A stretch of DNA of 32,976 nt from an uncultured Bacteroidota bacterium (lineage in GTDB: Bacteria; Bacteroidota; Bacteroidia; 2-12-FULL-35-15): contig CAIWDF010000278.1 in the NCBI GenBank assembly GCA_903911435.1, forward strand, positions 1 through 32,976. Reading direction: 5' to 3'. Position numbers and translations under genes: made by a program. This document shows positions 1-32,976 of the stretch, one piece after another. Within the stretch, counting starts at the first letter, position 1. Every line of letters begins with the position of its first letter. The notes beneath the pieces were generated by a model. The model did no database searches and was not told where the DNA came from. It saw only the letters and a program-made list of their open reading frames with translations.

Positions 1-360
1 TCCTTTACAACACTTTTTAAGTTCTCTATGTGAAAAGTTTTTTCCTTGGCATTACTTTTTATGTTCTCCATATGAAAGGTTTTTTCCTTAGCATTACTTT
101 TTATGTTCTGTATGTGAAAGGTTTTTTCCTTGGCATCACTTTTTGTGTTCTCTAGGTGAAAGGTTTTTTCCTTATCATCACTTTTCGTGTTCTCTAGGTG
201 AAAAGTTTTTTCCTTATCATCACTTTTCGTGTTCTGTATGTGAAAAGTTTTTTCCTTAGCATTACTTTTTAAGTTCTCTAGGTGTTAGGTCTTTCCTTAT
301 CATCACTTTTTGTGTTCTCTATGTGAAAAGTTTTTTCCTTAACAACACTTTTCTTCTTCT
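1..360. repeat. 42-bp tandem repeat array (array A), truncated by window start
   Basis: The landmark GTTCTCT/GTTCTGT recurs at 21, 63, 105, 147, 189, 231, 273 and 314, so the unit is 42 bp with one 41-bp unit, and a decayed copy follows near 355. Each unit reads roughly GTTCTCTAtGTGAAAaGTTT, then TTCCTTnnCATcACTTTTTn. The two halves resemble each other (both start TTC and end in a T run), so the unit is probably a diverged 21-bp dimer. No plausible gene covers it. The array runs off the left edge. Confidence 0.93.
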
Positions 361-708
361 AGGCATCTCTTTTCCGAATATGTACGTAATTTATCGAAAA
401 AAGTGGCCTAACTGAAGTTTTCTACCTAGAAGTAAAGCTAGCCTCATACCTTTATATATAAGTACACCTTGTTTTTTTCATTCATCGTTCGTAAACAATT
501 TTGAGTTTTTCTTTTCTCTTATCGGAACCTAGTAGCCAGTGCGCATTTAATAAATTGTAAATATAAATAAGCAATTGTGCCCGATATTGTTAAGGATTCA
601 CTTCCGAAGGATGAAACTCTTATCCATAAATACACCCTTTCGTACTTTTATATCTTCAATAAGTACCTTTTTTCAGTTTATCTTCACTTTAATATTACAT
701 GGCATCAA
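361..708. other. Gene-free spacer between arrays A and B
   Basis: About 350 bp of AT-rich sequence with no convincing gene. Open frames starting at a TTG (575) and a GTG (577) run into the downstream repeat, but they stay open because the repeat length is a multiple of three. I see no terminator, tRNA or clear promoter here. Confidence 0.6.
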
Positions 709-981
709 GACCTTGCTACACGGAAACGTGACCTTGCTGCACGGAATGATGACGTTGCCACACGGAAACGTGACCTTGCCATACGGAATGATGACGTTGC
801 CGTACGGAAAGGTGACGTTGCCGTACGGAATGATGACGTTGCCGTACGGAATGATGACGTTGCTACACGGAAAGGTGACGTTGCTACACGGAATGATGAC
901 GTTGCTACACGGAATGATGACGTTGCTACACGGAATGATGACGTTGCTACACGGAATGATGACGTTGCCGTGTGGAAAGAG
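709..981. repeat. 21-bp tandem repeat array (array B), 13 units
   Basis: Thirteen units of exactly 21 bp start at 709, 730, 751 and so on to 961. The consensus is GACGTTGC, then five variable bases (TACAC, CGTAC), then GGAATGAT. The first units alternate between AAACGT and AATGAT tails, a 42-bp higher-order period like that of array A; later units are homogenised to AATGAT. Units with CCGTACGG contain an 8-bp palindrome. Two forward frames and one reverse frame are open through it simultaneously, as expected of a stop-free repeat divisible by three, so I do not call a gene. Confidence 0.95.
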
Positions 982-1215
982 GACAATTCCGACTGATATT
1001 TTGGCAAGGGCGCCCTGTTTTATAGCCCCGACAAATGACTAGATAGCTAGTCTGCCAAAGGTTTTAATGAATTTGGCCCTTTTTCGAGGAAAGTTGGGCA
1101 CATTTGGTATCAACCAATAATTAATTCAAAACACTAAAACCTTAATTACTCAGATTCTTTTTAGTATTTCTTAGTACCTTATCGGTGAGAAAATCTACCC
1201 TAAAACTGCCTCAGA
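982..1215. other. Gene-free spacer between arrays B and the 11-bp repeats
   Basis: About 230 bp following array B. It includes the palindrome GGGCGCCC near 1009. No gene, terminator or recognisable promoter was found. Confidence 0.55.
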
Positions 1216-1270
1216 GATAATTGCGGGATAATTGCGGTGAGACTGCGGTGAGATTGCGGTCAATCTGCGG
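1216..1270. repeat. Five 11-bp direct repeats with TGCGG core
   Basis: Five consecutive 11-bp units end in TGCGG: two GATAATTGCGG (1216-1237), TGAGACTGCGG, TGAGATTGCGG and TCAATCTGCGG (1260-1270). A weaker unit may precede them (ACTGCCTCAGA, 1205-1215). The period is about one helical turn, as in iterons or operator arrays. No replication or regulatory gene adjoins, so the function is unknown. Confidence 0.85.
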
Positions 1271-1404
1271 TCGCTTTTTACTCATTTTTAGGTCAAAATT
1301 GAATACAGAAGAATGGCCTACTGCAAAATTGCCAAATTGTCCTTCTCCTCTTTCCCCCTTTTTCCTGTCCCAATCCTTCGGGAATGGCAAAAAATAATCC
1401 CATT

Positions 1405-1439
1405 CTAACAACCAACAACTAGCAACTAACAACTAAAAT
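1405..1439. repeat. Heptamer repeat (CTAACAA)n upstream of hemJ
   Basis: Five 7-bp units: CTAACAA, CCAACAA, CTAGCAA, CTAACAA and CTAAAAT. The block directly abuts the -33 element of the hemJ promoter. A similar heptamer block occurs at 32618-32645. Confidence 0.75.
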
Positions 1440-1472
1440 TTGCGCTATTTCTCAAAATCCTTTGTACTTTTG
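1439..1472 (+). promoter_or_regulatory. Bacteroidota-type promoter for hemJ
   Basis: TTTG at 1439-1442 and TACTTTTG (TAnnTTTG) at 1465-1472 are separated by 22 bp, close to the Bacteroidota -33/-7 arrangement. The ATG at 1494 lies 21 bp downstream. An in-frame TTG at 1440 falls inside the promoter, which argues against the longer reading frame. Confidence 0.72.
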
Positions 1473-1493
1473 CAAAAAACAAAAACGTACATC

Positions 1494-2066
1494 ATGACTC
1501 ATCCTTTCCCTTATTTACTAGCACTCCATATTATTTTTGTTGTCACCTGGTTTGCAGGTCTTTTTTATATCGTTCGCCTCTTTATCTATCATGCCGAAGC
1601 CGACAAAATGGAAGAACCATCCAAATCGATCTTACAAAAGCAATATAAATTGATGGAGAAACGGTTGTGGTATGGCATCACTTGGCCATCGATGATATTG
1701 ACTGGAATATTTGGTGGTTGGATAGTTTGGGAAATACCCTCTTGGTATTTGCCTCAAGCCTATTTTATATTGAAACTTTGTTTTGTGGGCGGCTTGGTGC
1801 TTTATCACATGGAATGTCATGTGATGTTCAAAAACCTACAGAAAGATGTTGTAAAATACTCTTCTTTTAAGCTTCGCCTCTGGAACGAAGTGGCTACCAT
1901 CTTCCTTTTTTCAATCGTTTTTCTAATTGTATTGAAAAGCAATACCGGTTTTGTTTACGGCATCATCGGCCTATTGATTTTTTCGGGCACACTATTATTA
2001 GCCCTTAGACTTTACAAGAAAAGTAGAGAGAAAAAAGAAAATAAGGAGATTACTACCGAAAACTAG
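1494..2066 (+). CDS. hemJ: Protoporphyrinogen IX oxidase, HemJ/CopD-like family
   Basis: Membrane protein of 190 residues that likely oxidises protoporphyrinogen IX to protoporphyrin IX, the penultimate step of haem synthesis, using the respiratory chain. I see five hydrophobic segments (about residues 8-31, 60-79, 89-106, 130-146 and 152-173). The first carries the family's conserved His (ALHIIFVVTWFAG, His12), and the third carries the conserved Lys (FILKLCFVGG, Lys94), as expected for this b-type-haem-binding family. I chose ATG 1494 because the upstream TTG at 1440 sits in the promoter and would place a non-membrane leader before helix 1. The gene converges with the HU/SPOR gene: both stops lie in one CTAG (2063-2066), with no terminator between them. 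The lysine/glutamate-rich C-terminal tail is probably cytoplasmic. Confidence 0.88.
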   Translation: MTHPFPYLLALHIIFVVTWFAGLFYIVRLFIYHAEADKMEEPSKSILQKQYKLMEKRLWYGITWPSMILTGIFGGWIVWEIPSWYLPQAYFILKLCFVGGLVLYHMECHVMFKNLQKDVVKYSSFKLRLWNEVATIFLFSIVFLIVLKSNTGFVYGIIGLLIFSGTLLLALRLYKKSREKKENKEITTEN

Positions 2067-3076
2067 TTTTTGTACAACCAAGCACTTGGTTGAGTTTTCC
2101 GTATGCTTCCGAGTTGGGCTGTTGCTTCTTTGCTAGTAGCAAAGTCGCCACAACTTACCACAAACAAACCTTTATCGTTTCTACCAATGATGGAAGCCGT
2201 CATGTTTTGTTGTGCTAGTGTGGTAACAAAATTCACCGCATTCGATTCTATTTGAAAACAACCCACCACCAAGTGGAACTTGAAATTTAAATTCGTTTTC
2301 GTTTCTTTTACTACAGCTGTGGTATCAGCTTTCACAGGCTCCACCACATTTTCACTTGGAGCCTCCACGGTTACCGGTTTTGGAGCGTCTGTTCCTTTTT
2401 TAGTAATAGGCAAAGGACTCGCTTTTATGGGCTCTTTTTCTTTGCTGAGTTTTACTTCTTTTATGGTAAACGGATTCAAACTCGAATAGTTCACATTTTT
2501 AAATAAGTCTGCTTTCCAAGGAACCCAAACCAACCCAAAAATAAGTGGAGCTGCCAAAGCAAGTGTTACGTATTTTTTAATGTTTATTTTTTTCTTTTCC
2601 GAACTTGCAACACCTCGGTTCTTAAATTCTTTCTCTAATCGTTTACTAATATTATCGCGTTTAATGGCAGGCGACTGGAACGAAGCCAAACCAAATGCTT
2701 GTAATAAATAATTAGTAGTGGATGGTTCGAACTGAATATTACGCTCCACATCCAACGAAAAAGTACCCACTTCATCCAACTTCACCTTTTCGCCTTTTCT
2801 AAGTTGCGAATGGGTGTGTTCCACAAAATGATGAATGTATTTTAATGCCTCTGGATAGTTCGTGTTTTCGGCCAAAGCAATATGATTAGCCAATAAGCCA
2901 TCATTGTTTTTTAAATTCGAATTAAAAACAATGCTCTTCGAAGGAGGGGTAAAGGTATGTTGTGTTGGATGAATTTTTGCAGAACAATAGTTTGCAACAA
3001 AGCCTCCAAATTCAGGAACAATCACACAATCGTGTTGATATAATAATTCGCTGATATGTTTATCTACCTTTTCCAT
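2063..3076 (-). CDS. HU-CCDC81 and SPOR domain membrane protein
   Basis: A 337-residue protein typical of Bacteroidota. Residues 1-130 match the paired HU-CCDC81 modules (VPEFGGFVANY, then KLDEVGTFSLD), an HU/IHF-related fold. A single transmembrane helix follows at about 169-187 (YVTLALAAPLIFGLVWVPW). A Pro/Thr/Lys-rich linker leads to a C-terminal SPOR domain (about 263-337, starting FKFHLVVGCFQ), which in other proteins binds denuded glycan strands at division sites. The predicted layout is a cytoplasmic HU-like head and a periplasmic SPOR tail, so it could link nucleoid or cytoskeleton to peptidoglycan; that role is inference. It lies 33 bp downstream of kdsB in the same direction and may be cotranscribed. 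Its stop codon interlocks with that of hemJ. Confidence 0.87.
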   Translation of the reverse strand: MEKVDKHISELLYQHDCVIVPEFGGFVANYCSAKIHPTQHTFTPPSKSIVFNSNLKNNDGLLANHIALAENTNYPEALKYIHHFVEHTHSQLRKGEKVKLDEVGTFSLDVERNIQFEPSTTNYLLQAFGLASFQSPAIKRDNISKRLEKEFKNRGVASSEKKKINIKKYVTLALAAPLIFGLVWVPWKADLFKNVNYSSLNPFTIKEVKLSKEKEPIKASPLPITKKGTDAPKPVTVEAPSENVVEPVKADTTAVVKETKTNLNFKFHLVVGCFQIESNAVNFVTTLAQQNMTASIIGRNDKGLFVVSCGDFATSKEATAQLGSIRKTQPSAWLYKN

Positions 3077-3109
3077 TTCGTTTTTCGGGGACGTGAAAGT
3101 ACTAAAATT

Positions 3110-3847
3110 CTATAAATACTTCTGTAATTTTTTTAGATCCTCGGGGGCATCTACAGAAACACTCTCAAAATCAGTCACCTCAATTTTTATTTTATAACCA
3201 TTTTCTATCCACCTCAGCTGTTCTAACGATTCAGCAAGCTCCAAACTCGACTGTTCCAATGAAGTTATTTCACTCAATGTGCTCACCGTGTAAGCATATA
3301 TGCCGATGTGTTTATAATAAGTGAAGTGATTTAGCCAATCGTTCTGCTCTTTCCCTCTGATGTAGGGTATTGCCTGTCGACTGAAATAAATAGCTTCTTT
3401 GTTTTTATTCATGATTACTTTCATGATGGTATTGCTCACTAAGTCGTCCATTTCGGTTAGTTTTTTTACCAAGGTGGCTATTTGTACTTTGGGGTCTGTG
3501 AAGCAAGACGCAACCAAATCAATTTGTTCGGGATGAATAAAAGGTTCGTCTCCCTGAATATTAATCACCACATCGGCCGTTGACGATACTTTTGTAATGG
3601 CTTCGAAACACCTATCCGTACCGCTTTGATGCTGGTCACTCGTCATTACCACATTGCCACCAAACGATTTTACATGTTGTTCGATGTTTACATCATCAGT
3701 AGCCACTACTACTTTACTCAACAATTTTGATTTACACGCTTGCTCGTAAACCCTCTGTATCATGGTCTTTCCACCAATGTCAATCAGTGGCTTTCCCGGA
3801 AACCGAGTAGATGCAAAACGAGAAGGAATGATTCCTACTATATTCAT
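3110..3847 (-). CDS. kdsB: 3-deoxy-manno-octulosonate cytidylyltransferase (CMP-Kdo synthetase)
   Basis: Enzyme of 245 residues that activates Kdo with CTP to give CMP-Kdo for the LPS inner core, in the cytoplasm. The N-terminal nucleotide-binding motif IIPSRFASTRFPGKPL is intact, followed by VVATDD and the metal-binding INIQGDEPFI. The C-terminal LEQLRWIENGYKIKI and VDAPEDL segments are also typical, and the length matches the family. I start at the ATG at 3847 because family members begin MxxxxIIPSR; the extension to 3877 would add ten unrelated residues. A near-consensus -7 element (TATTTTCG, complement of 3865-3872) lies 17 bp upstream. The next gene upstream diverges. Confidence in function is high. 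Confidence 0.95.
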   Translation of the reverse strand: MNIVGIIPSRFASTRFPGKPLIDIGGKTMIQRVYEQACKSKLLSKVVVATDDVNIEQHVKSFGGNVVMTSDQHQSGTDRCFEAITKVSSTADVVINIQGDEPFIHPEQIDLVASCFTDPKVQIATLVKKLTEMDDLVSNTIMKVIMNKNKEAIYFSRQAIPYIRGKEQNDWLNHFTYYKHIGIYAYTVSTLSEITSLEQSSLELAESLEQLRWIENGYKIKIEVTDFESVSVDAPEDLKKLQKYL

Positions 3848-3917
3848 ATTAAAATAAATTAACACGAAAATACTCATTTATCTCAATCAAAACTCACCTC
3901 CTATAAATAACTTTTAT

Positions 3918-3925
3918 TATGTTTG
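3918..3925 (+). promoter_or_regulatory. -7 promoter element (TATGTTTG) deciding the start of the first DUF1571 gene
   Basis: A perfect TAnnTTTG overlaps the first in-frame ATG (3919), making ATG 3931, five bases downstream, the likelier start. A transcript starting where this element predicts would be nearly leaderless. No good -33 TTTG is visible at the usual spacing. Confidence 0.5.
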
Positions 3926-3930
3926 TCATT

Positions 3931-4782
3931 ATGCAGTTTTTGAAATCCGTTTCACTTGTTTTTCTTGTCTTTTTGTTTCTTGGAACTTCCAAACCTTCGG
4001 AAACTGTTTCGTGTCGCGAGATCATCGAAAAAATGTTGGATAGCGTAAGAGTCATCAAAACTCAACGCTTTGATGTAAAGGCCACCGAACGTGTGAATGG
4101 TGGTTTTTTGTTTGCTGAGTCGCGAGTTAAACTTCACAACAGTCCAAAGAAAATCTATTTGAACAATCCACATAAAGGATTAGAGATACTATGGGTAGAA
4201 GGCGCAAACAAAGGAAATGCAACAGTTCGCACGCGTACCATTCCATTTGTGAATCTTGATTTGGACCCTTATGGTAGCTTGATGCGCAAAGACCAACACC
4301 ATACCATTTTCGAATTAGGTAGCCAATACATAGGAGTAACCTTTGCCAACACTATTTTAAGAGCACCAAAAGATTTTGATAAACATTTTAAGTTCGCAGG
4401 TTCGCTTAAGTGGAATAATATCGATTGCTATCAAATAATGATCGATTTTCCAGAGTACAAATACATCGAATACACAGTGAGTAAAGGCGAAACCGTTACT
4501 AGTATTTCACACAAATTAAGTACCAGCGATTATAAAATTCGATTCAAAAATGAACTCTCCTCTTATTTCGGAACCATAAAAGAAGGCAAAAAACTAATGA
4601 TTCCAATTCCTTACTCCAATAAGGTTATCGTGTATATCGATAAGAAAACGTTTATCCCCATCAACTTAAAAGTATATGATGAAGAAGGGCTTTTTGAAGA
4701 ATATGAATTTTTCAATATGCAAATCAATATCCCTTTTGCATCCAACGAATTCTCCAAAGAGTTTAAAGGGTATGGGTTTTAA
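3931..4782 (+). CDS. Exported DUF1571-like protein with inserted LysM-like domain (first paralogue)
   Basis: Exported protein of 283 residues. It starts with a hydrophobic signal segment (MQFLKSVSLVFLVFLFLG) without a convincing lipobox. The body resembles DUF1571, a family I expect to have a LolA/LppX-like open-barrel fold; its most conserved stretch is DPYGSLMRKDQHHTI (112-126). A LysM-like segment (about 181-225: YTVSKGETVTSIS to KEGKKLMIPIP) lies before the last strands (VYIDKKTFIPINLKVYDEEG), so it appears inserted in, not appended to, the domain. The neighbour at 4882 is a clear paralogue in the same order. A periplasmic, peptidoglycan-associated role in lipid or lipoprotein handling is possible but unproven. 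The start is discussed at the -7 element; ATG 3919 is the alternative. Confidence 0.75.
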   Translation: MQFLKSVSLVFLVFLFLGTSKPSETVSCREIIEKMLDSVRVIKTQRFDVKATERVNGGFLFAESRVKLHNSPKKIYLNNPHKGLEILWVEGANKGNATVRTRTIPFVNLDLDPYGSLMRKDQHHTIFELGSQYIGVTFANTILRAPKDFDKHFKFAGSLKWNNIDCYQIMIDFPEYKYIEYTVSKGETVTSISHKLSTSDYKIRFKNELSSYFGTIKEGKKLMIPIPYSNKVIVYIDKKTFIPINLKVYDEEGLFEEYEFFNMQINIPFASNEFSKEFKGYGF

Positions 4783-4854
4783 CACACAACTGTTAATCTA
4801 TGTTTAATCAAGCAAAATGGAAAAGTGGAAACATAGACCGTAGAAGTAAATAAT

Positions 4855-4862
4855 TATCTTTG
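4855..4862 (+). promoter_or_regulatory. -7 promoter element (TATCTTTG) for the second DUF1571 gene
   Basis: A perfect TAnnTTTG lies 19 bp before ATG 4882. It gives the second paralogue its own promoter despite the short intergenic gap. No clear -33 TTTG accompanies it. Confidence 0.55.
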
Positions 4863-4881
4863 TCAACTTTTTAAATTAAGA

Positions 4882-5748
4882 ATGAAAATTAACAAACTAC
4901 GAATTCTTTTTCTATCCTTTGTGTTATTGGTGTCTTGCACCTTAGTGTCGTTTGTGTACAAACCAAATGATAACGCAGCCGACAACCGTGCCTTAATTGA
5001 AAAGATATTTCAATCGGTAGATAATGTAAAAACCCTGCGTTATAGCTTACAGTGCAACGAACGTATTCATGGGAGAATGCAGCACACCGAATCGAGAGTA
5101 AAACTTCAAACTTCACCTCGCAAATTATATTTGTACATCAAAGGCATCGAAGTGCTTTGGTTGCAAGGAACCAATAATGGCGAAGCATTGGTTAACCCTT
5201 CTTCATTTCCTTACATCAACCTTAATCTTGACCCTTATGGTGGATTGATGCGCAAAGACCAACATCATACCATACACGAAATGGGGTTTCATTACCTGGC
5301 AGATATCTTAAGAGACGGAATGAAAAAGGCTGGAGACAAACTAGACAAGTATTTTAAAGTTTTAGGTGAAGAAGTGTATGATGGCAGACCATGTTATAAA
5401 CTATCGATTGCTTATCCCGATTTTGGTTGGGCGCCTTATACTGTTAAGAGTGGAGAAAACCTAATAACCATTGCACGAAGGTTGAGAATAAGTGAATACA
5501 TGGTTTTGGAAAACAATCCAAAAATCAGTAACTACAATGATGTGAAAGAAGGCCAAGTGATTCAAGTGCCAAACGCATATGCCAAACTTACTTTATTGTT
5601 AATTGACAAAGAATACCTCTTACCAATAAACAACAAAGTATTTGATGACAAGGGTGTATTCGAAACGTATGAGTACCATAACCTATTGGTAAACCCTGTT
5701 ATTGCCCCTGAAGAATTTTCCAAAACCTACAAGGAATATCATTTCTAG
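4882..5748 (+). CDS. DUF1571-like lipoprotein with inserted LysM domain (second paralogue)
   Basis: A 288-residue predicted lipoprotein: the signal sequence ends in the lipobox LVSC, with Cys19 as the lipidation site. It shares the whole architecture of the preceding gene, including DPYGGLMRKDQHHTI and the final VFDDKGVFETYEYHNL strand. The LysM motif is better preserved here (about 185-231: PYTVKSGENLITIARRL to EGQVIQVPN), which strengthens the same assignment for the first paralogue. The pair probably arose by tandem duplication; only this copy has an evident lipobox, so the two may differ in location. It ends just before a strong bidirectional terminator shared with citrate synthase. The substrate is unknown. 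Confidence 0.77.
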   Translation: MKINKLRILFLSFVLLVSCTLVSFVYKPNDNAADNRALIEKIFQSVDNVKTLRYSLQCNERIHGRMQHTESRVKLQTSPRKLYLYIKGIEVLWLQGTNNGEALVNPSSFPYINLNLDPYGGLMRKDQHHTIHEMGFHYLADILRDGMKKAGDKLDKYFKVLGEEVYDGRPCYKLSIAYPDFGWAPYTVKSGENLITIARRLRISEYMVLENNPKISNYNDVKEGQVIQVPNAYAKLTLLLIDKEYLLPINNKVFDDKGVFETYEYHNLLVNPVIAPEEFSKTYKEYHF

Positions 5749-5763
5749 GAAGTATTAAGGAAT

Positions 5764-5800
5764 AAAAAAAGGCTGTCTCGATGGAGACAGCCTTTTTTTT
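5764..5800. terminator. Bidirectional intrinsic terminator between DUF1571 gene and citrate synthase
   Basis: A perfect 9-bp stem GGCTGTCTC (5771-5779) / GAGACAGCC (5784-5792) with a GATG loop, flanked by A7 and T8 runs that work in both directions. The citrate synthase stop codon (complement of 5799-5801) touches its end. Confidence 0.93.
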
Positions 5801-7127
5801 ATGCTTTCGATTCTGAAGCTGCTATTTTTTTCTTGATACCTTCGGTAGTTATCGAACCTGGTCTTTCCAATGGATGACCCAATGCGCGATCCCAAATCAA
5901 CGAAGACAATACTCCAAGTGCTCTTGAAACTCCAAAAAGAACAGTATAAAAATCATGTTCAACCATTCCATAATGTGTCAATAAAACACCTGAGTGTGCA
6001 TCAACATTTGGCCAAGGATTTTTTATTTTTCCGGTACCTTCTAAAATAGGAGGAGCTACTTTATAAATCATTTGTACAATTTCGCACAAATCATCTTCTC
6101 CTTTTGGTTTAATGTATTTCAAGTAGAAATCTTGTTGAGCTGCAAAGCGAGGATCTGTTTTGCGAAGCACAGCGTGTCCATATCCAGGAACTACTTTTCC
6201 ATCTTCTAATGTTTTCTTGATGTAATCAGCTATTTGTTGTTCGCTTGGTTTTCCTCCACCAAGTTCTCTTTCAAGTTCAATAATCCAACTCAACACTTCC
6301 TGATTTGCTAATCCATGAAGTGGACCAGCAAGTCCTGTCATACCAGCAGCAAAAGCAAGATAAGGATCACTTAAGGCTGAACCAACAAGGTGAGTAGCAT
6401 GAGCAGAAACATTACCTCCTTCATGGTCAACGTGAATGGTCATATATAAACGCATCAATGCTTTCATGTCTTTAGTATCATACCCTAACATGTGAGCAAG
6501 ATTTGCTGCCCAATCCAATTTTGGATCTGGTTCAATGTGAACACCATTTTTGTATTTTCTACGGTAGATGTAGGCTGCAATACGAGGCAAACGTGCAATA
6601 AGATTCATTGAATCTTCGTAAACATATTCCCAATAGTTCTTTTTGTTGATACCTTTTTTGTAGGCTGCTGCAAACACTGATTCAGTTTGCATAGCTAAAA
6701 TAGCAACTACAAATTGAGTCATTGGATGTGTTGAAGCAGGCAATTCGTCAAGAACATCAAAAACGTGTTTTGGTACAATTGCTCTACGAGCCCAGTTATT
6801 ACCTAAGCTATGAACGTCTTCTTCTGTAGGTAGTTCGCCCAACAACATAAGATAAAAAATCCCTTCCGGCAATGGCTCCGTTCCTTTTGGTGCCTTTGGT
6901 AGTTTTTCTCTAAGTTCAGGTATTGAATACCCTCTGAAACGAATTCCTTCTTCAGGGTCTAGTTTAGAGGTTTCGGTAACCATTCCAATCATGCCCTTCA
7001 TCCCTTGATAAACTTGAGCAACGGTATATTCTCCTAGTTTTACATCACCTTTTTCTTTGATGATGGTTTTTACTTCAGCTGCTGTAAGCTTGGCTTTCTC
7101 AGCAAATTTTTCTTTTAATGAATCCAT
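5799..7127 (-). CDS. Citrate synthase, mitochondrial/eukaryotic-type
   Basis: A 442-residue enzyme condensing acetyl-CoA and oxaloacetate to citrate, entry step of the TCA cycle, in the cytoplasm. Catalytic residues are visible as His271 (GPLHGLANQEVL), His318 (VPGYGHAVLRKTDPR) and Asp376 (NVDAHSGVLL). These stretches are nearly those of mitochondrial citrate synthase and unlike the allosteric hexameric GltA type of enterobacteria. Such eukaryotic-type forms are known in some Bacteroidota, so this is probably native and not a recent acquisition. Enolase lies upstream in the same direction, about 100 bp away. A dimeric, NADH-insensitive enzyme is expected from the family but cannot be read from the sequence. 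Confidence 0.95.
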   Translation of the reverse strand: MDSLKEKFAEKAKLTAAEVKTIIKEKGDVKLGEYTVAQVYQGMKGMIGMVTETSKLDPEEGIRFRGYSIPELREKLPKAPKGTEPLPEGIFYLMLLGELPTEEDVHSLGNNWARRAIVPKHVFDVLDELPASTHPMTQFVVAILAMQTESVFAAAYKKGINKKNYWEYVYEDSMNLIARLPRIAAYIYRRKYKNGVHIEPDPKLDWAANLAHMLGYDTKDMKALMRLYMTIHVDHEGGNVSAHATHLVGSALSDPYLAFAAGMTGLAGPLHGLANQEVLSWIIELERELGGGKPSEQQIADYIKKTLEDGKVVPGYGHAVLRKTDPRFAAQQDFYLKYIKPKGEDDLCEIVQMIYKVAPPILEGTGKIKNPWPNVDAHSGVLLTHYGMVEHDFYTVLFGVSRALGVLSSLIWDRALGHPLERPGSITTEGIKKKIAASESKA

Positions 7128-7227
7128 TTTTATAAAATTTAATTTTGTTATTCCATTTTTTAATTTGCGAAATTAATCCCTTTTAAAGTCAAAAAAAATG
7201 ATATTTCACCATAATTTTAAAATTTAA

Positions 7228-8532
<1,305 letters not shown>

Positions 8533-8622
8533 TTAAAAGTTATAAAATAAAGTATCCAAAATTAGAAATAAAACCTATAGGGAATTCGGTGGAAATGAAA
8601 ATAAAAGCAAATTCTTTTCTTG

Positions 8623-9540
8623 TTATTTTGGATTTCCAATTCTATATTTGTCAATTCCTAGATTTCCTTGTAGTCCTCCACAATGAATGGCAACTATTGT
8701 TTTTCCAGATTCAAATTGCCCTTTCTTAATCATATCATAAATTCCATACATCATTTTACCTTCGTACACATAATCAAGTGGGATGCAATTTTCGTTTTTG
8801 AACCATTCAACAAATTCAAATAACTCCTTATTAACCTTTGCATATCCTCCGAAATGATACGATTCTTCTATTCTGAAATTATCGGTGATTGGGGCATTCA
8901 GTCGTTTAAGCCAAGAATCAACTTCTGTCTTCAGGTAGTTTTCTCCTTTCAGTACTTGAAACCCAATTGCCTTTTCGTTGTTTTTCAACGACTGTACAAT
9001 GCCCGAAAGGGTTGCTCCTGTACCACACGAACAACATACCACATCAAAATCAAAGTGTATGCTTTTTGTTATTTCTGTGCAGCCTTTTATTCCTAATTCA
9101 TTTGCTCCACCTTCTGGGACAAGATAAAAATCGTGAAACAACTGATGCAAACCAGCAATAAACTCGTGAGATGTTTTGGTTTTATACGCTTCGCGAGAAA
9201 CATAATGTAGGGTCATTCCACATTCTTTGGCAAAGGCTAACGTTGGATTGAGTTCTGCGTATTCTTCTCCTCTAATTACTCCAATGGTTTTGAAACCACA
9301 TTCCTTACCTGCAGCGGCAGTAGCAGCTATGTGGTTAGAAAAAGCACCTCCAAACGTAAGGATGGTTTGTTTGCCTTGATGAATGGCTTCTTCTATATTG
9401 TATTTAAGTTTTACTAATTTATTTCCACTGATGAGTGGGTGATTTAAATCCAAGCGAAGCACAAATAATCTTACTCCATGCTTTTTTGTAGTGGCATCGT
9501 TAATGCCTTGAAGAGGAATGGAAGCAGAATGAATTTTCAT
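8623..9540 (-). CDS. PLP-dependent D-cysteine desulfhydrase / ACC deaminase-like enzyme
   Basis: A 305-residue fold-type II PLP enzyme. The likely Schiff-base lysine is Lys41 in LISGNKLVKLKYN, matching the GNK motif of ACC deaminase and D-cysteine desulfhydrase. The substrate-binding FGGAFSNHIAATAAAG and the phosphate-binding SCGTGATLSG are also intact. Family members release ammonia and pyruvate or 2-oxobutyrate from D-cysteine or ACC; the substrate here cannot be settled from sequence, and many Bacteroidota copies are annotated only to family. It is divergent from the DUF5522 gene, with 28 bp between the start codons, containing a 12-bp palindrome (9543-9554). There is no strong terminator between its end and enolase's promoter region. 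Confidence 0.85.
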   Translation of the reverse strand: MKIHSASIPLQGINDATTKKHGVRLFVLRLDLNHPLISGNKLVKLKYNIEEAIHQGKQTILTFGGAFSNHIAATAAAGKECGFKTIGVIRGEEYAELNPTLAFAKECGMTLHYVSREAYKTKTSHEFIAGLHQLFHDFYLVPEGGANELGIKGCTEITKSIHFDFDVVCCSCGTGATLSGIVQSLKNNEKAIGFQVLKGENYLKTEVDSWLKRLNAPITDNFRIEESYHFGGYAKVNKELFEFVEWFKNENCIPLDYVYEGKMMYGIYDMIKKGQFESGKTIVAIHCGGLQGNLGIDKYRIGNPK

Positions 9541-9542
9541 TT

Positions 9543-9554
9543 GGTAAATTTACC
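9543..9554. promoter_or_regulatory. Perfect 12-bp palindrome in divergent promoter
   Basis: GGTAAATTTACC is a perfect palindrome centred in the 28-bp gap between divergent start codons at 9540 and 9569. It abuts the -7 element of the plus-strand gene, so a bound protein could affect both genes. Its use as an operator is inference. Confidence 0.4.
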
Positions 9555-9562
9555 TATTTTTG
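9555..9562 (+). promoter_or_regulatory. -7 promoter element (TATTTTTG) for DUF5522 gene
   Basis: A perfect TAnnTTTG with its final base seven positions before ATG 9569. It overlaps an in-frame TTG at 9560, arguing for the ATG start, and predicts a leaderless or nearly leaderless transcript. Confidence 0.5.
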
Positions 9563-9568
9563 CGATTC

Positions 9569-9748
9569 ATGAGCGAATTTTCAAATCAAAAAAAATTAGA
9601 TCCTGACGAATTTTATTACAGCGAACAAGGATACATTGTGTACACCGAGAAGTACCTTTTAAAAAGAGGATATTGTTGTCAGAATGGTTGTAAGCATTGC
9701 CCCTATGGGTTTAACAAATCAAAAGGAAGATTCGAAAAGAAAAAATAG
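9569..9748 (+). CDS. DUF5522 family small cysteine-bearing protein
   Basis: A 59-residue protein of a widespread small family of unknown function, DUF5522. It has the conserved core YYSEQGYIVYTEKYLLKRGYCC and the cysteine cluster CCQNGCKHCPYGF, whose spacing (CxxxCxxC within the cluster) suggests metal binding; this is inference. A basic tail follows (KSKGRFEKKK). I chose ATG 9569 over TTG 9560 because the TTG lies in the -7 element. Urocanate hydratase begins 36 bp downstream on the same strand. Nothing visible gives its biochemical role. Confidence 0.78.
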   Translation: MSEFSNQKKLDPDEFYYSEQGYIVYTEKYLLKRGYCCQNGCKHCPYGFNKSKGRFEKKK

Positions 9749-9784
9749 ATTTGAAAACTTTGAGAAAAACAGAATGAAGTAACC

Positions 9785-11821
9785 ATGTTAATGATTGAAA
9801 AGAAAATGAACGATTTCAAAAAACAGATAACACAAGGAATACCGGAGGAGTTGCCGCAACCAAAGGCATTTGATGAAACACTTAATCATGCTCCGAAGCG
9901 CAAAGACATACTGAACCCAACTGAAAAGAAACTGGCTATTCGCAATGCATTGCGCTATTTTGATAAAAAACATCATGCTGTGCTTGCAAAGGAATTTGCA
10001 AAGGAATTACATGATTACGGTCGTATATATATGTATCGTTTTCGTCCCGATTATAAAATACATGCACGCCACATCAGTGAGTATCCTCACCGTTCGAACC
10101 AAGCTGCAGCCATTATGATGATGCTTCAGAATAATTTGGATTATGCCGTGGCACAACATCCTCACGAATTAATTACCTATGGAGGAAATGGTGCGGTGTT
10201 TCAAAACTGGGCTCAGTATTTACTTACGATGCAATACTTGAGTGAAATGACGGACGAACAAACACTGGCTCTTTATTCGGGGCACCCGATGGGTTTGTTC
10301 CCTTCACATAAAGATGCGCCACGAGTAGTAGTTACTAACGGAATGATGATTCCGAATTACAGCAAACCTGATGACTGGGAAAAGTTCAATGCACTTGGTG
10401 TAACACAGTACGGACAAATGACAGCAGGTTCGTTTATGTATATCGGGCCACAAGGAATTGTACACGGAACTACGATTACTATTTTGAATGCATCGCGAAA
10501 ACTTCGTGCCGCTACATCTTCGCCTTCGACAAATGCAGGCGAAGGATTATTGTTTGTTACCGCAGGTTTGGGAGGTATGAGTGGCGCTCAGGGAAAAGCT
10601 TCGGTGATAGCAGGAACGATTGGAGTGATAGCCGAAGTAAATCCAAAAGCAATACAGACAAGGCATTCGCAGGGATGGGTGGACGAAGTGTACACCGACC
10701 TTGATAAATTAATAACACGAATAGAAAAAGCAAGAGTTGGCAAAGAAGCGGTTTCGTTGGCTTATCAGGGCAATGTGGTGGATTTGTGGGAAGCATTTGC
10801 CGAAAAGAATGTGAAAGTAGATTTGGGTTCGGACCAAACATCGCTACACAACCCATGGGCCGGAGGATATTACCCGGCAGGGATTTCGTTTGAAGAAGCA
10901 AAGGCTATGATGTCGGAAAATCCGGAGCAATTTAAACTGGAAGTGAAAAAGACATTGGTGCGACATGCCAATGCTGTAAACCGATTAACTGAAAACGGAA
11001 TGTATTTCTTCGATTATGGAAATGCTTTCTTACTAGAGGCATCGCGTGCGGGAGCTTCGGTGATGAAACCGGATGGTACATTTAAATATCCATCATACGT
11101 TCAGGATATTTTGGGCCCTATGTGTTTCGATTATGGTTTCGGGCCTTTCCGTTGGGTGTGTTCTTCGTGCGATGCAAATGATTTGGCAACTACCGATAAG
11201 ATAGCTGCTGAGGTTTTGGAAGAAATTTATAAAACTGCACCCGAAGAAATAAAACAACAACTGGATGATAACATCCGCTGGATAAAAGCTGCACAAGAAA
11301 ATAAAATGGTGGTAGGTTCGCAAGCACGCATATTATATGCCGATGCAGAAGGCCGGATAAAAATAGCTGAAGCATTTAACAAGGCCATAAAAGACGGACG
11401 AATTTCGGCACCGGTGGTTTTAGGTCGCGACCATCATGATGTTTCGGGTACGGATTCTCCTTATCGCGAAACATCTAATATTTATGATGGTTCGAGCTTT
11501 ACGGCTGATATGGCCGTTCAGAATTTTGTTGGCGATGGGTTCAGAGGTGCTACCTGGATTTCGTTGCACAATGGAGGAGGTGTAGGTTGGGGAGAAGTAA
11601 TCAATGGGGGCTTTGGTATGGTTTTAGATGGAAGCGCGGATAGCGACAGAAGATTAAAGTCGATGTTGTTTTGGGATGTGAACAATGGTATAGCTCGCAG
11701 AAGCTGGGCCAGAAATGATGAAGCGATGTTTGCTATAAAACGCGAAATGAAAAGAAGTCCTGAATTAAAAGTTACATTGCCCAATCTGGTGGATAACGAT
11801 TTATTGGAAGGTTTGTTTTAG
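9785..11821 (+). CDS. hutU: Urocanate hydratase (urocanase), long form
   Basis: A 678-residue enzyme hydrating urocanate to 4-imidazolone-5-propionate, step two of histidine degradation, with tightly bound NAD+. Family landmarks include ITYGGNGAVFQNWAQY, LYSGHPMGLFP, QMTAGSFMYIGPQGIVHGT, the dinucleotide-binding AGLGGMSGAQ and the catalytic cysteine region FRWVCSSCDAND (Cys459). The length fits the long urocanase subfamily, about 100 residues above the classic HutU. ATG 9785 is taken as start; ATG 9791 or 9806 are alternatives since the first residues are poorly conserved. No hutH, hutI or hutG lies in the window, so the pathway is scattered or the gene stands alone. A -7-like TAGATTTG overlaps the DUF5522 stop (9746-9753). 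A strong terminator follows. Confidence 0.94.
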   Translation: MLMIEKKMNDFKKQITQGIPEELPQPKAFDETLNHAPKRKDILNPTEKKLAIRNALRYFDKKHHAVLAKEFAKELHDYGRIYMYRFRPDYKIHARHISEYPHRSNQAAAIMMMLQNNLDYAVAQHPHELITYGGNGAVFQNWAQYLLTMQYLSEMTDEQTLALYSGHPMGLFPSHKDAPRVVVTNGMMIPNYSKPDDWEKFNALGVTQYGQMTAGSFMYIGPQGIVHGTTITILNASRKLRAATSSPSTNAGEGLLFVTAGLGGMSGAQGKASVIAGTIGVIAEVNPKAIQTRHSQGWVDEVYTDLDKLITRIEKARVGKEAVSLAYQGNVVDLWEAFAEKNVKVDLGSDQTSLHNPWAGGYYPAGISFEEAKAMMSENPEQFKLEVKKTLVRHANAVNRLTENGMYFFDYGNAFLLEASRAGASVMKPDGTFKYPSYVQDILGPMCFDYGFGPFRWVCSSCDANDLATTDKIAAEVLEEIYKTAPEEIKQQLDDNIRWIKAAQENKMVVGSQARILYADAEGRIKIAEAFNKAIKDGRISAPVVLGRDHHDVSGTDSPYRETSNIYDGSSFTADMAVQNFVGDGFRGATWISLHNGGGVGWGEVINGGFGMVLDGSADSDRRLKSMLFWDVNNGIARRSWARNDEAMFAIKREMKRSPELKVTLPNLVDNDLLEGLF

Positions 11822-11836
11822 TTAGATTATCAACAC

Positions 11837-11874
11837 AAAAAAAGAGGATGCCCGATTTGGGCATCCTCTTTTTT
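11837..11874. terminator. Bidirectional intrinsic terminator after hutU
   Basis: A perfect 10-bp stem GAGGATGCCC (11844-11853) / GGGCATCCTC (11859-11868) with a GATTT loop, flanked by A7 and T6 runs. It serves both hutU and the convergent barrel gene. Confidence 0.93.
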
Positions 11875-11906
11875 GCTGCATAAACAATATCTTATTTCAG
11901 CACTGT

Positions 11907-12641
11907 TTACTTTTTTCCTCCAATTTTATACCCTACTGAAATTTGAATAACATTCCAGTGTTCTTTAAAGAAACTTTTTAATTGCGTATTGAGGGAGTTT
12001 AAACTTCTGTTGTATCGCAATCCAAAGTTTAAACCATTATCCATTTCATAAATTCCTCCAATAGCAAAAGCTGCATCGATAACATTTAAACTGGTTTTAT
12101 TAGTTGATGTTCCTCCATAGGAATGTGTTTCTGTGCTGGCAGCAGAAAAAGATGTAGCTTTATATGTCGTAGTTGTGGTGCCTGTGTATGTATGTTTAAA
12201 TCCAGCTAAAAAACCAACTTGGAATCCTGACTGAAATGAGATGTTTTTGGCAGCCGAAAAGTTTACTAATAGAGGAATTGAGATATAAGAGAAACGAGTT
12301 TTATCATCACTTTTTGAAACTGTCGATTCTGTAGGATAATCATTTGTTTCTGTGGAAGAAGTTTTAGTTGCATAATAGTTAAACAGCAATTCAGCGCGTG
12401 CTCCCAGCTTGTCTGTAAAATTATAATTGGCATAACCACCTAAATGGAAACCCAATCCTTTTGGGTTAGGGTCGGTCGTGCTTGGCTTATTTGAAACATA
12501 TTTAGTGGTAAGTATCTCGTAATTCAGTCCCAACTTCGCTCCGTAGGAGAATTTGGATTGTGCATTGGTTTTATTTGTAACCCCGAAAATAAAAACTGAA
12601 ACTGTTAATACTAATAGTGCTCTTTTCATTTGATTTGTCAT
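11907..12641 (-). CDS. Outer-membrane beta-barrel protein (PorT-like family)
   Basis: A 244-residue exported protein. A signal peptide (KRALLVLTVSVFIFGVTNKTNAQ) ends at an Ala-Gln site, typical for Bacteroidota. The rest alternates hydrophobic and polar residues with barrel-strand motifs: FSYGAKLGLNYEIL, GFHLGGYANYNF, LGARAELLFNYYA, FSYISIPLLVNF, ISFQSGFQVGFLAG, GLNFGLRYNRSLN, and a terminal VIQISVGYKIGGKK. This pattern fits the OMP_b-brl_2 (PorT-like) family, with about eight strands. A good promoter lies 20-50 bp upstream. ATG 12629 is an alternative start that leaves a standard signal peptide. The cargo or partner cannot be inferred. Confidence 0.82.
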   Translation of the reverse strand: MTNQMKRALLVLTVSVFIFGVTNKTNAQSKFSYGAKLGLNYEILTTKYVSNKPSTTDPNPKGLGFHLGGYANYNFTDKLGARAELLFNYYATKTSSTETNDYPTESTVSKSDDKTRFSYISIPLLVNFSAAKNISFQSGFQVGFLAGFKHTYTGTTTTTYKATSFSAASTETHSYGGTSTNKTSLNVIDAAFAIGGIYEMDNGLNFGLRYNRSLNSLNTQLKSFFKEHWNVIQISVGYKIGGKK

Positions 12642-12666
12642 TAGTTATTAATTAGTTAATTCGTGC

Positions 12667-12696
12667 CAAAGGTAAGGAAATTTAGTTACGCACAAA
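12667..12696 (-). promoter_or_regulatory. Promoter of the beta-barrel gene (TTTG-N18-TACCTTTG)
   Basis: On the minus strand, TTTG (complement of 12693-12696) and TACCTTTG (complement of 12667-12674) are separated by 18 bp. This is close to the Bacteroidota consensus and lies about 25 bp before ATG 12641. Confidence 0.72.
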
Positions 12697-12796
12697 TAAA
12701 TACTTCTCAGAGCAACTATTCTCTTGTCAAATTTCATTTCCGACATAAAGGGCAATTAGGATGGACTGCAACTTCTTTTATAATATGGCAAGATGA

Positions 12797-12828
12797 TTGG
12801 TAAGGTTATAAATTAATAATTAATTTTG
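12797..12828 (+). promoter_or_regulatory. Promoter of the small lipoprotein gene
   Basis: TTG at 12797-12799 and TAATTTTG (perfect TAnnTTTG) at 12821-12828 are 21 bp apart, and ATG 12852 follows 23 bp later. Confidence 0.6.
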
Positions 12829-12851
12829 CAACCTTATTAAACCAAAATGAA

Positions 12852-13271
12852 ATGAAAAAAATATTCTTATTTGCATCGGCATTCGTTTTATTTGCAACTT
12901 TGTTTTTAGCATCTTGTTCGAAAACCGAAGACCCTGCTGCAAACCCTTCATCTACCGACCCGCGCGCTAGGTTTCTTGCCAATTGGTACATACAAGAAAA
13001 TAGTTCGGACTTTGGTCCGAGTACTTATTATGTGAATATTATTGATTCTTCGAATGCATCTTATATTATGTTTAAATATTTGTATGGATACCACACCCGT
13101 GTTGGAGCAACTTTTAACGGTAATAATTTTACCATTCCAACTCAAACAATAGAAGGAAATATCGTTTCGGGAACAGGTACTCTTTCGAACTCCAGTAGGA
13201 TTGATATGACTTATTTGGTGCGAACTGCCGGCTCAAGTTACGATACCGTGAGGGCTGTGTTGACCAAATAA
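12852..13271 (+). CDS. Predicted small lipoprotein, unknown function
   Basis: A 139-residue protein with a signal sequence (KKIFLFASAFVLFATLFLASC) ending in the lipobox LASC, then a flexible KTEDPAANPSSTDPR linker that suggests outer-membrane anchoring. The body shows short beta-strands (NWYIQENSS, YYVNIID, ASYIMFKYLYG, ATFNGNNFTIP, GTGTLS, DMTYLVRT) and resembles small lipocalin-like lipoproteins common in Bacteroidota, though I cannot assign a family. The gene converges with the 13275 gene; their stop codons are three bases apart, with no visible terminator. Confidence 0.75.
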   Translation: MKKIFLFASAFVLFATLFLASCSKTEDPAANPSSTDPRARFLANWYIQENSSDFGPSTYYVNIIDSSNASYIMFKYLYGYHTRVGATFNGNNFTIPTQTIEGNIVSGTGTLSNSSRIDMTYLVRTAGSSYDTVRAVLTK

Positions 13272-13274
13272 TAG

Positions 13275-13916
13275 TTACTCTACATAAGTAGGTGTGTTGC
13301 AACTTTCTTTTCGCGAAGCGAATTCATATTTTAGCCCAACACGTAATTCAAAATCTTTATTGAATACATGTAATTCGGGAGATACATAAGCTGGCATCAC
13401 ATCAGGATTGTAAAATCCTTCGACAAAGAATTTGATATTAAAATAATTTACAAACTCTACACCACCACCTACCGCTGCACTTACATGCAATGGCAAAAAA
13501 TTGCCAACCACAGCAGGTGACGAAACGCCTTGAACAAGATTATACTCTAACCGAGGCCCTAGGAGCACATAAGGAATGATGCTGAACATTTCGTAACGCA
13601 GTTTTAGGTAATTGTTCCAACTTAAATATTGAATTTGATTTGGGTAGTTGCCTTCGGGTTGTTGGTCAACCGAACCTTTTTGATTGTATTGAATTTCGGT
13701 AACCCACCGAACGTAATCGCGTGTAAAAAACTCACCAAAAATGGAAGCATTGAATCCGAACACATATTTTTTTCGTGAAATATCAGGTGGGTCAATCAAA
13801 AAGAATTTCTGATTGGCAGCAGTTGCACCGGCTGTTATAGCAATGCTATTGAGCTTTTGTGCTTTTGCCTGAAAAACAAAACAAAGCATGATACCAATCG
13901 ACATTATTTTTTTCAT
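13275..13916 (-). CDS. Predicted outer-membrane beta-barrel protein
   Basis: A 213-residue exported protein. A signal peptide (MKKIMSIGIMLCFVFQAKAQ) ends at an AKA-Q site. Alternating strands follow (SIAITAGATAAN, YVFGFNASIFGEFFTR, VRWVTEIQYNQKG, NYLKLRYEMFS, PYVLLGPRLEYNL, PLHVSAAVGGGVEF, IKFFVEGFYNPD), closing with FELRVGLKYEF; the pattern fits PorT-like barrels. I chose ATG 13916 for the lysine-led signal peptide; 13931 would lie upstream of a TATCTTTG element (complement of 13921-13928). That element sits only four bases before ATG 13916, so the transcript would be leaderless or the element is fortuitous. It is not a close copy of the 11907 barrel. Confidence 0.76.
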   Translation of the reverse strand: MKKIMSIGIMLCFVFQAKAQKLNSIAITAGATAANQKFFLIDPPDISRKKYVFGFNASIFGEFFTRDYVRWVTEIQYNQKGSVDQQPEGNYPNQIQYLSWNNYLKLRYEMFSIIPYVLLGPRLEYNLVQGVSSPAVVGNFLPLHVSAAVGGGVEFVNYFNIKFFVEGFYNPDVMPAYVSPELHVFNKDFELRVGLKYEFASRKESCNTPTYVE

Positions 13917-13967
13917 CCTCCAAAGATACATTATTAATAAATTCCAATTTCAGTTTATGATTTTGTA

Positions 13968-14345
13968 AAACATTCCTGCTTTTTCTTGAAACCTTCCTAC
14001 TTTTTGGCCAAACCTTAAAACTTATTTTCCAAAGTTCCCTAACTTTTCATCAAAGTTCCCTCCTTTTTGTCCAAAGTTCCCTAACTTTTTGAGAAAGTTC
14101 CCAATGTTTTGCGCATTCTTCGGAACTTTTAGTTCATTCTTCCGAACATTTGGTTCATTCTTCCGAACAATCGATTCAATCTTCGGAACTTTAGCATAAA
14201 TGTTCCGAACTTTAAGCAAAATGTTCCAAGGTTTGATGAAAACTTAGGGAACTTTAGCGAAAACTTACCGAACTCTGGATTTAAAGGAGTAAGGTTTCAT
14301 GAAAAAGGACTAAGGTTTCGGACAAAAAGAACAGCTTTTGAAGTT
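13968..14345. repeat. Degenerate 21-bp repeat array (array C), about 18 units
   Basis: From 13968 to about 14345 the sequence falls into successive 21-bp units. Units from 14031 read AAAGTTCCCTAACTTTT plus four bases; from 14115, ATTCTTCGGAACTTTTAGTT plus one base; from 14199, AATGTTCCGAACTTTAAGC plus two; later units read AAAGGAGTAAGGTTTCATG plus two. A GTTC/GAAC core keeps its phase while the rest drifts through subfamilies. A 65-codon frame on the minus strand (14022-14219) is a product of the repeat. The array fills nearly the whole gap between the barrel and GyrI-like genes. Confidence 0.88.
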
Positions 14346-14375
14346 TTTGCTCCTAAAGGTGTTGAATTAATTCGT

Positions 14376-14383
14376 TAGTTTTG
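14376..14383 (+). promoter_or_regulatory. -7 promoter element (TAGTTTTG) for GyrI-like gene
   Basis: A perfect TAnnTTTG lies 23 bp before the TTG start at 14407, directly after array C. A TTTG at 14346-14349 is 26 bp upstream, slightly long for a -33 element. Confidence 0.5.
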
Positions 14384-14406
14384 TCAATCAACTTCACCAT
14401 TATCAT

Positions 14407-14883
14407 TTGGAACCACGAATAGAACGCATCAACGAACGAAAATTAATAGGAAATTGCCTCCTTACTTCGTTTGCAAACGACAAAACATACGAGCTTTGGA
14501 GTGGTTTTATGCCTAAGCGCCATCAAATAAACCATCAGGTGGGCACTGTTTTGTATTCGTTGCAAGAGTATGATTTTAGTTTCGACCAGTTCAGTCCACA
14601 ACGCGAGTTTGTGAAATGGGCTGCTGTGGAAGTAAGTAGTTTTGATAACCAACCCGAGCACCTAAAGGCATATACATTAAAAGAAGGATTGTATGCCGTG
14701 TTTATTCACCGCGGAGAAGCAAGCAAGGCGGCAGCTACCTTCAATTATATATTTGCTACATGGCTACCTTCGTCTGTTTACGAGGTCGACAACCGAGCTC
14801 ATTTCGAACTACTAGGCGAAAAATATAAAAACAATCATCCCGATTCGGAGGAAGAAGTGTGGATACCAATAAGGTTGAAATAA
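14407..14883 (+). CDS. GyrI-like / AraC effector-binding domain protein
   Basis: A 158-residue stand-alone GyrI-like (SRPBCC-related, small-molecule-binding) protein. Its start MEPRIERINERKLIGN and body (TYELWSGFMPKRHQI, FVKWAAVEV, GLYAVFIHRGEAS, IFATWLPSSVYEVDNRAHFELL) match stand-alone family members along their full length. The start is TTG; no ATG lies near, and the conserved EPRIE begins immediately after it. There is no DNA-binding domain, so it probably senses or sequesters a ligand; the ligand is unknown. It converges with the MORN gene across a shared hairpin. Confidence 0.82.
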   Translation: MEPRIERINERKLIGNCLLTSFANDKTYELWSGFMPKRHQINHQVGTVLYSLQEYDFSFDQFSPQREFVKWAAVEVSSFDNQPEHLKAYTLKEGLYAVFIHRGEASKAAATFNYIFATWLPSSVYEVDNRAHFELLGEKYKNNHPDSEEEVWIPIRLK

Positions 14884-14910
14884 AACAACCAAAGCGCACG
14901 TTGCAGAACG

Positions 14911-14938
14911 ATAAACCGAGCCGGTTTATTTTATTTTC
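14911..14938. terminator. Intrinsic terminator hairpin between GyrI-like and MORN genes
   Basis: An 8-bp stem ATAAACCG (14911-14918) / CGGTTTAT (14922-14929) with an AGC loop, followed by TTTATTTT on the plus strand. The MORN gene's stop codon lies in the right arm. The minus-strand T-tract is poor, so it mainly serves the plus strand. Confidence 0.68.
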
Positions 14939-16656
14939 ACTCCGTTTTTATACGTAGTTTCCATCATGATGTTGCCATTCTTATCATAATAGGTCCACTT
15001 TCCGTTTGGTTGCGAGTCGAGCCTTCCACTCTTGCCTTTCATCAACATATAAGAAGTAGTACTTTTTAGTTTTGCGTCCTCGTACCAGCTCTTACAGTCG
15101 CCACTCAACAGGCTTTCGCGAAACGATTGTTCCATTGCTTTCACCCCTGTTTCGTAATAATACGTCCACAACCCATTTTGTTTATCATCCTTGTACTCGC
15201 CTTCGTTGTCTTTAAAACTATGTGGTGTATACTCCACCCAGTGGCCGTTTCGCTTGCTTTGTTTGTATTCGCCTTCTTGTTTTAATTTCCCGTTTTCGAA
15301 ATACAATTTCCATTTTCCATCTTTAAAATCATCTTTATAAAACCCTTCGTAAATAGGATTTTTGTTTGGCAAAAACCCTTTCCAACTTCCATTCATCTTT
15401 CCAGCTTTAAAATTACCTTCATCTTTCAACACCCCATCATCGTACCACGACAGCCAAGTACCTTCTTCTTCTCCGCTCACAAATTTACCTTCGTTCAACT
15501 TCTGCCCGTTTTCGTACCAAGTAGTCCAGGTGCCGTCTTTCTTACCATTGGTATAGTTTCCGAGTTTCCATTTCGAACCATCTTTGTAATTAAAAGTCCA
15601 AGTACTATCCTGCAAGTCGTTCTTATAGTTTCCTTCCGATTCCTTAACTCCCGAAGCAAACCAATAGGTCCATTTGCCTGTGCGAATTTCATCCGTCAAA
15701 TTACCTTCCATCTCTGTCTTTCCTTGCTCATTGTACCATTTCCAATATCCATTTTTCTTATCATTGGCATAAGTACCTTCGCTTTTTACCTTACCCGATT
15801 TAAACCAGTTGGTACAAGTGCCTTGTTTTTTGCCTTTGGCATAAGTTACCTTAAAATCTTTTTCGCCAGTAGCAGTGTAGAACATCCATTCGCCTTCCAT
15901 GCGTCCTCCTTTGTATTCGCCCTCACTCTTTTTCTTTCCATTGTTATACACAGTCGACATTTTTCCATTGCCGTCTTTTATTATTTGCACACCAGTGTTC
16001 AGCCATTGGTTCATCAGCAGCGATTCGTCTTTGTCGTAAACCAATTCTTGTTTCGGTTTTCCATTGGCAAAGTATTCTTTCCACGTACCTTGTTTTTTTC
16101 CTTCCTTATATTGTCCTTCTGTTTGCAGAGTTCCATTGCTATACCAGCCATGGTAAGCACCTTCGGCATTATCGTTTACAAAGTTGCCTTCGCTTTCTTT
16201 GGTTCCGTCTTTATGATAGTAAATCCATTTTCCTTCTTTCTTTCCGAGTTTAAAAATCTCCACACTTTTTGGTTTTCCGTTCTCGTACCATCCCAACCAT
16301 GTGCTGTCGCATTTATCTTCTTTGAAATATGTTTCCTGAGCTTTGTTTCCGTTGATATACCAGTATTTCCATGCTCCATTTTTCTTCCCTATCGAATAGT
16401 TTTCTTCAATCTTTATTTTTTTCTTTGGATAATACGTAAGGAACTTTCCATTTTCTTTGCCCATTACATAATTGCCTTCTTTGGCAATGTCACCATTTTC
16501 GTACCATGCAGTAAATTTTCCATCCTGCATTCCATTTTTTACTTGTTGTTCGCTTTTCTTTTTAGTTTGATCTGCATCCCAATACTCAACCAGAGGTTGA
16601 GCTATGCCAATACTCGCAAGTAGTGTGAAAATAAAAGAGAGAAGTGTGTTTTTCAT
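14926..16656 (-). CDS. Exported MORN/YwqK-type repeat protein
   Basis: A 576-residue exported protein with a signal peptide (KNTLLSFIFTLLASIGIAQ). Almost all the rest is about two dozen copies of a 22-24-residue repeat, roughly GTWxxWYENGKxKxEGxYKxG followed by KKNG, the MORN-variant repeat also seen in YwqK-type proteins. The copies are clear at protein level but diverged in DNA, so this is an old expansion. Such proteins are often labelled YwqK antitoxins; no toxin is adjacent, so I do not adopt that role. Aromatic-rich beta-hairpin repeats exported to the periplasm or surface suggest binding. I chose ATG 16656 because it starts a proper signal peptide; 16737 adds an unrelated leader. Confidence 0.86.
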   Translation of the reverse strand: MKNTLLSFIFTLLASIGIAQPLVEYWDADQTKKKSEQQVKNGMQDGKFTAWYENGDIAKEGNYVMGKENGKFLTYYPKKKIKIEENYSIGKKNGAWKYWYINGNKAQETYFKEDKCDSTWLGWYENGKPKSVEIFKLGKKEGKWIYYHKDGTKESEGNFVNDNAEGAYHGWYSNGTLQTEGQYKEGKKQGTWKEYFANGKPKQELVYDKDESLLMNQWLNTGVQIIKDGNGKMSTVYNNGKKKSEGEYKGGRMEGEWMFYTATGEKDFKVTYAKGKKQGTCTNWFKSGKVKSEGTYANDKKNGYWKWYNEQGKTEMEGNLTDEIRTGKWTYWFASGVKESEGNYKNDLQDSTWTFNYKDGSKWKLGNYTNGKKDGTWTTWYENGQKLNEGKFVSGEEEGTWLSWYDDGVLKDEGNFKAGKMNGSWKGFLPNKNPIYEGFYKDDFKDGKWKLYFENGKLKQEGEYKQSKRNGHWVEYTPHSFKDNEGEYKDDKQNGLWTYYYETGVKAMEQSFRESLLSGDCKSWYEDAKLKSTTSYMLMKGKSGRLDSQPNGKWTYYDKNGNIMMETTYKNGVKIK

Positions 16657-16800
16657 TCTTAATGTTTGTGATTGCACTACCTCAGCCCTCGCTTCGGTAC
16701 CTAAACCATGGGAGAAACGAGAGCTTTGGAGCAACAAATTAATTCATAATAATAACGAACCTTTTGAAAATAGATACATACACGAAATGTATCGTGTGTT

Positions 16801-17808
16801 TTATTTTGTTTCTAATACTTTAAAAAGTTCATCTAACTTAGGAGTCAATATAATTTCAGTTCTCCTGTTTTTCTTTCTTGCTTCAGCTGTTTTAGCTGGG
16901 TCGATAGGGAAGTACTCGGCACATCCAGCAGCAGTTAATTTCTTTGGGTCGATGCCCGAATTCTTAGTCATTATCTTTACTATTGAAGTAGCTCGCAACA
17001 CTGATAAATCCCAATTGTCTTTTATTTCCAATTTGCCCGACATGGGTACATCATCCGTATGCCCTTCAATCAACACATTGATGTCTTTATTTTGTTCCAA
17101 TACCTTCGCCACCTTTACCAAAGCCTCTTGTCCTTTGTCTTCCACCTTTATGCTGCCCGAAGCAAACAATAAACTCTCCTCCATCGACACGTATACTTTA
17201 CCATTCTTTTGTGTCACAGTAAGTCCTTTCCCTTCGAAATTATACAAAGCTTCCGAAAGTTTTTTCTTCAATTCATTGGTAGCATCATCTTTTCTTTTGA
17301 GTATGTTTTCGAGTTCGGCCACACGAGCTTCACGTTTTTTCAATTCTTCACTCAAAGCATCCAATTGTGTTTTCTGATTGTTGAGTTGAGCCTCGAGTAG
17401 TTTAAGGTCATCTTGCTTTTTCAAAAGTTGTTCTTGAGTAGTTTGCAATTCAGTAGATATTTTTTTGGTGTCTTTCAAATTGCCCTCTAACAAACGATTG
17501 TATTTATCCAACAACTGATCATTTATTTGATTGAGTTTATCATATTTCGAACTAGTGGTCCGATAACTCACGCCAAGCATGGCAGTATCTTTTTTCAAGT
17601 TCATCAAGTCACGCTGATTTTCGGCAAGTTGTTTGTTCGCTTCAGCTAATTTCGAATCACAGTCTTGAGCAGTTGTTTTTAAGGTTGCCAATTCGGCCTC
17701 GCAACTCTTACGTTTTTCTTGTTCGTTTTCCAAAAGCTTTTGAGGAACACAAGATGTTAGCGCCAATGTGATGAATAAGGCGGATAGCGGAAAGGTTTTC
17801 TTTTTCAT
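16801..17808 (-). CDS. OmpA-family peptidoglycan-binding lipoprotein with coiled coil
   Basis: A 335-residue predicted lipoprotein: signal sequence then lipobox LTSC. A long heptad-rich coiled coil follows (about 28-190: rich in Lys, Glu, Leu and Gln). The C-terminal OmpA/MotB domain (about 210-328) has LLFASGSIKVEDKGQEAL, VLIEGHTDDVP, the DWDLS-like segment DNWDLSVLRATSIV and NRRTEIIL, carrying the Asp and Arg normally binding diaminopimelate. It likely links the outer membrane to peptidoglycan over a long spacer. It lies about 144 bp upstream of the MORN gene in the same direction and may be loosely linked with it. Function is confident by family, but its particular role is not. Confidence 0.9.
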   Translation of the reverse strand: MKKKTFPLSALFITLALTSCVPQKLLENEQEKRKSCEAELATLKTTAQDCDSKLAEANKQLAENQRDLMNLKKDTAMLGVSYRTTSSKYDKLNQINDQLLDKYNRLLEGNLKDTKKISTELQTTQEQLLKKQDDLKLLEAQLNNQKTQLDALSEELKKREARVAELENILKRKDDATNELKKKLSEALYNFEGKGLTVTQKNGKVYVSMEESLLFASGSIKVEDKGQEALVKVAKVLEQNKDINVLIEGHTDDVPMSGKLEIKDNWDLSVLRATSIVKIMTKNSGIDPKKLTAAGCAEYFPIDPAKTAEARKKNRRTEIILTPKLDELFKVLETK

Positions 17809-18001
17809 TTAATTCTGATTTTTGTAAAATTTATACACTACAAAATTAACCTTAAAGCATGAAGTTAATCTACCCCAAACCTAGAGTTTATAAACATCAA
17901 AAAGTGCTGATACAATGGGCTTTTGTTAATAACTGTGGGGCTTTATTCATCAAACTTGATACTCCTTTAGCTTTCTGTCCAAATAATATTTATTAATACA
18001 T

Positions 18002-18009
18002 TACCTTTG
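18002..18009 (+). promoter_or_regulatory. -7 promoter element (TACCTTTG) for S41 protease gene
   Basis: A perfect TAnnTTTG 35 bp upstream of ATG 18045. No TTTG at the usual -33 spacing is apparent. Confidence 0.5.
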
Positions 18010-18044
18010 ACCACTTTTAAAATCTAAATTGAACATCCAATAAT

Positions 18045-19646
18045 ATGAATCGACCAAAGTTTTATGTTTATCTCCCTATTGTATTTGCTTTGCTTTTAAT
18101 ACTTGGCATTTTTATAGGCAGCACATTTCATCTCAACCGAAAGGAAGGAAGCATTGATGCCGAAGCAGTAGGTGGTTCGAGTAAAATAGATGAGATATTA
18201 AAATTTGTTGCCGAACAATATGTAGATACAATAAAACCTAACAAGCTAATGGATAAAACCATTGTATCCTTGCTTCAAAATCTCGACCCCCATTCAGCAT
18301 ACATCAGTGCTGATGAACTAGCTGAAACAAATGCTCCATTGCAAGGCAATTTCGAAGGAATAGGTATTGAGTTCAATATTGTAAACGATACAGTATGTGT
18401 AGTAGCGGCCATTCCGGGTGGGCCTTCCGAAAAAGTAGGTGTGAAAGCTGGCGATAAAATTGTTCTAGTTGATGGAAAAAAAGTGGCTGGAATAAAAATA
18501 AAAAATAAAGATGTGATGACTAAACTCAAGGGTAAAGGAGGAACCAAAGTAAAGGTGAGTATGCTTCGTAGAGGCAAGTCGCAATTGCTTAATTTTACCA
18601 TTACCCGTGGCATCATTCCGATATATAGTATCGATGCATCGTACATGGTGAATCCAAAAACAGGATACATAAAAATAGCTCGTTTTGCAGAAAGCACCTT
18701 TAAAGAATACACCGAAGCTTTCAAAAAACTTCAATCAAAAGGAATGCAACAATTGATAATTGATTTGCGCGGAAATGGCGGTGGTTACTTGAATACAGCT
18801 GTTAGTTTGGCCGATGAGTTTTTGAGCGATGGAAAAGAAATAGTGTATACCTTAGGTAGAGCACGTCCTCGCAAAGATTATAAAGCCACTTCGGCAGGCG
18901 ATTTCGAAAATGGCAAACTCATTGTATTGATTGATGATGGTTCTGCTTCGGCTAGCGAAATTCTTTCGGGAGCTTTGCAAGATAATGATAGAGCTACCAT
19001 AGTTGGAAGACGTTCGTTTGGTAAAGGTCTGGTTCAAGAACAAAGTGAATTTTCTGATGGTTCAGCCATCCGACTTACTATCGCAAGGTATTATACACCT
19101 ACCGGAAGATGTATTCAGAAATCATATGCAAAAGGTTTGGATGCTTATTACGAAGAAGAATACAAACGTTATTCTTCAGGTGAGCTCGAACATGCAGATA
19201 GCATGAAGGTTACAGATACCATAAAATACCGAACACCTGGAGGTAAAATAGTACATGGTGGTGGTGGTATCACCCCTGATGTATTTGTGCCACTCGACAC
19301 TGCAGGCAATTCGCATTATCTAGGCGAAGTATTGTACTCAGGCATACTCAACGATTTCTCTTTTGATTATGCTGATAAAAACCGTGCAAAGCTAAGCGCA
19401 TATGCTTCGCCTGCTCAGTATAGTTCTTCTTTTGAAGTAAGTGATGAATTACTAAATGAGTTTATTGAATATGCTACTAAGAATAAAATCAAACGAAACG
19501 AGCAACAAATAAAAACATCTAAAGCAATACTTAAAAACGAAATTAAAGCCTTGATAGCTCGTACCATTTGGAATAACGATGGTTATTATCCTATCTTACA
19601 AGAGCAAGATAATGTGCTGAAAAAAGCCATAGAGCTTTTGAAATAG
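18045..19646 (+). CDS. S41 family C-terminal processing protease
   Basis: A 533-residue envelope protease of the Ctp/Prc class. An N-terminal membrane anchor or uncleaved signal (about 7-25) is followed by the S41 N-terminal region, a PDZ domain (about 98-185, with GNFEGIGIEF and IPGGPSEKVGVKAGDKIV), then the catalytic core. Catalytic Ser302 (GSASASEIL) and Lys327 (RRSFGKGLVQ) are 25 apart, as in Prc and CtpA. It should degrade or trim periplasmic proteins from their C-termini. An additional C-terminal helical region follows the core. The ATG has a -7 element 35 bp upstream. It converges with the ATL gene with a 13-bp gap. Confidence 0.94.
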   Translation: MNRPKFYVYLPIVFALLLILGIFIGSTFHLNRKEGSIDAEAVGGSSKIDEILKFVAEQYVDTIKPNKLMDKTIVSLLQNLDPHSAYISADELAETNAPLQGNFEGIGIEFNIVNDTVCVVAAIPGGPSEKVGVKAGDKIVLVDGKKVAGIKIKNKDVMTKLKGKGGTKVKVSMLRRGKSQLLNFTITRGIIPIYSIDASYMVNPKTGYIKIARFAESTFKEYTEAFKKLQSKGMQQLIIDLRGNGGGYLNTAVSLADEFLSDGKEIVYTLGRARPRKDYKATSAGDFENGKLIVLIDDGSASASEILSGALQDNDRATIVGRRSFGKGLVQEQSEFSDGSAIRLTIARYYTPTGRCIQKSYAKGLDAYYEEEYKRYSSGELEHADSMKVTDTIKYRTPGGKIVHGGGGITPDVFVPLDTAGNSHYLGEVLYSGILNDFSFDYADKNRAKLSAYASPAQYSSSFEVSDELLNEFIEYATKNKIKRNEQQIKTSKAILKNEIKALIARTIWNNDGYYPILQEQDNVLKKAIELLK

Positions 19647-19659
19647 AGAAGAGAGCAGG

Positions 19660-20001
19660 TTAGGTTAAGGACAGTTCTTTCGATGGATCCCAAAAATGTT
19701 TGTCGAAATCCAACACCATATCGTTCTTTACTTTTACACCTTCCTTCTCCAGTAGCTCTTGCATTTGAAAAGGGTTGGTAAAGTGGTGTTTCCCGGTCAA
19801 CATTCCTATTCTATTCACCACACGATGAGCCGGTACTTTTTTCTTTTGAGCATGTGATGCATTCATTGCCCATCCCACCATTCGAGACGAACGAACTGCG
19901 CCTAAGTAGTTGGCAATAGCACCATAGCTTGTAACTCGTCCCTTCGGAATAAGACGAACTACATCAAATACATCTTGAAAAAAGTCATTATGCTTTTCCA
20001 T
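19660..20001 (-). CDS. Alkyltransferase-like protein (ATL), cysteine-free MGMT homologue
   Basis: A 113-residue protein matching the DNA-binding domain of O6-alkylguanine-DNA alkyltransferases: FDVVRLIPKGRVTSYGAIANYLG is the recognition region and GWAMNASH follows. The active-site PCHRV is here VPAHRV, with Ala58 replacing the acceptor cysteine, so it cannot repair by alkyl transfer. Known ATL proteins (with Trp or Ala there) bind alkylated guanine and pass it to nucleotide-excision repair; that role is inferred. Its ATG (complement of 19999-20001) directly abuts the stop of the SprT-like gene (20002-20004) with no gap, suggesting coupled translation. It converges with the S41 gene. Confidence 0.9.
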   Translation of the reverse strand: MEKHNDFFQDVFDVVRLIPKGRVTSYGAIANYLGAVRSSRMVGWAMNASHAQKKKVPAHRVVNRIGMLTGKHHFTNPFQMQELLEKEGVKVKNDMVLDFDKHFWDPSKELSLT

Positions 20002-20622
20002 TTATTCCACTTTGGCTACTTCTGTGATGGGGTTAAATAAATACACCTTTTGGCTTCCTACTTCTTTGCACTTAATTCGCTTTCTCACTTGTTCTCCTCT
20101 TATAAATTGGCGAGTATCGTTGTAAGTAAATTGTTTTCCAATTGGAACATCTTCAAGCAACACGAGGTCGTTTTCATTTTCGTTATACTTTTTCAAAACA
20201 CGAAGTAAATTAGTGTCGGAACAACTTGAAGCTGCAGGATTGTTCATGTATTTTCGCAAAGCAAGAATAATATCATCAGGAAATATTTCGGGATTTAGAA
20301 AACGATTCATCAATAATTTAAAATGTAGTTTCCACTCTTCACCATGAGGTTTTACGCTGTTCTTATGCTTATTGTAATTTGTGAGATGAGCTATTTCATG
20401 AACAAGAGTAATCAGAAACGCATACTTATTCATATCATAGTTTACTGTAATTAGATGATTGGTTCCTTTGGCAGGAGGCCGGTAATCGCCATACTTGGTA
20501 CTTCTACTTTTCTTTATTTTTAGTTTGAAGTCGTACACATAAATCCATTCAGCAATCGTTTCAACTGCCTTTTCAGGTATGTATTTAAACAGGATGGATT
20601 GATTGCGTTCTAATTGATTCAT
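20002..20622 (-). CDS. SprT-like zinc metallopeptidase domain protein
   Basis: A 206-residue protein with the SprT-like core. The zinc site is LVHEIAH (His75, Glu76, His79), with a third likely ligand at His93 in KPHGEEWK. This resembles Spartan and bacterial SprT-like proteins. The usual C-terminal zinc ribbon is not recognisable; that region has a different segment (RKRIKCKEVGSQKVYLFNP). Eukaryotic Spartan cleaves DNA-protein crosslinks, and the downstream ATL gene makes a DNA-damage role plausible, but that is inference for bacteria. No signal peptide, so cytoplasmic. It lies 27 bp downstream of the feoB stop region's far side, transcribed the same way. Confidence 0.85.
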   Translation of the reverse strand: MNQLERNQSILFKYIPEKAVETIAEWIYVYDFKLKIKKSRSTKYGDYRPPAKGTNHLITVNYDMNKYAFLITLVHEIAHLTNYNKHKNSVKPHGEEWKLHFKLLMNRFLNPEIFPDDIILALRKYMNNPAASSCSDTNLLRVLKKYNENENDLVLLEDVPIGKQFTYNDTRQFIRGEQVRKRIKCKEVGSQKVYLFNPITEVAKVE

Positions 20623-20649
20623 GCTATCAAATGGAAGATTGCAAACTAA

Positions 20650-22797
20650 TTATTTCAGGATGTGAAAAACTACAAAAGCAGAAACATAAGCCAAAGTACC
20701 CATGAAAAGAAATTGTATCAAAGGCCATTTCCAACTTTTTGTTTCACGATAAACCACTGCAAGCGTACTCATACATTGCATTGCAAAAGCATAGAAGATA
20801 AGCAATGAAAAACTAACAGCAAAACTAAAAGTTGGAAGATTCGTTTGTGAGTTCAGTTCAGTCATCATTTTATCTCTCACCGTTCGCGAATTGTCTTTGC
20901 TATCGGCACTATAAATTGTTGCCATAGTTCCAACAAAAACTTCGCGTGCGGCAAACGAAGTAACCAATGCAATTCCTATTTTCCAATCAAATCCGAGAGG
21001 AGCAATAGCTGGTTCAAGAGCTTTCCCAAGCATTCCTGCGTAAGAAGATTCTAACTTTTCAGCAGAGAGTTTTACATTAAGTTCAGCTGGAGAATACGTA
21101 GAGGTAAGTTCCGTAGATGTGTATTTATTTTCAATTTGCTTCATACGATCACCAGGTGCGTGTGAAGAAAGAAACCATAATATAATTGATATAGCAACAA
21201 TAATTTTACCTGCGTCAAATAAAAAAACTTTAACCTTCTCAAACATCACCCTTCCTACTGTTCGCCATTGAGGGCTTCTGTATACAGGGAGTTCCATAAT
21301 GAAATAACTTTTTTCTTTTGCCTTCAAAATAATTTTGAAAACAAAAGCAGCAGTTATGGCAGCGATAAAACCGATGAGATAAAGACCCATCAATATCAAC
21401 CCTTGATAATTGAAGAACCCTTCCGTTTTGCTAGGAGGAACTACTAAAGAAATTAATAAGGTGTAAACAGGAAGCCTTGCCGAACAACTCATTAATGGAG
21501 TAACCATAATAGTTATAATTCTTTCTTTCCAACTACTTATTGTTCTTGTACTCATAATAGCAGGCACAGCACATGCTACACCACTTACCAGAGGAATTAC
21601 CGATCTTCCATTTAATCCGAATCTTCGCATCATTTTATCCATGATAAAACTTACACGAGCCATGTAACCGGTATCTTCAAGTATAGCTATGAAAGCAAAC
21701 AGCAACGCAATCTGAGGTATAAAAACAACCACTCCACTTAGCCCAGCCAAAATTCCATTCACCACCAAATTGGTAACTTCTCCTGCTGGCAAGATGCTAG
21801 TGGTCCATTGGCTGACAAATACAAAAAGACTTTCAATCCATTCCATTGGGAACTTAGCAAGGAAAAAGATGGTTTGGAAAATGAAGAAAAGGATAACTAG
21901 AAAAATAGCATAACCATATATGCGATGAGTTAACAATCCATCAAGTTTATGAGTAAACGATTCTGTTTTAATCGCAGTCTTGTGTGTCACACATTCTTCA
22001 GCAATCCGATTAATAACCTTGTAGCGTTCTACGCTTTCATGCGTTTGAAGTTTATTGATATCTAATTTTGATGATTTAATAATCGCTTCGAATTTTGCTT
22101 TCTTCTCAGGCTTATTATCAAAATAGTGAATCTCTTGAACATTGCTGATGGATTGGAAAGCAGCAAAGTCACTATTCAAATGAATCATCGAACGTATCTT
22201 ATCTATTACGTCTCCTGCGATTTTCCTCAAATCAATAAACTCGTATTGTGGCACAGGCAAAGGTTGAAGCAAGGCTTCTTTGATTTCTTCAATTCCTTCT
22301 TTCCTCCGAGCACTCACTGCAATCACTTTCACGCCCAATCGTTCTGAAAGTCGCACACAATCGATTACATCCCCTTCCTTTTCAACAAGGTCAATCATGT
22401 TCAATGCAAAAATTACCGGAATCTTAAGATCTAAAATTTGAGAAACAAGAAATAAATTTCTTTTCAAATTACTGGCATCCGCAACAATGACAGTAATATC
22501 TGGATGGTCTTCATTGTTTGGGTTACAAAGCACTTCAAATGTAACACTCTCATCCAACGATTTTGGATATAAGCTATAAGTTCCAGGTAAATCAACAAAT
22601 TCTCCAGTAACGGTAGGACTTAGTTTAACGATTCCTGACTTTTTATCAACCGTAACACCAGGGAAATTTCCTGTTTTTTGATGTAGTCCCGTAAGCGCAT
22701 TAAATAATGTTGATTTTCCACTATTGGGATTTCCAACGAGTGCAATTTTTAATGATGAATGTTCAGAAAAGTTTACGAATGATTGATTCGATTCCAC
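20650..22797 (-). CDS. feoB: Ferrous iron transport protein B
   Basis: A 715-residue inner-membrane Fe2+ transporter. The N-terminal GTPase domain has G1 GNPNSGKS (22-29), G2 in GNFPGVTV, G3 DLPG (69-72) and G4 NMID (133-136), with ISVSARRKEG-like G5 near 157-164. A helical spacer follows, then the membrane domain with two Gate repeats (LSGVVVFIPQIALLFAFIAILEDTGYMAR and the later IGIALVTSFAAREVFVGTMATIYS). Length matches single-chain FeoB. It follows feoA by 12 bp, so the two form an operon. No feoC is present; the SprT-like gene follows 27 bp on and could be read through. Confidence 0.97.
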   Translation of the reverse strand: MESNQSFVNFSEHSSLKIALVGNPNSGKSTLFNALTGLHQKTGNFPGVTVDKKSGIVKLSPTVTGEFVDLPGTYSLYPKSLDESVTFEVLCNPNNEDHPDITVIVADASNLKRNLFLVSQILDLKIPVIFALNMIDLVEKEGDVIDCVRLSERLGVKVIAVSARRKEGIEEIKEALLQPLPVPQYEFIDLRKIAGDVIDKIRSMIHLNSDFAAFQSISNVQEIHYFDNKPEKKAKFEAIIKSSKLDINKLQTHESVERYKVINRIAEECVTHKTAIKTESFTHKLDGLLTHRIYGYAIFLVILFFIFQTIFFLAKFPMEWIESLFVFVSQWTTSILPAGEVTNLVVNGILAGLSGVVVFIPQIALLFAFIAILEDTGYMARVSFIMDKMMRRFGLNGRSVIPLVSGVACAVPAIMSTRTISSWKERIITIMVTPLMSCSARLPVYTLLISLVVPPSKTEGFFNYQGLILMGLYLIGFIAAITAAFVFKIILKAKEKSYFIMELPVYRSPQWRTVGRVMFEKVKVFLFDAGKIIVAISIILWFLSSHAPGDRMKQIENKYTSTELTSTYSPAELNVKLSAEKLESSYAGMLGKALEPAIAPLGFDWKIGIALVTSFAAREVFVGTMATIYSADSKDNSRTVRDKMMTELNSQTNLPTFSFAVSFSLLIFYAFAMQCMSTLAVVYRETKSWKWPLIQFLFMGTLAYVSAFVVFHILK

Positions 22798-22809
22798 TCA
22801 GGAAGAAAA

Positions 22810-23061
22810 TTAATTTTTATTAATCAAAGAAACCATCACGGTAGACGCTTCTTCTTTTCGTAAACTTAATAGGTAACCAGAAATATTGATGGCTATTGGA
22901 TCGCCCATTGGAGCAATACGGTCAAGGGTAACAATTTCACCAGGAGTACAACCCATCTCTAGAAGTTTCAACGACATTTCCTTATCTGTAAACGAATCGA
23001 TGATAGCGCTTTGACCAATTTCTAATTGAGATAACTTTTTCAAGATTTTTTTTTGTTTCAT
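22810..23061 (-). CDS. feoA: Ferrous iron transport protein A
   Basis: An 83-residue cytosolic SH3-like protein that supports FeoB. The conserved GCTPGEIVTLDRIAPMGDPIAINISGYLLSLRKEEA motif region is intact, here split: GEIVTLDRIAPMGDPI then SGYLLSLRK. It heads the feoAB operon. A TACTTTTG element (complement of 23070-23077) lies eight bases before its ATG, with an inverted repeat just upstream that may be an operator. Confidence 0.93.
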   Translation of the reverse strand: MKQKKILKKLSQLEIGQSAIIDSFTDKEMSLKLLEMGCTPGEIVTLDRIAPMGDPIAINISGYLLSLRKEEASTVMVSLINKN

Positions 23062-23069
23062 TAATTGTA

Positions 23070-23077
23070 CAAAAGTA
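23070..23077 (-). promoter_or_regulatory. -7 promoter element (TACTTTTG) for feoAB
   Basis: A perfect minus-strand TAnnTTTG eight bases before the feoA ATG. It lies within the small inverted repeat GTACaaaaGTAC (23068-23077). Confidence 0.6.
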
Positions 23078-23081
23078 CGTC

Positions 23082-23104
23082 TTATTTAGACAGCTTTTAA
23101 ATAA
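23082..23104. promoter_or_regulatory. Inverted repeat TTATTTA-N9-TAAATAA upstream of feoAB
   Basis: Arms at 23082-23088 and 23098-23104 are perfect complements and lie where a repressor would contact the -33 region of the feoAB promoter. A Fur-like or other iron regulator is plausible because of the target genes, but the arms are AT-only and could be chance. Confidence 0.35.
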
Positions 23105-23158
23105 TTTACCCCTCAAAAATGATATATTTAATTCTATAAATCAAATGGGCAGGTTGGT

Positions 23159-23317
23159 TTATACTTTATGCTTGGTTTGTAGGCTATTATTATCAACCTT
23201 ACTCCATTTTGGGCAAGTATTACACTTTTCTTTTTTATGTGTTGCACAGCTAAACATTATGACCGTAATCAAAAATGCGGTTGCAAATTTTAGTATCTGT
23301 TTTGAATTGTTTTTCAT
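23159..23317 (-). CDS. Small predicted lipoprotein with CxxC pair
   Basis: A 52-residue predicted lipoprotein: MKNNSKQILKFATAFLITVI then lipobox MFSC, leaving a mature peptide of about 29 residues with KKEKCNTCPKWS. The CxxC pair could bind metal or be redox-active; this is inference. ATG 23317 is preferred over upstream starts (23359) because it gives a normal signal peptide and because TATCTTTG (complement of 23337-23344), a -7 element, lies 19 bp upstream. It is upstream of feoAB on the same strand, but feoA has its own promoter. Family not recognised. Confidence 0.68.
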   Translation of the reverse strand: MKNNSKQILKFATAFLITVIMFSCATHKKEKCNTCPKWSKVDNNSLQTKHKV

Positions 23318-23336
23318 AACCATAATTAATGGACGA

Positions 23337-23344
23337 CAAAGATA
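23337..23344 (-). promoter_or_regulatory. -7 promoter element (TATCTTTG) for the CxxC lipoprotein
   Basis: A perfect minus-strand TAnnTTTG, 19 bp upstream of ATG 23317. It supports this small gene being real and fixes its start. Confidence 0.52.
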
Positions 23345-23408
23345 TGAAAAACAAAACACCTATTTTCTAATCAATTATTCTTATTTTTAACCAAATTTTT
23401 AGAGGTCA

Positions 23409-24149
23409 ATGAACATCTTATTTCACTTCGGTCGCTATTTTATTCTTGTTAAAAGGGCATTTGCTAAACCGGAAAAAGTCTCAATATACATCGATCGTAT
23501 TTTCGAAGAGATGAATATTCTTGGTGTTGGTTCCCTTGGAATTGTAGCTATTATCTCAGTATTTATGGGAGCCGTAATTACAATTCAGTCAGCTTTCAAT
23601 TTCGAAAACCCTTTGGTTCCACTCTATGCAGTTGGTGTTACCGTTCGCGACTCAATGATTTTAGAATTTTCTCCAGCTATAGTAAGTTTAATCTTGGCAG
23701 GCAAAGTAGGTTCAAGCATTGCTTCTGAAATTGGAACAATGCGTGTAACAGAACAAATAGACGCTTTAGAAATTATGGGTATTAATTCTTCAGGATATTT
23801 AATATTTCCTAAGATTGTTGCGTCAGTATTGTTCAATCCTATTTTAATTATTTTCTCGATGTTTCTTGGAGTACTCGGAGGCTTCATCTTTGGAGTGATG
23901 GCAGGAGTGGTTACAAATTATGAATATATATATGGAATTACTCATGATTTCAGACCTTACAATGTGGTGTATGCTTTAATTAAATCTGGAGTATTTGCTT
24001 TTATCATAGCATCTGTGCCTGCTTATCATGGATACTATACCAAAGGAGGAGCATTGGAAGTCGGCCGATCCAGTACAAAAGGTGTGGTGTATAGTAGTGT
24101 GCTTATACTTGCTTTCGACTTAATATTAACTCAACTTCTTTTATATTGA
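23409..24149 (+). CDS. MlaE-family ABC transporter permease
   Basis: A 246-residue inner-membrane permease of the MlaE/YrbE family, which moves phospholipids between inner and outer membranes with MCE proteins. The family hallmark LILAGKVGSSIASEIGTMRVTEQIDALEIMGIN is intact (here seen from about residue 95), with an N-terminal amphipathic region and about five hydrophobic helices. Its TGA stop (24147-24149) overlaps the TTG start of the ATPase gene, so translation is probably coupled. No MCE (MlaD-like) gene follows, although one is usual; it must be elsewhere if this system is complete. Confidence 0.93.
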   Translation: MNILFHFGRYFILVKRAFAKPEKVSIYIDRIFEEMNILGVGSLGIVAIISVFMGAVITIQSAFNFENPLVPLYAVGVTVRDSMILEFSPAIVSLILAGKVGSSIASEIGTMRVTEQIDALEIMGINSSGYLIFPKIVASVLFNPILIIFSMFLGVLGGFIFGVMAGVVTNYEYIYGITHDFRPYNVVYALIKSGVFAFIIASVPAYHGYYTKGGALEVGRSSTKGVVYSSVLILAFDLILTQLLLY

Positions 24150-24898
24150 TTCACATTAGAAACATATCAAAATCTTTTTCAGGAAGGAGTGTAATTCAGA
24201 ATATTTCATTTGAATTCGAATCAGGCAAAACCAATATGATTATTGGTGAAAGCGGTTCAGGTAAAACTACATTACTCAAATGCATGGTTGGATTAAACGA
24301 GATTGACAGTGGTGAAGTTTTGTTTAATGAGCGCAATTTTTATCAATTAGATTTTCATGGTAAAAAAGAAATACGAAAAGAAATTGGCATGCTTTTTCAA
24401 GGTGGTGCGCTTTTCGATTCCAAAACAGTAGAGGAGAATGTTGTCTTCCCAATCTCCATGTTCACTGACCTTAGTGAAGCCGAAAAAAGGGATAGAGCAA
24501 ATTTTTGTTTACAAAGAGTGAATCTTGAAAATGCTAATAACTTATATCCATCCGAATTAAGTGGAGGTATGAAAAAGAGAGTAGCGATTGCAAGAGCTAT
24601 TGCTGTTCAACCTAAGTATCTGTTCTGCGATGAACCAAACTCTGGACTAGACCCAAAAACATCTATCGTGATTGATAATTTGATTAAGGAGATTACGGAA
24701 GAATACAATATTACTACCATAGTTATTACACACGATATGAACTCAGTGATCGAAATTGGCGATAATATTATGTTTATTTACAAAGGAGAGAAATGGTGGG
24801 AAGGTAGTAAACAAGAGATTCTTAAAACCGACAATAAAGAAGTTTGTGATTTTGTATACGCTACCAAATTTATGAAAGACCTCAAAACAAAATTTTAA
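24146..24898 (+). CDS. MlaF-type ABC transporter ATP-binding protein
   Basis: A 250-residue ATPase partner of the preceding permease. The Walker A GESGSGKTT, Q-loop MLFQGGALFDS, signature LSGGMKKRVAIARAI, Walker B YLFCDEPNSGLDP and H-loop ITHDM are all intact; GGALFDS and LSGGMKKR are typical of MlaF and other MCE-system ATPases. The start is TTG at 24146, sharing TTGA with the permease stop. A strong terminator follows within 20 bp, which closes the two-gene unit. Confidence 0.94.
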   Translation: MIHIRNISKSFSGRSVIQNISFEFESGKTNMIIGESGSGKTTLLKCMVGLNEIDSGEVLFNERNFYQLDFHGKKEIRKEIGMLFQGGALFDSKTVEENVVFPISMFTDLSEAEKRDRANFCLQRVNLENANNLYPSELSGGMKKRVAIARAIAVQPKYLFCDEPNSGLDPKTSIVIDNLIKEITEEYNITTIVITHDMNSVIEIGDNIMFIYKGEKWWEGSKQEILKTDNKEVCDFVYATKFMKDLKTKF

Positions 24899-24914
24899 CG
24901 AAAGTTCGTTAAAC

Positions 24915-24952
24915 AAAAAAGCTTCTGGAATTTTCCAGAAGCTTTTTTGTTT
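24915..24952. terminator. Bidirectional terminator after the MlaF gene
   Basis: A perfect inverted repeat, AAAAAAGCTTCTGGAA (24915-24930) / TTCCAGAAGCTTTTTT (24933-24948). The GC-containing stem and flanking A/T runs act in both directions, for the ATPase gene and the T9SS gene. Confidence 0.92.
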
Positions 24953-24969
24953 TATGATACAACTGAATT

Positions 24970-26295
24970 TTATTGTTTCACCATTTTATTTGTAATTTTC
25001 TCTCCGTCTACTGTCAAAGTGCAGAAATAAACACCTGAAGCAAAGTTAACATCATTCACATTTACTGAATAGTTTCCTGGCTTTACGTTCTTTTCTGTTT
25101 TCTCATACATTTTCACACCACGGATATCATAGATTTGAACTGCGACTTCAGAAGCAGTTTTCTTCAATTGATAACCTATTGTAGTTTGATTGGTGAAAGG
25201 ATTTGGTTGATTTTGAAATAATGCAAAATTGTTATTTGTTATTTCGTTAATAGCTAATGGAGGGTTAGTTACTTTGTAAGAAATCAAATGATGCTCATAT
25301 GCAAACGGTGCTGTGTAAGCATAAGAAGGAATATAGAATCCGTTCCACGTTCCAGCGGTATTGTATCTCACATCTTGAGGAAGAATATGAGAACAGTTGT
25401 AATCACATGCAGCCGAACCCATATTGCAACCGAAATAAGTTGGGAAGGTTCCAGCACCTAATTCTTCGTATGAGGTAAAGTAGAATGCATTATGTTGTGA
25501 ATCTATTAAGTCACCCAAAGCATAACTATATCCAGGTTTGAATTGAATATCTGTTGCCAATAACTTACCAGCACCTACATTATATGAACCAGGGATTTCC
25601 ATCATTTTTTCTGAGAAGAAAGTACCTGCGGTATCTGCAATAGTAAGTGGAATTTTTATAATTCTTTTTCCAGTTGAAGTCAATGTGGTGTTTCCAATTG
25701 TGTTTGTTGTTTGTTTATAACCTAACGCTTTGAAACAAACAGTATCGCTACCATAATTTGCCGATTCTCCCGTGAAATAATAGGTTCCCATATTAGTAGT
25801 AGGGGTATTGGTAAACATTGTAACTATCAATGTATCCACAACGTTTGGATCTATATCATTTCTAGTGTAAGCATAAATCATGGATAATGAGTCAACGCTG
25901 TAAGCATCACTTACACCCCAAGTTACACCATCGATGATGTTGAATACGGTTGATTTAACATCCAATACATCCGCAACATGGTGAATCCATATTCCTGCAT
26001 TAGTTCCTCCGAAATCGCCATAACAAAGTGAATCTGGGAAAAGGTAATTCGAATGCAATACTGAAGAGGAAGTGCTATTCAAAGAGTCAATACTTGTTCC
26101 ATAGTTTAACCAAAACTGAGTTTGTGATCTGGCAGCATTTCCTCCTTTATTAGCCTTGAACTTATTGGCGTCAAATTTAAAATGATGAGTAGGTTCTTGT
26201 TTCCAAGAGTTTGAATTTTGCATCGGTTGAAATGTCTGTTGTGCCTGTACAGATACGGCTGCCATCAACCCTAAAAAAAGTAATGTTTTTTTCAT
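24970..26295 (-). CDS. T9SS-secreted protein with C-terminal sorting domain (paralogue 1)
   Basis: A 441-residue exported protein. A Sec signal (KKTLLFLGLMAAVSVQAQ) is followed by a beta-rich body of no recognised family, then a type A T9SS sorting domain (about 355-441: FALFQNQPNPFTNQTTIGYQL, VQIYDIRGVKMYE, GVYFCTLTVDGEKITNKMVKQ). Secretion to the surface or medium is therefore expected, with the sorting domain removed by PorU. The body shares TWNGFYIPSYAY and EHHLISYKVTNPP with the next gene, so the two are paralogues. A stem-loop separates them, so this gene has its own promoter (TTTG-N22-TACTTTTA, complement 26335-26368). Confidence 0.87.
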   Translation of the reverse strand: MKKTLLFLGLMAAVSVQAQQTFQPMQNSNSWKQEPTHHFKFDANKFKANKGGNAARSQTQFWLNYGTSIDSLNSTSSSVLHSNYLFPDSLCYGDFGGTNAGIWIHHVADVLDVKSTVFNIIDGVTWGVSDAYSVDSLSMIYAYTRNDIDPNVVDTLIVTMFTNTPTTNMGTYYFTGESANYGSDTVCFKALGYKQTTNTIGNTTLTSTGKRIIKIPLTIADTAGTFFSEKMMEIPGSYNVGAGKLLATDIQFKPGYSYALGDLIDSQHNAFYFTSYEELGAGTFPTYFGCNMGSAACDYNCSHILPQDVRYNTAGTWNGFYIPSYAYTAPFAYEHHLISYKVTNPPLAINEITNNNFALFQNQPNPFTNQTTIGYQLKKTASEVAVQIYDIRGVKMYEKTEKNVKPGNYSVNVNDVNFASGVYFCTLTVDGEKITNKMVKQ

Positions 26296-26334
26296 TTTGT
26301 TATTTTTTAGTTAGTAATCTTTAAAATTGTTTGA

Positions 26335-26368
26335 TAAAAGTAGGAAATATTTTTGAAATAAAATCAAA
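26335..26368 (-). promoter_or_regulatory. Probable promoter of T9SS paralogue 1
   Basis: Minus-strand TTTG (complement of 26365-26368) and TACTTTTA (complement of 26335-26342, one mismatch at the last base of TAnnTTTG) are 22 bp apart, about 40 bp before the ATG. Confidence 0.5.
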
Positions 26369-26382
26369 ATATATCAAAATAA

Positions 26383-26414
26383 AAAACCCTCACCAAAAAA
26401 ATGGTGAGGGTTTT
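26383..26414 (-). terminator. Terminator after T9SS paralogue 2
   Basis: Stem AAAACCCTCACCA (from 26383) / TGGTGAGGGTTTT (to 26414), six-base A-rich loop. On the minus strand the hairpin ends in a T-tract, so it terminates the upstream gene before paralogue 1. Confidence 0.85.
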
Positions 26415-26436
26415 CATAATTAAAAGATATCGGTTA

Positions 26437-27696
26437 TTACTTAATAACAACCATTTTTTTACAAGCTGTTACATTAGTTCCAACTGTTAATGAATAGTAA
26501 TAAATTCCTTCTGATAAATTAGCAGAATTGATATTTATTGAATGAGAACCTGTAGTTTGCTCGCCACTGTTAACTGAAAGAACTTTCTTTCCTGTAACGT
26601 CATATACTGACAATGCTACTGTAGCTGATTTCTCTAATTGGTAACGGATTTCAGTGTTATTGCTGAACGGATTAGGAATATTTTGTTCCAATTTTGCTCC
26701 GTTTTCAAATTCAGCAACTCCTGCAGGAGGGTTACTTATTTTGAAAGAAATGATGTGGTGTTCATCAGCATATGGAGTTGTCCAAGCCCAAGTTGGAATA
26801 AAATATCCATTCCATCCGTTAGCGTTAGTTCCATATCTAACACTTGAAGGTAATGCGTAAGAACAGTTCATGTCTGAAGTATAGTCAGCAAGTGTACCAT
26901 AGTAGGTTGGGTCAGTTGATGCACCATTTTGCTCGAAAGAGAAAATGTAGAATGCATTTTTAGCATTCATTGAATCTGTTACAGAATAAGAGTATCCTGG
27001 TTTGAAACTAACAACAGCTCCAATTCTTGAACCTGCGGCTTGCGCTGGAATCCCTGTGGTTGCTAGTAAAATTTCATTTACAAAACTTGTTGAATCTGAT
27101 TCGTTAAGCAAATAAGTATATGTATGCAAAATGTTAGTTGACTTTACTGAATTTGTTGGTTGGTCGTATTCGATGTCTTGGTAACTTTCTGTTGTCATAT
27201 CATAAGCTAAAGCATTGTCTCCTTTAATTATGTTGATTACTAAGGTATCAACAACTGAAGAAGATAAACTCCTTAAATAGGCGTAACCAATACTTAGTGA
27301 ATCCAATGAATAATTGTCAGTTGCTGCAATACCTTGATAAGGCATGTTTTTAGGATCAAGCATGGTTCCTGCTTTCATAAACTGAGGATAAGCTGTAGTT
27401 CCATCAGTATACTGACCTAAGATAATTGCAGTGTCAGGGAAAATTAACATAAAATCCCCTGCTGCTGCTCCTGGCGTAAGTCCGTTTGTTGCATCATCCA
27501 ATTGTAAAGCGTAGTTCAACCATCCAGAGAATGTTCTTCCTGCATTAGGAGTTGCTCTGAAGGTGTGGTTAGCATTTGTTTTTAATTTTGGGTTAGTTAG
27601 TTTGTGTGATGAAGCATTGTTCACTGATCTTTGTTGACCATACGAAACAGCACTAATCATTACAACTGCGGTAATTAAAGTGTAAATTTTTTTCAT
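26437..27696 (-). CDS. T9SS-secreted protein with C-terminal sorting domain (paralogue 2)
   Basis: A 419-residue exported protein with a Sec signal (KKIYTLITAVVMISAVSYGQ), an uncharacterised beta-rich body and a T9SS type A sorting domain (about 335-419: KLEQNIPNPFSNNTEIRYQL, LSVYDVTGKKVLSV, GIYYYSLTVGTNVTACKKMVV). The sorting domain is closely similar in outline to the neighbour's. Shared body motifs (NGWNGYFIPTWAW, DEHHIISFKISNPP) mark them as tandem duplicates. It has the best promoter in the window (TTTG-N20-TAGTTTTG), which suggests high or regulated expression. Function of the body is unknown. Confidence 0.88.
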   Translation of the reverse strand: MKKIYTLITAVVMISAVSYGQQRSVNNASSHKLTNPKLKTNANHTFRATPNAGRTFSGWLNYALQLDDATNGLTPGAAAGDFMLIFPDTAIILGQYTDGTTAYPQFMKAGTMLDPKNMPYQGIAATDNYSLDSLSIGYAYLRSLSSSVVDTLVINIIKGDNALAYDMTTESYQDIEYDQPTNSVKSTNILHTYTYLLNESDSTSFVNEILLATTGIPAQAAGSRIGAVVSFKPGYSYSVTDSMNAKNAFYIFSFEQNGASTDPTYYGTLADYTSDMNCSYALPSSVRYGTNANGWNGYFIPTWAWTTPYADEHHIISFKISNPPAGVAEFENGAKLEQNIPNPFSNNTEIRYQLEKSATVALSVYDVTGKKVLSVNSGEQTTGSHSININSANLSEGIYYYSLTVGTNVTACKKMVVIK

Positions 27697-27759
27697 TTGT
27701 TTTTGTTTTTTTTGTTTATTAATTAATTATTGTATTCTGTTTTTAATTTTTTCGAGGAG

Positions 27760-27791
27760 CAAAACTATATTAACCCAATGATAAAAACAAA
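27760..27791 (-). promoter_or_regulatory. Strong promoter of T9SS paralogue 2
   Basis: Minus-strand TTTG (complement of 27788-27791) and TAGTTTTG (complement of 27760-27767) are 20 bp apart, the consensus Bacteroidota layout, with a 5' leader of about 55 bases to the ATG at 27696. Confidence 0.78.
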
Positions 27792-27880
27792 TTATTACTG
27801 AGTTATTTTATTTGTTTTCGTTTAACGGCAATAATTATAAGCCAAACCATCTCTTTTGTTCTAATTTAACAAAACTATTT

Positions 27881-30748
27881 CTAAGCGTAATGCTCCATTG
27901 GAGGGCAAGAACAAATCAAATTCCTGTCGCCATGTGCATTGTCTATTCGAGCAACACTCGGCCAGAATTTTGCCTCTTTCACCCATTTCAAAGGATAAAC
28001 AGCTTTTTCCCTCGAATACTTATGGCTCCAATCGTCTGCTATTACTGCCTTTGCAGTATGAGGGGCATTTTTCAATACGTTATCCTCACGGTCTTGTTTC
28101 CCACCTATTATTTCATCTATTTCATTTTTTATTGAAATCATAGCCGAACAGAAACGATCCAATTCTTCTTTCGATTCACTTTCCGTAGGCTCAATCATCA
28201 AGGTATCATGCACCGGGAACGAAACTGTTGGTGCATGGTATCCGTAGTCCATCAATCGTTTTGCAATATCGCCTACTTCTACACCACCTTCGCGTTTAAA
28301 AGCAACGCAATCTAGTATCATTTCGTGTGCACAACGACCATTCTTGCCACTATATAAGGTTGGATAATATCCATTCAAAGTTTCTTTAATATAGTTTGCA
28401 TTCAAAATCGCGATGCGTGTTGCATCTGCTAAACCTTCTCCTCCCAACATTTTGACATATCCATAGGAAATCAATAAAATCAATGCACTACCGAATGGTG
28501 CTGCCGACACTGCATGTATACCTTGCGCACCACCTGTTTTTACTACCGAGTGCGATGGAAGAAAAGGTACTAATTGTTTTGCAACTCCTATTGGTCCTAC
28601 TCCCGGACCTCCACCACCGTGAGGAATAGCAAATGTTTTATGAAGATTTAAGTGACAAACATCGGCTCCAATATTTCCAGGACTTGTTAATCCTACTTGA
28701 GCATTCATATTTGCACCATCCATGTAAACTTGTCCTCCATTTTGATGAATAATGTCGGTGATTTCAATAATGCTTTCTTCGTAAACACCATGTGTACTTG
28801 GATAAGTAACCATGAGGCAAGATAAATTATCTTTGTGAAGTGTTGCTTTTTCGCGAACATCATTCACATCAATATTTCCTTTTTCATCACATTTTATCAA
28901 TACTATTTTCATTCCACACATTGCTGCTGATGCCGGATTGGTTCCATGTGCCGATGTTGGTATCAATGCAATATTGCGATGAGCATCACCACGCGATTGA
29001 TGGTAAGCCTGAATCACCAATAGACCAGTGTACTCACCTTGAGCACCACTATTCGGTTGGAAACTCATCTTTGCAAAGCCTGTTATTTCGCTCAACGATT
29101 TATCTAGTTCATCTATTATTTCAAGGAAACCTGCAGCTTGTTCACTTGGAACAAAAGGGTGCATATGTGCAAACTCTGGCCATGTGATTGGCATCAATTC
29201 AGAAGCTGCATTTAATTTCATGGTACACGAACCCAACGAAATCATCGAATGAGTTAGCGACAAATCTTTATTCTCTAATCGTTTGATATAACGCATCATT
29301 TCCGATTCGGAATGATACGAATTAAATACAGGATGAGTTAATATTTCAGATGTACGGTTGGTTAATACTGCTTTTTGATTGTGAATGCTTTCTTCTGTAA
29401 CCTTTCCTGCTGGCTTGTTTACAAGCGATGCAAAAAGTGCAATGATAGCATTCAAATCTCCTTCGTCTGTGGTTTGATCTATTGAGATACATACAGCATT
29501 CGATGTATATCTAAAATTGATACTAGCGGCAAGTGCCGATTTCTTTATCAATTCCTCTGTAACACCTGTAGGAAGTACTACTTTAATCGTATCAAAATAC
29601 GAATCGTTTTCGATGGTATATCCTAGTTTTTTCAACTCAGTGGCTAATGTCACTGCCGAAAGGTGCACCACTTGTGCTATTCCTTTTATTCCTGCTGGAC
29701 CATGATACACGGCATACATACTTGCCATGATGGCCAACAAAGCTTGTGCAGTGCAAATATTCGAAGTAGCTTTATCTCTGCGGATGTGTTGTTCACGAGT
29801 TTGCAAAGCCATACGCAACGCTTGGTTGCCTTGTGCATCTATTGATACACCAATGATTCTTCCCGGTATGATGCGTTTGTATTCTTCGCGGCAAGCAAAG
29901 AATGCTGCATGAGGTCCACCGTAACCCATCGGCACTCCAAATCGTTGCGAATTACCTACCACCACATCAGCACCCCATTCGCCTGGAGGTGTCAACAGCA
30001 CTAAACTTAGAATATCAGCAGCCACAGCCACTGATGTTCCATTCGCTTTTGCTTTCTTTACATAATCCGTATAGTCATTAATTTTTCCATCAGCTGTTGG
30101 ATATTGTATCAACGAACCATAGATACTTGCATCAAAGTTCACCGTTTTGAAATCGCCAATAATCAATTCTATTCCTAGCGGAGTAGAACGCGTTTTTAAC
30201 AGGTCAATGGTTTGTGGATAACATTCGTTTGATACGAAAAACTTGTTTGCTCCATTTTTTATCTGTTCTCTGTTTCTATTGCTGTGCAGCATTGTCATTG
30301 CTTCAGCAGCTGCAGTAGCTTCGTCAAGCAACGATGCATTTGCTATTTCCATTCCTGTTAAGTCCATAATCATGGTTTGGAAATTAAGCAATGCTTCTAA
30401 CCTTCCTTGCGAAATCTCTGCCTGATAAGGAGTATAGGCGGTGTACCAACCTGGATTCTCTAATATATTACGTTGAACAACGGGTGGAACTATCGTGTTG
30501 AAATATCCCAATCCAATATATGTTTTGAACACATTATTTTTTGCAGCTATCGTGCGCAAGTGTTTGTGGTAATTGTACTCTGTCATCCCTTTGGCTAAGT
30601 TCAAGGGTTTCTTCAGTCGAATAGCTGCTGGTATAGTTTGGTCAATTAATTCATCAACCGAATTTGCTCCTATTTTTTTGAGCATTTCTTTTACATCTTT
30701 TTCGCGTGGACCGTTGTGGCGGTTTACAAATTTGTCAGTGCTAATCAT
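27881..30748 (-). CDS. gcvP: Glycine dehydrogenase (aminomethyl-transferring), P-protein
   Basis: A 955-residue P-protein of the glycine cleavage system, which decarboxylates glycine with PLP and loads the aminomethyl group on GcvH lipoate. The single-chain form is present: N-terminal [15 protein letters not shown], the [20 protein letters not shown] segment, and the C-terminal PLP site [18 protein letters not shown] with Lys704. [11 protein letters not shown] and [10 protein letters not shown] are also conserved. ATG 30748 is chosen because the longer frame (30778) begins inside the promoter (TATATTTG). gcvT and gcvH are not in the window. Confidence 0.97.
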
Positions 30749-30775
30749 ATTTATTTTTTTATTTTTTAAGGAGCG

Positions 30776-30804
30776 CAAATATAATAATTATTGATACGGA
30801 CAAC
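30776..30804 (-). promoter_or_regulatory. Promoter of gcvP
   Basis: Minus-strand GTTG (complement of 30801-30804) and TATATTTG (perfect TAnnTTTG, complement of 30776-30783) are 17 bp apart, and ATG 30748 follows 27 bp later. Confidence 0.6.
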
Positions 30805-30946
30805 ATTTATCACCCTTGTTTTGTTGCATATATTTCCATTTCTCTGTCCAACATCATTAATCATATTCCAATACCTGACAAAAGTCATATCCTTTTCTCC
30901 TTCGAAATTAAAATCCTCCATTTCGTGCCGAATATTTTTTAATACT

Positions 30947-30954
30947 TATCTTTG
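30947..30954 (+). promoter_or_regulatory. -7 promoter element (TATCTTTG) for exported hypothetical gene
   Basis: A perfect TAnnTTTG 20 bp before ATG 30975. No matching -33 TTTG is obvious; TTTCG at 30921 is the nearest candidate. Confidence 0.5.
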
Positions 30955-30974
30955 AGCAAAATTTAGATTTAACT

Positions 30975-31613
30975 ATGAAGAATTTATTCGCAGCACTTGC
31001 TCTTGTTTTCACCCTACTTGTTTCTAACAACATGGTGGCTCAAACTACTTTCGATACCTTATTATTAGTCAATGGCGATATCATCATTGCTTCCATTACC
31101 GACACCACCAAAGGCGAAGTAAGTTACAAAAACCCAAAAGCTGGACGAAAAGACCTTTCCATCGAAAACGAACGCATCTTCTCCATCAAAAATAGTAAAA
31201 GCGAAACCGTTTATTACAAGCTCGATTCGGTTGAAGGAAACGACCTCACAGTTGACGAAATGCGTTATTACATCAAAGGCGAACAAGATGCTCAGAAAGG
31301 ATTCAAAGCCCGTGGTTCTTTTTGGTGCAACGTGCTTATTGGCGCTGCTTCTGGTGCCACAGGCCATTTCCTTTGTCCTATTCCTCCTTTTGCTTTTACC
31401 GCACTCACAGGTTTACCACAAGTGAAGATTGACCATGCCACCGTGTCTAACCTCGAATACCTCAAACACGATACCTATGTAATGGGTTACGAACGCATCG
31501 CTCGCGGAAAACGCAGAACCAAATCATTGCTGGGTGGTGGCATTGGCCTTGTTGCTGGTTTAGCTACCTTCTGGGCAGTACTTCAGCCCAACCACAACAC
31601 CTTGATTAAATAA
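30975..31613 (+). CDS. Exported hypothetical protein with membrane segments
   Basis: A 212-residue protein I do not recognise by family. A signal peptide (KNLFAALALVFTLLVSNNMVAQ) ends near residue 23. A beta-rich domain follows (TLLLVNGDIIIASITD, GEVSYKNPK, NERIFSIKNSKSETVYY), similar in style to small Bacteroidota domains that begin with an NGD or DGT turn and end with an NGxxxVYY segment. The second half has two hydrophobic stretches (about 113-145, with Cys117 and Cys132, and 186-204 with GGGIGLVAG) separated by a basic stretch (GYERIARGKRRTK), so it may insert in a membrane. It lies 19 bp upstream of the UbiA-like gene and may be cotranscribed with it. Confidence 0.68.
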   Translation: MKNLFAALALVFTLLVSNNMVAQTTFDTLLLVNGDIIIASITDTTKGEVSYKNPKAGRKDLSIENERIFSIKNSKSETVYYKLDSVEGNDLTVDEMRYYIKGEQDAQKGFKARGSFWCNVLIGAASGATGHFLCPIPPFAFTALTGLPQVKIDHATVSNLEYLKHDTYVMGYERIARGKRRTKSLLGGGIGLVAGLATFWAVLQPNHNTLIK

Positions 31614-31632
31614 GGAACTCCGTTCCTTACCA

Positions 31633-32481
31633 ATGCTCAAACGATTTGTCGACTTTCTTCTTTTTGGCAACATCTATGTAGCCTTTGGCGCTTTTTGTTT
31701 GGTACAAAGCACAGCCCATCAGCTCTGCTTCACCTCATCCTTATTACCCTATTCATCGCTTTGTTTTTTTGCAACCCTCTTTGTCTACAACCTTCAGCGC
31801 ATCTTCTATCGCCCACCCTCCACTTTGCCCACAAGTTCCATCCGCAGGCGTTGGATTGCCAACCACCAAACCACCATCAAATCACTTACCCTTATTGGTT
31901 TCACAGGCACCTTGCTTTGTTTCTTTTCGGTCGATGTTCGCATCATCTTTTACCTTTCACCTTTGCTCGCCCTCTCCTTAGCTTATTTTCTACCCTTCAT
32001 CACGCTCCGCAAATCTTCCATCTTCAAACTCATCACCCTCACCACCGTCTGGACCATCGCCACAGCCCTAGTACCCATCCTCATTGGCACAGCCTCCTTC
32101 TTCCATCCCATCACCACACAGCAATTAGTCATCCATGTTTTACTCCGCTTTTCATTCATGATGTCCATCTGCATCCCTTTCGACATTCGCGACCTCGCCA
32201 TCGACTGTGCCGAAAACACCTCCACCCTTCCTCAGCTAATAGGCCAACACAAAACGATAGCCATTGCAGCCGCTTTCATTCTTTTTTACACACTCGTTCT
32301 CTTCGGTCAGTTCATCACCCATGCCATCGCCCTCTCGGTTTTCTTAGCACTACTCACCACCAGCATCCTCACTTTAATTTTAATAATAAAATGCAATACC
32401 CATCGAAGCGAATACTATTTTGTAGCCGCTATCGATGGTACGATGATACTTCAAGGCATCTTGATTATGATTTCTTTGTAA
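31633..32481 (+). CDS. UbiA-like prenyltransferase-family membrane protein
   Basis: A 282-residue polytopic membrane protein with about eight hydrophobic segments. The second aspartate-rich motif appears as FDIRDLAID (Asp at positions that usually bind Mg2+-prenyl diphosphate). The first motif, usually NxxxDxxxD, is represented only by FVYNLQRIFY, so it lacks the acidic residues and may not be a standard prenyltransferase. Other members of this divergent group occur widely in Bacteroidota with no assigned substrate. Composition is unusual: the coding strand is C-rich and G-poor, which leaves a second overlapping frame open (31695-32510); I regard that as a shadow. The gene follows the exported protein by 19 bp. 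Confidence 0.72.
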   Translation: MLKRFVDFLLFGNIYVAFGAFCLVQSTAHQLCFTSSLLPYSSLCFFATLFVYNLQRIFYRPPSTLPTSSIRRRWIANHQTTIKSLTLIGFTGTLLCFFSVDVRIIFYLSPLLALSLAYFLPFITLRKSSIFKLITLTTVWTIATALVPILIGTASFFHPITTQQLVIHVLLRFSFMMSICIPFDIRDLAIDCAENTSTLPQLIGQHKTIAIAAAFILFYTLVLFGQFITHAIALSVFLALLTTSILTLILIIKCNTHRSEYYFVAAIDGTMILQGILIMISL

Positions 32482-32617
32482 TCTTTAATTTCGGTTCTTT
32501 ACACCGCTAAGGCAGAAAGACACAAAGAAGAAATTCTAACTACCAATTACTATTCCGAAGCTTCAGGACTAAACCGTGATTCGTAAATTCCTACCATTCG
32601 TATTTCGTAAAGCCCAG
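32482..32617. other. Gene-free spacer after the UbiA-like gene
   Basis: About 135 bp with no recognisable gene, promoter or terminator, leading into the heptamer block. Confidence 0.55.
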
Positions 32618-32645
32618 CTAACAACTAACAACCAACAACCAAATA
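32618..32645. repeat. Heptamer repeat (CTAACAA)n, second block
   Basis: Four 7-bp units: CTAACAA, CTAACAA, CCAACAA and CCAAATA. The same unit appears at 1405-1439, so it is a recurrent intergenic element in this genome. Confidence 0.72.
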
Positions 32646-32701
32646 GGGGCAGGCAGTTTCTCACTCTTCGTAATCGACAAGTATACACATAGAAAAACAC
32701 A

Positions 32702-32817
32702 CAGTTTGGCGTAGCGTCTCGCTACGTCATATACAACAAGTCCTCTGGACTTTTATTTTTAGTTTAAAGGCGGGACCCCTTGTTAAGCCGGACGTAGCGG
32801 GACACTATGCCCAACGG
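32702..32817. repeat. Inverted pair of hairpin elements (BIME-like)
   Basis: The minus strand of 32702-32728 and the plus strand of 32791-32817 match at 22 of 27 positions (GACGTAGCGnGACnCTAnGC, then CnAACnG). The first copy is a perfect 7-bp hairpin, CGTAGCG / CGCTACG around TCT (32710-32726); the second is a decayed hairpin. Between them lies another hairpin, AAGTCC / GGACTT around TCT (32738-32752), followed by TTATTTTT. The pattern resembles paired REP elements. No RAYT transposase is in the window. Confidence 0.72.
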
Positions 32818-32902
32818 GGGGAAAAACAAAAAACAAGGAGGGCTATTTTTTTCATCCATCAAATATACACCATAATTTTACTTCAAAATTGGAAAAAGTA
32901 TA

Positions 32903-32976
32903 CGGAACGCGAACGAAAAGATGCGGAACGAGAACGAAACCATGGTTTGCTTGAATGAAACCATGGTTTGGGTGAA
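32903..32976. repeat. 21-bp repeat array (array D), continuing past the window
   Basis: Units start at 32903, 32924, 32945 and 32966. The first two begin CGGAACGCGAACGAAAAG and CGGAACGAGAACGAAACC; the last two begin GTTTGCTTGAATG and GTTTGGGTGAA. The perfect palindrome AAACCATGGTTT occurs twice, 21 bp apart (32937-32948, 32958-32969). The array is cut by the window end. Confidence 0.82.

Follow-up and report, generated by a model that had tools for sequence, protein, structure and literature searches.

The 21-bp tandem array studied here was found to be one of hundreds of intergenic arrays in its genome, and the change of unit type along it proved to be a mirror inversion of its units within an unbroken 21-bp register, two features that go beyond the initial annotation of this DNA. 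Across the class the 21-bp lattice is accompanied by depletion of insertions and deletions (indels), by enrichment of dyad symmetry, by copying of arrays between loci and by restriction to one clade. The window, which is the whole stretch of DNA analysed (32,976 nucleotides), is the entire contig C278 of a 4.19 Mb Bacteroidota genome in 312 contigs, the nearest named relatives of which are mostly freshwater and groundwater MAGs.

The initial annotation had placed an array of about 18 units in phase at 13968-14345, and this was correct in coordinates (the start being moved to 13965), in unit number and in register (Table 1). Self-identity of the target at lags of 21, 42 and 63 was 0.633, 0.57 and 0.57 respectively, compared to a lag-21 identity of 0.270 +- 0.025 (maximum 0.36) in 1000 dinucleotide shuffles, and adjacent units were separated by 96 mismatches with no indel required. 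When all target units were scored with a matrix built from units 2-7, the forward motif of the first seven units was followed by symmetric intermediates, and units 13-17 then scored +5 to +21 bits as the reverse complement and -5 to -13 bits in the forward orientation, all at shift 0. The drift through subfamilies that had been described earlier is therefore real as a change of unit type but not as random drift; it is an ordered orientation flip (inversion) with the 21-bp dyad register kept. Conserved positions of the target unit are symmetric (outer A4, A5 / T17, T18; inner T9 / A13), with linker positions 1-3 and 19-21 varying freely. As forward units are succeeded by symmetric intermediates and then by reversed units, the target is an imperfect palindrome which folds end to end: the 21 matches between its inverted ends exceed the null 95% quantile of 17, and the predicted minimum free energy (MFE) is -105.4 kcal/mol for the + strand (z -6.2) and -109.1 for the - strand (z -4.5). 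A palindrome test on the single-unit consensus gave no more than a borderline signal for the target (p 0.07), as that consensus is blurred by the presence of both orientations in one array.

Table 1. Positions of the target array, its parts, its flanking features and the other arrays of the window.
Feature	Position	Strand	Basis
Whole 21-bp array, one register, 18-19 units	13965..14345	.	lag-21 identity; 0 unit-to-unit gap events
Units 1-7, forward, AAAGTTCCCTAACTTTT / AAACCTTCCTACTTTTT types	13965..14111	+	forward matrix 12 to 26 bits
Units 8-12, symmetric intermediates CTTCGGAAC / GTTCCGAAC	14112..14216	.	both orientations weak or near-equal
Units 13-17, motif of units 1-7 reversed, shift 0	14217..14321	-	matrix scores per orientation
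Left end of inverted pair, CTTTTTCTTGAAACCTTCCTACTT	13979..14002	+	21/24 matches to reverse complement of right end
Right end of inverted pair	14284..14307	-	pairs with 13979..14002
Single long imperfect hairpin, predicted, if transcribed or single-stranded	13976..14334	.	MFE
Left flanking gene, 218 aa, genus-conserved, without Pfam match	13275..13931	-	
Right flanking gene, GyrI-like small-molecule-binding protein, 158 aa	14407..14883	+	PF06445 E 1.1e-20
Candidate -7 promoter box TATCTTTG of left gene	13921..13928	-	TAnnTTTG pattern match
Candidate -7 promoter box TAGTTTTG of right gene	14376..14383	+	TAnnTTTG pattern match
Second array, 42-bp period, contig start	1..360	.	TRF; lag-21 core of 30 bp only
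Third array, 21-bp period, unit GACGTTGCTACACGGAATGAT	668..1032	.	TRF
Fourth array, 21-bp period, truncated by contig end	32872..32976	.	TRF

The target sits between two divergent genes, with both candidate TAnnTTTG boxes just outside the array (chance alone would give about 0.7 matches over the 600 bp scanned). The GyrI-like neighbour is absent from most genomes of the same genus, and the sequence upstream of the 218-aa gene was unrelated to that of the target in the relatives examined. No tRNA genes were found by a tRNA search and no Rfam family matched the target. Elsewhere in the window, a dispersed palindromic intergenic repeat of the GTAGCG...CTACG type was observed at 32700-32830, with an 85-bp, 92% match beside the C55 array and a weaker match beside the C275 array; it looks like a separate repeat family. 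Sequence similar to TATATATAAGTA adjoins four arrays (window 440-470, L026, C55 and C275) and is nearly absent from other intergenic DNA, and heptanucleotide repeats (CTAACAA / AACAACC) were seen at 1405-1436 and 32620-32642 and elsewhere in the genome (C90:257-330).

Sampling of 830 kb of the same genome, approximately one fifth of it, revealed 58 arrays with a lag of 21, 42 or 63, a density of about 70 per Mb that extrapolates to some 290 arrays per genome. Among the TRF periods of intergenic tandem repeats in these 830 kb, 21 occurred 25 times, 42 occurred 16 times and 22 three times, with any other period found only once or twice. The unit sequences mostly differed between arrays, with 26 of about 4465 pairwise unit-matrix comparisons above the 0.999 null and about 14 related array pairs within the sampled fifth. 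All but one of 76 arrays were intergenic, and their placement (14 divergent, 28 tandem and 4 convergent) tracked intergenic length, which accounts for it with no preference for promoter contexts shown. The 21-bp lattice was also present in six sampled sister species (G004, G005, G012, G014, G015 and the L079 species), and no 21- or 42-bp noncoding array was found in 921 kb from other species of the genus. In the one tree built, of the 218-aa protein, the array clade was monophyletic: the six rows with arrays that were included, among them the target's own genome, formed one group with support 95/94.

Several further arrays were observed in passing. A more distant groundwater Bacteroidota carries a 21-bp array (L111:1-525) with a sharp mid-array switch between two unit types, and a minor family of 22-bp arrays in the target's own genome (C80:32879-33423; L134:1-402; L173:41-162) shares a core like CGGTTTATGAGA or a variant of it. 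A called gene was missing on one side of 29 of the 76 arrays, and most of these 29 were at or near a contig end. Many contigs start or end inside 21- or 42-bp arrays (for example window 1-360 and 32872-32976; C24:1-276; C275:47398-47636), which makes the arrays a probable cause of much of the fragmentation of the assembly.

Loss of identity with retained phase had been regarded in the initial annotation as unusual for a neutrally decaying repeat, and the modelling of indels against substitutions that was proposed there bore this out. Unit-to-unit alignment of 55 arrays gave 2750 mismatches and only 24 gap events, a number reproduced in simulations by about 0.01 indels per substitution; a rate of 0.1 gave 233. 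In non-array intergenic alignments of the same genus the ratio was 0.168 overall (0.11-0.18 in species of the array clade), such that the arrays, at about 0.01 compared to about 0.15 in ordinary intergenic DNA, are depleted in indels about tenfold. Detection of the arrays should not by itself select against indels, as a single indel upsets only one lag-21 unit comparison. An orthologous array compared between G005 and the L079 species contained 52 substitutions and no indels, with indels in both flanks, and the target aligned with a paralogue in C175 over 287 bp without a gap at 71% identity, a pair into which gapped BLAST introduces compensating gaps. These data support a phase constraint on the arrays, and the persistence of the same 21-letter spacing despite unrelated or mirror-reversed letters suggests that it is the spacing itself, and not the sequence, which is preserved.

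A further indication came from 15 arrays with a period of 42 only, in which lag-21 identity (0.238) was at background, meaning that the two halves of the unit are unrelated. Dyad symmetry (p<0.05) was significant in 12 of these 15, the array at the start of the window being among the remaining three, and in 15 of the 58 21-bp arrays, including the target. As one dyad in a 42-bp period entails another at a distance of exactly 21 bp, two different short palindromes alternate every 21 bp in such arrays, exemplified in C55 by ATTCCG-CT-CGGAAT and CCAATTGG. Mean arm complementarity in the 42-bp arrays was 0.6-0.8 at 1-4 bp from both axes, decreased further out and was about 0.3 in the centre itself, which is the shape of a dimer site or of a small hairpin. 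Within single palindromes, 57 compensated double changes were counted in the arms compared to 39.0 +- 4.6 after shuffling, a count that ignores kinship between units and is taken as supporting evidence only.

The alternative that the arrays are RNA hairpin elements, transcribed as periodic stem-loops for mRNA stability, termination or protein binding, would account for the predicted folding of the target into a single hairpin and for the 58 of 138 strand tests in which arrays folded better than all 24 period- and dinucleotide-preserving shuffles (5.5 expected). However, in roughly half of the 21-bp arrays the predicted folding did not surpass that of shuffles, the number of compensatory changes separating the target from its homologue was not above chance (4 vs 3.3), and there was no Rfam match. 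The palindrome arms also show no excess of G-U over A-C: with 118 A-C and 89 G-T mismatches, A-C is no rarer than G-T, which points to DNA rather than RNA, and we regard the RNA explanation as quite improbable. A coding heptad repeat, in which phase would be kept by a protein with seven codons per 21 bp, draws on 21 being a multiple of 3 and on a stop-free frame in 32 of 71 arrays. It is refuted for the target, which has stops in all six frames and no codon signal, and is next to inconceivable for the class, where codon-position variance was below permutation (0.0029 vs 0.0042) and where such coding would not favour 21 and 42 over 18 or 24. Intrinsically curved, phased A-tract DNA was likewise rejected, as curvature predicted with wedge parameters did not exceed that of shuffled units (mean z 0.11 +- 0.11; 75 arrays).

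Arrays were found to have been copied between unrelated loci as discrete, sharp-edged blocks. In two such pairs (C275:17213-17502 with L176:9823-10133, and C304:53583-53891 with C202:19802-20130) a single 21-bp unit, along with one or two gaps of one base, sets the copies apart, and beyond the edges similarity is absent or much weaker. In the two copies of a two-array locus in C134 and C55, the spacer hardly differs and the units of one array do, indicating that array sequence turns over quickly and spacing does not. The two-array locus duplicated at L026:1-960 and L124:18560-19420 has a nearly identical spacer, with the first array rebuilt from a different unit.

The strongest rival to the phased lattice that we favour builds on such copying and turnover, and holds that the arrays are a minisatellite lineage, either neutral or selfish, in which an old 21-bp repeat gains and loses whole units and is copied from one locus to another through recombination, with hairpin-templated mutation (quasi-palindrome correction) symmetrising the units, so that the period would be inherited and not selected. 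The rebuilt arrays beside near-identical spacers, the copies at unrelated loci that differ by single 21-bp units, the related pairs in the sampled fifth, placement by intergenic length and monophyly of the array clade in the one tree all agree with it, and it accounts for spread and turnover. It does not account for the shortage of indels, as unit turnover alone should not yield a roughly tenfold depletion relative to substitutions, nor for the 42-bp arrays, in which dyads lie 21 bp apart even where the two halves are unrelated, and we consider it somewhat unlikely.

The sharp-edged copies, together with the inverted ends in the target and a few other arrays, might instead suggest that the arrays are the body of MITE-like, non-autonomous mobile elements with a transposase acting in trans, for which BrickBuilt of Porphyromonas gingivalis, a MITE with a 23-nt minisatellite, is a precedent (PMC4596501). 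However, inverted ends exceeded the 95% null in only 7 of 55 arrays, comparison of flank k-mers gave no common leader or tail, and unit sequences are not common to the loci as they would be in a MITE family. Matches to Y1_Tnp do not follow the arrays either, being 2, 2, 6, 2, 5 and 2 in array-bearing G000, G004, G005, G012, G014 and G015 and 11, 3, 1, 1 and 0 in array-free G016, G019, G010, G009 and G011. Mobility of this type appears improbable and, like the RNA hairpins, is weaker than the lattice and minisatellite explanations.

The explanation that we tentatively prefer is that the arrays are lattices for a dimeric DNA-binding protein, occupied as a cooperative row of sites on one helical face. 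The target would then belong to a class of intergenic DNA lattices that occurs throughout the genome and is confined to one clade. What these lattices conserve would be a 21-bp spacing, equal to two helical turns, and in many of them each 21-bp step would also be the centre of a short palindrome. A putative dimer, either of nucleoid type or from a family of regulators, would fill each 21-bp slot, with all slots facing the same side of the helix and with cooperative binding along the array. The sequence and orientation of a slot would be free to change since a dimer reads a dyad, and an indel would break the row. We infer the protein, its cooperativity and a consequence for the flanking promoters, which may be silencing, looping or insulation. 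This explanation is supported by the 21/42 period quantum in 830 kb with mostly unrelated units, by the dyad axis every 21 bp implied by the dyad-symmetric 42-bp arrays with unrelated halves, by the indel depletion, by the flip of the target motif in a kept register and by the arm covariation. Against it stand the 43 of 58 21-bp arrays without a significant dyad, the lack of a promoter preference, the few arrays of period 22, the absence of any sign of selection for intrinsic curvature and the copy number of HU-family proteins, which did not separate array-bearing from array-free species.

A broader version, which we think rather unlikely, is a sequence-agnostic chromosomal lattice, where selection would act on nothing but the two-turn spacing and local dyad symmetry, both read by a putative architectural or regulatory protein; if true, it would resemble a chromatin-like phasing signal in bacteria. 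Repeats are usually recognised by a common sequence, and here hundreds of loci have spacing alone in common. If selection is the cause, the arrays would offer a natural system for asking whether helical phasing serves bacteria as a code in itself, and if mutation is the cause, they would point to a process, so far undescribed, that proceeds in steps of 21 bp.

The literature searched, a limited collection, did not describe any intergenic lattice with a fixed step of 21 bp, and the closest known kinds are the MITE-borne minisatellites such as BrickBuilt and the REP/BIME elements, to neither of which the arrays belong. BrickBuilt and PgRS/464 of P. gingivalis are intergenic 23- and 41-nt minisatellites inside MITEs, and resemble the present arrays in occurring in Bacteroidota, in intergenic DNA and at several loci per genome, in their predicted long stem-loops and in their periods, which are close to two and four helical turns (PMC4596501). 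BrickBuilt, however, has 19 copies with one common unit sequence and with a leader and tail bearing terminal inverted repeats (PMC4596501). The arrays here share with it a spacer-free, intergenic tandem repeat, but differ in their density, in the absence of one genome-wide unit sequence (by the unit-matrix comparisons above) and in the absence of a common leader and tail, with no common flank k-mer set and few inverted ends.

REP/BIME elements are likewise extragenic palindromes with regular spacing, alternating orientation and high copy number, and the REPs within a genome are alike in sequence and associated with RAYT genes (PMC2817692). Palindromic extragenic units in alternating orientation were seen in 12 of 15 42-bp arrays and in 15 of 58 21-bp arrays. 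The arrays have neither a common REP sequence nor a link to RAYT (Y1) transposases; their sequences vary from one array to the next, their step is a constant 21 bp and Y1 counts do not track them. Freshwater Planctomycetota are comparable as freshwater lineages with many intergenic tandem repeats, for which, unlike the 21 bp here, no fixed period is reported in the portion of that account considered (PMC9426551).

The arrays do have the fixed whole-turn spacing and the intolerance of indels that are expected of phased arrays bound by protein. In phased multi-site operators and nucleoid-protein arrays, dyad sites are set at whole helical turns and so lie on one face of the DNA. Each such array that is known to us has one recognisable site sequence, whereas the arrays described here have their spacing in common and not their sequence.
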